Below are positions 1 to 64,000 of a DNA stretch of 64,000 nucleotides, piece by piece. Positions within the stretch are counted from its first letter, which is position 1. Every line of letters starts with the position of its first letter. A model generated the notes under the pieces. That model saw nothing but the letters and a program-made list of their open reading frames with translations. It made no database searches and was not told the DNA's origin. The position numbers and the translations under genes were made by a program. The stretch is from Halichondria panicea (Eukaryota > Porifera > Demospongiae > Suberitida > Halichondriidae): positions 1,302,501 to 1,366,500 of the forward strand of contig NC_087385.1 of NCBI RefSeq assembly GCF_963675165.1, in the 5' to 3' direction.

Positions 1-1544
1 GGATTGGTTATAATAAGTGAAAGGTCCAAACCTCCTCTGCATGGTTGCATGTATTAGTTGCTCACCAAGTATGATGGTCTCTGCAATGGCGTCCGTTTTC
101 CCCCACACCAGACTGCCTCCAAACACGAGGACCTCAGTGAGTCCTGGTCCCAGATTGGTGGCAGTGATGGAGTGGTAGTGACGTGGTGTCATTGACTCAG
201 GAGGTGTCACCTGGAGGCACAAAAATAATGTTCTGATAAATAAATGTTGAGTGTACAGTATAGTATATTGAACAGGATCAACAGAAAAAATAATATTCAA
301 GTACTATACATGCAGTATAAATATACGTGTGTACAAGTATTAATTTTAATAGCTTCCTAGGCTTCAACTATTCAGTTATTTACTTGTAAATGAACATCCA
401 TGCATGCACACAAACAGTTCATAATAAGACAAGACTCACCTCTGCCCACTTGCCAGTGTCAACATCAATTATCCACATGTCCCTCAGTGTATTGACGTCA
501 TTATCCACTCCTCCGTACACCAGTAGTTGAGGGTGGTCCTGGCCATAGTTGAGACAACAGGCAGCATGGAGTGACCTCCCCACTGGCCATGACTCTCCCT
601 GTACTGGCTTCACTTTAGTGACCTCCTACAAACAGTGAACACACAGTATTGTGCATTTCAATGTGGCAGTACTAATTCAAACTCACCGTGGTCCTGCTAA
701 AGTTAAAAATGTAGACATCATTGACCTCACCACGGCCAGGTTGGTACCCTCCAAATAGGACTGCCCTGTGCTGGTCGACCGTGGTGAAGGTGAAGTCCTT
801 ACAAGGAGGAGGTCTCTCTCCTCTGAGCTCAGGGGACGACCAGACACCTGGAAGTGGGGGTGGGGAAATTTAGAGAATGGTACAATGTTACATCATCCTT
901 ATAACATTAATTGATATAAACTGAACATGGTTTTCTATGTGAGTGAGGGTGGGACTCCGCCCACCAGTAGCTAGATACCCTATAAGTGTATACACAGTGA
1001 ATGTGCGAACATAAATGTTACCATTTTGTGTGTCAAAGAAATGGAACTCGTTTGTCCGTCCAATTCTATCAGACCATTCAGTCTTGGTGAATGTTGCTCC
1101 TGGTTGTGTGGTGCCCTCAATACCTTCTCCTCCAAAGCAGCACAGAGTTCTCTCATTCACACGGACAAGTCCACAACCAGCCTTTTTCATAGGCTGACTA
1201 CCATAGGTTTGAACTTTGGTCCACTGGAGAGTGTCCAGATCAAGCTTGCTCATGTCATTGAAGTATGAAGAAGACCCATCCTTACCACCAAAGGTGAACA
1301 GGCAACGACCTACACAAACAGAGCAACCACCAAACTCTCCAGGGGGTAGAGGTCCAGTGGTGGGCAAGAGGCTCCACAGCCTAGTGCTTGGATCATACAC
1401 AGCAATGATGTTAGACCCCCTCAGTCCTGGACCCCACCCCCTCCACATATAATGGTGTCCGTCAACAGCAGAGAATTGACCCCAACGAGGTGGTGGTTCA
1501 ACTGATGGTGGTCGACCAAGTAAGGAGCGAACAGCTTTCAACAT
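1..1544 (-). CDS. Kelch-kinase family gene copy 1 (partial, 3' part outside window)
   Basis: Four coding exons are readable on the minus strand: 1022-1544, 687-847, 440-625 and 66-210, all with GT-AG borders. They join in frame and match exons A to D of the complete paralogues in this window. Exon A starts at the ATG at 1544, just after a CTGCAG acceptor, and holds several kelch blades with Gly-Gly doublets (YDPSTRLW, FTFGG, CCFGG). Exons B to D each add about one blade (VLFGG, LLVYGG, VLVFGG). The last exon ends in the same phase as in the other copies, so the coiled coil and TKL kinase are expected to the left of base 1. Kelch propellers usually bind proteins; the partner here is unknown. 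The frame is intact throughout the visible part. Confidence 0.85.
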
Positions 1545-2343
1545 TGTCTGCAGGAGTAAGGACAGTGAGCAATATACATACACACATTGGCTATCTATAT
1601 AGACACTGATATACAGATCACATGTATCATACACACTTCTCTTATGTACACGCTTCTTTAGCTAGCTAGTAGATCTATTAGTCTCGATTTCCAGACTATA
1701 GATCTATCTCTGAACTCACCTCATGGAAGACACTTCCTACAATGTCCACAGCCCCACCCACTTTTACAAACTTCACACAACAAAAATTTATTGATGGATC
1801 AGTGGATTGATGCATTTATATTCTAGTGTAAGTGTAGATAGATCTAGTTCCCATGGTGATGACAGTGTGTTATAAGGTCCTGTAGCTTATCAGACATCCC
1901 CGGCCCAGTACTGCACCCTCACAATACAGACACAGCTTTTGTAGAGGAGCCACTCAAACAGTTAGTGTATTAGTGGTCTCACTTACTTGAGCATATGCTT
2001 TGTGATTGTCGTTCTTTAGTTTGAATCTCTGAGCAATATAATCAACCGTCCGTCTGTAACGAGCATATATAGTTTACTGCAACTAGCTAGTCAGTTTCAC
2101 TTTAGCCAATGTATATCAACACGAGGTGAGGTCACTGAGTACAAAAGATGATGTAATGTTAAATATCGTGACATCTTTTTTTTTCCCAAAAAACATAACT
2201 AAACGATACATAACCAAATAGATGACATAAACAAATTAACATAATGGTCCATAGAAAAATAATAGTGACCCATAATTCTAATGACTACATTTAACAATAA
2301 AGGTAATAACAGGCTACATAATAACGCGTACTTGTGTTCTGTC
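1545..2343. other. 5' flank of kelch-kinase copy 1
   Basis: No protein-coding gene is seen. On the minus strand a GTGAGT donor at 1714-1719 follows a possible non-coding first exon (from 1720 upward), which could splice to the acceptor just before the ATG at 1544. The rest is AT-rich. Part of it, toward 2340, may be the 3' end of the neighbouring gypsy-type element, but no LTR could be defined. Confidence 0.35.
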
Positions 2344-3819
2344 CTATGCTGGGACATAGTTCATGAACCAATCTGGAGATTTCCGATTTCGTCCAGACCT
2401 GCGTACAGGTTTGGGTATGTTAGTTTCTAATTGAGGGGACACATTCCTTGTGGTATCGTTCGGGGCAGGTCCCTGTTCACTACTTGGCTGCTCTTCTTGG
2501 ACTATAGCTTCTGGGAGCTCAATCTCTCGAGGTTCCTCAGTTTGAATCACTTGACGGCGGTTTCGTCTGTACTCGTGACCACCTACTTGGACTTTATAGC
2601 TTCTGGGGCCAACTAGTCCTGTGCAGACACCAGCACTCCAAATTTTCTCTCCAGGTAAGCGCAATCTCACTGTGTCTCCCGAGGTCAAAGGTGTTAGTGG
2701 TTTGGTTTGACGATTGTAATAGAGTTCCTGACGTTTTTTCTGCTGGTTTATCGCTTGCGTGTCCTCCTCTGTTGAGTACTGAGGTTGTAATAGTGCTCTG
2801 GTTGTGGGAAGGAGTGTTTTGCATCGGCGACCAAGGAACCGTTGCGCTGGGCTGGTGCCTATTCCTTCTGTGGGTGTGTTACGCCAGTCTAGTAGAGCCT
2901 GGAATTCGGATTGGCCAGCTTCTCTGGCCTTGGTAAATAACCGTTTTACAGTCTTGACCGCATTTTCCGCTTTCCCATTCGATTGTGGGTAGTGTGGGGA
3001 TGATGTGGTGTGTTCGAAACCCCATTTTCTTGAAAATTCTGCGAACTCTGTTGAGCTGAATTGTGGGCCGTTGTCTGACACCAACTCTTCAGGCACACCC
3101 CACCTTGCAAACATGGCCTTCAACGGCTTGGTCACCCCATTTGTATTGGGTTTGCTAACATTCTCGACTTCAACGTAATTACTAAAGTAATCACTCACCA
3201 CAAGTAATGTACGTCCTTTTAGCTCACATAAGTCGGCTCCCACTTTTGACCATGGTCGGGCTGCAAATCTGTGCTGCTGGAGAGGTTCTTTGCCTTGCAT
3301 GACTCGGTGACTTGCACACACATCACACTTCGATATGTATTCTTTGAGCTCCGTCGACATTCGTGGCCAATACATTGTTTCTCTTGCCCGTCTGAGGCAT
3401 CCCTCCACTCCAATATGAGTAGTGTGGACCAATTCAATCATCTCCTTCCGTAACGCCACTGGGATCACTAATCGTTGTCCTTTGAAGATCAACGAGTCTT
3501 GCACTGTCAATTCGTCACGAATGTCATAATATGCATGTATGCTCTCTGGTACCTCCGATTTCGTTTCGGGCCAACCTTTTAAAACGGTGAGTCGCAGCAC
3601 GTCCAAAACGGGATCCTCCGACGATGCTTGCTTCAAACGTTCTATTCTGTCAGCAGGAATGGCCAATGTGGATGTGTGATCCACTTCCTCTAGTTTCTGG
3701 ATGGACTCGCACACATTGACTTCTGGTAGGTATGCTCTGCTCAGTGTGTCCGCCAAATACATCTCCCGGCCTTTCTTATACTTCAACCGGAGGCTATATT
3801 TTTGTAACCGAAGTAACAT
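2344..3819 (-). CDS. Ty3/gypsy-type Pol fragment (RNase H end plus integrase)
   Basis: This is an open frame of 491 residues. It opens with the tail of an RNase H domain (ADTLSRAY). Next is the integrase zinc-binding H2C2 module (HTTH, then CDVC), and then the DDE core: Asp in GADLCELKG, Asp in VSDNGPQF and Glu in NGKAENAVK, so all three catalytic acids are present. A chromodomain-less C-terminal tail rich in Pro and Glu ends at the stop at 2344. Protease, reverse transcriptase and most of RNase H are absent: similarity stops near 3827. The integrase frame has no stop, so the insertion is probably fairly young or was truncated on insertion. It lies between kelch-kinase copies 1 and 2. Confidence 0.9.
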   Translation of the reverse strand: MLLRLQKYSLRLKYKKGREMYLADTLSRAYLPEVNVCESIQKLEEVDHTSTLAIPADRIERLKQASSEDPVLDVLRLTVLKGWPETKSEVPESIHAYYDIRDELTVQDSLIFKGQRLVIPVALRKEMIELVHTTHIGVEGCLRRARETMYWPRMSTELKEYISKCDVCASHRVMQGKEPLQQHRFAARPWSKVGADLCELKGRTLLVVSDYFSNYVEVENVSKPNTNGVTKPLKAMFARWGVPEELVSDNGPQFSSTEFAEFSRKWGFEHTTSSPHYPQSNGKAENAVKTVKRLFTKAREAGQSEFQALLDWRNTPTEGIGTSPAQRFLGRRCKTLLPTTRALLQPQYSTEEDTQAINQQKKRQELYYNRQTKPLTPLTSGDTVRLRLPGEKIWSAGVCTGLVGPRSYKVQVGGHEYRRNRRQVIQTEEPREIELPEAIVQEEQPSSEQGPAPNDTTRNVSPQLETNIPKPVRRSGRNRKSPDWFMNYVPA

Positions 3820-3827
3820 TCGTCATT
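2344..3827 (-). mobile_element. 5'-truncated Ty3/gypsy retrotransposon
   Basis: The element is represented only by the 3' part of pol. No flanking direct LTR pair was found between about 1.9 and 4.1 kb, and target duplications could not be identified. The left limit may extend below 2344 into AT-rich sequence with an A/G-rich tract (on the minus strand) around 2170-2190. Confidence 0.7.
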
Positions 3828-5680
3828 TGATGCATGATTTGAGATGGCTTAAGGGTGTGGTCTGTTTGGGTAAGGCCAGTTGTTAGAAAATTTTCATTAC
3901 ACACAAACTGGAGCTAGGTACGTACGTACACACTATACAAACACTCAGCCTAGGAGAAAGGTGCCTCAAGCTGCCTGACTGCTCTCCCCGTGTCAGAATT
4001 CGGTTTCAATGTACCTACCCGGCCCGGCTCCCACACTTCTCATTTAACACTGAGTACGAGTTCTCTATCAAACCGTCGTCAAACCATAGATGGTCAACCC
4101 ATCTTTATGCCCTAAGGGAAGTTTCCCATTGTTACTTCACAACGAGATCAGAAACATAACGTCCTATCAGAACCACACCTACAGCCAATCTCCGGAGAAC
4201 ACCTCCTGGGACCACATGCAGCAAACGTCACATAAGGAGTCCTCCAAAACATTGCTGCGGATGGGCTATTGAGCAGAATATATGAAAGTCCAATCCACAA
4301 AATCCTTCACCCCACTCGTGATGTCCTTGGCCCTGCTGCAACATCAACAAATAACATTTGTACACAAATGGGGCAATCCTACATCTCGGCAATGAATTGG
4401 CCGAGATGGCTAAGATTCTGCCTCTCATTTTCACTTCTATAAGATCATCAATTCAAGCCATCAGATTAGCTCGCTCCATTGTGGCAACATCCCTTCCAAT
4501 TGACTAGTGACCAGTGAATCACTGATCATCAAACATTGCATGAACATTTGCATGATTGCTACACGGAACTAGAGAGATTGTTAAAGGGAATACATAGGTA
4601 TGCATGCAAGTATATAGCATTTCAGCATTCAGGAGAATGAGTCAATTAGAGTTTGGATATTGGCAGAATGGGTTTTTTTCCAGCTTTATAGCATTTCACT
4701 GTGTATGCATTCCTCCTTCGAACCATTCTGTGCAGGTAAAATAGATGGTGCTGCTTATTCATTGCACACAGAATATGCTTAAATCTACCAAGCCAGACAA
4801 ACATCTGCTCGCCAGCCTGTGTGTTTGCGTCAGGGCACTTTTCTTTGAGTCTTCGAGGAGAATATAGCGTATGGCATTCAGGGTTTACATGATTGGGAAG
4901 GTGGAACATAGTTTCCTGCGTGAGCGAGAGTGGAATAGCTGGGCTCACGCCCGGCACCCGTTCTGACGGGTGGCCGAGTGACATGCTTATATAGGATTTG
5001 TACTGTTGCGTTATACATTACTGCTCCAGAGGAGGTACACCAATGGCTAATTAAAACATCACGTGGCTTATGTTTTACATGTAAAACTGAGTTTACCCTC
5101 GCGCCCCTGAGTTTATACATCACCACTAGCTTCATCCTCAGCCCCAGACGAATCAGCTTGAGAGAAAAGATCCCAGATTTAATTGCAACCTTTGACCTTT
5201 GATTACATTCTTCGAAACCACAAGATATGCCTTCCGTAGCTAGGGTATAAATTTTGACGCACTGGTTTGCTGTACTGGATAGATCTAGGTATAGCAAGCT
5301 TTCCTATCAGGCAAATAAACGATCAAGAGCAACAGGAATGGTAGCTTAATTCAAGCAATTAAAGCTAGGTCAAAAACCCAAGACAAGATGATTAATGTTT
5401 TCATTAAAAGTGACCCTGTTGACCTTGGCTTACTCTATAAGCATCATAAAAACCACATATCTGCTTATTTGAGTCATGAATATCGTTATCTCAGAAATAC
5501 TGCAATCTGATTGGGCTGCACTTCTCAGTGCAGCAGTACAATCCTATATAAGCGTGTCCCCCAACCGGGACAGTCGGACCACACCCAACTAGGTATGACT
5601 CTGCCCACCAGTAGCTAGATACCCTATAAGTTTATGCTATTAAAACATGCAGCGAATGTGTACACGTTGACAAATATTAC
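3828..5680. other. Gene-free interval between gypsy fragment and orphan kelch exon
   Basis: Reading both strands gives only short, low-complexity-free ORFs with no recognisable motif. The downstream exons B to E expected for kelch copy 2 are missing here. A stretch near 5545-5600 (TATATAAG, then a GC-rich run) resembles a transposon end but has no partner. Confidence 0.5.
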
Positions 5681-6170
5681 CATCTTGTGTGTCAAAGAAA
5701 TGGAACTCGTTTGTCCATCCACTTCCGCCAGGCAGTCCAATTTTGTTGAATGATGATCCTGGTTGTGTGGGGCCGTCAATACCGACTCCTCCAAAGCAGC
5801 ACAGAGTTCTCTCATTCACACGGACAAGTCCACAACCAGATTTTTTAATAGGCTGACTACCAGAGGTTTGAACTTTGCTCCACTGGAGAGTGTCCAGATC
5901 AAGCTTGCTAATGTCATTGTAGTAAGAAAACCAACCCACACTACCACCAAAGGTGTACAGGCAACGACCTACACAAACAGAGCAACCACCATGCTCTCCA
6001 GGGGGTAGAGGTCCAGTAGTGGGAAAAAGGCTCCACAGGTAAGTTTTTGGATCATACAAAGCAATTATGTTAGACTCTCGTCCTGGACCCTTCCCCCTCC
6101 ACATGTAATGGTGTCCGTCAACTGCAGAGAATTGACCAAAACGAGGTGATGGTTCAACTGGAGCATCCAT
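5681..6170 (-). pseudogene. Orphan kelch exon A (truncated kelch-kinase copy 2)
   Basis: A single exon matches exon A of the complete genes. It starts MDAPVEPSP at 6170 after a TGCAG acceptor, holds kelch blades (FTFGG-like YTFGG, CCFGG) and ends at a good donor (ATG|GTAATA). It has no stop codon or frameshift, yet no exon B, C, D or kinase exon lies downstream before the gypsy fragment and copy 1. Read-through would end 13 codons past the donor. It is most simply a 3'-truncated duplicate. It could make a short kelch-only protein if transcribed, because its upstream first-exon block (about 7130) is retained. Confidence 0.8.
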
Positions 6171-6210
6171 TACCTGCACAGGAGTGATCATAAGACAGTG
6201 TTTATGCCAT

Positions 6211-6307
6211 CACACACACACACACACACACACTAGTCGAGCGCCCGACTACACACACACACACACACACACACACACCCACCCACCCACACACACACAC
6301 ACACACA
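6211..6307. repeat. (CA)n microsatellite with short unique spacer
   Basis: There are two CA tracts separated by about 20 bases. They lie in the 5' intron of kelch copy 2 and interrupt homology to the matching intron of copies 4 and 5. Confidence 0.9.
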
Positions 6308-6999
6308 AACACAAACATCTATTGACTAATGGAAAATTCATACTGTCAGAACCAAGGTTAGATCTTATACTGATTGTACATGTAGCTACAAGCCACAAAA
6401 CGCCTAAAGTAAGATGATACACCCAGATACGGGAATCACATGTGCCTAAACATAATCGTCATGGTACTAAAAACTGGCTAAAAACTGCTAACAAAGAGAC
6501 AGAACTAAAAGAATCCTCACAATGGAAAAGAAAGAAACTGACGTTGTCACGTGGGTTACATTTTGCTTATCTTAATTACATAACAATTTACATACAATAA
6601 TTATAAGGTTGCACATAGAGTACCTCCTAAACAAAAATATTTGAAATAAGAAATTTAGCTTGCTTTTCAACTGCATGTTTTGTGGTGTTTAACCATAGAG
6701 TCTATGGTTTGACAGTCACACCCGGACTCCACATGTATGGGAGTGGTCCCGCCTTTCCTTGAGCTATCCACAAGTCAGGAAATTAAAGGGACCGAAACTT
6801 GTGGACTGGCAATGACGGGTCTGGTGCTCCTCTGAAGACCGGAAAAACTATAATTGTTACTATAATTAATAAAACTGTCAATTGAATGTCCTTCATTAAA
6901 ATCAAATGTGCATTCCGTTTGAGTCAATTTTATGCTTCAGCGGACGAGGTTCCATCCAACCCAGTTAGCCTTGTGCTTACTACCCCCTTTCCAAACACA

Positions 7000-7165
7000 C
7001 ACACACACAATCATTGGCTGAGCCTGGACTGAGATTATGCAAGCTGATCTAGCTAAGATCAACAACCATCATATGCATGAGACTGACATGAACTCTGTAT
7101 AAATGTATAGACACAGCATTTCAACTTACAAGTCATGGACAGTAGAACACTCCCTCAGAGATATC
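7000..7165 (-). promoter_or_regulatory. Conserved promoter/5'-UTR exon block of kelch copy 2
   Basis: On the minus strand a short exon ends CTT|GTAAGTTG (donor at 7128-7129), followed by intron sequence AAATGCTGTG. The same block occurs upstream of copies 4 (29070) and 5 (33165) at the same place relative to exon A, so it is very probably the non-coding first exon and intron start. In copy 2 an ATG sits three codons before the donor but is out of frame with exon A, so it would act as an upstream ORF. Here the intron is about 0.95 kb, against about 0.1-0.15 kb in copies 4 and 5, because of inserted sequence. Confidence 0.6.
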
Positions 7166-7463
7166 CGAGAGCTGCTTGTGGTTGTTGCATACCAGCCACG
7201 CCCCCCACTTTTGCAATTTGCACAAGGAGCCCACACTCCCGGATCCCATGGCCCAAGGTTGTCTGTCTAGCGCGAGCGCTGCAAGATCGAGTAGGTGAGT
7301 GTGGTGTAACTAGGAATACTACTACTAGGATGAAAGCACCGCGGGTGCTGATGCCTCGGTGGAGGTGCCAAAGCTACATAACATAAAGCTACTTACTTTA
7401 TCTCTGGCTACACGTACACATTGATTCTCATGATTCTCATTATGAACATTTGCATGCAAAACT

Positions 7464-7503
7464 CTAGTCTCATGAATCAGCCGCACCTGATTCATGAGAC
7501 TAG
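7464..7503. repeat. Perfect 17-bp inverted repeat
   Basis: Arms at 7464-7480 and 7487-7503 (CTAGTCTCATGAATCAG and its complement) are separated by CCGCAC. There is no T-run after it, so it is not a typical terminator. It is probably a foldback remnant. Confidence 0.8.
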
Positions 7504-7874
7504 CAAAACTCAAGGAGTGGCTCAGTGGGTAATGATCGACCATGATTGTTGTTAAAAACGATTGATGCCAAAAGTTCAAGCTTAAAATTAATGGCTGCAA
7601 GTCAGCAGAGCCTTGCAGCTCTCTTCTCACTCTTGCAGCTACCAATAGCTAGCGTTTTAGTGCAGAGCTAACTACTAAGTACAGTAGCAACACTCGGTAA
7701 ACAAGTTTGGCTACGTGCTCTTCTGAAAAGGCTGCAATGGCATTCCAAGTAGCAAAACTAGGCATAACTCGAGAATTTTGCAAATCCACGAATTAAAATC
7801 CAAGTAAACATGACTATATAGAAGCCTATAGAAACTCTACTTGCACTTGATTCATCCTTGAGCAGCTGTAGCAG

Positions 7875-7877
<3 letters not shown>

Positions 7878-7919
<42 letters not shown>
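7878..7919. repeat. (CA)n microsatellite
   Basis: This is a pure CA tract of about 42 bases. ORFs read through it on either strand are composition artefacts. Confidence 0.95.
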
Positions 7920-7921
<2 letters not shown>

Positions 7922-8059
7922 ATACTTCGCTTGCGCATGCGCACTGAGGCATAAATATTGCACATACAGCTTATACCCAGGCCTGTCAATGGCAATATTA
8001 TAGGTCTAGGTAGTTGAATTGCACAGCAGAGCATCTAAGTAGTTGGTAATACTATATAG

Positions 8060-8576
8060 ATAGAGTAGAGAGGGATTGGAAACGGAAGCAATTCACGTGA
8101 TGTTTTACAATGAAGTCTATACATAGTGGCTCTGGGACCATCCTTGTATCCCCAGTCTCTTTATATCTCCCGCAAAAGCCCAGGAAACTTATTGTGTCCA
8201 ATGCATACATATCTCAGAACTACCCCCATTTTACTGAATCACATGCCCCCTGAGTCAATTGGAAACGAAGAAAATATAATCTCGATTGTCGTGAAGTAGC
8301 CAGAGCGCTTTTTCATGCTTGTGTTCCTATAGTACCTTTGATATACATTGTAGCTGAGGCTGTGTAACTAAATAGTGTCCTGTGTCCCAAATGGCCTTAA
8401 GTATGAGATGAAAGTTGATGTTTAGCAGCAGAACTGCTCGTGGACTTTTTATACAGACAGTAAAACAATTCTCATGAATTATTCATGTTTAGCCCTCGTG
8501 TTAAAAAGTAAGCCTCGATTAAAACCGCGGATGGTACTTCGAGGGTACTTCCGTTTCCAATCCCTCTCTACTCTAT
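8060..8576. mobile_element. MITE with 29-bp perfect terminal inverted repeats
   Basis: The left arm 8060-8088 begins ATAGAGTAGAGAGGG. Its exact reverse complement is the right arm 8548-8576, and weaker similarity extends outward for some bases. The roughly 460-bp interior has no ORF of note. Long identical termini and no coding capacity fit a non-autonomous DNA transposon; no target duplication was resolved. Confidence 0.75.
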
Positions 8577-8792
8577 AGCTATCTGTGGTACAGTACGTGG
8601 AACCTCCCATAACGGACCCTCCCACTAGAGGACAAACTCTTTATAAAAGACACTAGCTATGGCACGGATTGAAATCACTATCAGTCTAGAGTACACAGAA
8701 ACAACCTCCCACAAGCGGACCTTCTTGATTCCGGACAGAGGACAAGCTTCGTGCTTCCAACTGACTAACTCTGTGCAAAACTGCCTCTTATA

Positions 8793-9131
8793 ATGCACCT
8801 ATCAATGATATACCCCCCCCCCCCCACCTGGGGCGATATGGGGGAAATGTGGGGGAAGTGACAACCCATCAGTGACCTTTCCCCCATGTATGGGGCGTAT
8901 CAGCTGTGTACTTTCCCTCATGTTACCCCCATCCCCCATGTTGAGTAGGCCAAAAAATTTACTATAAAGAGAACAAATAATTATAAACAACAGTCGAGGG
9001 CGGCTACAATCAAAAGTCACTTCCCCCACCAATCCCCACCTATATATGGGGTCAATATGTTGACCATTCCACTACATTTCCCCCACGTGCTCCCCAGGTG
9101 GGGGGGGTGGGGCATATCATTGATAGGTGCA
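8793..9131. mobile_element. MITE with C/G-rich termini
   Basis: The termini read TGCACCTATCAATGATAT followed by a poly-C and CCACCTGGGG stretch at 8794-8830, and their reverse complement at about 9085-9131. A TA dinucleotide flanks each end (8791-8792 and 9132-9133), a possible TA target duplication. The interior has no gene. The element splits an older repeat whose CAACCTCCCA words lie on the left side. Confidence 0.6.
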
Positions 9132-9368
9132 TAACGGACAAACAGGAAACCACACACACATTTTATGTCCAATATGGTAGAGGTAGTCGTTTGCAATCAC
9201 TGAATGTTATTGCTAATCATATACTGCCATTCTCTGGCAACTGCATGCAAAGTGGCTTTACAATGCTATTGATTTCAGCTCCTTAGCTTCTTGAACAGAC
9301 AACACATGAACAACACATGAACATACTATCTATAATTCCTTGATATGACTATAAATAGTAATTTGAAT

Positions 9369-9448
9369 GAACCTCCCACCAGAGGACAACCTCCGAAAAG
9401 AGCACAATTAAAAGCTCTGCTCCCAAAGTGTCCTTTATTCGGAGGTTC
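9369..9448. repeat. Short foldback element GAACCTCC ... GGAGGTTC
   Basis: This is an 80-bp unit with inverted ends and internal AGAGGACA/TGTCCTTT symmetry. Related left ends occur near 8601 and 8704. It is non-coding. Confidence 0.5.
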
Positions 9449-9481
9449 CACTGTAATACACTGTATAGCAATGTACTCTAT

Positions 9482-9491
9482 CCCCCCCCCC

Positions 9492-9583
<92 letters not shown>
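9482..9583. repeat. Poly-C then (CA)n microsatellite abutting a splice acceptor
   Basis: A run of about 12 C is followed by about 90 bases of CA interrupted once by TA. It ends directly in CAG before the DNAJA-like exon, so the microsatellite itself forms the pyrimidine tract and 3' splice site. Confidence 0.85.
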
Positions 9584-9586
<3 letters not shown>

Positions 9587-9838
9587 TTGGAGTGCCTCCT
9601 GCCCACACGACCTGACTCACCAGCACTGGACCCAGAGGCAGAGGAAGTGGAAATGATAGAGAATGAGGGGATGAGGGGAGTGGGCGGGGAACAAGGGGGT
9701 GGAGCCATATACGATGAAGATGAGGAGGATGAAGGAGTGGGCGGGGCACAGAGGGTGGGCTGCTCTCTCAACAGTGACACTCTTAGGAACTCTATATTCA
9801 CCACTTTGATTGTATTTATGGACTGGATAATTATGTGA
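9584..9838 (+). pseudogene. DNAJA: Orphan last exon of a DNAJA (type I Hsp40) gene
   Basis: The frame begins VLECLLPTRP, continues with an acidic EAEEVEM segment, a Gly-rich part and YDEDEEDEG, and reaches RVGCSLN. This order (LExLLPxRP, EEVEL, acidic tail, G-V-x-C end) is that of the C-terminus of DNAJA1/DNAJA2 co-chaperones, which normally stop at a CaaX box. Here no stop follows the cysteine and the frame runs about 25 codons further. No J domain, HPD motif or CxxCxGxG zinc repeats are seen upstream in the window. It is therefore a stray duplicated exon rather than a gene. The family call rests on remembered motif order only. Confidence 0.55.
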
Positions 9839-10054
9839 ATAACGTTTGCCCATGCACTCATCATAATAATTATATATATTGTTGTGAACGGTAATATTGA
9901 TTAGCATGACACTGAGATCAAATCGATGGTAATCATCATAATAGGAGATTGCAAACACACACTATACAAAAGCCAAAGAAATTTAAAGTGAAAGTCTATA
10001 GACATTCATAAAAAAACAACAAGTTACTAAGATAAGTGTTCACATTGTTCATAG
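9839..10054. other. 3' flank of kelch-kinase copy 3
   Basis: This is AT-rich non-coding sequence between the DNAJA-like exon (+) and the 3' end of copy 3 (-). No other feature is seen. Confidence 0.5.
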
Positions 10055-13000
10055 TTAAAAGGGTGCTATTTTGTTCAGTTCCACCATCACCTGTGCCATG
10101 CTGGGTCGATGGCTAGGCTCTCTCTTAGTGCAGTGGACAATCAGGTCACACATAACTGGTTGCTCTCTCTGTACTTGGAGAATCATGTCTCGATAATGTT
10201 CAGCACTTGGGAATCGACTAGCGGTCACCTCACAGAGGACAATGCCGTAGCTGTACACATCGATCTTGACAGACTGTCTCAGAGGAAGGTTAAATGGATC
10301 TGCGGCTTGAGGGATGACTTCAGGAGGGGAGTAGATTATGGCCCCCTCTCCCATTGTATGAGCATGCTGCAGGAAGTTAGCTGAGCCGAGGTCAGAGACC
10401 TTCCCCTTCCACTGGTGGTTGGGCATTCGCTGGAGGAGGACGTTGGGAGCACTCACATCACGGTGTATGATGGGATCGTAGCGCTGGTGCAGGTAGTCCA
10501 GAGCTCGAGCAATGTCCATGAAGATCGAGAGGCGGTTTCCTGGGTACAGTTGATTCCTCTCGTACGATTGTCGGAGATTCATGTCCAGAAGCTCGGTGAT
10601 GATGAGAGGAGGGGACTGGTCAAACACTGCCCCAATGAACTGCACCAGGTTAGGATGTCGTACTTCAGCCAAGAGCATCATTTCTCTCTGGAGTCTCTCC
10701 AGATTGCGTGGGTTGACAATGGCAGCAAAGAGTCGCTTGACGGCCACCGTCACTGTTCCCTCCAACACCTCCCCCCATCCTCCAGTGCCAATCGTTCTCA
10801 CCATGATCACTCTGTTGGCCGGAATTCTCCACACCTCTGTGTTGTGTGCTGTCAACTCTTTCGTCTTGCCTTCTAACTCCCTCACTAGAGCTGTGATTCG
10901 AGCAGACAGGTCAACTTCTCTTCTGTTGGCCTCAGTCAATTCACAATCTTTAATCGCCAATTCTCGATCCTTCTCTTGCAACTGTAGTTGGTGGTGACGT
11001 TGAGTGTCGTGTTCTCTCTGCTCTGCTGCTCGTAACTGTTGTTCCAGAGCTCTAATCCGGTCTTGAGAGGAGTGGTCGCTGGTCTCACTGATTGATGAGG
11101 CACAAACAGTTGCTTGTTTGATCCTCTTCTCACTCAGTCGCTGAGCGGAGCCTCTAGTGTCGTTGTGGGCCACATCCACGAGAGCCCACTTCCCAACCAA
11201 GAGTCCAGCAACAGACGCTGAGGGTCCAGTCAACTCTGTAGGGTGGATTAAGGAACAAATGTAACAGTATGCACTCAGAGTCACACAAGTATTGTGCATG
11301 TGTACTTGTCTATCAGACAATATCGCATAGCGGGTAATTTTCAGGGTGACAAAATATTCGTGGTTCAGCAATATTGAGACATTTTGTGGGTAATATTTTT
11401 GTGGTTGGAGCTTGCACTACAGGTAAAGGTAGGCAAGGTCGCTTCATTCATGGGTAAAATATTCGTGGTCAGACCTTCAACCACGAAAACTACGAATATT
11501 TTACCCCTCGAAAATTACCCTCTATACGGTAGTTGACATGACTACATGTACTAGTAGCTGCTTACCAAATCTCAGTATGGTGGTCTCAGCAATATCATTT
11601 CCTAACCCCTCCCGACGGCCTCCAAACACGAGAACCTCAGTGAGTCCTGGTCCCAGACTGGTGGCAGTGATGGAGTGGAGGAGACATGGTGTCATTGACT
11701 CAGGAGATGTTACCTGGAGGCACACAAAAAATGCTCTGAGTACTGTGTATTCTGAACAGATGAAAAGAAATAATACATGTACTGATATGAGATGTGTTGT
11801 ATATGCAGGTACAAGCCCAAACGAGCTGTCTATACATGTATATATACTGCAAAAATTATACAACAAAAACACGAGGAATGTTCAGCTATATATATTGCGA
11901 CGACCTCTTACCAAATTATGCCTCAAGACTATGCAGAATAGACTGTAGGATTTTTAATACACGCTTGTGACCTTGACAACGTGATATAAAACAACAATAC
12001 AGTATAAAGGTGTGTGCGCTATAAGCGCACAAATATTTAACATCCTCCTTGATTTCAATTAGGTATAAATTTAATGTACCGTATATCTTCTAATTTATCG
12101 GACACTTCTAATTACCGAGGACAGTTGTTCTAATACAACGGACACTCCAGTGTTTTAATATTACTAAATATCTGGACAATACCTTGAAAAGTTGAGTTAC
12201 ATTCATAGACAGCAAGTAAGACTTAGAGTGCTGCAGTTAGATAGCTTTGAGTAGCTAGTTTTAGATAGCTAGTGCAACTATTCAGTCGCACACTGTTCTA
12301 TTAAACTTAGCTAGCTCGCATGCAGCTGCTTGCTTGCTGTAATTATTCCGGACACTTGGCAAGCTCTATAAAAATCTGTTCCAATTATACCTGGACAATT
12401 TTAAAAATAATTGTTTTTTGCTGTCCGCTAAATTAGAAGATATAATTATGGTACATCCATTTATTACACTATAGACTAACAGTTCATACAAGACTCACCT
12501 CTGTCCACTTGCCAGTGTCGACATTAAGTATCCACATGTCCCTCAGTGTTATGCCGTTATTATCCACTCCTCCGTACACCAGTAGTTGAGGGTGGTCTTG
12601 GCCATAGTTGAGACAACAGGCAGCATGGCCTGATCTCTCCACCGGCCATGGCTCTCCCTGTACTGGCTTCACCTTAGTGACCTCCTACACACAGTGAACA
12701 CACAGTATTGTGCATTTCAATGTGGCAGTACTAATTCTAACTCACCATGGCCCTAAAGTCAAACAAGTAGACATCATTGACTGTACGGCCAGGTTGTCTC
12801 CCTCCAGAGAGGACTGCCCTGTGCTGGTCCACCATGGTGAAGGTGAAGTCACTACAGGGAGAAGGTCTCTCTCCTCTGAGCTCAGGGGACGACCAGACAC
12901 CTGGAAGTGGGGGTGGGCAATTTAGAGAATGGTACAATGTTACATCATGCTTATAACCTTGATTGATATGAAAGTGCACTAGACTGGAAAACAACGTTCC

Positions 13001-13836
13001 TTTCTTTTGGGAAAGGGACTGGCCAGGTGACTATCAACAACTTGTATTCATTGCGTATACTGGGTTTCTTATATTGCGGTTCGGTGGTCACGTGTAGCTA
13101 CAGCATTTATGCATACCAGCAATACAGTGACGTCACTATATATATTCCGAACATTTAGTAGGGACGAGCCATTGATAGTCACCTGGCCAGTCCTTTCCCA
13201 AAAAATAAACTGGCGTGGTTTCCAGTCTAAAAGTGAACATGGTTTCCTATGTGAGTGAGCATGGGACTCCTCCCACTAGTAGCTAGATACCCTATAAGTG
13301 TATGCAATACAGCGAATGTGCACTTGACCATTTTGTGTATCAAAGAAATGGAACTCGTTTGTCCATCCCCTGGTGAATGTTGCTCCTGGTTGTGTGGGGC
13401 CCTCAATACCGCGTCCTCCAAAGCAGCACAGAGTTCTCTCATTCACACGGACAAGTCCACAACCAGTCTTTCTCATAGGCTGGCTACCAGAGGTTTCGAC
13501 TTCGGTCCACTGGAGAGTGTCCAGATCAAGCTTGCTCATGTCAGTGAAGTAAGAAGACCCATCATAACCACCAAAGGTGAACAGGTAACGACCTACACAA
13601 ACAGAGCGACCACCCCACTCTCCAGGGGGTAGAGGTCCAGTGGTGGGCAAGAGGCTCCACAGCTCAGTGCTTGGATCATACACAGCAATGATATTAGACC
13701 CTTGTCCTGGACCATCCCCTCTCCACACGTAATGGCGTCCGTCAGCTGCAGCAGAGAATAGTCTCCAACGAGGTGATGGTTCAAGTGGTGGTTCAACTGG
13801 TGGTCGACCAAGAAAGGTGCGAAGCCGAGCTTTCAT
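10055..13836 (-). CDS. Kelch - coiled coil - TKL kinase, copy 3
   Basis: Exons are 13329-13836, 12746-12900, 12499-12684, 11566-11713 and 10055-11235; the sum is 2178 nt, an exact multiple of three (725 residues). The kelch propeller spans about residues 1-330. It is followed by a linker (ELTGPSASVAG) and a coiled coil of about 80 residues (LEQQLRAAEQREHDTQ). The kinase domain has a Gly loop (GTGGWGEV), VAVK lysine, HRDVSAPNVLL catalytic loop, DLG in place of DFG, and SPPE for APE. The key Lys and Asp residues are present, so it is probably active; TKL-type Ser/Thr or dual specificity is inferred. The exon A donor is abnormal (ATG|GTCAAG) because about 10 bases present in other copies are deleted. 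The kinase domain differs clearly from that of copies 4 and 5. Three MITEs lie in its introns. Confidence 0.85.
11321..11531. mobile_element. MITE, TATAGCGGGTAATTTTC family
   Basis: The left end reads GCATAGCGGGTAATTTTC and the right end GAAAATTACCCTCTATACGG, with internal ATATTCGTGG repeats. It lies in the intron between exon D and the kinase exon of copy 3, where copies 4 and 5 have other sequence. Related elements are at 19427, 24643, 26994 and 56801. Confidence 0.7.
12076..12452. mobile_element. MITE with TACCGTATATCTTCTAATTT ends
   Basis: Terminal inverted repeats of about 21 bp lie at 12083-12103 and 12423-12443. Both carry the words TCTTCTAATTTA and CGGAC. The interior is rich in GGACA/TGTCC words and has no ORF. 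It sits in the intron between exons C and D of copy 3. Confidence 0.65.
12980..13229. mobile_element. 250-bp MITE with 9-bp target duplication in copy 3 intron 1
   Basis: The ends are TAGACTGGAAA and TTTCCAGTCTA. Subterminal inverted repeats include GGACTGGCCAGGTGACTAT near 13018 and its complement near 13178. The flanks are AAAGTGCAC and AAAGTGAAC, an 8/9 duplication. The same intron in copies 1 and 4 reads across this point without the insert, which confirms it as an insertion. Confidence 0.8.
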
Positions 13837-13880
13837 TATCTGGAGACATGAGGCACATGCACACTTTAATGGGCATGATG

Positions 13881-14442
13881 TAGAGTAAGTCGCTGAACTC
13901 TGTCAGACATCAAAGTGTGTCAGGTAAAAGGGCGTGTAACTCACGAACGAAACAAGACTGATTCAAACTAATTACACACACTAACTATAGGCGCTATATA
14001 TAATTATTAGCGCTTATAGCTGGAGTATTGCTGACTCAGCACTTTACAACCCTCACAAAGAAACAAGTGTAGCTCCGCTTAGCAGGGTTGCCTGATTCTG
14101 GGAATTGCTCCACTCTGTACTGCACTCTATCTAGAATGTACTCAGCTTGTATCAGTTAGCTCTAGCTGTGTAGTTTGGCAAAACGGGGTACGTTCTGGCG
14201 TAAATCGAAAAATTCGGTAGTTATCACTGCTCGGACTAGAAGCAACTTGGCCTATCCAAGTTTTCACTGGATAATAGGCCCATGGCCATCTGTTAGTGTG
14301 TGTAATGTAATTAGTTTAAATCAGTCTTGTTTTGTTCGTGCGTTACACGCCCTTTGAATCAGTCTTGTTTAATTGTTCGTGCGTTACACACCCTTTTACC
14401 TGACGCACTTTGATGTCTGACGGAGTTTGGCGACTTACTCTA
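13881..14442. mobile_element. MITE with long (about 100 bp) inverted ends
   Basis: TAGAGTAAGTCGC at 13881 pairs with its complement ending at 14442. The arms continue through ACATCAAAGTG, GGGCGTGTAAC and CAAGACTGATTCAAAC. The right arm carries an internal duplication of the GTTCGTGCGTTACAC segment. It lies just upstream of copy 3 exon A and may hold or displace its promoter. Confidence 0.65.
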
Positions 14443-14820
14443 TTATACACACAATGATATGGGTGCGTGCTGCTGTGACTACCACAGTGATCTGGTACAC
14501 TTACTAGTGATGTATAGTATATGGTCTGTCAGGCTTCTCCAGTACAGTAGTGCTGCTTTGTCTTCTTCCCAGAAATTTGTTTACACATAGATTGAGTAGT
14601 TTTTATGGTTTACAGTAGCCTACAAAACAGGAACGGTGTCATAAAATTTTGGGCCCCCCCATGTTTAGGCCCCCCCCCCCGGGCCTAGAATTTTAAAATT
14701 TTGGGACCCCCGGGCCTAGAATGTTAACAGTTTGGACCCCCTGGGGGGCCTAAACTGTTAACATTCTAGGCCCCCCACTGTGAGATTAGGCCCCCTCTTT
14801 TCTGCAGGAACAAAAAGCGC

Positions 14821-15048
14821 TTATTAGCTGACTTATCTATGCTGCATGATACTAATGGACAAAGCAAAGGGAGTGCTATGACACTATGACTTCTGGCTAT
14901 TAGCTGACTTATCTATGCATGATACTAATGGACAAAGCAAAGGGAGTGCTATGACACTATGACTTCTGGCTATTAGCTGACTTATCTATGCATGATACTA
15001 ATGGACAAAGCAAAGGGAGTGTTATGACACTATAACTTCTAGCTATTA
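14821..15048. repeat. Three tandem copies of a ~76-bp unit
   Basis: Each unit contains TTAGCTGACTTATCTATG, ACTAATGGACAAAGCAAAGG and CTATGACACTAT. The copies are almost identical. They lie in the 5' part of the Ginger-like element and may be part of its promoter or UTR. Confidence 0.9.
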
Positions 15049-15129
15049 GTTATCTGTGAACCCTCACCTCAGATCCTGTCAGAGAGTGTATAAAAGTAGC
15101 AAATATGTTAGCAGGCATGTTACTAAATC

Positions 15130-15582
15130 TACCATGGAATCCAAAAGTGAAGGAAGATTTACCTTTGAAGATATTCATGCTCTCATAAGCAGGAACGAGT
15201 ACCCTTCATCCTTTAGTAAAGAAGACAAGCGTTCCCTGAGGCGGAGAGTTAAATGCTTTGATGCAGTGGATGGAGAATTGTACTATGTTGGATCTACCCG
15301 TAAGAGATAGTTGCCAGCCATAAATTACCTAGATATTATACATAATTATAGTTATCACTATATATTTGTGTCTATACATACTGTTACATGCAGTATTACA
15401 TTTTCCAAAAAGTTGATGAGAAGAGGCTTGTTGTGGAAGACAAGGAGCAGAGGAAAAGGATTATAGGAGCAATCCATGATCCAAGTCATATGGGAGTCAA
15501 CAGAACATTGGACATGATCACAGCCAAGTATTACTGGCCTGGTCAAACAAATACTACTCGCCCCAACAGGCATGCTGTCTGA
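15130..15582 (+). pseudogene. Integrase N-terminal and zinc-binding remnant of the Ginger-like element
   Basis: An ORF starting MESKSEGRF (ATG near 15134) ends at 15310. After a possible intron, a second segment (about 15391-15582) reads RKRIIGAIHDPSHMGVNR and then ITAKYYWPGQT, the HxxxH half of an H2C2 integrase zinc domain. The usual CxxC pair and the DDE catalytic core do not follow, and the frame runs straight to a stop at 15582. So catalytic function is lost by an internal deletion. Confidence 0.7.
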
Positions 15583-16332
15583 CAAGCATGTGGATGCTGC
15601 AATGATGCTTTTAAGTGGCCAATTCTTCAAAACATCTGGGTTGCAATCGTCACTTAAAGTGCAGTTTCGTCTTGGTTTTCGCCCAATTGATTTGGACAAG
15701 CGCACGAGGGTTCAAGGTGAGTTATGTAACTGTCTCAAGATTATGAAACAATTCTTTTTATTATATATTAGGAGTGCATATACTGTTTGTGCCAGAACGT
15801 CATCACTGGATCCTGACAAGTTGTATTGAAGGCAGTGTCTATGTGTATGACAGCCTGCAGACAGGCACTAAGGAATTTCCTAGATCTGTAGAAAATCAAC
15901 TACTACAGCTCTACCATCCCACACTTAGTCCACCACAACGTCAAGAAATTGGTTTACTGGCAGAGTGTCCGCCTGTCCAACAACAACAAGAGTCATAATT
16001 ATGACTGTGGCTTATTTGCTATTGCATGGGCGTACCACCTCTTAGTTGGAGACTCTTTAAACACGCTGACACTGGACCAGCAAAAACTCAGACGGCATTT
16101 GGTAAGGTGCTTTGAAAAGAAGAAACTATCAAGGTTCCCAAAATCAAGGCAGGAGACCCCTCGAAGTGAGATAGTGTGGGTATCTGTAGTAGCTTCGTGC
16201 TACCAGTGCATAAGGCCTGACTCGTGGAACGACATGGTGCAGTGTGATGGCTGCGACAGGTGGTACCACATGAAGTGTGCACGTATAAAGAAAGCTCTAT
16301 TCAGTGACTGGCACTGTAAAGACTGCAAATAG
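15575..16332 (+). pseudogene. Ulp1-like cysteine protease with C-terminal PHD finger (frameshifted)
   Basis: LSDKHVDAAMMLL (15575 onward) continues to a GTGAGT donor after RVQ at 15716. An AG acceptor at about 15769 leads into VHILFVPERHHW, YDSLQ and later NYDCGLFA, the His-Asp-Cys signature of Ulp1/C48 peptidases. The reading frame changes between the Gln run (about 15975) and SHNYDCG (about 15990), so the protease is broken by a one-base indel. The second frame ends with a C4HC3 PHD finger (CYQC, CDGCDRWYH, CKDC) and the stop at 16332. Both domains are typical passengers of Ginger-type transposons. Confidence 0.75.
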
Positions 16333-16597
16333 ACTGCAAATAGACAGCTAGTTTTTCTGTTGTTGTACTTGTTCAAGTTTTGAGATGCATCATAATAACC
16401 GCTGAGATACTTTTAATAGGGGGGCCTAAACTTTTAAGAGGGGGCCCAGAATTTTAAAATTCTAGGCCCGGGGGGGGGGCCCAATCTCATGGGGGCTAAA
16501 ATTTTATGACAACGGATAGCTATAGTTGGGCGTGGCCCGACCGTCTCCCTGATCTGACGGGACGGGAGCCGGGGAGGTCGGGTTGCAAGCCTACATG

Positions 16598-16630
16598 TAG
16601 CCTCGATTCCAGGGGCTGGAGTCGAGGCTA
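16598..16630. mobile_element. 33-bp TAGCCTCGA palindromic mini-element
   Basis: It starts TAGCCTCGATTCCAG and ends CTGGAGTCGAGGCTA. The flanks GCCTACATG and GCCTACACA agree at 7 of 9 positions, consistent with a decayed 9-bp target duplication. It is the smallest member of the family described at 17624. Confidence 0.6.
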
Positions 16631-17614
16631 GCCTACACAGCCAAAAATCCACGGGAACGTTTCAGGCCCGTGGGGAAAATCAGCTGAATACAGGCCGGAA
16701 TACGGGCCTGTATGCAGATGTATTCGCCCACGGCCTGCTTACATCCTGGAACCACAGGCCCGTTACAGCACGTACATCCTGTCCTGAATACAGCCCGTAA
16801 ATAACGGGCCTGTTTCAGCCTGTACCACCCACGTCCTGCTTACAGCCTGTGCAGCCAGTGTATGCGCATGCGCAGAGAGAAAATTGCTTAGCTACGAAAT
16901 CCACCAAGAGACTGAAAAGGTGCTTCTCGTTCAGTTGCAGCTTTAAAGGATGGATGGAGTAATTATATTATTTATGGAGCTGACTGCCAAGGCCAGCTAG
17001 CAAGAAAAAGAGAGAGAGAGAGGAAGTAAGTAGAGGAGCTAGTATAGTAGGTCTAATTAATACTCACTTCTGTCCATTTATCAGCTGCTAGATGTCTCTG
17101 CAATTCTTCTCTCACTGTCTCTAGGAGTCTAGCTCTATAGGCTACAAGGTGTGCTTATGTGGTCATGTATAAATAATTATGTTGACGGAGTTATTTCGTA
17201 TTGCAGATCTGGTTGCCTCGTTGTTGACTTCTTCTACAATGTTATAAGTGAGTGTTCAGCTGGTTTTTAAAATGTTGGTCCATATGCTGCTTATGTATAG
17301 GAATACACATCTAAAAAGGAGGATATGCACCTCTACAACGACTACTAAATAGGTGAGTACGAGGTATATAAAATCAATTAGTGTGGATCCGGCCTCACCA
17401 CGCCTCCATGTCATTCTATTAGTCTAGATCCGGCTAGCAATTCTAGCTGGGACTCCCAGTTCTAGCTCGTTTTGTTTAGCGTGTCAGAGACTGGGAGAAG
17501 ATGATTGGCACTCCCTGGCTCCTTTGGATGTACAGCTGTCCAGATCCCTAGAACATACCCTCCATTCTGACGAGTTATCAGTGCATAGGGTGCTTACTAG
17601 ATTCTTGCCAGCCA
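16631..17614. other. Repeat-rich interval, no clear gene
   Basis: From 16640 to 16860 the sequence is packed with CCTGT/ACAGG and GGCCTG/CAGGCC words in both orientations. A minus-strand exon-like segment at 17068-17141 has an AG acceptor, a GTGAGT donor and reads AYRARLLETVREELQ with KWTE at its end, but no partner exon was found. A GA-rich tract lies at about 17005-17025. Confidence 0.4.
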
Positions 17615-17623
17615 GTACAGTTC

Positions 17624-18349
17624 TAGCCTCGAGACCAGGCCGATTAAAATACGGCCTGGTCTCTATTGCATGGGTGATAGTGCACATGCGCAAACTGAGT
17701 TCCCCAGAATCTGGGGAATTCGTTCACATTAGTAAACCTTTGTAAAATTATACCGTAAACTAGTTTGTTTACTAGTTTCTTTCCGTATTATTTTTAACAA
17801 ATACTTGTCTCCTGTGGCTTTATGCCCTCTATTGTGTTGTCAAGAAGGCTACACACTTGTCTAAAGCCAGAAGAGGCTCTCTACGATGGTCCTATGGTGG
17901 CAGTTGGAAGCACAAAGTCAAAGACTTGCCATAGTCTGTCAGAAACACTTTAAACTCTCTCTCCTGTGAAGCTGTGGCTTATATCCTCTACTGTGTTGTC
18001 GAGAAGGTTTGCACACTATTATGAAACCAGAAAAGGCTCACATCTACCTCTACGATGGTCCTATGGTTGCAGTTGGAAGCACAAAGTCAAAGACTTGCCA
18101 TAGTTTGTCAGAAACCCAGTTCAAAACATCACGACCATCCAACCATCATAGAGGTAGATGAGAGCCTCTTCTGGCTTCGTGTGCAAGCCTTCTCAACACA
18201 ACACCATAGAGAAGGCCACAGCTAGCTAGCTAGCTAGGCTATAAAAAGCGAATAGTAGATAGTACATGGGCGTGGACGGCCACGCCTATAATTAATTACA
18301 CATGCAATAGGTACCAGGCCGTATTTTAATCGGCCTGGATTCGAGGCTA
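17624..18349. mobile_element. TAGCCTCGA-family element, 726 bp, 9-bp TSD
   Basis: The element is flanked by GTACAGTTC at 17615-17623 and 18350-18358. It begins TAGCCTCGAGACCAGG and ends CCTGGATTCGAGGCTA. Each end also has a subterminal palindrome around GGCCGATTAAAATACGGCC. The interior carries two tandem copies of a ~170-bp segment (from 17816 and 17970, with GTCCTATGGT and GCACAAAGTCAAAGACTTG) and an inverted partial third copy near 18150. It has no ORF of note, so it is non-autonomous. Confidence 0.85.
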
Positions 18350-18358
18350 GTACAGTTC

Positions 18359-19063
18359 AAGCTACACACAGCACCGCTCAACTATTCTCTACCCCATTAT
18401 CTAGCTAAATCTGGTCCAACTAGACAGCAGACACAGCTAGTTAATTCAGTAAAGCCAGGGGTAGCCCTACTTCTACGGTTGTTCAGTACCCACGGTAACA
18501 ATTCCTCTGGGCTGGGCTAACTAGTTGAGCCACGCCTCCCAATTCTCAAGGCTAGGTACATGTCTCTGTCTAGCTGCTTCTTCAGCTTCTTGCTCAGTTT
18601 TGTGGCTTAGAGAAAGGCCAGCTACTCAGGGGGAAGAGTCCAGATGAAAGTCTGGCAGCCAGGTGACGTCCAAACGGTCAGTTATTCCTTCCACCAACTT
18701 TTTAATCTAGTCTAGTCCTGCTTGCACTGCTACTACTACTGCTACTCTTCCTACTACTACTGCTACTCTTCCTAGCTAGTCAAAGGTTTCTTTTTTTTTT
18801 TTTTTTAAACTGCATATGCACAAAGAGACATCAAAGCTTACATCAAAGGACACAGATTTTTAGCCTACTTGACTGATAAGGCCGTTACCTAGACTACAGT
18901 TTGTTTGTCAGGGAGGAGCTCACATACAACTTCATCTAATTCATCATAACGATTCGTTACCGTTGTTGTAATTTCTACAACAGATTGCCAAGGAAAGAGA
19001 GAGGCTGAGGCCTTGTGAAGGAGGCTAGAACAAAGCTTGCAACCCGAGCTCTGCAACCCGAGT
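18359..19063. other. Non-coding interval between transposons
   Basis: It contains a short (CTA)n-like tract (18725-18775) and a poly-T run of 16 (about 18791-18806). No gene was recognised on either strand. Confidence 0.45.
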
Positions 19064-19379
19064 AGTTGGGCGGAGCCCGACCGTCCCTGACGGGAGGTCG
19101 GGTTGCAAGCCTATCTGGAATTTGTTCTGCGCATTATGTAGTACTGCTATGAATATTATTATTCTCAAGTGGGTGTTAACCGACTTGATGACGTTGTAAA
19201 CCACAGGATGGCACAGCAATACTGCATGCGGTTTTGCAACTAGATGCAAGCGGAAGTGTAACCAAGCCACGTGAAAAATGCTGCAATCTGATAGGGCGCC
19301 ACTATAGTGGCGCTAGAACAAATCCCAGATAGGCTTGCAACCCGACCTCCCGTCAGGGACGGTCGGGCTCCGCCCAACT
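19064..19379. mobile_element. MITE with ~65-bp inverted ends (AGTTGGGCGGAGCCCGACCG)
   Basis: The left arm at about 19064-19132 and the right arm at about 19311-19379 are near-exact reverse complements, through GACGGGAGGTCGGGTTGCAAG and on to ATTTGTTCT. A related end is at 16540-16592. The interior has no supported gene. Confidence 0.75.
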
Positions 19380-19852
19380 ACAACCCGAGGAGACGGTCGA
19401 GCCACGCCCAACTAGGATAGCTACAGTATAGCGGGTAATTTTCGTGGGCAAAATATTCGTGGTTTTCGTGGTTGGAGGTCTGACAACGAATATTTTACCC
19501 ACGAATGAAGCGACCTTGCTACCTTTACGTACCTACAATCCAAGCAGCAACCACAAAAATATTACCCACGAAATGTCTCAATATAGAGGTTATGCAGATC
19601 CGCCCACTTCCGGCCAAAACTCCCTAAAAACTCATTAATTAGGGGGCGTGGTTACATACGTCCGCCATTTTGAGTGGCAAAAAGCGCGCACAAGTGGCAA
19701 GCAGTGCAATGTTATTTGCAAAAGTTTGCAGCTCTACTATGGCTGAGTACGAGTGTGATGCAGGGAGAGTCTCCAACTACTTTCAAGAACTAGAATAGGG
19801 TGCTATAAAGCTATCATGTCAAGAAAAGGAGCATAAACAACAAGACAATGGA

Positions 19853-20936
19853 TAGCCTCGATTCCAAGCCGCTGAGAAAGACGGCCTGGTATACACTGTT
19901 TACGCATGCACCAGAATTACCCAGAATCTGGGTAATCGTAAATTGCAGTATATTTATCAGTATTCTTATTCCGCATTAGTTTGTAAAACATTGATATCCG
20001 TTTCATTTATAATGATGTCATTGAAAAAAGAAATCTAGTCCAAGTTGTGTATGTAATGGCTGCTACCTTCTCATCTGCTCTTGCGTATGCGTTATCCTGT
20101 GTTGGAAAACCAGGTCTAGTCTTGAAAGACAAGCAGCTGGAGGCGTTGAAGTGTCTGTACGCTGGTGTTTATGTGGGTACCGTACCGACCGGCTATGGCA
20201 AGTCCCAGAGAGCAAGTCCATCTGCTTTCCAGACACTCCCTTTCTTGATTGATGTAAAGCTTGACAGGACCAGTGCACCTCTCTCTGAAAGAAGTGTTGT
20301 GATGGTGATTTCTCCTCTTGTTTCTCTGAGTGAAGCCATCTTCAAAGTGTTGGTGTGTCTGTTCGACGTTCAGTGCCATTCTCTCTGGAAGGAAGTATTG
20401 TTGTGACATTTGCCGAAAATTGGTCACAGAGTAAGTACGTGGTATCTGATCCGAGAACTGTGTGGCCTGAATGTGTTTACAATCCGAGGGACTTGTTGCT
20501 TGAGTGTGTATCCGGACTTGTTGCTTGAGTATGTATTAATGGATAGTGCTTTCAATGGTAAATCTATTGTGTAAATCAATAAGTAGTCCTCACATTATGT
20601 TACGTCACAGCCACTGTACTTATCCACATTTATTTTTTACCCACAGGTTTAACTAATTTCTTATGAGAGTAACTTGTCGCCTGAGTGTGTATCCGATTCG
20701 AGCCTCAAGTTAATGAATAAATGTACAGAGCTGATGTTTTACTTAGCTGTCTCTGTCTACAGTATATACAGAGAGGTAGCCTCTCCTTTTTCTTTTTTCT
20801 GTTCTTTATCACAATAAGATAAAATACTGTTTTAACGTTCAATGAGATAAAATACGGTAAATAATAAATTAATTGTCCACCCACGCGCCAACAGTAAATA
20901 CCAGGCCCACTATTCAAGGGGCTGGAGTCGAGGCTA
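19853..20936. mobile_element. TAGCCTCGA-family element carrying a RecQ-like fragment, 9-bp TSD
   Basis: It is flanked by GACAATGGA at 19844-19852 and 20937-20945, both exact. It begins TAGCCTCGATTCCAAGCC and ends GGCTGGAGTCGAGGCTA. The subterminal motif CCCAGAATCTGGG is shared with the 726-bp member. It is inserted in the outer element. Confidence 0.85.
20056..20406 (+). pseudogene. RecQ-like helicase N-terminal fragment
   Basis: The 116-residue ORF has a Q-motif-like LKDKQLEALKCLYAG, a Walker A-like PTGYGKS (motif I) and VVMVISPLVSL (motif Ia), the order seen in RecQ-family DNA helicases. The frame then ends. No DEAH box, later helicase motifs, RQC or HRDC domain follow within the element, so it cannot be a working helicase. 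GTG codons lie upstream, but the ATG at 20056 is the first ATG. Similar RecQ-like fragments are common in sponge and cnidarian repeats (recollection, not searched). Confidence 0.65.
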
Positions 20937-21238
20937 GACAATGGATAAACCATGCAAACCAATTGACTGAATTGTAGATTTATAGAGCTGCACACACATG
21001 TCTATTGCACTGATTTCTGTTTCCATATCATGTTTATGTTCAGTATCTCTGGAGAGAGAGCGTCTTGACTCTTTCTGCCTGTGATAGAGTGAATAACAAA
21101 ACGGTAGTTTTGCAACTTTTGTGCTCCCCATTCTTTCTAATTCTCTTGACTGCAGCTACCCATCAACTATGGCATTCTAGATATAGCAATACAATGATAG
21201 TCTTGATCCTTTAGAGTGTCTGATTGCATTACCAACAG

Positions 21239-22798
21239 TAGCCTCGAGACCAGCCGTTCGTTATCTGAAAGATTTCTTGGACCGGTAATTGCCCACAAAG
21301 GTCCGCCCAAGGTGTATTACCCATGAATATCATTATGATGCTATAAAACGCTGACTCAGCTAGAACGAGTGCTACATTGGCAGAATTACTCTACACCTAC
21401 CTCGTGCTCGATTATAGCTACCTGTGTTTAAAGATACCTGAGTTTAAAGATGTCTTCTCCCTCTGGTTCCATCTCTCCTACACCGAGGGACACACCCGCC
21501 GACCTGGTGGCCCTCAACGAAAGGCTCTCCACCCTCGAGCAGGCCCTGGCTGCAGCTCAACAGACTCACCAGCCTCATCACCGTGAGTCCTACATTCTTT
21601 GCCCACCCTGCCCTGCCCTCACCCATATTGCTTATAACAGCCTACAATAACAGCTTATAAAATACCGCCCCGCTCTGCTCCATACTATATACTGCCCTGC
21701 TATAGTATACTGCCCTGCTATAGTATACTGCCCCTATATTACGCTCTATAACGTTGCCCGGCCCTGCTCTATATTGTAAGGCTCTATAATAATTATACTG
21801 CAATGTACTGCTCTATAATATACTGCCATAATATACTGCCCTATGCCAGCTCTATGCCAGCTCTATGCCCGCTCTGCTCTATAATGTACTGCTCTATAAC
21901 ATACTTGCTCTATAATGTACTGCCCGCTGAGGCTGCTCTGTTCTGTAATGTGCTGCTCTATAATATGCCGTGTACTGCCCAGCTCTATACTTTACTGCCC
22001 CGCCTACCACCCTACCCCGTATACCGCCAATCTATCACTTGGCGAACCCCCCCCCCTGACGCACACTCGCCCACAGGTACCATAGACAGCGGAATGCCGT
22101 CCGCAGCCACCCTTGGATTACCTACCTTCCAAGCTGACTCCTCCCCAACCATGCTCCTGCCCCCCTCTGCCAGCATCCGACCCCCACCCCTGGTCCCCAC
22201 CCACCCCACAGCGCTCCCACCTGCTCCCACTACCAACCCTCTCGCGGGCTTCCCGGACATTCCAACCATCCCCCCCAAACTACTCGACACGATTCTCTCC
22301 TGGCAGTACACGGACCTCTCGGAGCTGCTGCCCGATCAGCTTCGCTCCAGCTCTTCCACCACAGACCAACAAATCGTCCTTTTCCCTCAACGTAGCTGGG
22401 AAAGCCAGAAGAAACGAAAAAGACAAATAATCGATATCGCCACATGGGTGCAGCTGTATAGCACCTACATCCTAATCCTCTCGTCCAGACACCCGCAAGC
22501 CTTACCAGAATTAATAGCATATCAATTATTTATCGTCAAAGCAGCAAAGAAGTTTAGGTACCCCTCTTGGCTGTACTACGATACAGAGTACCAGAAATGG
22601 GCCGCCGCAACACACTGCCAAGAGTGGTCCACCATTAACACCCAGCTATACTCCCTCGCCTTTACCGAACAAGGCAACCCTGTGTCGTGGTGCCCGATAT
22701 GCCAGGTCGACGGAGGAAACCACACCTTTGACTGGCTCTGCTACATTGGAACTTGACCAGGCGTTCTTTCAGATAACGAACGGCTGGTCTCGAGGCTA
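21239..22798. mobile_element. TAGCCTCGA-family element with intact spliced ORF, 9-bp TSD
   Basis: The two 33-bp termini (21239-21271 and 22766-22798) are exact reverse complements, and TACCAACAG flanks both sides (21230-21238 and 22799-22807). It is inserted in the outer element, about 0.3 kb from the RecQ-bearing member. Perfect termini and TSD suggest a recent insertion. Confidence 0.9.
21450..22756 (+). CDS. Two-exon Gag-like zinc-knuckle protein carried by the transposon (270 aa)
   Basis: Exon 1 is 21450-21582 (starts MSSPSGSISP, ends at CATCACC|GTGAGT) and exon 2 is 22077-22756 (acceptor CCCACAG). The sum is 813 nt, in frame, with one stop. The N-terminus is a predicted short coiled coil (LVALNERLSTLEQALAAAQ). 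A long Pro/Ser/Thr-rich linker follows, then a folded part with PPKLLDTILSWQYTDLSELLP, WVQLYSTYI and WSTINTQLY. It ends with a CPIC ... H ... C knuckle (C-x2-C-x6-H-x5-C). This layout resembles the first ORF of DIRS-type/tyrosine-recombinase retroelements, recalled from memory. No reverse transcriptase or recombinase is present. The intron is pyrimidine-rich with many CTCTAT/CTGC words. Confidence 0.65.
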
Positions 22799-22966
22799 TA
22801 CCAACAGTGTAGCAGCTCTAACCGGCACTCAAAATGGCGGACATATGTAACCACGCCCCTTTCCCAAGAGTTTTATGTGGCCACACCCCTTTTTGGCCAG
22901 AAATGGGCGGATCTGCATAACCTCTAACCACGAATATTTTGTCCCCCGAAAATTACCCGCTATTAC

Positions 22967-24208
22967 GGTATATATCTACAGAGGAGGTTGGACTCCGCCC
23001 AACTAGGTACATGCATCATATATCAGGTAAAGGGTCGACACACAAGATGATAAATACCAGTAGAAGCATAATTTTATTGCTGCTGATATATCTGCTACTG
23101 TCCCAGGATGCTCCACCATCAGGTAAACTCATCACACATCGACCCACCACTGTCCAGCAACCGCAAGGTATTATCAGTAGAACTATGCCTTATACACCCA
23201 TAATCATAATCACAACCCCCCCCCCGGCCCCCACACGCACACTGACCTCCCAGGCCCTGGCCCAGTTGACCAGCCTGGAGCTTCTAGTGTCCCCCCAGGT
23301 CCTCTCCTCCTATCAAGAGGTTAGTAACAAAACGTGAGCTGGTGTTTGTGTTCATGCGTGTAGCCTGGCGGCTGCGTACTAGGGACATGGCTGCTATCAG
23401 GATGGTATGGAAGGAGAGAATCGACCCAGCACTGTACGATAATGGACGCTTCCCTCAGGAGGGGGAGAAACTATCACCACCCATAATATAGTCACTCAGT
23501 GATGGTATTACAGAGGAAATACGGCCTTAGGGGATGCTTGAATTTGTGTGTTGATGGATTTGTGTTTTTTCCCTGTAGATGGTGGAACTAACGTATGATT
23601 ACAAGGTCAAAGTTCACAGCTTCCCTGCGAATAAAATGAGAGTACCAGGAGACAAAAAGTCATCTCTGAACATTATTAGACACACTCACCACATGTCCCC
23701 ATCCACCATTGTGTAACATTATTTAATATTGTGAGTGTGTGTGTGTACATAATGTACATACTGTAGTTGATGTAATGCAGCGCCTAAAAAATAATTTCAC
23801 TTCGCAGTGGCACATTTTTAGAACCCCCAAAATCCTAGCTAAATTATGGTGGCACTTGTGCGCTAGATCTAGTATAGTGTCTAGTGCAGTACACAGATGT
23901 CAGTAGTACACAGATGGATCTACGTTGTTGATTTTTGATATCTGTATGTTACAGCTGCATCTAGACAGTTATACAGTACAGCTATGCATCAAATGCATGT
24001 GCATAATAGTTATTATACGCCAAAAAGTAAAGCTGACTGTCTTTGGCACCACAGAGACACCTTTTTAAGATATGAAAAACTACGTTCAGCCTAACTTGGC
24101 ACTTAAATTATGGTGGCGCTGTAATTACATCAACTAAAATAATGATGACCTGTATACCCAGTGCATGTGTCCACACTATTAATTCTCCCCCTCCCTCCCT
24201 CCTTCCAG
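22967..24208 (+). other. Coding-like fragments upstream of the ATG8-like exon
   Basis: Several exon-like plus-strand pieces are seen. One around 23230-23320 reads QALAQLTSLELLVSPQVL before a GTTAGT donor. One around 23365-23455 reads TRDMAAIRMVWKERIDPAL. One around 23580-23710 reads NKMRVPGDKKSSLNIIRH and could be a worn middle part of an ATG8/LC3 gene, whose next exon follows at 24209. No continuous gene can be built: frames break and no start is clear. Confidence 0.3.
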
Positions 24209-24296
24209 CTCGAGCATGTCTGTGATCTACCAGGAGCACAAGGATGAGGACGGGTTCGTGTACATGGCCTACAGTAGAGAGAACAGTATGGGCTGA
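24209..24296 (+). pseudogene. MAP1LC3: ATG8/LC3-like last exon
   Basis: After a pyrimidine-rich CTTCCAG acceptor the frame reads [20 protein letters not shown] and ends YSRENSMG then TGA. LC3 and GABARAP end with the same pattern: SxxMxxIYxExKDEDGFLYMxY, then a few residues and an exposed Gly. Here the Gly is directly before the stop, like the ATG4-processed form. The ubiquitin-like core expected upstream is not readable except possibly near 23630-23700, so this is probably a gene fragment. A second, damaged copy is at 29436. Confidence 0.6.
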
Positions 24297-24891
24297 ACTC
24301 AAGAGACACTATGAACTTGTTCCCCCTAACCCTGTGCCTGTGTGTGTGTGTCCACCCACCTATTACATAATTATGCTGATTTATGCAATGTAACTTTATT
24401 CAATTGATATGTTTTGATGAGTACAGACAAAAATAATTCATAATTAATTGCACTGATTAAAAATACAATACATATGCATTGTGGTGTCATCACCAATAAG
24501 AGCCTATACATCAGAGAAGCTTTCCTTTCTAAAGTTTACTCGTCAATAATAATAATCTGTTCAATCAAGAATTCAAAATGACAAAAAAACCAATCAATAT
24601 ACACACAAGCATGAAAAATTAACATGAGGGAAAAAGTTATCTACTGTATAGCGTGAAATTTTCGAGGGGCTTAATTTTCGCGGATTTCGTGGGTTGGAAT
24701 TCTACACGAAAATTAAGTCCACGAAAAGTGTTCGTTAATAAGAATTACCTGCTATCATACAAATATTTAAAGGCGTGGCTTCCGGTAAGCAGCCATTCCG
24801 CGAACATTGTGCAACGAAATGGCTTTTAGAGGCCAATCCACGAAATATAAGTGCCTCGAAAATTTCGCGCTATACGGTATCTAGTGCAGTT
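24297..24891. other. Intergenic region with one MITE
   Basis: It lies between the ATG8-like exon (+) and the 3' end of kelch copy 4 (-). Apart from the MITE at 24643-24879 nothing was recognised. Confidence 0.5.
24643..24879. mobile_element. MITE, TATAGCG(T/G)GAAATTTTCG family
   Basis: The left end is TGTATAGCGTGAAATTTTCG and the right end CGAAAATTTCGCGCTATACGG, with internal TTAATTTTCGCGG and its partner. It has no coding capacity. Confidence 0.75.
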
Positions 24892-27800
24892 CTACTGTAG
24901 TTCATTCAACAGTTGTTGAGCGGTTGGTCGATTGTCTCTTTCTCTATCGATACAGCGACTGATGATGTCAGAGAACTGACGGTCTTGGATGGTGAGGAGT
25001 AAGCGCTCACGTCCGTCATCACTCGGAAACTGGCCAGAACACATCTCGATCAAGAGCACCCCCAGACTGAACACGTCCATTTTAGATGACTGGAGGGACG
25101 GGTTACCGGCCTCAGGGGCAGCGTATACAGGACTCCCTGGGTTCATCGTGTTCAACATTCGCTGTGTGTTTACCGAGCCGTAGTCTGTGACCTTTGCACT
25201 CCAGCGGCCATCAGGTAGAGGGTTGAGGAGGACGTTTGCACTGCTGATGTCACGATGGATCACTGGGTCTGGCTGCATGAGGTGGAGATAGTTGAGGGCT
25301 TGACAGACCTGCACAGAAATGGAGAGTATGTGTTCACGTGAGATACGACCTCCCTCCAGTACCCTCCTCAGACTGGTGGCCATGAGCTCTGTCAGGATGA
25401 TCATCTCCCCCTCCAGCGTGGCTCCTATGAACTGGACCAGGTGTGGGTGTCGCAGACGAGCCGCCATATTCATCTCACGAATGAACAAGTGTCGGTAATA
25501 GTCGGAACGGATCTGCTCGTACAGTGTCTTGGCTGCCACCTCGATTTCCCGGAACTTGGCCACTTTGACGACCCCCCATCCTCCCCCACCGAGCTGTCTC
25601 TCTGTCATTGTGATCTCCTCGCGATGGACCACCCACTGAGTCTCCAGACCCTGTGCTCGCTCCTCTGCGAGCTGGGCTCTCCTGTCCAACCTCCCATTTT
25701 CAGCAATCAGTTCCTGGTTTCTCCTCTCAACATCAGCACGGTGATGGTTGGCCTCGTATGATTCTCGTTCTTTTATTTCCACCACCTGATTCTTCTCTTG
25801 CAACAATTGTTCAGAGCGATTTTGAATCACTTGCTCTCTTTGCTCTGCCAGTTGGGCTCTTTCCTCCGCATCTTCACGGCGACGGTTGGCTTCAGCTAAT
25901 TCACGATCTTTCATAGCCAGTTCTTCTTGGGAAATTTGTTGAGCTTCTCTGAGTTGTCTCTCCACATCTCCATGGCGACGGCTGGCCTGGGCAAACTGCT
26001 GATCTTTCATAACCAATTCACGTTCTTTTGTAGCCAATTTACGATCCTTCTCGTGCAACTGTAGTCGGTGGCGACGTTGAGTGTCATGCTCTCTCTGCTC
26101 TGCTGCTCGTAACTGTTGTTTCAGAGCCCTCACCCGGTCTTGAGAGGAGTGGTCGCTGAATAATGAGGCACGAGCAATTATTTGTCCAATCTTCTCTCCC
26201 AGTCGCTGGGCGGAGCCTCTAGTGTCGTTATGGGCCACACCCACGAGAGCCCACTTCTTAGCTGAGGGTCCAGCAACAGACGCTAAGGGTACAGTTAACT
26301 CTGTATAGGGGAACAAATGTAACAGTATAATGCATTCGAGAGCGGCGTTTATTACCTCCAGCTAATTCGTTTGTCATCAAAAGTTCTTTTCACATACGTA
26401 ACAAGCTGCTACCTGTACCTAGTAACTACATACATGCATGTAGCTAGCTGCTAGTATTAATATTTTTTTTGGCTGCCACATGCAGAAATGCTAGAGTCAA
26501 AGTTTACTGAGGCTACTATTTGAGAGCGGCTACTAAATGTTTCATTTGGCTAGCAAGGGAGGCTACTATTTGAGTGCGGCCTCTGATCGAGCATCTACGG
26601 TACTTGTCTATCAGACAATAAGTTTCTATGGCTGCATGTACTAGTACACGTAGCTGCTCACCAAATCTCAGTATAGTGGTCTCTGAAATTTCCTTTCCCA
26701 GCATCTCACGACGGCCTCCAAACACGAGGACCTCAGTGAGTCCTGGTCCCAGACTGGTAGCAGTGATAGAGTGGTAGTGACGTGGTGCCATTGACTCAGG
26801 AAGAGTCACCTAAAGGCACAAAGAGTGATGCTCTGATAAATAAAAATGTTGGTGTACAGTAGTTGAACATATCAACAGAAATAATACAGGCATAATACAT
26901 GCAGGTACTGTATATAAAGATATAGCATAACACCTGAGTGTTGTATGCAATATATAGGCATAAGCCTGCATGATCTGAGGGCGGGCTGTCTGTATACCGT
27001 ATAGCGGGAAATTTTCGCATGTGCAAATTTTCACTATTTGGCTCCAGAGCCCTCAGCAGAAATGTTCGTGGGTTCTAATATTCGCGTTTCAATGCCGGGA
27101 AACCACACCCACCAATAGCTTTGCATGTGAAATACCAGTGAGTGCATGGGGCTCAGTTTTAATAATCACAGTAACTGCTCTGCCCTCAAACAACGTGAAA
27201 TTTTGCACCCCACGAAAATTTCCCGCTATAATTATGGTATTGCATGTAATTATACAACACAAGGAATCTCATGTTATAATCATGTGTTTTATGTTTGTGT
27301 TGATTTGTTGCATTCCTTGTGCATTCCTTTCCGTGTACACATCACTCCTTTTATAGGACAACTAGTTTCAACTACTTGTGGTGGCTGTGGAATGCTCCAG
27401 ACGCATGAAAAACGTTTTCTGCCTACCACTGAATCTGTTTAACAGTGTTACACTATAAAAAGGATCGTTTCAGGTTACTGGGTGGAGGGTGGGCTTTAGG
27501 TAACTTCAGCCATACTACTATGCCAGTATCTAGATAGTGGTACAGTTCAAGGCTTGACCTGTGCCATATGGCAGATATTGGCACAGTGTTTCCTTTGATC
27601 TGCCCACTCAAAATGCAACAAATTGCAATAATCCCTTACCAAAATAATTATGCCTTAGGCCATGCGACTGTGTACGAAAGGGACTTTATGTTGTTCTTTT
27701 TTATTACACGATTTAACCTTGACAACCGTGATATAAAACAATAATACTAGCACAAGTATTTAACATCCTCCTAAATTTCAATTATGATAAGTTATTTACT

Positions 27801-28920
27801 TGTAAATGTACGTCTCTTTATTACACACACCCAACAGTTCGTAATACGAGAAGACTCACCTCTGTCCACTTGCCAGTGTCAACATCCAGTATCCACATGT
27901 CCCCCAGTGTCTTGTTACCCAGTCCTCCGTACACCAGTAGTTGAGGGTGGTCCTGGCCATAGTTGAGACAACAGGAAGCATGGGATGACCTCCCCACTGG
28001 CCATGGCTCTCCCTGTACTGGCTTCACCTTAGTGACCTTCTACACAGTAAACATACAGTATTGTGGAGCTAATCAATTAACTCACCATTGTCCTGAAGTC
28101 AAACAGGTAGACATCATTGATCCCACCAAGGCCAGGTTTGAACCCTCCAAAGAGGACTGCCCTGTGCTGGTCCATCATGGTGAAGGTGAAGCCACTACAG
28201 GGAGGAGGTCTCTTTCCTCTGAGCTTAGGGGACGACCAGACACCTGGGCAATTTAGATAATGGTATAATGTTACATCATCCTTATAAATTGATTAATATG
28301 AAAGTGACATAATTTCCTGTTAGAGTGAGGATGGGACTCCCCCACCAGTAGCTACATACCCTATAAGCGTACATGTATATAATTATGCATTTAATTCAGT
28401 AGAATGCATGTATACGTTGACAAAAATTACCATTTTGTATATCAAAGAAATGGAACTCGTTTGTCCATCCACGTCCATCAGACCATGGACTGGTGAATGT
28501 TGATCCTGGTTGTGTGGGGCCCTCAATACCGTATCCACCAATGCAGCACAGAGTTTTATCATTCACACAGATAAGTCCACAACCAGCCTTTTTCATAGGT
28601 TGATTATCAGAGGATTGAACTTTGGTCCACTGGAGAGTGTCCAGATCAAGCTTACTCACATCATTGAAGTAAGAAGACCCATCATAACCACCAAAGGTGT
28701 ACAAGCAACGACCTACACAAGCAGAGAAACCACCCCACTCACCAGGGGGTAGGGGTCCAGTGGTGGGCAAGAGGCTCCACAGCTCAGTGCTTGGATCACA
28801 CACAACAATAATATTAGACCCTCTCAGTCCTGGACCAGCCCCCCTCCACACATAATGGCGTCCGTCAGCTGCAGCAGAGAATGGACCCCAGCAAGGTAAT
28901 GGTTCAATTAAAGCATCCAT
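24892..28920 (-). CDS. Kelch - coiled coil - TKL kinase, copy 4
   Basis: Exons are 28431-28920, 28086-28243, 27860-28039, 26662-26809 and 24892-26300, total 2385 nt (794 residues). It starts MDALIEPLP. The kelch part has normal blades, one with CCIGG instead of CCFGG. The coiled coil is the longest of the array (about 200 residues), built from repeated blocks such as MKDRELAEANRR and AQLAEQREQVIQ. The kinase has GGGGWGVV, VAAK, HRDISSANVLL, DYG in place of DFG, and YAAPE, so catalytic Lys and Asp are kept. The C-terminal part is nearly the same as in copy 5. A TATAGCGGG-type MITE and AGAGCGGC-rich repeats lie in the intron before exon D. All splice sites are canonical. Confidence 0.9.
26994..27240. 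mobile_element. MITE, TATAGCGGGAAATTTTCG family
   Basis: TACCGTATAGCGGGAAATTT at the left end pairs with AAATTTCCCGCTATAATTAT at the right end, the latter with a small insertion. It lies in the intron between exons C and D of copy 4. Confidence 0.7.
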
Positions 28921-29059
28921 TACCTGCACAGGAATGAGTGCCATCACACACAATCATACACACAATCATGGGACTGGGTTGAGCCTGGACTGTGCTAAGA
29001 CTAGATCAATAGCCATCACATAACTACCATAAATCTATATAGCAGTAATGACACAGCAT

Positions 29060-29120
29060 TTCAACTTACAAGTTATGGACTGTAGAACACTCTCAGGCTG
29101 CTGTGCATATCATGCAGCCA
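29060..29120 (-). promoter_or_regulatory. First-exon/promoter block of kelch copy 4
   Basis: The donor CTT|GTAAGTTGAAATGC is at 29068-29069 on the minus strand, as in copies 2 and 5. There is no ATG before the donor in this copy, supporting a non-coding first exon, with translation from the ATG at 28920. Confidence 0.6.
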
Positions 29121-29435
29121 CCACACCCAAATGTTTGTCCGGGACCTAGACCGAATTGTCTCTGAAACAGCGCCCTTCTAAAGATTGGTGATCCGTTCCT
29201 GTTTTAGAGTACATGTATAACCACACTCACCACACGTCCAACATATCCTCCCCCAGAGGAGGATGGACCTCTGATCCTCCCCACTGTCCTAATCAGTAGA
29301 AAATACAATTCTCCTATGTGTGTGTGTGTGTCACTGTGTGTACATATTAATGCACATTATAATGTATGATGGACCCATAGACCCACTCAATGCCGTGTCC
29401 ACACCGGCTATAAATGACTGTCCCCCTCCCTCCAG

Positions 29436-29523
29436 CTCGAGCATGTCTGTGATCTACCAGCATCATGCACAATGATGAGGACGGGTTCGTGTACATGGCC
29501 TACAGTGGAGAGAACAATATGGG
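29436..29523 (+). pseudogene. MAP1LC3: Damaged ATG8/LC3-like last exon, second copy
   Basis: It matches the exon at 24209: CTCGAGCATGTCTGTGATCT, then [17 protein letters not shown] in another frame. A small insertion (CAGCATCATGCACAATGATG) shifts the frame after IYQ and the terminal stop is lost. Similarity extends upstream (CACACTCACCACA near 29223 and 23682), so a larger segment was duplicated together with the kelch-kinase gene. Confidence 0.65.
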
Positions 29524-29810
29524 CAAGAAAGACTATATGTCCCCCATAATCTGTGTGTGTGTGTGTGTGTCCACACTGACAAGAGTTCTATACACACACA
29601 TTGTTTTATGAGAACAAATTAATTGTTGTGGTTCATAGCTGCAAGTTGACAAGAGGGGCTTTTCCCTGTATACACGTAAAAGCTTGTACATGTGATTTGT
29701 ACATGATTTGTACACTGTCAAGTGAAATTGCACAAGAAAATAATAGCACAAAATAAGCACAGCAAAAAACTACAATTTAGCTTAAAGTATCTACGTGTAT
29801 TAATGTAGTT

Positions 29811-32800
29811 CTAACATAGTTCATTCAACAACTCTCGAGCGGTTGGTCGATCGTCTCTCTCTCGATTAATACAGCGACTGATGATGTTAGAGAACTGACG
29901 GTCTTGGATGGTGAAGAGTAAGCGCTCACGTCCGTCATCACTCGGAAACTGGCCAGAACACATCTCGATCAGGAGCACCCCCAGACTGAACATGTCCATC
30001 TTGGTCGACTGGAGGGACGGGATTCTTGCCTCAGGGGCAGCATACACTGGATTTCCAGGATTCTCTGTCGCCAATGCTCGCAAGGTGTTCACTGAGCCGT
30101 AGTCTGTGACCTTTGCAATCCAGCGGCCATCGGGTAGAGGGTTGAGGAGGACGTTTGCACTGCTGATGTCACGATGGATCACTGGGTCTGGCTGCATGAG
30201 GTGGAGATAGTTGAGGGCTTGACAGACCTGCACAGAGATGGAGAGGATGTGTTCACGTGAGATACGACCTCCCTCCAGCACCCTTCTCAGACTGGTGGCC
30301 ATGAGCTCTGTCAGGATGATCATCTCTCCTTCCAGCGTGGCTCCTATGAACTGGACCAGGTGTGGGTGTCGCAGACGAGCTGCCATGTTCATCTCACGAA
30401 TAAACAAGTGTCGGTAATAGTCGGAACGGATCTGCTCGTACAGTGTTTTGGCTGCCACCTCAATTCCTCGGAACTTGGCCACTTTGACGACCCCCCATCC
30501 TCCCCCACCGAGCTGTCTCTCTGTCATTGTGATCTCCTCGCGATGGACAACCCACTGAGTCTCCAGACCCTCTGCTCGCTCCTCTGCCAGCTGGGCTCTC
30601 CTGTCTGACCTTAGGAGGCCTTCTTGCAGTCGTTCATTTTCGGCAGTCAGTTCCTGGACTCTATGGTTGGCCTCGTATGATTCTCGTTCTTTGATGCCCA
30701 TTACCCGATCATTTTCTTCCAACAATTGTTCACACCGATTACGAGTCACTTGCTCACTTTGCTCTGCCAGTTGTGCTCTTAGCTCGGCATCTCCGTGGCG
30801 ATGGTTGGCGTCAATCAATTCGAGATCTTTCATAGCCAATTCTCGATCCTTCTCGTGCAACTGTAGTCGGTGGCGACGTTGAGTGTCGTGCTCTCTCTGC
30901 TCTGCTGCTCGTAACTGTTGTTCCAGAGCCCTCACCCGATCTTGAGAGGAGTAGTTGCTGGTCTCACTGACTGATGAGGCACGAGCAGTTGCTTGTCTGA
31001 TCCTCTTCTCACTCAGTCGCTGGGCGGAGCCTCTAGTGTCGTTGTGGGCCACATCCACAAGAGCCCACTTCCCAGCCGAGGGTCCAGCAACAGACGCTGA
31101 GGGTCCAGTTAACTCTGTAGGGGGATAAGAGCAAATATAATAGTATGCATTTAGAGTCAGTGACACACGTATTGCGAGTTTAGAATTTTGTTGCCATGGC
31201 TGTACGTATGTACCAGTAGCTGCTCACCAAATTTCAGTATGGTGGTCTCAGCAACAGTCTTGAGATTTTCCAAAATTCCTCCAAACACGAGGACCTCAGT
31301 GAGTTTTGGTCCCAGACAGGTGGCAGTGATGGAGTGGTAGCAACGTGGTTCCATTGATTCAGTAGGTGTCACCTGGAGGAACAAAAAATAATCCTGTGAT
31401 ATATAGAAGTACGTATACATAGTTCAATTAATACAAGATATTTACTTGCATGTAAATGCATGTACGTCTATTTATTACACGCCACTAATATAACAGTTCC
31501 TAGAGCACTGAAGTGCTAAACCCCCGACAGTTGGCGTCTCATTTTTGATGTACAAAAGTTGTAGTATAATGAATATTGAAACATAGCAGCAACTAACAGC
31601 CTCAGGGTCAATGCTATAGATCTACAGAGGAAGTCAGATCCGAATGCTAAGACAAAGCTTTGAAAACAGTAGTGTGGCATGGTCAGACATGCAATGGGAC
31701 TAGGAACACAGTAGAGTCAGCCAAGAAGCTGGAGTGTTACAAATAGTTGTGGACATGTAGCGGGACCGGAGAGTCTCACAGTAGTAAAAATCCGGCTCTA
31801 TGAGGCAAGCGTGCCTCAAACTCAAGCTGCGTTTAGCTAACTTATAGGCAATGTTTAGCCAATGTGCAAAGTAAACTTCTTACTCACTTTTATTCGACAA
31901 CAAAAGCTATAAATTGCCACTATTAAAACTAAACTTGTTGTGTGAAGCTAGGCTATCCATGCTGTAAATGCAGTGCTGTGGCAGCCAGGTAAGCATACTC
32001 GAAATACACAGCAAACAGACAAACAACTGACGGACTACTGTGGCCGCCCACACGTCTCGGATCAATAAGACTCACCTCTGTCCACTTGACAGTGTCAACA
32101 TCAAGTATCCACATGTCTCTGAGTGTCTTGTATCTATTATCCAGTCCTCCATGCAACAGTAGTTGAGGGTGGTCCTCACCATAGTTAAGACAACAGGCAG
32201 CATGGGCTGACCTCCCCACTGGCCATGCCCCTCCCCATACTGGCTTTACCACCTTAGTGACCTCCTACACACAGTGAACACAGTATTGTGCATTTAAATT
32301 TGAAAGAGTAATTACCATGGTCCTGAAATCAAAGAAGTAGATATCATTGATCTGACCACCATGACCAGATTTCCTCCCTCCAAAAAGGACAGCCCTGTGC
32401 TGGTCCACCATGGTGAAGGTGAAGTCAATACAGGGAGGAGGTCTCTCTCCTCTGAGCTCAGGGGACGACCAGACACCTGGAATGGGGATGATGGAGCAAT
32501 TTACCTAGGAGAGTGAAGGTAGGACACCACCCACCAGTTCTCTAGAAATGTAAACATACAGCGAATGTGCACGTTGGCAAAAGTTACCATTTTTTATATC
32601 AAAGAGATGGAATTCATTTGTCTGTCCAGTTCCATCAGGCCGTCCAAGTCCACTCCTGGTGAATGTTGATCCTGGTTGTGTGGGGCCAATACCTTCTCCT
32701 CCAAAGCAGCACAGAGTTCTCTCATTCACACGGACAAGTCCACAACCAGCCTTTTTAATAGGCTGGCTACCAGAAGATTGAACTTTGGTCCACTGGAGAG

Positions 32801-33077
32801 TGTCAAGATCAAGCTTTCCCATGTCTTTGAAGTAAGAATACCCATTACCACCACCAAAGGTGTACAGGCAACGACCTACACAAACAGAGCAACCACCCCG
32901 CTCTCCAGAGGGTAGAGGTCCAGTGGTGGGCAAGAGGCTCCACAGCTCAGTGCTTGGATCATACACAGCAATTATATTAGACCCCCATTCTGGACCATCT
33001 CCCCTCCACAGGTAATGGCGTCCATCAGCTGCAGAAAATGGACCCCAACGAGGTGATGGTTCAATGGGAGCATCCAT
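29811..33077 (-). CDS. Kelch - coiled coil - TKL kinase, copy 5
   Basis: Exons are 32588-33077, 32316-32476, 32076-32264, 31228-31372 and 29811-31114, total 2289 nt (762 residues), all GT-AG. It starts MDAPIEPSP. The kelch blades are regular. The linker ELTGPSASVAGPSAGKWAL and a ~170-residue coiled coil with RAQLAEQ repeats precede the kinase. The kinase has GGGGWGVV, VAAK, HRDISSANVLL, DYG and YAAPE. The C-terminus ends LLNELC. This is the first gene of the array; its upstream neighbour is FAM162-like on the other strand, about 0.5 kb away start to start. The substrate and ligand of the kelch domain cannot be told from sequence. Confidence 0.9.
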
Positions 33078-33149
33078 TACGTGCCTGCAGGAGTGATCAT
33101 GAGACAGTGTTTATGCCAGCCATCACATAACTGACAGCAGCAATGACAC

Positions 33150-33300
33150 AGCATTTCAACTTACAAGCCATGGGCTCTCAGTAGACGTAGACGTAGACGT
33201 GGAACACTCCCTGGCTCAAAAATACCAGGGAGCCGCTATTGTTGTCAGACTGTGTGTCCTGTTCTCGCCACGCCCCACTTTTGCCTCTCCCAGCCCTGCC
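33150..33300 (-). promoter_or_regulatory. First-exon/promoter block of kelch copy 5
   Basis: The donor CTT|GTAAGTTGAAATGC at 33163-33164 (minus) matches copies 2 and 4. A GTAGACGTAGACGTAGACGT triplication lies in the exon at about 33182-33201. The short interval to FAM162 suggests a shared bidirectional promoter. Confidence 0.55.
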
Positions 33301-33371
33301 CCCCCCTTTAGCGTGTTAAACCTCGATTTTAGGACGCTTAAATATCAACTAGAATCGAGGCTAACAGACCC

Positions 33372-33416
33372 TAGCCTCGATTCCAGGCCGATTAAATCGG
33401 CCTTGAATCGAGGCTA
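33372..33416. mobile_element. 45-bp TAGCCTCGA mini-element with perfect 9-bp TSD
   Basis: The 45 bases run TAGCCTCGATTCCAGGCCG to CGGCCTTGAATCGAGGCTA, flanked by AACAGACCC at 33363-33371 and 33417-33425. It is a near-perfect palindrome with no interior. A second, more decayed copy (CCTCGATTTTAGG to AGAATCGAGGCTA) directly precedes it. Both sit in the kelch copy 5/FAM162 promoter interval. Confidence 0.85.
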
Positions 33417-33562
33417 AACAGACCCCTACCATGGTGCAGTGAGGTGTGACTTGTAAGTGTCTACGTACGTGTGTACGTATACATGTGCTAGAGGTGTGTC
33501 TAGTCTCAATCTTGGTAATCCTCTCTCTCACAGGACATCCAAGAGATTAAGCAAGAGCAGTC

Positions 33563-34923
33563 ATGTTAGGGCTTAGGAGGTATTGCTACCAGTCCACACC
33601 TCAGCACAAGGTCTCTGGTTATGACAAGTTTGTGCTCAGGATCACTGGACTCTCAGAGGGAGTCTCTTACAACTCAATCAGGTGATTTATAATTCTGTTC
33701 TCACTTTCATTCTACATTTTCTGGTCATACAAAAAATGCATACAAAGACCGATGGGTCCGAATCATTGATGAAATGCTGTCAGCAATGCATTACTTAGTC
33801 ATTACCGACATCCAAATGTGTTTGTGAGTACAAGGGGGTATTATGAGACATCAAACTGTTTTTAACTCTGGCCCCTAGCTGTCTTGCAGTAATCTTGTGG
33901 GAGCAAACTAGTCTGCTCACTAACAACCATGATCAATAGGCTTTACATTTGTGCAATGAATTTTAGTGACAGTGCCTTGCTTGCAGTGTTTTAAAGTGTT
34001 TGAAGGGATTCCGGTATTACGATACAGGGGGGATATTCAGGGTGTCATACAGGGGGGTATTACAAGACACGTACCATGGCAACTCATTACTAAGTAGCTA
34101 CTTCTGGTAACTAATACTGTCATCCCTCTGTCCTCTGTCTACAGAAACAGTCGCCACTGTTTTAACAAAACCATTAATTTTACACCCACTGATTATTTCG
34201 TCAATTAAGATGTTTTCTCCAATTAAATGCTGTATTTAAACTAACTATCGAGGTATCTCTGTCAACACAAGCATACAGCTCCAAATACTAGAGAAGATAT
34301 AATAGCTGAAGCACTCTTTATCAGCATAAGATATAATTATAGTTGAAGTATATACCCTTTCATCAAGAGTATATGATAGAGAGAGAGTATCGAACGTAGG
34401 CATACTGTGTATCAGATGTATGCGGAGAGTAATGTAACTTCCTGTATCTGTCACAAGCTTGGAATTTGCACACTGACCAATCCAAGTGTGGGTGATGTAA
34501 TCTACTTTCTTGATAGATTACATCACCCACACTTGGATTGGTCAGTGTGCAAATTCAAAGCTTGTGACAGATACAGGAAGTCACGTTACTCTCCGCATAC
34601 ATCCGATACACAGTATCATGTATTGTTGGTCTGTTTTACAATACCTGTTACTCTGTATATACATGCCCTAGCTATCGCAGTTTCCTGGGTGTAAAATGGT
34701 TTACATTATGCTTCTTTTCCCCTGCAGTATTGAGCGGATGGAGAAGGCCAACTCTCGATTCCGTATTGGTCTAATGTTTTTGATGATGGGATTCAGTGTA
34801 GCCGGGTCAGTGTATGCAGTGATGTTGGGGAAGAGGGACAGAGCTGAGCATGTGCACAGTGTGACGCAGCAGAACATAGAGAGACATGCCAAAGCAAAGG
34901 CCAAGTCTCTGCAGGAGAAATGA
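33563..34923 (+). CDS. FAM162: FAM162/UPF0389 family small membrane protein
   Basis: Exon 1 coding is 33563-33681 and exon 2 is 34728-34923, total 315 nt (104 residues). A non-coding first exon ends at a donor at 33453 and contains ATGGTGCAGTGA, a two-codon upstream ORF. The protein has the family's SGYDKFVLRITG block. After the splice come ERMEKANSRFRIG, one hydrophobic helix (LMFLMMGFSVAGSVYAVML), and a basic, Lys-rich tail. Vertebrate FAM162A is a mitochondrial-associated factor; the role here is unknown. The single intron (33682-34727) carries a long perfect-looking hairpin at 34402-34616. Confidence 0.85.
34402..34616. repeat. Long inverted repeat, ~103-bp arms, 9-bp spacer
   Basis: The arms are 34402-34504 and 34514-34616, with only a handful of mismatches; a shared core is GTGTGGGTGATGTAATCTA. 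It lies in the FAM162 intron. It may be a recent foldback MITE; its RNA would form a long hairpin. Confidence 0.9.
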
Positions 34924-35302
34924 CAATTTAATGTGAACTATGTTAATTGTGGTCTGTTATAAATTACTACGTGTGTGTATGTACTTTGATACGCACTTTC
35001 TACTTTTGTACCAACTCCTCAATCAAGTATATAATAATTCATGAACTTTAATTGATGATACTTTTGTACTGGACTATATTTATACATGTATTATATTATA
35101 CATAATTATACCGTATACGCAATGTAATGTAATGTTACAAAAGGAGTTTTTTTATGAACTCCTATAATATCGATCCTTCATGGAAAACCGTATTAAATGT
35201 TCTGTTAATGCTTTAATTAACACTTACTTATTAACAGACAACGAAACGTACGTGTAAACAATCATTATTGCAAAATAATTAAAGTGTCTATAATTCTCCA
35301 AA
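34924..35302. other. Convergent 3' interval between FAM162 and NSMAF
   Basis: This is AT-rich sequence with poly(A)-signal-like words on both strands (for example AATAAT and ATTAA repeats). No gene is seen. Confidence 0.5.
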
Positions 35303-43737
<8,435 letters not shown>

Positions 43738-44118
43738 TGCTAGCTGGCTAGCTGCAAAAACCAAAACAAGCTTAGGGATGGTAAACTTCGATAGAGAAAT
43801 TAGAGGTTATTTATAGGCTAGATAAGAAGTCATTTTGTGTGATGATCTTTACCAAGCTTCTGTGGGAGACATTGTTCTCTGCCAAATAAGAGCATCTTCA
43901 TATAGCTATGATATTGTGAAGTGATTACACACTTAGGACTAATTGCTTTAAGATAAACAGAAAATAGAAGAGTCCATTAGTACTTGAATGTCGTGCAGAA
44001 CGAAGCAAAAAGGGGTATGTTACATCCTTTACAACATTAATTGTTTACATTAGGTCTATATAATGTGTTCGTGTTTGCCCACGACTGGGCACTAAGTGGT
44101 GCTAACTGGACGGTTGAA
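43738..44118. promoter_or_regulatory. Divergent promoter interval, NSMAF / RhoGAP gene
   Basis: About 380 bases separate the two start codons. No TATA box is certain. An in-frame ATG at 44050 lies upstream of the RhoGAP start chosen at 44119, so the N-terminus of that gene could be longer. Confidence 0.45.
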
Positions 44119-47100
44119 ATGGCTTCTCCTTCTCTCCAGGCCCGCAAGATGGGTTGGCTGAGCAAGAGAGGAGGTAGGATACACACCTGGCACAAGAGAT
44201 GGTTCGTGCTGACTGGAGACCTCATGTTCTACTACAAAACTCCCCAGGTATTGAAGTTTGCTAGTTGTCAGACAATGCTTTTGTACGGTACATATTTTCC
44301 ACTGCATGCATAATTATAACTGAGAGTTGTTATACATGTAGGCAATCTTTTACTACATGTGAGAGTTGGTAGCTTTGTTTGTCCATTGTTGCCACACATT
44401 GTTTGGTTACAACTATTGTATTACCACTATTGTGTGGGGTGATAACGATGACCTTAAGCTGCAGGATAACCGACCTACTGGAACCATTCCTCTGGCTGGA
44501 AACAAAATTATACGTCACCCTGACGACCCAAAACAGCAACAAGGATTCAAGTTTGAGATCCAGTGTAAGTTAATTCAATGTATTGGTTGAGCTATGCAAG
44601 TCGTTAACTTACACTAATTTTATAATTATTATAGCTGGGAGTGCAGGTCAGGTGATCACCGGTAACCATAACACGTACGTTATTTCTGCTGACTCGGCAG
44701 AACTAGCAGACGAGTGGGTGGCTGCCATTAGACGAGTCATGGTTGAGGTGGGTTCATCAACATTGTAGAATTAAGACCATTTGCATATGCATGAACATAT
44801 ATATATACCATACCACCTTAGCTGCCAAACTTTATGACCACCCAGTACTGTCCCTACAATGCTCACACTACTCTATTCATCTCCCTAAAGAGACCACCTC
44901 TCTATTGAAACCACTCAGTATACTGTCCCTACAATACTCAAGAGACCACCTTTCCATTGAGATCCATTCTTACTGTCCCTACAATGCACACACTATTGAT
45001 TTAAGCATCTCAATACCCATTACTTGATCACTCACTATATTCCCCCCCAACAGCCGTACGGTGGGGGTATGTTTGGGAGAAGCCTCTCGGAGACGATGCA
45101 AGTGGAGGCTAGACTGGGGGGTCAGTTTGTGCCCATTCTGCTCCATCGCTGCGTCAACTTCCTACGGGATCACGGTGAGAGATGATGGTCGGTCACTGCT
45201 CATGGTTTTGGAATGCGGTTAGGCTGAGTTGTTTGTTATAGGAGTTTTGGAAACAGTCTTTCAGTTGGCCATAGACTCAACATGAATATACAATCGTGTG
45301 TATTAATAATTATGGCCAGTTGATCTCGGTTGTGATGATTAACTGACATTCTGTACATTGTTACAGTATATAGTTTATCAGTATCATCAGGACTAGGTTT
45401 CCTTTCAGTTTTTCTTATTGCCAGATACCAATCTAGTTTCAGCCACCTTGAAGAAACTTGTACACCATCCTACTGCACACTGCACCATGTACATGTATGC
45501 ATGGATTGATACATGACTATGATCACATTCCACATGCAGGTCTCACGGAGGTTGGCATATTCCGACTACCAGGCCAGGCCAGTCGTATCCACACACTCAA
45601 AGAGACCTATGACTGTGGCTCCCAGAAAGACTTCTCCACCACGGAGGATATTCACACAGTGGCCTCTTTGCTCAAGCTCTACCTCAGAGAGCTGCCAGAG
45701 CCAGTCATACCTCACGTGTACTATGAGAGCTTCAAGCAAGCAACACGATGTGAGCAACTGTTTGAGAAATTAGCGCTGTACATGTATAAAATCGGGTGAT
45801 GGCATAGTTTGATGAATTATGTCGTTTTCGCTCAAAACTTGAAACAGTATCGGCTTTCTGGTGAATCAATGTAATTTAGCTCAATTATGCCTGCATGGCT
45901 TGTACAGTGCCTCGACCCAGTGTTAGTTCGTACTGCATCTCCGTTTACACTATTACCTTCTGTGTGCTTAGGTGGCCTGTTTTCTACATTGTATACACGA
46001 CATTGAAATGCATATTGTTATAGGTAGCTATGTATCTGTGGTGTGTATATATATATCACATTTATAATTATTTATTGTTCATACATACATACTGTACAAT
46101 CATGCAATTTGAATGTGTCTTAATTTATATGCAGGTTTTGAGAACAGTCCTGTTCAGTGCAAGGAGCAGGTCAAGAGACTGCTCATTCAAATACCTCAAG
46201 TCAACTTGAACGTCATCAAGTACCTCAGGTACACATGACTGTACCATGTGTGTGTAATTGACCTGGAAGTGTTAGAATGTAGAAACCTGTGTATAGCAGG
46301 TCACCCATGAGCCGACCAACAGTGACTGTAATAAAGATGTCGCCTGCTTATAATACAGGTCAAAACAAATGCTATGGAGGCTTATAGCTAGGGACTCACT
46401 AATCTGGCTGTAATACACATGGGATTGCTTATAGGGTGACCTTAGTAGACAGGTTTCACTTCTGTATCTAGTGAGGGGGAGGCATTGGTTGTACTGCTAG
46501 TCCTTTGTATGATGATCTTATTGACTCAAACAGCTTTATTAGCACTGTTAGGAGGTGCACAATGTGCCCACACATTCACCACTTTAGGTTGGTACATTAG
46601 CAATAGTGTGGGTTTAGTCAACCACATAAGCAACCTTTGTGTACATCATTAGGTAATAGCATAAATACATGTAGATCTATTCTACATCATACGATTACAT
46701 TAGTAATAGCATATCTCCTTAAAACAATCCTCTAGTCTAGTCTCTCATTGATTTCTTGTCTAGTGTGCGTGTCTGCATCACATCAGTCTCTGTATACTTG
46801 GCAGCAGCTAAGACTAGTAACCAGGCAACAGTCTCTATTGGATGCAATCCTCAGTGAAATTATTCTCTCATTGCATGGTAGCAATAGCTGTTGCCTAATA
46901 TGGAAGAGAGCCTATAGCTACTACCTAATCTGCTGGATTGCATTCACAGGCTCACATTAGTGGCCAACATAATTTACTGTCTGTGTGTGTAGTTTTGTAT
47001 CTATGTATCTACATGTACATACTTTATCATAATCCTTATCCCCGGCCTCCTGTTCAGTCGCTTTTTGCATGAGGTACAGGAACACTCTAAGGAGAACAAG

Positions 47101-50100
47101 ATGACCAGTCTCAACCTGGGCACTATATTTGGGCCCCACCTCCTAGCCCCTCAGGTGAGTCATACCCACGTGTACATGTATAGAGTCTAGGGTCTAGGTT
47201 GTACATGTAGGTTGTGCCCAAAGTTTCCATAGCGTGTGTTTGAACCTGCGTTAGCGACCACATCTTTATTTCAGCCACTAATTAAGGTCTAGGTTTAGCT
47301 TCCAGTGACCTGTCTATAGTGGTCACCCTAGGGCAGACCAACAATGGCTGTAATAAAGAGGTGGCCTGCTAACACACAAGCTATGGAGACTTGGAGCTGG
47401 CTGTATTATAGAGGATGACCTACATGTAAAGTAGACAGGTTCCACTGGCTGTACTGTGTAATCGTACTAACTTGAACCAAGATATTGTGTGATTCCCTGC
47501 AAATACCTTATGCAGCTAGTTGGCTTACTCTGGCAACAGCACTGTACTGAATTACTGATCTAGCCTTGATAGTATATTAATAATTATACTTAGCTTTCAA
47601 AATCCCCTAAAACACAGTCTTCCAACAAAGCCCAACAACAACTGACTTCAAACCACCACACCCAAAACAACATTGTATCACCTGTCCCTACCCCCCACAG
47701 ACAAATGACCCTCAACTGCTAATGGAGAGCACAAGTGTGTCCACGGACTTTATTCGTATTCTCCTCACGTGGCACGAAGAGTTGTTTCCTGTCACGGCTG
47801 ACGAGAGAGCACCTAAAAGACTCTCTGTACTCATACCTGGTGAGACATCAATGGCACGTTTTAATACCAGGCCTAGCTGTGTTTGCTCCCCTCCCTCTTA
47901 GTTCTAACTATAATTATCATAATTATGCCTTAATCATGTGTGTAATTTTCTAACTATAATTATTATACGAATACGTCTCCACCTTCCCACTCCTCCGGAT
48001 AATGCAACTATAATTATTGATCTGTATACATTGTATTATGTACTGTTTGTGTCAAAATTAAATGTATTATTTCATGGAGTTTTCTAAAAATCAGTTGATG
48101 TTAACACAGTTTATCTTATAAAACAGTCGATTTGTATAACAGCAGTTGATGTTTATAGCAGTCGGTCGATGTTTCTAAGAGTCTATGTTATAAAAAAGAG
48201 TCAATGTCTATAACAGAGTCGATGTTTACCATATCATTAGTCTTCTATGTTTTGTAGTAGGTCGGCCTTTACTAATTTCAATATCATTAGTCTTCTATGT
48301 TTTGTAGTAGGTCGGCCTTTACTAATTTCAATATAATTATCTGTAAACTGTAGAGTGGGGTGGGGCTGCACAGAGCAGGCAGTTGACCTTAGTTCATTAT
48401 AAGGTCACTCATTGGGTTTCTCCAGCCTGCTCTGTGCAGCACCCCAGGCCCTCGGCTCAGGCTCCATTCATCCTCCAGTTTACCGGTGAATTGAAATTAG
48501 TAAAGGTCGACTAACTACAAAACACAGAAGACTAATGATTAGTAAACATAAATTCTTATAACTTGACTTTTTTAATAACATCGACTCTTAGTAAACATTG
48601 ACTCTTAGAAAGCATCCGACTCTTAGTAAACATCGCCTCCTTTATAAGGAGCATGAGAGGAGGGAGCGTCTTACTATGCATAGTGGATTCACTATCACCT
48701 TAAGCTAACCACACTCCTTGTTTGCATGTGCTAAGTGCTCTGTACTGTGTGTGGCTGAAATTCCTGAAATACGGTTGATCTAATAATACTGAATACTATT
48801 AAGTACAATGAATAATGTTAGCAGGTCTTATAGCGGTTTGATATATATGGCATGATGATTTGTACATAGCTAGACGATCCGCGTAGCGCTCCATCCCTCA
48901 TCTGCTCCGAGGCATCCATTTTGGATTTTTACACAAACGGCACCATATTGTACGTACATGTACATGTACAAACATTTAATTATGACATGATGATGTGTGT
49001 CTTTTGTTAGGTGCATAGAATCTTGACACAGTGATTCAATCCCTTCATCCCGTCCCTACAGGTGAACTGGACTCACTGTCTGCCTGGAGCTCTAAGCTCA
49101 TGCAACACTCACTCTACCAGCCCAAGCCACAGAAACACCGCTTCAGACCACGACAAAACTCCGCCCCTCCGAACAGAAAGAAGGAGCACAAGGGACGATG
49201 TGAGTCTATAATCTAATCGAGCGCATAGGAGAAGCTACATGTATAATGGCTCGTTATCTTTACACTTGCGGCAATGCCTACAGAAAATAGTGTGTGCAAG
49301 CGCCAGCTTTTTTTTGTGCCTATATAATCCTTTAGAATATGCTCTCAATTACATGTACAAGCAAAGAAGAGAATCACTCATTAGCCCATTCAGTGGTACA
49401 TGTATAGTATGTGTTGACGGTATCCATGCACACTCAGAGGGGGTCCGACACGAGTACCTCAATTAGGCTGAAATTGAGTTAATAATTATTAGTCACATGC
49501 AACAATGTTATTTTTGCACGTGACCAAGCCTAATCGAGCCTAATCGAGGTACTCATGTCGTGCCTCCTCTGATCAAGAGCTAAGAGTAGACTGGAAAATT
49601 TCCCCGCTATACGGTAATACTTTTATGACAGTATCCATGCATGCACACTTATCCCCCTCCCTGCACAGTATCCATGCACACTTATCCCCCTCCCTGCACA
49701 GTATCCATGCACACTTATCCCCCTCCCTGCACAGTATCCATGCACACTTATCCCCCTCCCTGCACAGTATCCATCCATGCACACTTATCCCCCTCCCTGC
49801 ACAGTATCCATGCACACTTATCCCCCTCCCTGCACAGTATCCATGCACACTTATCCCCCTCCCTGCACAGTTGGTAAGGTGGCGTCCATGGTGGAGCAGT
49901 TCAACCTCCGCACCAACTCTAAGCACATCACGGAGTCACTATCCAGCACCAACGTCACAATCAGTGGACCAATCATCGAAGATCAAGAGATCTCACTCAA
50001 CGGACATATTCCTATAACAACAGCGGAACTCCACAGCAGTAACGAGGGGTCGTCACTCCCTGACAACTCTCTCTGGAAGAATAGCCCGCTCTACACTCCT

Positions 50101-51134
50101 GATTCATCAGAGGAGGATGATCAAGAAGATGTGTTCAAGAGTCTGTCTTATGGAGCTCTCCCCAACTCCGACACCATGTCCTCCGATATGATCGTCAACT
50201 CTATTAGTACAGGTGAGGGAGATGTGGGGAATATCGGGGGAGAGTGGGGATAATGGGGGAAAAGGGGAGGGAGATAGTGGGGGAGAAAGGGAATGAGTGA
50301 GGAAAGTCCTCCGATATGATCGTCAACTCAGCACTGGTGAGTACGGTTGGTGTGGTGTTGGACAGTGTGTGCATGTACTGCAGGTCTACGTAGATATAGA
50401 CACATTCTGATGGCTTAGTGGAGTATAGTATGTGTAACACGGGTCGTACGAAATTGTAGTCGGGATATGATCCTACACAGGTTTTTCAAGTATAGTGTTG
50501 TACATTCTACATAATTATAATCTGTTTGATTATGGTTTAATTGAATATACATGTATACACGTAGATACGTCAATACTAAACAGCACATGCATCAATCTCC
50601 TCCCCTCAGAGCTGGAGATGCTTGAGAGACAGTTGTCAGTGGCGAGAGAGGAGGCAAGTCGCTACAAAAAGTCCGCCAGACTCTGGAAGACACGCTACGA
50701 ACAAGAGTACAGAGCAAGGTATTATATAGTATGCAGTCACAAACTGTTGTGTACACTAGCTACAACTACAATTTATATAGTGGAGGTTTTTATCTGCAGG
50801 GAGCTTTTTAATTTCTGATTCATGATCGCTAGCCAGATATTATTATTTAATTGACTGCTCATAACTTAAAATATGGAATGTATACTAATTATACATGTAA
50901 TCGTATTCTACAAATGTACGTGACACTGACCTCCCTCCCCCCCTCTCCCTCAGGTTGGCTACAGAGGAGCAGGTGAAAGGGCTCCAGGCAATGATTGACG
51001 ACACATTCCAACAGTTTGCCCTCGACGACTCAGAGGATGAAGATCTCTTCTCGGATGAGGGGAGTGGTTTCAGCCTGACACGCCCCCTAACAGGACACAC
51101 CCACTCAACCCCAGAATTGAGTAACACCACATGA
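44119..51134 (+). CDS. ARHGAP22/24/25: PH - RhoGAP - coiled-coil protein (ARHGAP22/24/25 class)
   Basis: Twelve exons: 44119-44247, 44464-44564, 44635-44746, 45054-45174, 45540-45749, 46135-46228, 47058-47154, 47701-47839, 49062-49199, 49871-50212, 50610-50718 and 50954-51134. They total 1773 nt (590 residues), all GT-AG. The PH domain covers about residues 8-110 (KMGWLSKRGGRIHTWHKRWF to DEWVAAIRRV). The RhoGAP domain covers about 130-330, with arginine finger in GIFRLPGQ and LYLRELPEPVIP. A short coiled coil (ELEMLERQLSVAREEASRYK) precedes an acidic C-terminus. The order and the PFGGG-like PYGGG link match FilGAP relatives, which turn off Rac/Cdc42 and bind filamin. Exon 10 is preceded by a 7-fold tandem acceptor repeat. 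Confidence 0.9.
48120..48650. mobile_element. Inverted-repeat element in RhoGAP intron 8
   Basis: CATTAGTCTTCTATGTTTTG with GGCCTTTACTAATTTCAAT occurs twice in tandem on the left (48231-48331). It recurs once in reverse complement at about 48489-48541. Outer flanks carry (TA)CGATGTTTATA words on the left and TAAACATCGACTC-type words on the right. A further inner palindrome is built on CTGCACAGAGCAGGC. It is non-coding. Confidence 0.7.
49432..49573. mobile_element. ~140-bp foldback MITE
   Basis: CAGAGGGGGTCCGACACGAG and TACCTCAATTAGGCT on the left pair with AGCCTAATCGAGGTACTC and TGTCGTGCCTCCTCTG on the right. It lies in RhoGAP intron 9. Confidence 0.65.
49629..49870. repeat. Seven tandem 3' splice sites before RhoGAP exon 10
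   Basis: 33-bp units (TATCCATGCACACTTATCCC then CCTCCCTGCACAG) place acceptor-type CAGs ending at 49668, 49701, 49734, 49767, 49804, 49837 and 49870. One unit is 37 bp. The last is the junction used in the gene model. Use of 49837 or 49804 would add SMHTYPPPCTV once or twice in frame without a stop. Confidence 0.9.
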
Positions 51135-51391
51135 CGTATATTGCTGCACTTGTTTTTATATCAGATACCAGTTATATATATAAATTTTTAATGTCTGTTT
51201 CTAATAATATTATCATAGCCAGTGTTCAATAATTTTATTGTTGTGCGTGTCAATTGTGCTGATTCTTGAGCCTCCAGCTTTGTAAAACAATTCTTATTTA
51301 TTGAAAATCACACAAAATAATAAAAATAATGTTGTTTTCACGACAAACTGAGATGCATAAATGTAGTTTTAAACAAGACTAGCTACTGTAG
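51135..51391. other. Convergent 3' interval
   Basis: It lies between the RhoGAP stop and the stop of the UVR-motif gene. It is AT-rich with AATAAT/AATAAAAATAA polyadenylation-like words; nothing else is seen. Confidence 0.5.
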
Positions 51392-53250
51392 CTAGTTTTG
51401 AGTTTTGGCTCCTGCCTTCAATAGTGTCAGTTTCTCCTCCAGTTCAGCTGTGTGTGTGTACATGTGTGTGTGGGTGTGGGTGCATGTGGGTGAATTAAGT
51501 AACTGATCGAAGCTATATACAAGCTAGCCTAATGCAACAGCATAACCAGCTTGCATCTCAGTGTATTACTTATATACCACTCATGTAGCTCCTAAGACAG
51601 CTGTTTATTTATCGTTAGGCAAAATTCTATACAATAGCTATATAAGTCACTCCCACCACCCTCTATAGTACATGTACAGCCAGGTAATGGGAATCAAAGT
51701 CTCCATAACAAGTGTTTCAACACGTGTTAGCTGATCTGCCCAAGCAAGAATGAACAATGTTTTATAGACTACACTACAGCCCTTAGTGACACCGACACTG
51801 TGTCATGCTCACTATACACACATGATGTATGTACCAGCTTTATCATAGTTCTCCAGTTCACACGCCTCCTCGATCTGTTTCTCCAGAACCGCTATTTCCT
51901 CATTAGTGGGTGTGGTCACCTCCTCCCGCCCCACCCCCGGAGTACGCTCCTATAGAGTGTGCAGTAATAGAAGCTTACTACACAATATCTAACATGGTAG
52001 CAAATTATGGAAGTTCAGTTCTCAAACAAAATTACCCAATTTTGATAACGTATGTTAGGTAGCTAGCCGGTATATACAGACTGTGCAATCACATACACTT
52101 CTTATGATCACATGACCATAATCACATACCTCTTCTAAAGGGACTTTTTCAACTGTTGGTTCCGCTGTTGAATCTTCGGAGGGCACTGGTGTAAAATCTT
52201 TCAATTTCCAGACATGTTTGACTGCTAAGTTGTCCGCTAGTAAGCTGTATAGCTCCACCCATTGTCCCACCACTTCTGACAGTGAGCTGGAGTCCAGTTG
52301 ACCTTTCACCTCTCGAAGTTTGCTCAGATTGACAAGCAAAGCAGTCAGATGTGCTTTATCTGTAAATGACGAAAACTAGATGATGTACATGTACGTACCC
52401 AATACATGCATGTATACGCAAAAGCTACAAAAGTGGTGCCAATCCTCAAGTCCGCTTTAACAACAAACAAACTGAGAGTGACTATCGGCTGGTAGAAATC
52501 TGGTAGTTTTAAAGCATCAAAATTTTACAACACATGTGTGTGCAGTACGTGTAAACTGTATTACCTTCTTCTTTTTCTTGAGCATCAGCTTCGTTCTTTA
52601 CTGCCTCCAACTCTTCACTGTGCTGAGTCAGCTCTTTGTTTAGCCCTGCCAACTTAGTCTCACTGTCTGATATTTGTTGTTTGACCTCCTCCACTCGGCC
52701 AGTGATGGTCTTCACCTCACTGGCAATCCTTGCAGCCTCCTTGAACTGACGACCTGTGCCACAAGAGAGAAAAAACAGAATGCATGGACTGGTCGGTCGG
52801 TAGTGGCTGGTTGGTGCTAACATAGATCTTCGTTATCTGTGGTGCTAACCAATTCTTGACTACTACCACTACAACCAACCTCCTACGCCTAGCTACACAA
52901 AAAAATGCTTTTGTACACAGGTACTGGTGATAGTGGATGCTAAACCCAAGGCACTGGGACTACCCACTGATGCATACTATGCTGTAGAGAAAGTCGAGAA
53001 AATGAATTTATATCTACAGTACAGCTGGAGTTAGTATTATAGGAGGCTATAAATTATACAGTTACTGTAATTTACTGCCATGCACTAGCTCACCTGTGAC
53101 AGCTGTCTTCTTAGCATCGTTGAGTTGTGGGACCTGTGCCTCCAGATCAGAGAGCTCCTTCCTCTGGGCACTGAGCTCACTCTGAGTGGAGAGTACGCCA
53201 CTCGTCAGTGAGTCTACACTGGAGGAACTCTCCCCGACCCTCTCCAAGAG

Positions 53251-53322
<72 letters not shown>

Positions 53323-56300
53323 TCTACACTGGAGGAGCTCTCCCCAACCCTCTCCAGGAGCCTGTGTGTTTGAGGGTATACAAAAAGTATCATTTGTGTG
53401 GGAGAAATTGTGTCAACTGTTCGCGTTACTAGCTCAAACGGAATGCTCACTTAAATTAATCTTTGAAAAAGGTTGGCATCTGATGCCCTAATATTAAACT
53501 TAGTGGTGGATCCTTGAGACCTTGTATTATCCTATCTAGTTAGGCAAGCAAAAAAAAAAAGGGAGAACAAAAGAGCAAACGGCACAAAACCATACAGGTA
53601 GAAAGGGCAAACAGATGCCCGACCTTGAGAGTCGAGAATGATGGGTTAAAGAGTCTTTAACGGTGCACCAACCCTCCCCATTCATCTGTTGCATTCAGAA
53701 CAACTAGTATACTGAGTAATTATTGTAGCTATTCACTTGGGGCCATGTTGATTGTAAGCTATATTCACATTTGAGGTAATGCTGACATAAAGTATAGAAC
53801 TTATCATAGAACTATTGATATTGGCTGCTGTAATACTTCAACTTAGCTTGTGCATGGCTGTGTACTTGTGTAAACTAAATCTGACCTTGAGGGGGAGGCT
53901 TAATTTATAAGGTACAGGCCTGTATTGTCTGGGCCAGGTTTTGGTGGTAGTATCTGAAAATGGGGATGGGTCTATGTGGTTCTTCTATAGGTGGCAAGCA
54001 CAAACTATCATTAACCTCTAATTTTGGTTCTTAGAATTAGCACAAGGCATTAGTCAGATAGTAGTGTGTGTGTGTGTGTGTGTGTGGGAGGTATGGGGTG
54101 TGTGTGGGGTGGTGTGTGTGGGGAGATCTAGTGATGAGACCATTTACAAAACTAAAGGCTTGGAATGTTGATGGCCTAAAGCAACACACTCTGTTCATGA
54201 TACAGACTAGCACCATTAACACATGTACAGCTGAAAGAGGCCTCACAGGAGGTGCTAAGTAACAGACATCACCAGCATTATGTTACCAGCCCTCATTAGC
54301 AGGATCAGGTGATGACTAGGTACAGACTCTACACTCTACTCAGGTGCTAACCAACAAGAACTCTTAGTTTACACTTCATCACTCAATTAGTCCAGGCACA
54401 AAACAACCTACTGCAGTTTCTAAGACTCATTCACAAGGCCAATTACCATGATTTTGTAATTATACAATCATGCGCTTTCCTATAAACCCACTGAAAATGT
54501 AGTTACGTATGTGTGCTGGATGGGGTACTGTATACTGACCGTGTGAGTTTGTCGGATGGTATGAGCAAGGTCCTCCCCTCCCCATCCAAACTGAGCAGAC
54601 CATTAGTCTCTGCCTTAGCTCTCTTTAGTCCCGCCACTTTCCTCTCGAATTCATCGGTCACGGTCTGTGCTCGTGTTACCAGGTTAGCCAGCCCCTCTCT
54701 GGAGGTGCTCAGCTCCTGGTGGGAGCACGCCAGACTAGCCTTCTCCTCCACTAGCTTCTCCTGTGGAGGTAGCAAATAAGTGGAGACACAATTAATAAAA
54801 AGAAGTGTGGAAGACATCACAATAATTTACATAATAAGAGTACACAACTAAAAAGTGTGCACTTAAATCAAGCCACCCAATCAACACACTCCAGACAAAG
54901 CAAGGCCCCAGGAGCCACACCACCCCACACACACACACATAAAGAGTAGTACATGTACATATGTATGCAGCGCTACCACAAGCTCAACCAGCAGGAGCAA
55001 AAAACAAGAGGGTGCTAAGTATACAGTGTGTTATTATATAAAATCATACATGTACACATACCTGCTGTTTGGCGTGTTCCTCTTCCTTGACAGCAATGGC
55101 GTCCATCTCCTCTGTCAGTTGACTCTTCTCTGTAGCCAGCTCCTCCTCTATACTGGTTATCTTCTCCTCCTGCTCTGTGATGAACCCGATTATAGAGGTC
55201 TCCTGTGCCTTTAGGGAGGCCAGCTTCTCTTCCAGACTAGCTATCTCATCCTGGGGGGAGGGTGTATTGGTGAGGCCCTAGCTTTATAAACATGGCTAGC
55301 TATCTCATCCTTGGGGGGGGGGGGTGTATTGGTGAGGCCTTAGCTCTATAAACATGGCTAGCTATCTCATCCTGGGGGGGGGTGTATTGGTGAGGCCTTA
55401 GCTTTATAAACATGGCTAGCTATCTCATCCTGGGGGGGGGGGGGGTGTGTATTGGTGAGCTTAGCTCTATAAACATGACTAGCTATCTCATCCTGGGGGG
55501 GGGGGTGTATTGGTGAGGCCCTAGCTCTATAAACATGGCTAGCTATCTCATCCTGGGGGGGGGGGTGTATTGGTGAGGCCTTAGCTCTATAAACATGGCG
55601 TGTTTAGAACCATGATAATAATATATGTACTGTCTATTGTGATGCCTACATTAATGTAAACAGTAATTCACTCTAAGTCAAAACTGAATGCATCAACAAT
55701 TAGTACAGTTACTGAATAAAGCTATTGAACAGTAAAGTACACAAACAGAGAGTGGCCCCTTAAGTATAATGTACTATAGATAGAACAACATGATGTGACC
55801 ACACAGATACGTAGACGGAGCCATTACTCGCACCTTGACAGTGGTGAGCTCTTCCTCTAGCGAGTGTTTCCTGGAGATGAAGTCGACTGCCCTCCGATGA
55901 ACCTCGTCACTCAGCACATGTTCCCGTCGCTCCAAGTGCTCCCTGTCCAGAGCTATATGACTGCAGGGGGGAGGGGTAGTCATTGAGTGTGCAGGCTACT
56001 GAAGTAGTATAATTATAATGTACAGTATCATTAGAGTATATACTGTAATAACAAGGTAAGTTTAGGATTATGTGTTTCGATGTTGAGGCCAAAATTAATG
56101 TCCTGACTCCTCTATTCCTGACTCCTCTATTCTAAAGTCAAGGTTTGTTGTTGCAGTGTGTACATTGTATCATTATCAGTATAGTACAGTAGGGAATGTA
56201 TGTCCCAGTAAAGTAGGGAATGTATGTCCCAGTAAAGTAGGGAATGTATGTCCCAGTAACAGTGCACCGTGTGTAAGGTAAGCATTAGGTGTACGTATAG

Positions 56301-57926
56301 CATGTACAATGGCCACCTCACCCTTTCTCCCTCTCCAGAGTGTCCTCCATCGCCTGCAGCTTCATCTTGTCTCTGTACACAGAGACAAGAGAGGGTGTGC
56401 AATCAAAGTACACAGTGATCAAATTAGATTAAAGCCGCTACATGCATCCATCACTTCACAATCAGAGTGTACTGTACAGCAACCAAACAAGACCAACAAT
56501 CATAAATGCTTTAATTCTCTCACTTTGCAATCAGTGAAGCGTGCTCTTTGTCCAGCTGAGCCAAAGCATTCGTCTGCTCCTCCTGTACATACATTATAGT
56601 GATAGTTATATACAAGGGATAGCTAATGTACTTGACTAGGACCAAGGCTCACCTGTAGGGCGGCCATCTTGGACTGCATATCCCCTCTAAATGTGATCTC
56701 ATTCTCGTCAGTCTCCTGACACTGGACCAGCCATCGACTGACCTACGCAGTGGGGTAATCATTGAGGTAGCTAGTGGATATTTATTAAACACATACATAT
56801 ACCGTATAGCGGGTAATTTTCGTGGAGTAAAATATTCGTTATTTTCGTGGGCAGGCTGACCTCCACGAAATTTTATCGTAGGCGTGGCTTATCTGAACGT
56901 AGGAATGCCGTGCAGCCATGAGATTAAACGAAATTTTTACTCATAAAAACTACCGTTTCTCGAGTTGAACGAATTTTTTACCCCACGAAACTTACCCGCT
57001 ATACAGTAGTTATAAACAATTATTCATTTTGAAGATGAAAATGTAAGTGCTGATAAGCAAAATTGAAGCCACTCTCCGATTGGCTTAGGATTGCATTGTT
57101 TGTACACAGCTGCCTCAGATTAGGCTGCACTGGATGCCATGCCAATCACAACATCCAGTTGTTGCAATGAACACAGTCACTAATCACAATCACAGAGCCT
57201 CAAGCAACCATTGAAGTTCGATGTGGACTCTGCTAGCGATTCTTCAATAGCTTTTTAAATACCACACTAATTAACATGACATTGTGTGTTCAATAGACAC
57301 CACGAAGAGACTAATAAAGTGTCCTAATTTGAGTTCACTTCTAGATGGTTGGGATAATCAAACCTTACATGCCTACATAAGATCTCTAATTAAGGCAACA
57401 CTTTTAAAGCCAGCTAGAGATCGCTTCTTTTAGAGGTTGAACAATTATGTTGAAGACTTGGTGTCGCATGATGGGTCACATCTAATTGGAGATCTACATA
57501 CTTCGATTTATAACTGCTTAAAAACGTGTATTTTCCAGTGGGCTAGAATTGAGGCTAGGGTGTGGCTACATTCACCTTCATTTACAACGCGACATTAAAA
57601 AATAATTTTCAACACAGCTGTCGCTACTTTTAGAGGTCAGAAAATTGCCTGAGATCGAGGGTGTCGCATATTTGGAGGGCCGAGAGGTATTACAGTACAC
57701 ATACTCACAGCCTCGAGTGCAGTGGCTGTGATATGGTGCTCTTGAGTGAGCTTGGTCTCCTCCAACTGCTGATGAAGCTGCTCTGCCAGTTCATAGTCCT
57801 CGTCAGTGAGTGCCTGGCTCTGTTGACTCCTCAGCACAGCCGCTAACTTCCTCTTCTCTACCTGACCACGAGCAATGGAGACGGCATCAGCCACAGCTGA
57901 GCGGAGCTCCTCAACAGACTGCCCAC

Positions 57927-57998
<72 letters not shown>

Positions 57999-59732
57999 AT
58001 CACAGTGTGTGTGGGGTGTGGGGAGTGGGGAGGGTGAAATGGTATATAAAAGGTAAAGATCAACTGGAACTGGTTAGACTACATGTACAATGTAGGCCAG
58101 TGTGTGATACAAACATCAACTGTACACATACATCATGTATAATTACAGCAATTACATTGTGAAATCTGCTCTAGAGGAATTAACAGACTACACTGTACAA
58201 TTCAATCCACCGTACATGTACAGTATACCTTATTCCGGCCAGTCCACTCTCAAATCCCTCCAGCAGTACAGTGAGTGTGTCTCTGGCACTCAGTTCCAGA
58301 GAGTAGTTGGGCCTCTGAGAGAACACTTGAGCCAGCTCTTCACTCAGGCCCTCATCTGGGGAGGCAGCTTTAGTTGTGGCTTCATCTTGTACCGCCATTT
58401 CTGAACCCTCTCGCTTTGATCCTGTAGTGTCTTTGCTTTTAGTGTTATCATCCACCTCTTCAGTAACTTCTGAATCTTTCTTATCCTTACTTTCTTCTTG
58501 AGTTGTGTTCGAAGGTTCCATTATTTCCTTAGGTACCTCCTGTGTTAGAGATATTTTCTCATCAGTTGTACTGGAGATTAGGTCGTTAGAGTCTATATCC
58601 ACCAGCTGTTCCACGTGCTGGTCACATGACTGGGTGACGTCCAACACTCGATCCGGGGACATTGGGACACCATCATACTGAGAACTGTCCAGAGAAGAGG
58701 TATGACTATTCAGTGAAATTGAATCACTTTCGTGGGGCTCCTCTTTTGAAGCATGACCTGGACGCACGGCTCTCTTCTTTTTCTTCTTTTTTACCAAAGT
58801 GGGGGCGAGTTTTTGAGGGGTTTTAGTTGCTGGACTATGCTGCTTCACATCATGTGACTTGGTGTCTTTATCATGTGACTTGATTGGAGGATCTTGCGGC
58901 TCTGTGATGATCTCGGGAGGTTGTACATGTGGGTGAGATTCGATGTTATGTGATTGAGATTCAATGCCAAGTGTTCCTTGCTTTGTATCACGTGACTCCT
59001 GTTCAGTATCATGTGACTTTTGCATAAAAGAAAACCCTGAGGGCTCTTCCTGTGTCGTTTCCTGTGAGCCACTGATGAAGCCAAACGGTGACCTCTCGAC
59101 CTCTGGACTCTGGTCAGGTGGTGGGTCCTGTTTCAGGAATGAGAACGATGAGGGGGCGTCTTCAGAGTCATCGGGAGCGTCTGTAGAAATATAAATACAG
59201 TGACAGTTGTGTACAATGTGTGTTATGAGTACAATGTGTGTAATAATGTTGGTATGGTAATACCTATACCCTCTAACCATTGGGAGGGGTCTAAGATCCT
59301 AGACACACACCAAGTACGCAAAGTAACACGTGGCTGTTAACTTGGGGAATTTCTATGTCATACTTGGTCGATAGTGCATGTATCTATTATAAAGGTAGAT
59401 CGTGATATCGTACCCTCAGGCCGAGGGGAGATGTTCCTCTGCAGGTAAGGTGATTCGTCTCCTTCCTTGGAGGCTACTTGTGCGCTGAGTTTTAACCCAG
59501 TGAAGATGGAGTCTATCTCCACAGCATGAGCAGGACTTGGTGGCTCAGGGGGCTATTTCATACAAAATGGGTGGTGAGTAAACATTGTACAAGAGGGCAT
59601 AGCTGAGTATACCGGTGTGTATTCCTTCTGAGTGGCCGGGACCTCTGGCTGGAGTTGAGGGGGCTCTGTTGTGGCAGGAGTCTTGCTCACAGTAGCTCCA
59701 GATTTCTTCTTGAACTTAGCTAAGAAACTCAT
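51392..59732 (-). CDS. Long coiled-coil protein with UVR-like motifs and F-S-F repeats
   Basis: The start is ATG 59732 (MSFLAKFKKKSG). Exons include 59613-59732, 59414-59552, 58229-59180, 57709-57928 and about ten further short ones, down to a last exon ending AELEEKLTLLKAGAKTQN (stop 51392-51394). The N-terminal third is disordered and acidic, with three short aromatic repeats (SSFSFLK, SPFGFIS, SGFSFMQ) and a KKKKKK stretch. The rest is coiled coil with UVR-type helices (DEDYELAEQLHQQLEE, FKEAARIASEV, ELENYDKAAELEEKL). I do not recognise a named orthologue. UVR hairpins mediate protein contacts in UvrB/UvrC and in several eukaryotic scaffolds. F-x-F repeats could bind trafficking adaptors; that is inference. 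Some middle exon borders are uncertain. Confidence 0.7.
53210..53365. repeat. (GT)n microsatellite between two copies of an exon start
   Basis: The ~45-bp segment with GAGTCTACACTGGAGGA and CTCTCCAAGAGCCTG occurs at 53207-53251 and again at 53320-53363. About 70 bases of GT lie between the copies. The first copy belongs to an exon of the UVR-motif gene (minus); the second is a duplicate with its own CACACAG acceptor. Confidence 0.85.
53783..54085. repeat. Dispersed repeat, copy 2 (inverted relative to copy 1)
   Basis: It is the reverse complement of 40026-40340, with about 10-15% visible differences. It ends in a GT tract, again at the same end of the unit. It lies in an intron of the UVR-motif gene. 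Confidence 0.75.
55236..55600. repeat. Six tandem copies of an intron-end/exon-start module in the UVR gene
   Basis: The units are about 62 bp. On the minus strand each has GCTAAGGCCTCACCAATACA, a run of C, AG, then GATGAGATAGCTAG. The copy at about 55237-55250 is the true exon start (DEIAS); five further copies lie upstream in the intron. Confidence 0.85.
56190..56260. repeat. Short tandem repeat GGGAATGTATGTCCCAGTAA
   Basis: Three ~23-bp units in an intron of the UVR-motif gene. Confidence 0.85.
56801..57008. mobile_element. MITE, TATAGCGGGTAATTTTCG family
   Basis: ACCGTATAGCGGGTAATTTT at the left end pairs with CGAAACTTACCCGCTATACA at the right end, with internal AAATATTCG and its partner. 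It is intronic in the UVR-motif gene. Confidence 0.8.
57929..57998. repeat. (GT)n microsatellite forming a splice acceptor
   Basis: On the minus strand the CA tract ends in CAG at 57931-57929, directly before the exon beginning with SGQSVEELR. There is no separate pyrimidine tract. Confidence 0.85.
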
Positions 59733-60112
59733 CTTTACTGAATCAGCTTCCTGGAAAGGGTCGACAAATCTATGAATCTAGGGTAGCGTTCCTCGATTCC
59801 AGGCCGCTTGAGACGCACAGGGATCGAGGTAGCCTCGATTCCAGGCCGATTTTAATGCGGCCTGGAATCGAGGCTAGGATCGAGGCTAATCAGAGAGAGG
59901 AGATGCTTGTAAGTTTGCACATATCAAATAAACGCAGGAATGTCACACATTCCCTTCTGAGTTTTAGCATATAAACGGCTAAGATCTCTAGTTCTTAGTT
60001 AAAACGTTTTGCTACTGCAACTGCAACTGTACCTTCTTCTACAGAAAAGCTCTTCTCTACTCATGCTACATTAATTTTTCATTTGCTGTTGTACTGCACT
60101 TAATACAAAAAG
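59733..60112. promoter_or_regulatory. Divergent promoter interval, UVR gene / alpha-tubulin 1
   Basis: 380 bases lie between the start codons and contain the nested mini-elements at about 59791-59888. The part nearest the tubulin (59930-60112) is free of repeats and probably holds its promoter and 5' UTR. Confidence 0.5.
59830..59876. mobile_element. 47-bp TAGCCTCGA mini-element with perfect 9-bp TSD, nested in another copy
   Basis: The element starts TAGCCTCGATTCCAGGCCG, ends CGGCCTGGAATCGAGGCTA and is flanked by GGATCGAGG at 59821-59829 and 59877-59885. The flanking sequence is itself the right end of an older copy (CCTCGATTCCAGGCCGCTTG from 59791), whose final CTA resumes after the insertion. 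Confidence 0.9.
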
Positions 60113-61468
60113 ATGCGTGAAGTAGTCTCAATTCATATTGGCCAATGTGGATCCCAAGTTGGCAATGCTTGCTGGGAGCTGTACTGCCTGGAGCATGGAA
60201 TTAATCCTGGTGGATCTATGCCCTCAGACAAAACTGTAGGACATGGAGACGATTCATTCAACACTTTCTTCAGCGAGACTGGTGCCGGAAAGCATGTGCC
60301 TCGTGCAATTTTTGTTGATCTTGAACCCTCCGTTATTGATGAAGTTCGCACAGGCACTTACCGGCGACTTTTCCACCCTGAGCAACTGATCACCGGCAAA
60401 GAAGATGCTGCCAACAACTATGCTCGTGGCCACTACACTGTGGGTAAAACACTTTTGGATCAGGCAATAGATAGGGTTCGCAAGCTTGCTGATCAGTGCA
60501 CTGGCCTTCAAGGATTCATCATTTCTCGTTCGTTTGGTGGAGGTACTGGTTCTGGTTTTGCCTCTCTTCTAATGGAGCGTCTCTCTACCGATTTTGGAAA
60601 GAAATCGAAGCTCGAATTTTCTGTTTACCCAGCTCCTCAGATTTCCACAGCCATTGTTGAGCCATACAATACTGTGCTTACAACCCATACCACTTTGGAG
60701 CATTCTGATTGTGCTTTTATGGTTGATAATGAGGCTATCTACGATATTTGCAGGAGAAACCTTAATATTGAACGACCTACGTATGTCAATCTCAATCGTC
60801 TTTTCGCACAGATTATGTCGTCAATCACAGCTTCACTACGCTTCGATGGCTCTCTGAATGTGGATTTGAACGAATTTCAGACAAATCTTGTCCCTTATCC
60901 ACGCATTCATTTCCCAATGACTGCCTATTCCCCTATCATCTCCGCTGAGAAGGCCTACCACGAAACTCTAACTACGATGGAAATCACTAATGATTGTTTT
61001 GAGCCTGCCAATCAGATGGTGAAGTGTGACCCTCGTCATGGCAAGTACATGGCCTGCTGTCTACTCTATCGTGGTGATGTTGTTCCCAAAGATGTGAATA
61101 CTGCTATTTCTAACATCAAGACCAAGCGAACCATTCAATTTGTTGACTGGTGTCCCACCGGCTTCAAGGTAGGCATTAATTATCAAGCTGCAGCAGCCGT
61201 CCCTGGTGGTGATGTGGCTAAAGTTCAACGATCTGTTTGTATGCTGTCCAACACGACTGCCATTGCTGAGGCCTGGGCTCGTCTTGACCACAAGTTCGAC
61301 TTGATGTATGCCAAGCGTGCATTTGTCCACTGGTATGTGGGAGAGGGTATGGAAGAGGGTGAGTTCTCTGAGGCTCGTGAAGATCTTGCTGCTCTCGAGA
61401 AAGATTATGAAGAGGTTGGTACTGACAGTATAGATGAAGATGCTGAAGAAGCTAACAATGATTACTAG
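60113..61468 (+). CDS. TUBA: Alpha-tubulin 1
   Basis: 451 residues in one uninterrupted exon, the normal length. It starts [20 protein letters not shown]. The GTP-binding GGGTGSG loop is present, as is the alpha-specific catalytic Glu in [14 protein letters not shown]. Lys40, the acetylation site, is kept in [11 protein letters not shown]; a His is seen where the other copies have Gly. The acidic tail ends EEANNDY, keeping the C-terminal Tyr used in the detyrosination cycle but with fewer Glu than gene 2. Alpha-tubulin pairs with beta-tubulin to build microtubules. No intron splits the codons after the ATG, unlike many animal alpha-tubulins. Confidence 0.97.
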
Positions 61469-61947
61469 CTAAAGTATACGTACCAGAAACGATCTCTACA
61501 AATTCTATAGGTATATTATATTAGTCACCTGATGCAGGAAGTTATTTAAGCTGTTTTGTGAATGAGGAATTACTCATGCAAAATTAATGTTCTTGTTTGA
61601 TTTTACACTTGTTATGTAGACAGTATCCAGGTAAGTAACACAAAACACAAGCGTGATTTGCACATGTGTATAATAATTATAATTGAAATTTGGAACCGCA
61701 AAGGTGGGGTCCGTTAGGCATGCGCAGAAAGAGAATGAAGCAATACAGGAAGTTAATGTAGGGTTTCAGCTGCATAAAAGCTTCTAAGCGGAAGTTGAAC
61801 CTCATTTGTAAAGCCTGAGTCTACAGTCGTTGCCTGCAAACGAAGGCTTTTTGAAACTCTCTCCTGCAACTATTTTTTCCTGTAAGTTGATCTTTATTTA
61901 ATATCGTACTGATACTCTTCTTCTATTTACAGGTACAGTGATCGAAA
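61469..61947 (+). promoter_or_regulatory. Intergenic promoter and 5' UTR of alpha-tubulin 2
   Basis: It holds the 3' UTR of gene 1 and then the promoter of gene 2. A 5'-UTR intron lies at 61882-61932 (CCT|GTAAGTTG ... TTTACAG|GTAC), 15 bases before the ATG. No further feature is seen. Confidence 0.6.
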
Positions 61948-63306
61948 ATGCGTGAGGTTATATCCATTCATATTGGCCAGTGTGGCGTTCAGATAGGCAA
62001 TGCGTGCTGGGAACTGTATTGCTTGGAGCATGGAATCCAACCTGATGGACTGATGCCTTCTGACAAGACCATCGGTGGCGGTGATGATTCTTTCAACACT
62101 TTCTTTAGCGAGACTGGTGGAGGAAAGCATGTACCTCGTGCTATTTTCGTTGACCTCGAACCTAGTGTTATTGATGAAGTTCGCACAGGCACCTACCGGC
62201 AACTTTTCCACCCTGAGCAACTCATCACTGGCAAAGAAGATGCTGCCAACAATTATGCTCGTGGCCACTACACTGTGGGGAAAGAAAAGGTTGACGAGAC
62301 ATTAGATCGAGTTCGCAAGCTTGCCGATCAGTGCACTGGCCTTCAAGGATTCCTTATTTTCCGATCGTTTGGTGGAGGTACTGGTTCTGGCTTTGCCTCT
62401 CTTCTAATGGAGCGTCTCTCGGTTGACTTTGGAAAGAAATCCAAGCTCGAATTCTCTGTCTACCCAGCTCCTCAAATTGCCACTGCTGTTGTTGAACCGT
62501 ACAATTCGATTCTTACGACTCACACAACGTTGGAGCATGCTGACTGTTCTTTCATGGTCGACAACGAGGCTATCTACGAGATCTGCAAGAAGAACCTTGA
62601 TATTGATCGTCCTAGTTACTCTAGCCTCAATCGTCTTTTGGCTCAAGTTGTTTCTTCAATCACAGCTTCACTGCGATTTGATGGCTCTCTGAATGTTGAT
62701 TTGACCGAATTTCAGACGAATCTTGTCCCCTACCCTCGAATTCACTTTCCTTTGGTGACCTATGCCCCCATTATCTCCGCTGAGAAGGCCTATCACGAAA
62801 CTCTAACAACGATGGAAATCACCACATCATGTTTCGAACCTGCCAATCAGATGGTGAAGTGCGACCCTCGTCATGGCAAGTACATGGCCTGCTGTCTACT
62901 CTATCGTGGTGATGTTGTTCCTAAGGATGTGAATACTGCTATTGCTAACATCAAAGCAAAGCGTACTATCCAATTTGTTGACTGGTGTCCCACCGGCTTC
63001 AAGGTCGGAATTAATTATCAAGCTGCAGCAGCCGTCCCTGGCGGTGATGTGGCTAAAGTTCAACGATCTGTTTGTATGCTGTCTAACACGACTGCCATTG
63101 CTGAGGCCTGGGCTCGTCTTGACCACAAGTTCGATTTGATGTACGCCAAGCGTGCATTCGTCCACTGGTATGTGGGAGAAGGTATGGAAGAGGGAGAGTT
63201 CTCTGAGGCTCGTGAAGATCTTGCTGCTCTCGAGAAAGATTACGAAGAGGTTGGTGCCGACACTGCAGAAGATGGTGACGAAGATGAGGAGGAGGATGAA
63301 TACTAA
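61948..63306 (+). CDS. TUBA: Alpha-tubulin 2
   Basis: 452 residues, uninterrupted CDS. It starts [20 protein letters not shown]. Lys40 lies in [10 protein letters not shown], followed by GGGTGSG and the catalytic Glu in [14 protein letters not shown]. The tail DEDEEEDEY is a standard polyglutamylatable acidic tail with terminal Tyr. From about residue 290 on, long nucleotide stretches are almost the same as in gene 1 (for example around ATCAAGCTGCAGCAGCCGTC), pointing to a recent tandem duplication or gene conversion, while the N-terminal and middle parts have diverged more. Confidence 0.97.
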
Positions 63307-63779
63307 CTCAAAACTGAATTTATAATTTGCACTATAACGTATAATACCCAACGCCCTGCTGTTATTTGATTGTATTTTAGTTGTGCAAAAACAAAATTTT
63401 ATATCAAAATCAGTGTGTAACTTTTTATAATGCCGGTTTATTATGACGTCATGTCTTCATAACCATTCCCTAAAACTTAATATCCCTATATTAGACAAAT
63501 ATCGGCTTATGACAGCCCTTGCTTGACCACAACAATGCTACATACAAGTATGCATGTGCATTAATCTTAATGCGGAAGTGTGTGGGTTGTGTTGCATTTA
63601 TAAGTGACTGCACTGACTGAAATCTTCATTTTCTAGCCTTGCAATCGTCGCTTGCCGGAGGCTCTAGCTGTTGGATCTGTTTAGTTTCTGCAGCTCTACG
63701 GTATGTACATAGATCTAATGTAACCGTCATTATAATTATAAACAGTGGCCTTGTTGCTTTCGCAGATCAAAATATCAAG
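63307..63779 (+). promoter_or_regulatory. Intergenic region and 5' UTR of alpha-tubulin 3
   Basis: 3' UTR of gene 2 and promoter of gene 3. A 5'-UTR intron lies at 63701-63765 (ACG|GTATGT ... TTCGCAG|ATC), 14 bases before the ATG. Confidence 0.6.
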
Positions 63780-64000
63780 ATGCGTGAAGTGATCTCTCTC
63801 CATGTTGGCCAATGTGGCGTTCAGATGGGAAATGCTTGTTGGGAGCTGTATTGTCTTGAGCATGGCATTCAGCCAGACGGATTGATGCCTTCTGACAAGA
63901 CTATCGGTGGCGGTGATGATTCTTTCAACACTTTCTTCAGCGAGACTGGTGGAGGAAAGCATGTACCTCGTGCTATTTTCATTGACCTCGAACCTAGTGT
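63780..64000 (+). CDS. TUBA: Alpha-tubulin 3 (partial, cut by window edge)
   Basis: The first 73 codons begin [20 protein letters not shown] and continue through [20 protein letters not shown] with Lys40 kept. The sequence is very close to gene 2. The rest lies outside the window. Confidence 0.95.

Follow-up and report, generated by a model that had tools for sequence, protein, structure and literature searches.

Genomic context of the 45-bp element

The window analysed in this study, a stretch of 64,000 nt of Halichondria panicea DNA, carried on its minus strand one ORF with a Kelch match and another of the protein kinase type, and the interruptions in the reading frames look like introns. 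The likely start codon of the Kelch ORF was at 33077 (minus strand), and a plus-strand reading frame of 39 aa, for which no Pfam match was found, began at a likely start codon at 33563. The earlier note had placed the near-palindrome in the promoter interval of two genes; with divergent genes on either side this placement is plausible, because the element lies in the 485-bp interval between those two starts.

The claimed 45-bp near-palindrome with exact 9-bp duplications was confirmed at 33372-33416, with AACAGACCC on both sides of the sequence TAGCCTCGATTCCAGGCCGATTAAATCGGCCTTGAATCGAGGCTA (Table 1). Its two 22-nt arms were 95% complementary, and as single-stranded DNA it is predicted to fold into a hairpin whose stem has a single mismatch and whose loop is 3 nt long, at -21.9 kcal/mol, a stability reached by 0 of 200 shuffles. 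Scanning of the window found exact 9-bp repeats around 19 of 63,931 segments of 45 bp, and a low-complexity filter reduced those 19 to the 33372 site and three overlapping positions at 47961-47963, in an AT-rich run. Judged from its termini and duplication, the 45-bp sequence is a real insertion of a family of DNA transposons with terminal inverted repeats (TIRs).

Table 1. Family members and target-site duplications located in the window
Feature	Position	Strand	Remarks
45-bp element (the finding)	33372..33416	.	a 22-bp terminal inverted repeat at each end, 1-nt centre
Left 9-bp target-site duplication	33363..33371	.	AACAGACCC; begins with the A that ends the older copy
Right 9-bp target-site duplication	33417..33425	.	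AACAGACCC
Older degenerate 46-bp family member	33318..33363	.	directly upstream of the 45-bp element; left 9 bp TAGCGTGTT
47-bp sibling	59830..59876	.	exact repeat GGATCGAGG at 59821-59829 and 59877-59885; lies within the terminal part of an older member
33-bp sibling	16598..16630	.	flanking 9-mers GCCTACATG and GCCTACACA, 7/9 match
726-bp member	17624..18349	.	repeat GTACAGTTC; hairpin CCAGGCCG..loop..CGGCCTGG in each end
1,084-bp member	19853..20936	+	repeat GACAATGGA; helicase-like fragment, stop-to-stop frame 19987-20406
1,560-bp member	21239..22798	+	repeat TACCAACAG; open frames

No flanking repeat of its own was recognisable for the older 46-bp copy. Once the 45-bp element and one repeat were taken out, this older copy ended intact in ...GAGGCTA, with ACAGACCCCTACC directly after it, and removal of the 47-bp sibling at 59830 together with one repeat restored GGGATCGAGGCTA in the older member that it had entered.

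Family size and target-site duplications

The terminal sequence of the family, referred to here as the TAGCC family, was TAGCCTCGAnnCCAGGCCG. In a genome of 131.5 Mb in 39 contigs, the pattern TAGCCTCGA N15-40 TCGAGGCTA (33-58 bp) was found at 842 places, N41-71 between the same ends (59-89 bp) at 260 places, and N26-27 (44-45 bp) at 70 places, counts that include segmental duplicates and, in the longer class, some matches spanning neighbouring elements. The reversed-pattern control returned 0 for each length class.

Flanks were compared in a first sample of 66 short copies, which gave 44 distinct flank strings; 6 of these strings were variants of one duplicated site, and orientation was uncollapsed. 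Orientation was collapsed in the long-member, 87-copy and centre comparisons described below. The excess of 9-bp duplications on which the earlier note had made its claim depend was present in this sample, with exact 9-bp repeats in 23 of the 44 flank strings (34 of 44 at a match of at least 7/9) against 3 of 1,892 mismatched pairings. At 8 matching bases the same control gave 16 of 1,892, and some of its high matches came from duplicated sites with shared flanks. Apart from length 3, length 9 was the only one at which exact repeats occurred in the 44 flank strings. Among 87 short copies with distinct flanks, 44 had an exact 9-bp repeat and 56 a repeat matching at 8/9 or better, while 24 fell below 7/9 (for example L007, L050, L054, L055, L060 and L065). 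Across 50 exact repeats with orientations pooled, the only sign of a target preference was a slight enrichment of G at the first and C at the ninth position (0.45).

The short copies have three of the features by which MITEs are recognised, namely terminal inverted repeats at both ends, a target duplication of fixed length, and a multi-copy, dispersed distribution; they also have that of a solo TIR, a short palindrome of both ends between intact target duplications. Members of the Mutator superfamily (MULEs) duplicate a target of about 9 bp, with which the duplication of the TAGCC family agrees.

Several repeated occurrences were traced to duplication of the surrounding DNA. The same 50-bp member occurred 17 times at about 1.28-2.38 Mb of C1, in one orientation and with nearly identical flanks, and these copies probably belong to one large segmental array. 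Because its copies differ by point changes, this array accounted for the 6 related strings among the 44. The 50-bp form, all of whose copies lie on C1 in one orientation with near-same flanks, was rejected as proof of a mobile micro-unit. Five 45-mers on C11 represented one duplicated site, and a 59-mer (L123) and a 58-mer (L001) with a common repeat are probably one duplicated site as well. A cluster of TAGCC-type ends at about 5.69-6.41 Mb of C10, in minus orientation at 5.69-5.93 Mb and in plus orientation at 6.26-6.41 Mb, suggests a large inverted array.

Longer members of the family

In 307.8 kb of sampled sequence, 37 elements with distinct flanks, from 36 to 1,560 bp, shared the same ends and carried repeats matching at 8/9 or better; 30 of the 37 were 58 bp or shorter, in a sample that had been picked mainly for short forms. 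Outside the window, the longer members measured 232, 516 and 1,065 bp, with a further one of 97 bp whose repeat matched at 8/9.

No Pfam match above the cut-off was found in two tested stretches of the 1,560-bp member in the window, which holds a 334-codon stop-to-stop frame at 21752-22756 (tested part 22079-22753, without a Pfam match above the cut-off). The helicase-like fragment of the 1,084-bp member matched DEAD (PF00270) with an E-value of 0.00039, below the cut-off, and gave 150 scored matches from 516 candidates in the genome. With a sub-threshold domain match and a high-copy fragment, this element was rejected as an autonomous member. Many of the fragment's matches came as two pieces that overlap, covering about 1-65 and 49-116 of the query, a pattern that a frameshift or an intron common to the copies would give. 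No transposase was recognised inside the ends of the TAGCC family, by a genome-wide search that covered the MULE family only.

That search yielded 31 PF10551 hits, of which 30 loci were seen with about 1.5 kb on each side, and four 8-kb stretches, all of one lineage, were read. The lineage read at 8 kb had other ends, TTTACGCTGTGACTATTC. This lineage was rejected as the source of the short copies: the 36-bp and 57-bp copies found there were passengers in a MULE that measures about 3.65 kb and has those ends as its own. Four near-identical MULE copies (L076-L079, 98-99.7%), two of them with an 809-codon open frame, belong to elements that were possibly active recently.

A paralogous empty site

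The 36-bp passenger was carried by three copies of the 3.65-kb MULE (L096 1918-5568, L097 1704-5393 and L098 1668-5415). The copy in L098 also contained a 57-bp member of the TAGCC family with the repeat GCAACTTCC, for which the paralogous MULE copies in L096 and L097, lacking it, supplied an empty site; the joined flanks of L098 aligned with them along their full 120 bp, without a net gap, at 98.3% identity. Because this copy is absent from paralogues of such identity, some short insertions look fairly recent. Positions 1754-1873 of L098 comprised three copies of GCAACTTCC separated by the 57-bp and 36-bp elements, a record of two insertions into one and the same 9-bp target, the 57-bp member having entered the duplication of the 36-bp member.

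An empty site for the 36-bp passenger was not found among 7 matches to the joined-flank pattern. One of these, C6:572348, was rejected as an empty site when it was read, the 36-bp copy being present with an extra TA; the other 6 began with GCTA like filled sites, and the 3 of them that were read at greater length (L096, L097 and L098) were filled.

Length variation at one site and recurrent centres

A duplication on C11 preserved five copies of one insertion site with the repeat ACATTGTAA, between which the lengths differed: 232 bases in L019, 149 and 148 in L015 and L017, and 14 in L016 and L018. Since these lengths occur at a single duplicated site, members of the family lose sequence in place. 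By its structure the 14-bp state is a loss; the change between the 232-bp and 148-bp states may have run in either direction.

The 45-mers corresponded to 58-bp palindromes minus 13 central bases and occurred in two mirror-image forms at different sites. A 58-mer with the arms of the 33372 element and no flanking repeat was present in L054, and the 33372 element equals this 58-mer minus its 13 central bases. Its arm pair occurred with the 9-nt centre GATTAAATC (A-centre) at three sites (the window, L005 and L008) and with the mirror centre GATTTAATC (T-centre) at two (L009 and L010), and all five sites had different exact repeats. The 9-nt centre was also present with other arms; L057, which is 36 bp long and has another right arm, matched the 9-nt-centre pattern and was left out of the argument. 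The 8-nt centre GATTAATC was found in 6 different sequences with different arms and 8 flank strings, two of which probably represent one duplicated site. The recurrence of centres with the same and with different arms means that the same central deletions seem to recur, and we read the recurrent centres as repeated trimming of the palindrome centres.

Ends of the kinds found on short copies were followed separately. GCATT-type ends occurred at 65 places (43 exact and 22 with one mismatch), of which 40 were fetched, a subset that left out most of the C10 cluster. Thirteen of the 40 were short copies and 27 had no second end within 95 bp; the inner arm GCCTGG continued 23 of these 27 unpaired ends, among which were two pairs with common flanks. 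TTCAAGG-type ends, the right-arm type of the 33372 element, occurred at 277 places, and 13 of them, a non-random selection from 100 listed, comprised 6 short copies, 4 ends leading into the same long GCCTGG-type sequence and 3 leading into other sequence. On these comparisons, ends of the kinds on short copies also sit on long elements.

Origin of the 45-bp element

With a confidence slightly better than even, we regard the 33372 element as an ends-only (solo-TIR) remnant of a TIR transposon that makes 9-bp duplications, most likely shortened at its site, because the family has longer members, sequence was lost in place on C11, the ends of short forms also occur on long elements, centres recur, and the element is very small. 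A putative transposase supplied in trans would have inserted a family member with a 9-bp staggered cut, duplicating AACAGACCC. The inserted copy would probably have been longer at first, whether a 58-bp palindrome of the common kind or a member hundreds of bp in length. Its centre would have been lost in place by a deletion that the self-complementary ends may have favoured. Both termini and the duplication would remain, comparable to a solo LTR or to the remnant of Tn10 'nearly precise excision'. We infer that the 33372 copy itself shrank at its site, rather than arriving as 45 bp.

The claim of a complete 45-bp mobile element stood in part. A family insertion with both termini and a 9-bp duplication was recovered, in a family whose size range and in-place shrinkage at one other locus are evident in the sequences; that the 45-bp unit is mobile by itself is the less probable part, given longer members of up to 1,560 bp, the in-place shrinkage and the look of a central deletion.

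A serious possibility, short of an even chance, is that the 45-bp palindrome, and likewise the 58/59-bp palindromes, is itself mobile as a micro-MITE, with a transposase pairing both ends or acting on an extruded hairpin. Identical short forms at different sites speak for this. The exact 45-mer was found a second time at C3:6443839-6443883 (L005) with the repeat TATTAACAT in place of AACAGACCC, and a one-base variant was found on C7 with GTAGCTAGA; its 21-bp core, AGGCCGATTAAATCGGCCTTG, occurred at only 4 places genome-wide, all in 45-bp copies. Another 45-mer, with the centre GATTAATGC, was identical at 3 sites with different repeats, as was a 58-mer at 3 sites, and an identical 59-mer occupied 5 sites with 5 different repeats (3 exact and 2 at 8/9). 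The 842 places at 33-58 bp and the absence of the 57-bp copy of L098 from its close paralogues favour the same explanation. So does the junction of the 59-mer, which needs an overlap of at most 2 bp and yet was commoner than the product of an 8-bp direct repeat, expected to be favoured: among the 13 short copies with GCATT-type ends, 7 had the former junction (two with a shared flank), whereas the latter explained 2.

Against mobility of the palindrome itself, 45 bp is shorter than the 64-70 bp that the excerpts of PMC3464196 cite as the lower bound in vivo for cut-and-paste transposons of bacteria, and identical short forms could arise repeatedly from identical parents. The 50 copies listed out of the 70 of 44-45 bp had many different centres, and mirror-image central deletions recurred with the same and with different arms. 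Transposition as such is more credible for the 58/59-bp forms, on the evidence of the 59-mer junction, than for the 45-bp form. That these palindromes constitute an animal nuclear transposon moved in trans, perhaps as an extruded hairpin that presents both ends, is a proposal to which we give marginally lower odds.

Selection on a host regulatory or structural hairpin between two divergent genes would be in keeping with the location of the element between the likely start codons at 33077 (minus) and 33563 (plus), and is very improbable as an explanation of a sequence type that recurs at hundreds of places, many with differing 9-bp repeats. Least probable of all is a tandem duplication, in which the 9-bp repeats would be part of a 54-bp unit duplicated with the directly adjacent older copy: AACAGACCC does follow both copies, but it is absent to the left of the older copy, whose sequence has many differences although the two 9-mers match exactly, other copies are flanked by exact 9-bp repeats of unrelated sequence, and no tandem neighbour is present within 20 bp on either side of the exact 45-mer at L005.

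Comparison with known systems

Paramecium IESs are removed during somatic development, and the 'nearly precise excision' of Tn10 is a classical bacterial process that leaves a short remnant with a 9-bp duplication. Both are close to the ends-only reading preferred here for the 33372 element. The excerpts of PMC3464196 describe Paramecium IESs as leftovers of TIR transposons with palindromic ends, many of them as short as the TAGCC copies, and report a proposal that solo TIRs arose there from recombination between short direct repeats in palindromic TIRs; IESs are bounded by TA, whereas 9-bp duplications were found here, and the IESs identified there as solo TIRs are among the largest. IES lengths are reported in PMC3464196 to follow a helical period of about 10 bp. 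In Tn10, an inverted-repeat transposon is mostly deleted between short direct repeats to give a short palindrome (PMC12524634, in excerpt); that system is bacterial and experimental, whereas the TAGCC family occupies many eukaryotic sites and its mechanism is a proposed one. PMC3310237, in excerpt, applies the name 'solo TIR' to something else, an additional TIR carried by a plant MULE.

MITEs resemble the TAGCC family in lacking coding capacity and in having two TIRs, a fixed-length duplication, many copies and longer relatives with the same ends; the TAGCC copies differ in their length of 33-58 bp, which leaves almost no interior, and in having many centres instead of one amplified consensus. 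According to the excerpts of PMC3169594, Tm1 of root-knot nematodes is a Mutator/Foldback family that shares 9-bp duplications, foldback-like ends, and MITE-like members alongside members with other sequence, but its MITE-like members are longer (431 bp on average) and its termini are CGGTTAA and CCTACCC. Bacterial REP elements are likewise palindromes of 20-40 bp in high copy number; they are prokaryotic, and 9-bp target duplications go unmentioned for them in the excerpt of PMC3733652. Hairpin elements of sponge mitochondria are short dispersed hairpins in animal DNA (PMC2800124, in excerpt), differing in their mitochondrial location, and the likeness is one of description, not of sequence. 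Among the matches listed from the open-licence PMC literature, no paper on the TAGCC family, or on an animal nuclear family dominated by copies of 33-58 bp, was found.

Hundreds of copies of 33-58 bp, many keeping both ends and the duplication, mark a lower size limit for transposons, and they form a natural series on palindrome trimming and on the minimum length of a mobile unit. Ordinary repeat annotation applies length filters that exclude copies this short, and such copies are therefore likely to escape notice in other genomes. Mobility of the short forms would call for an exception in models of end pairing by transposases; if the short forms are scars, they are a record of past insertions, much like solo LTRs.

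Other inverted repeats were also seen in the window. Two with 30-nt arms, at 36654-36748 (100% complementary) and 14712-14773 (93%), were of other sequence types. About 1 kb from the 45-bp element, at 34402-34616, a near-perfect inverted repeat with 103-nt arms (96% complementary) and a 9-nt spacer is, by its structure, another hairpin-type element.
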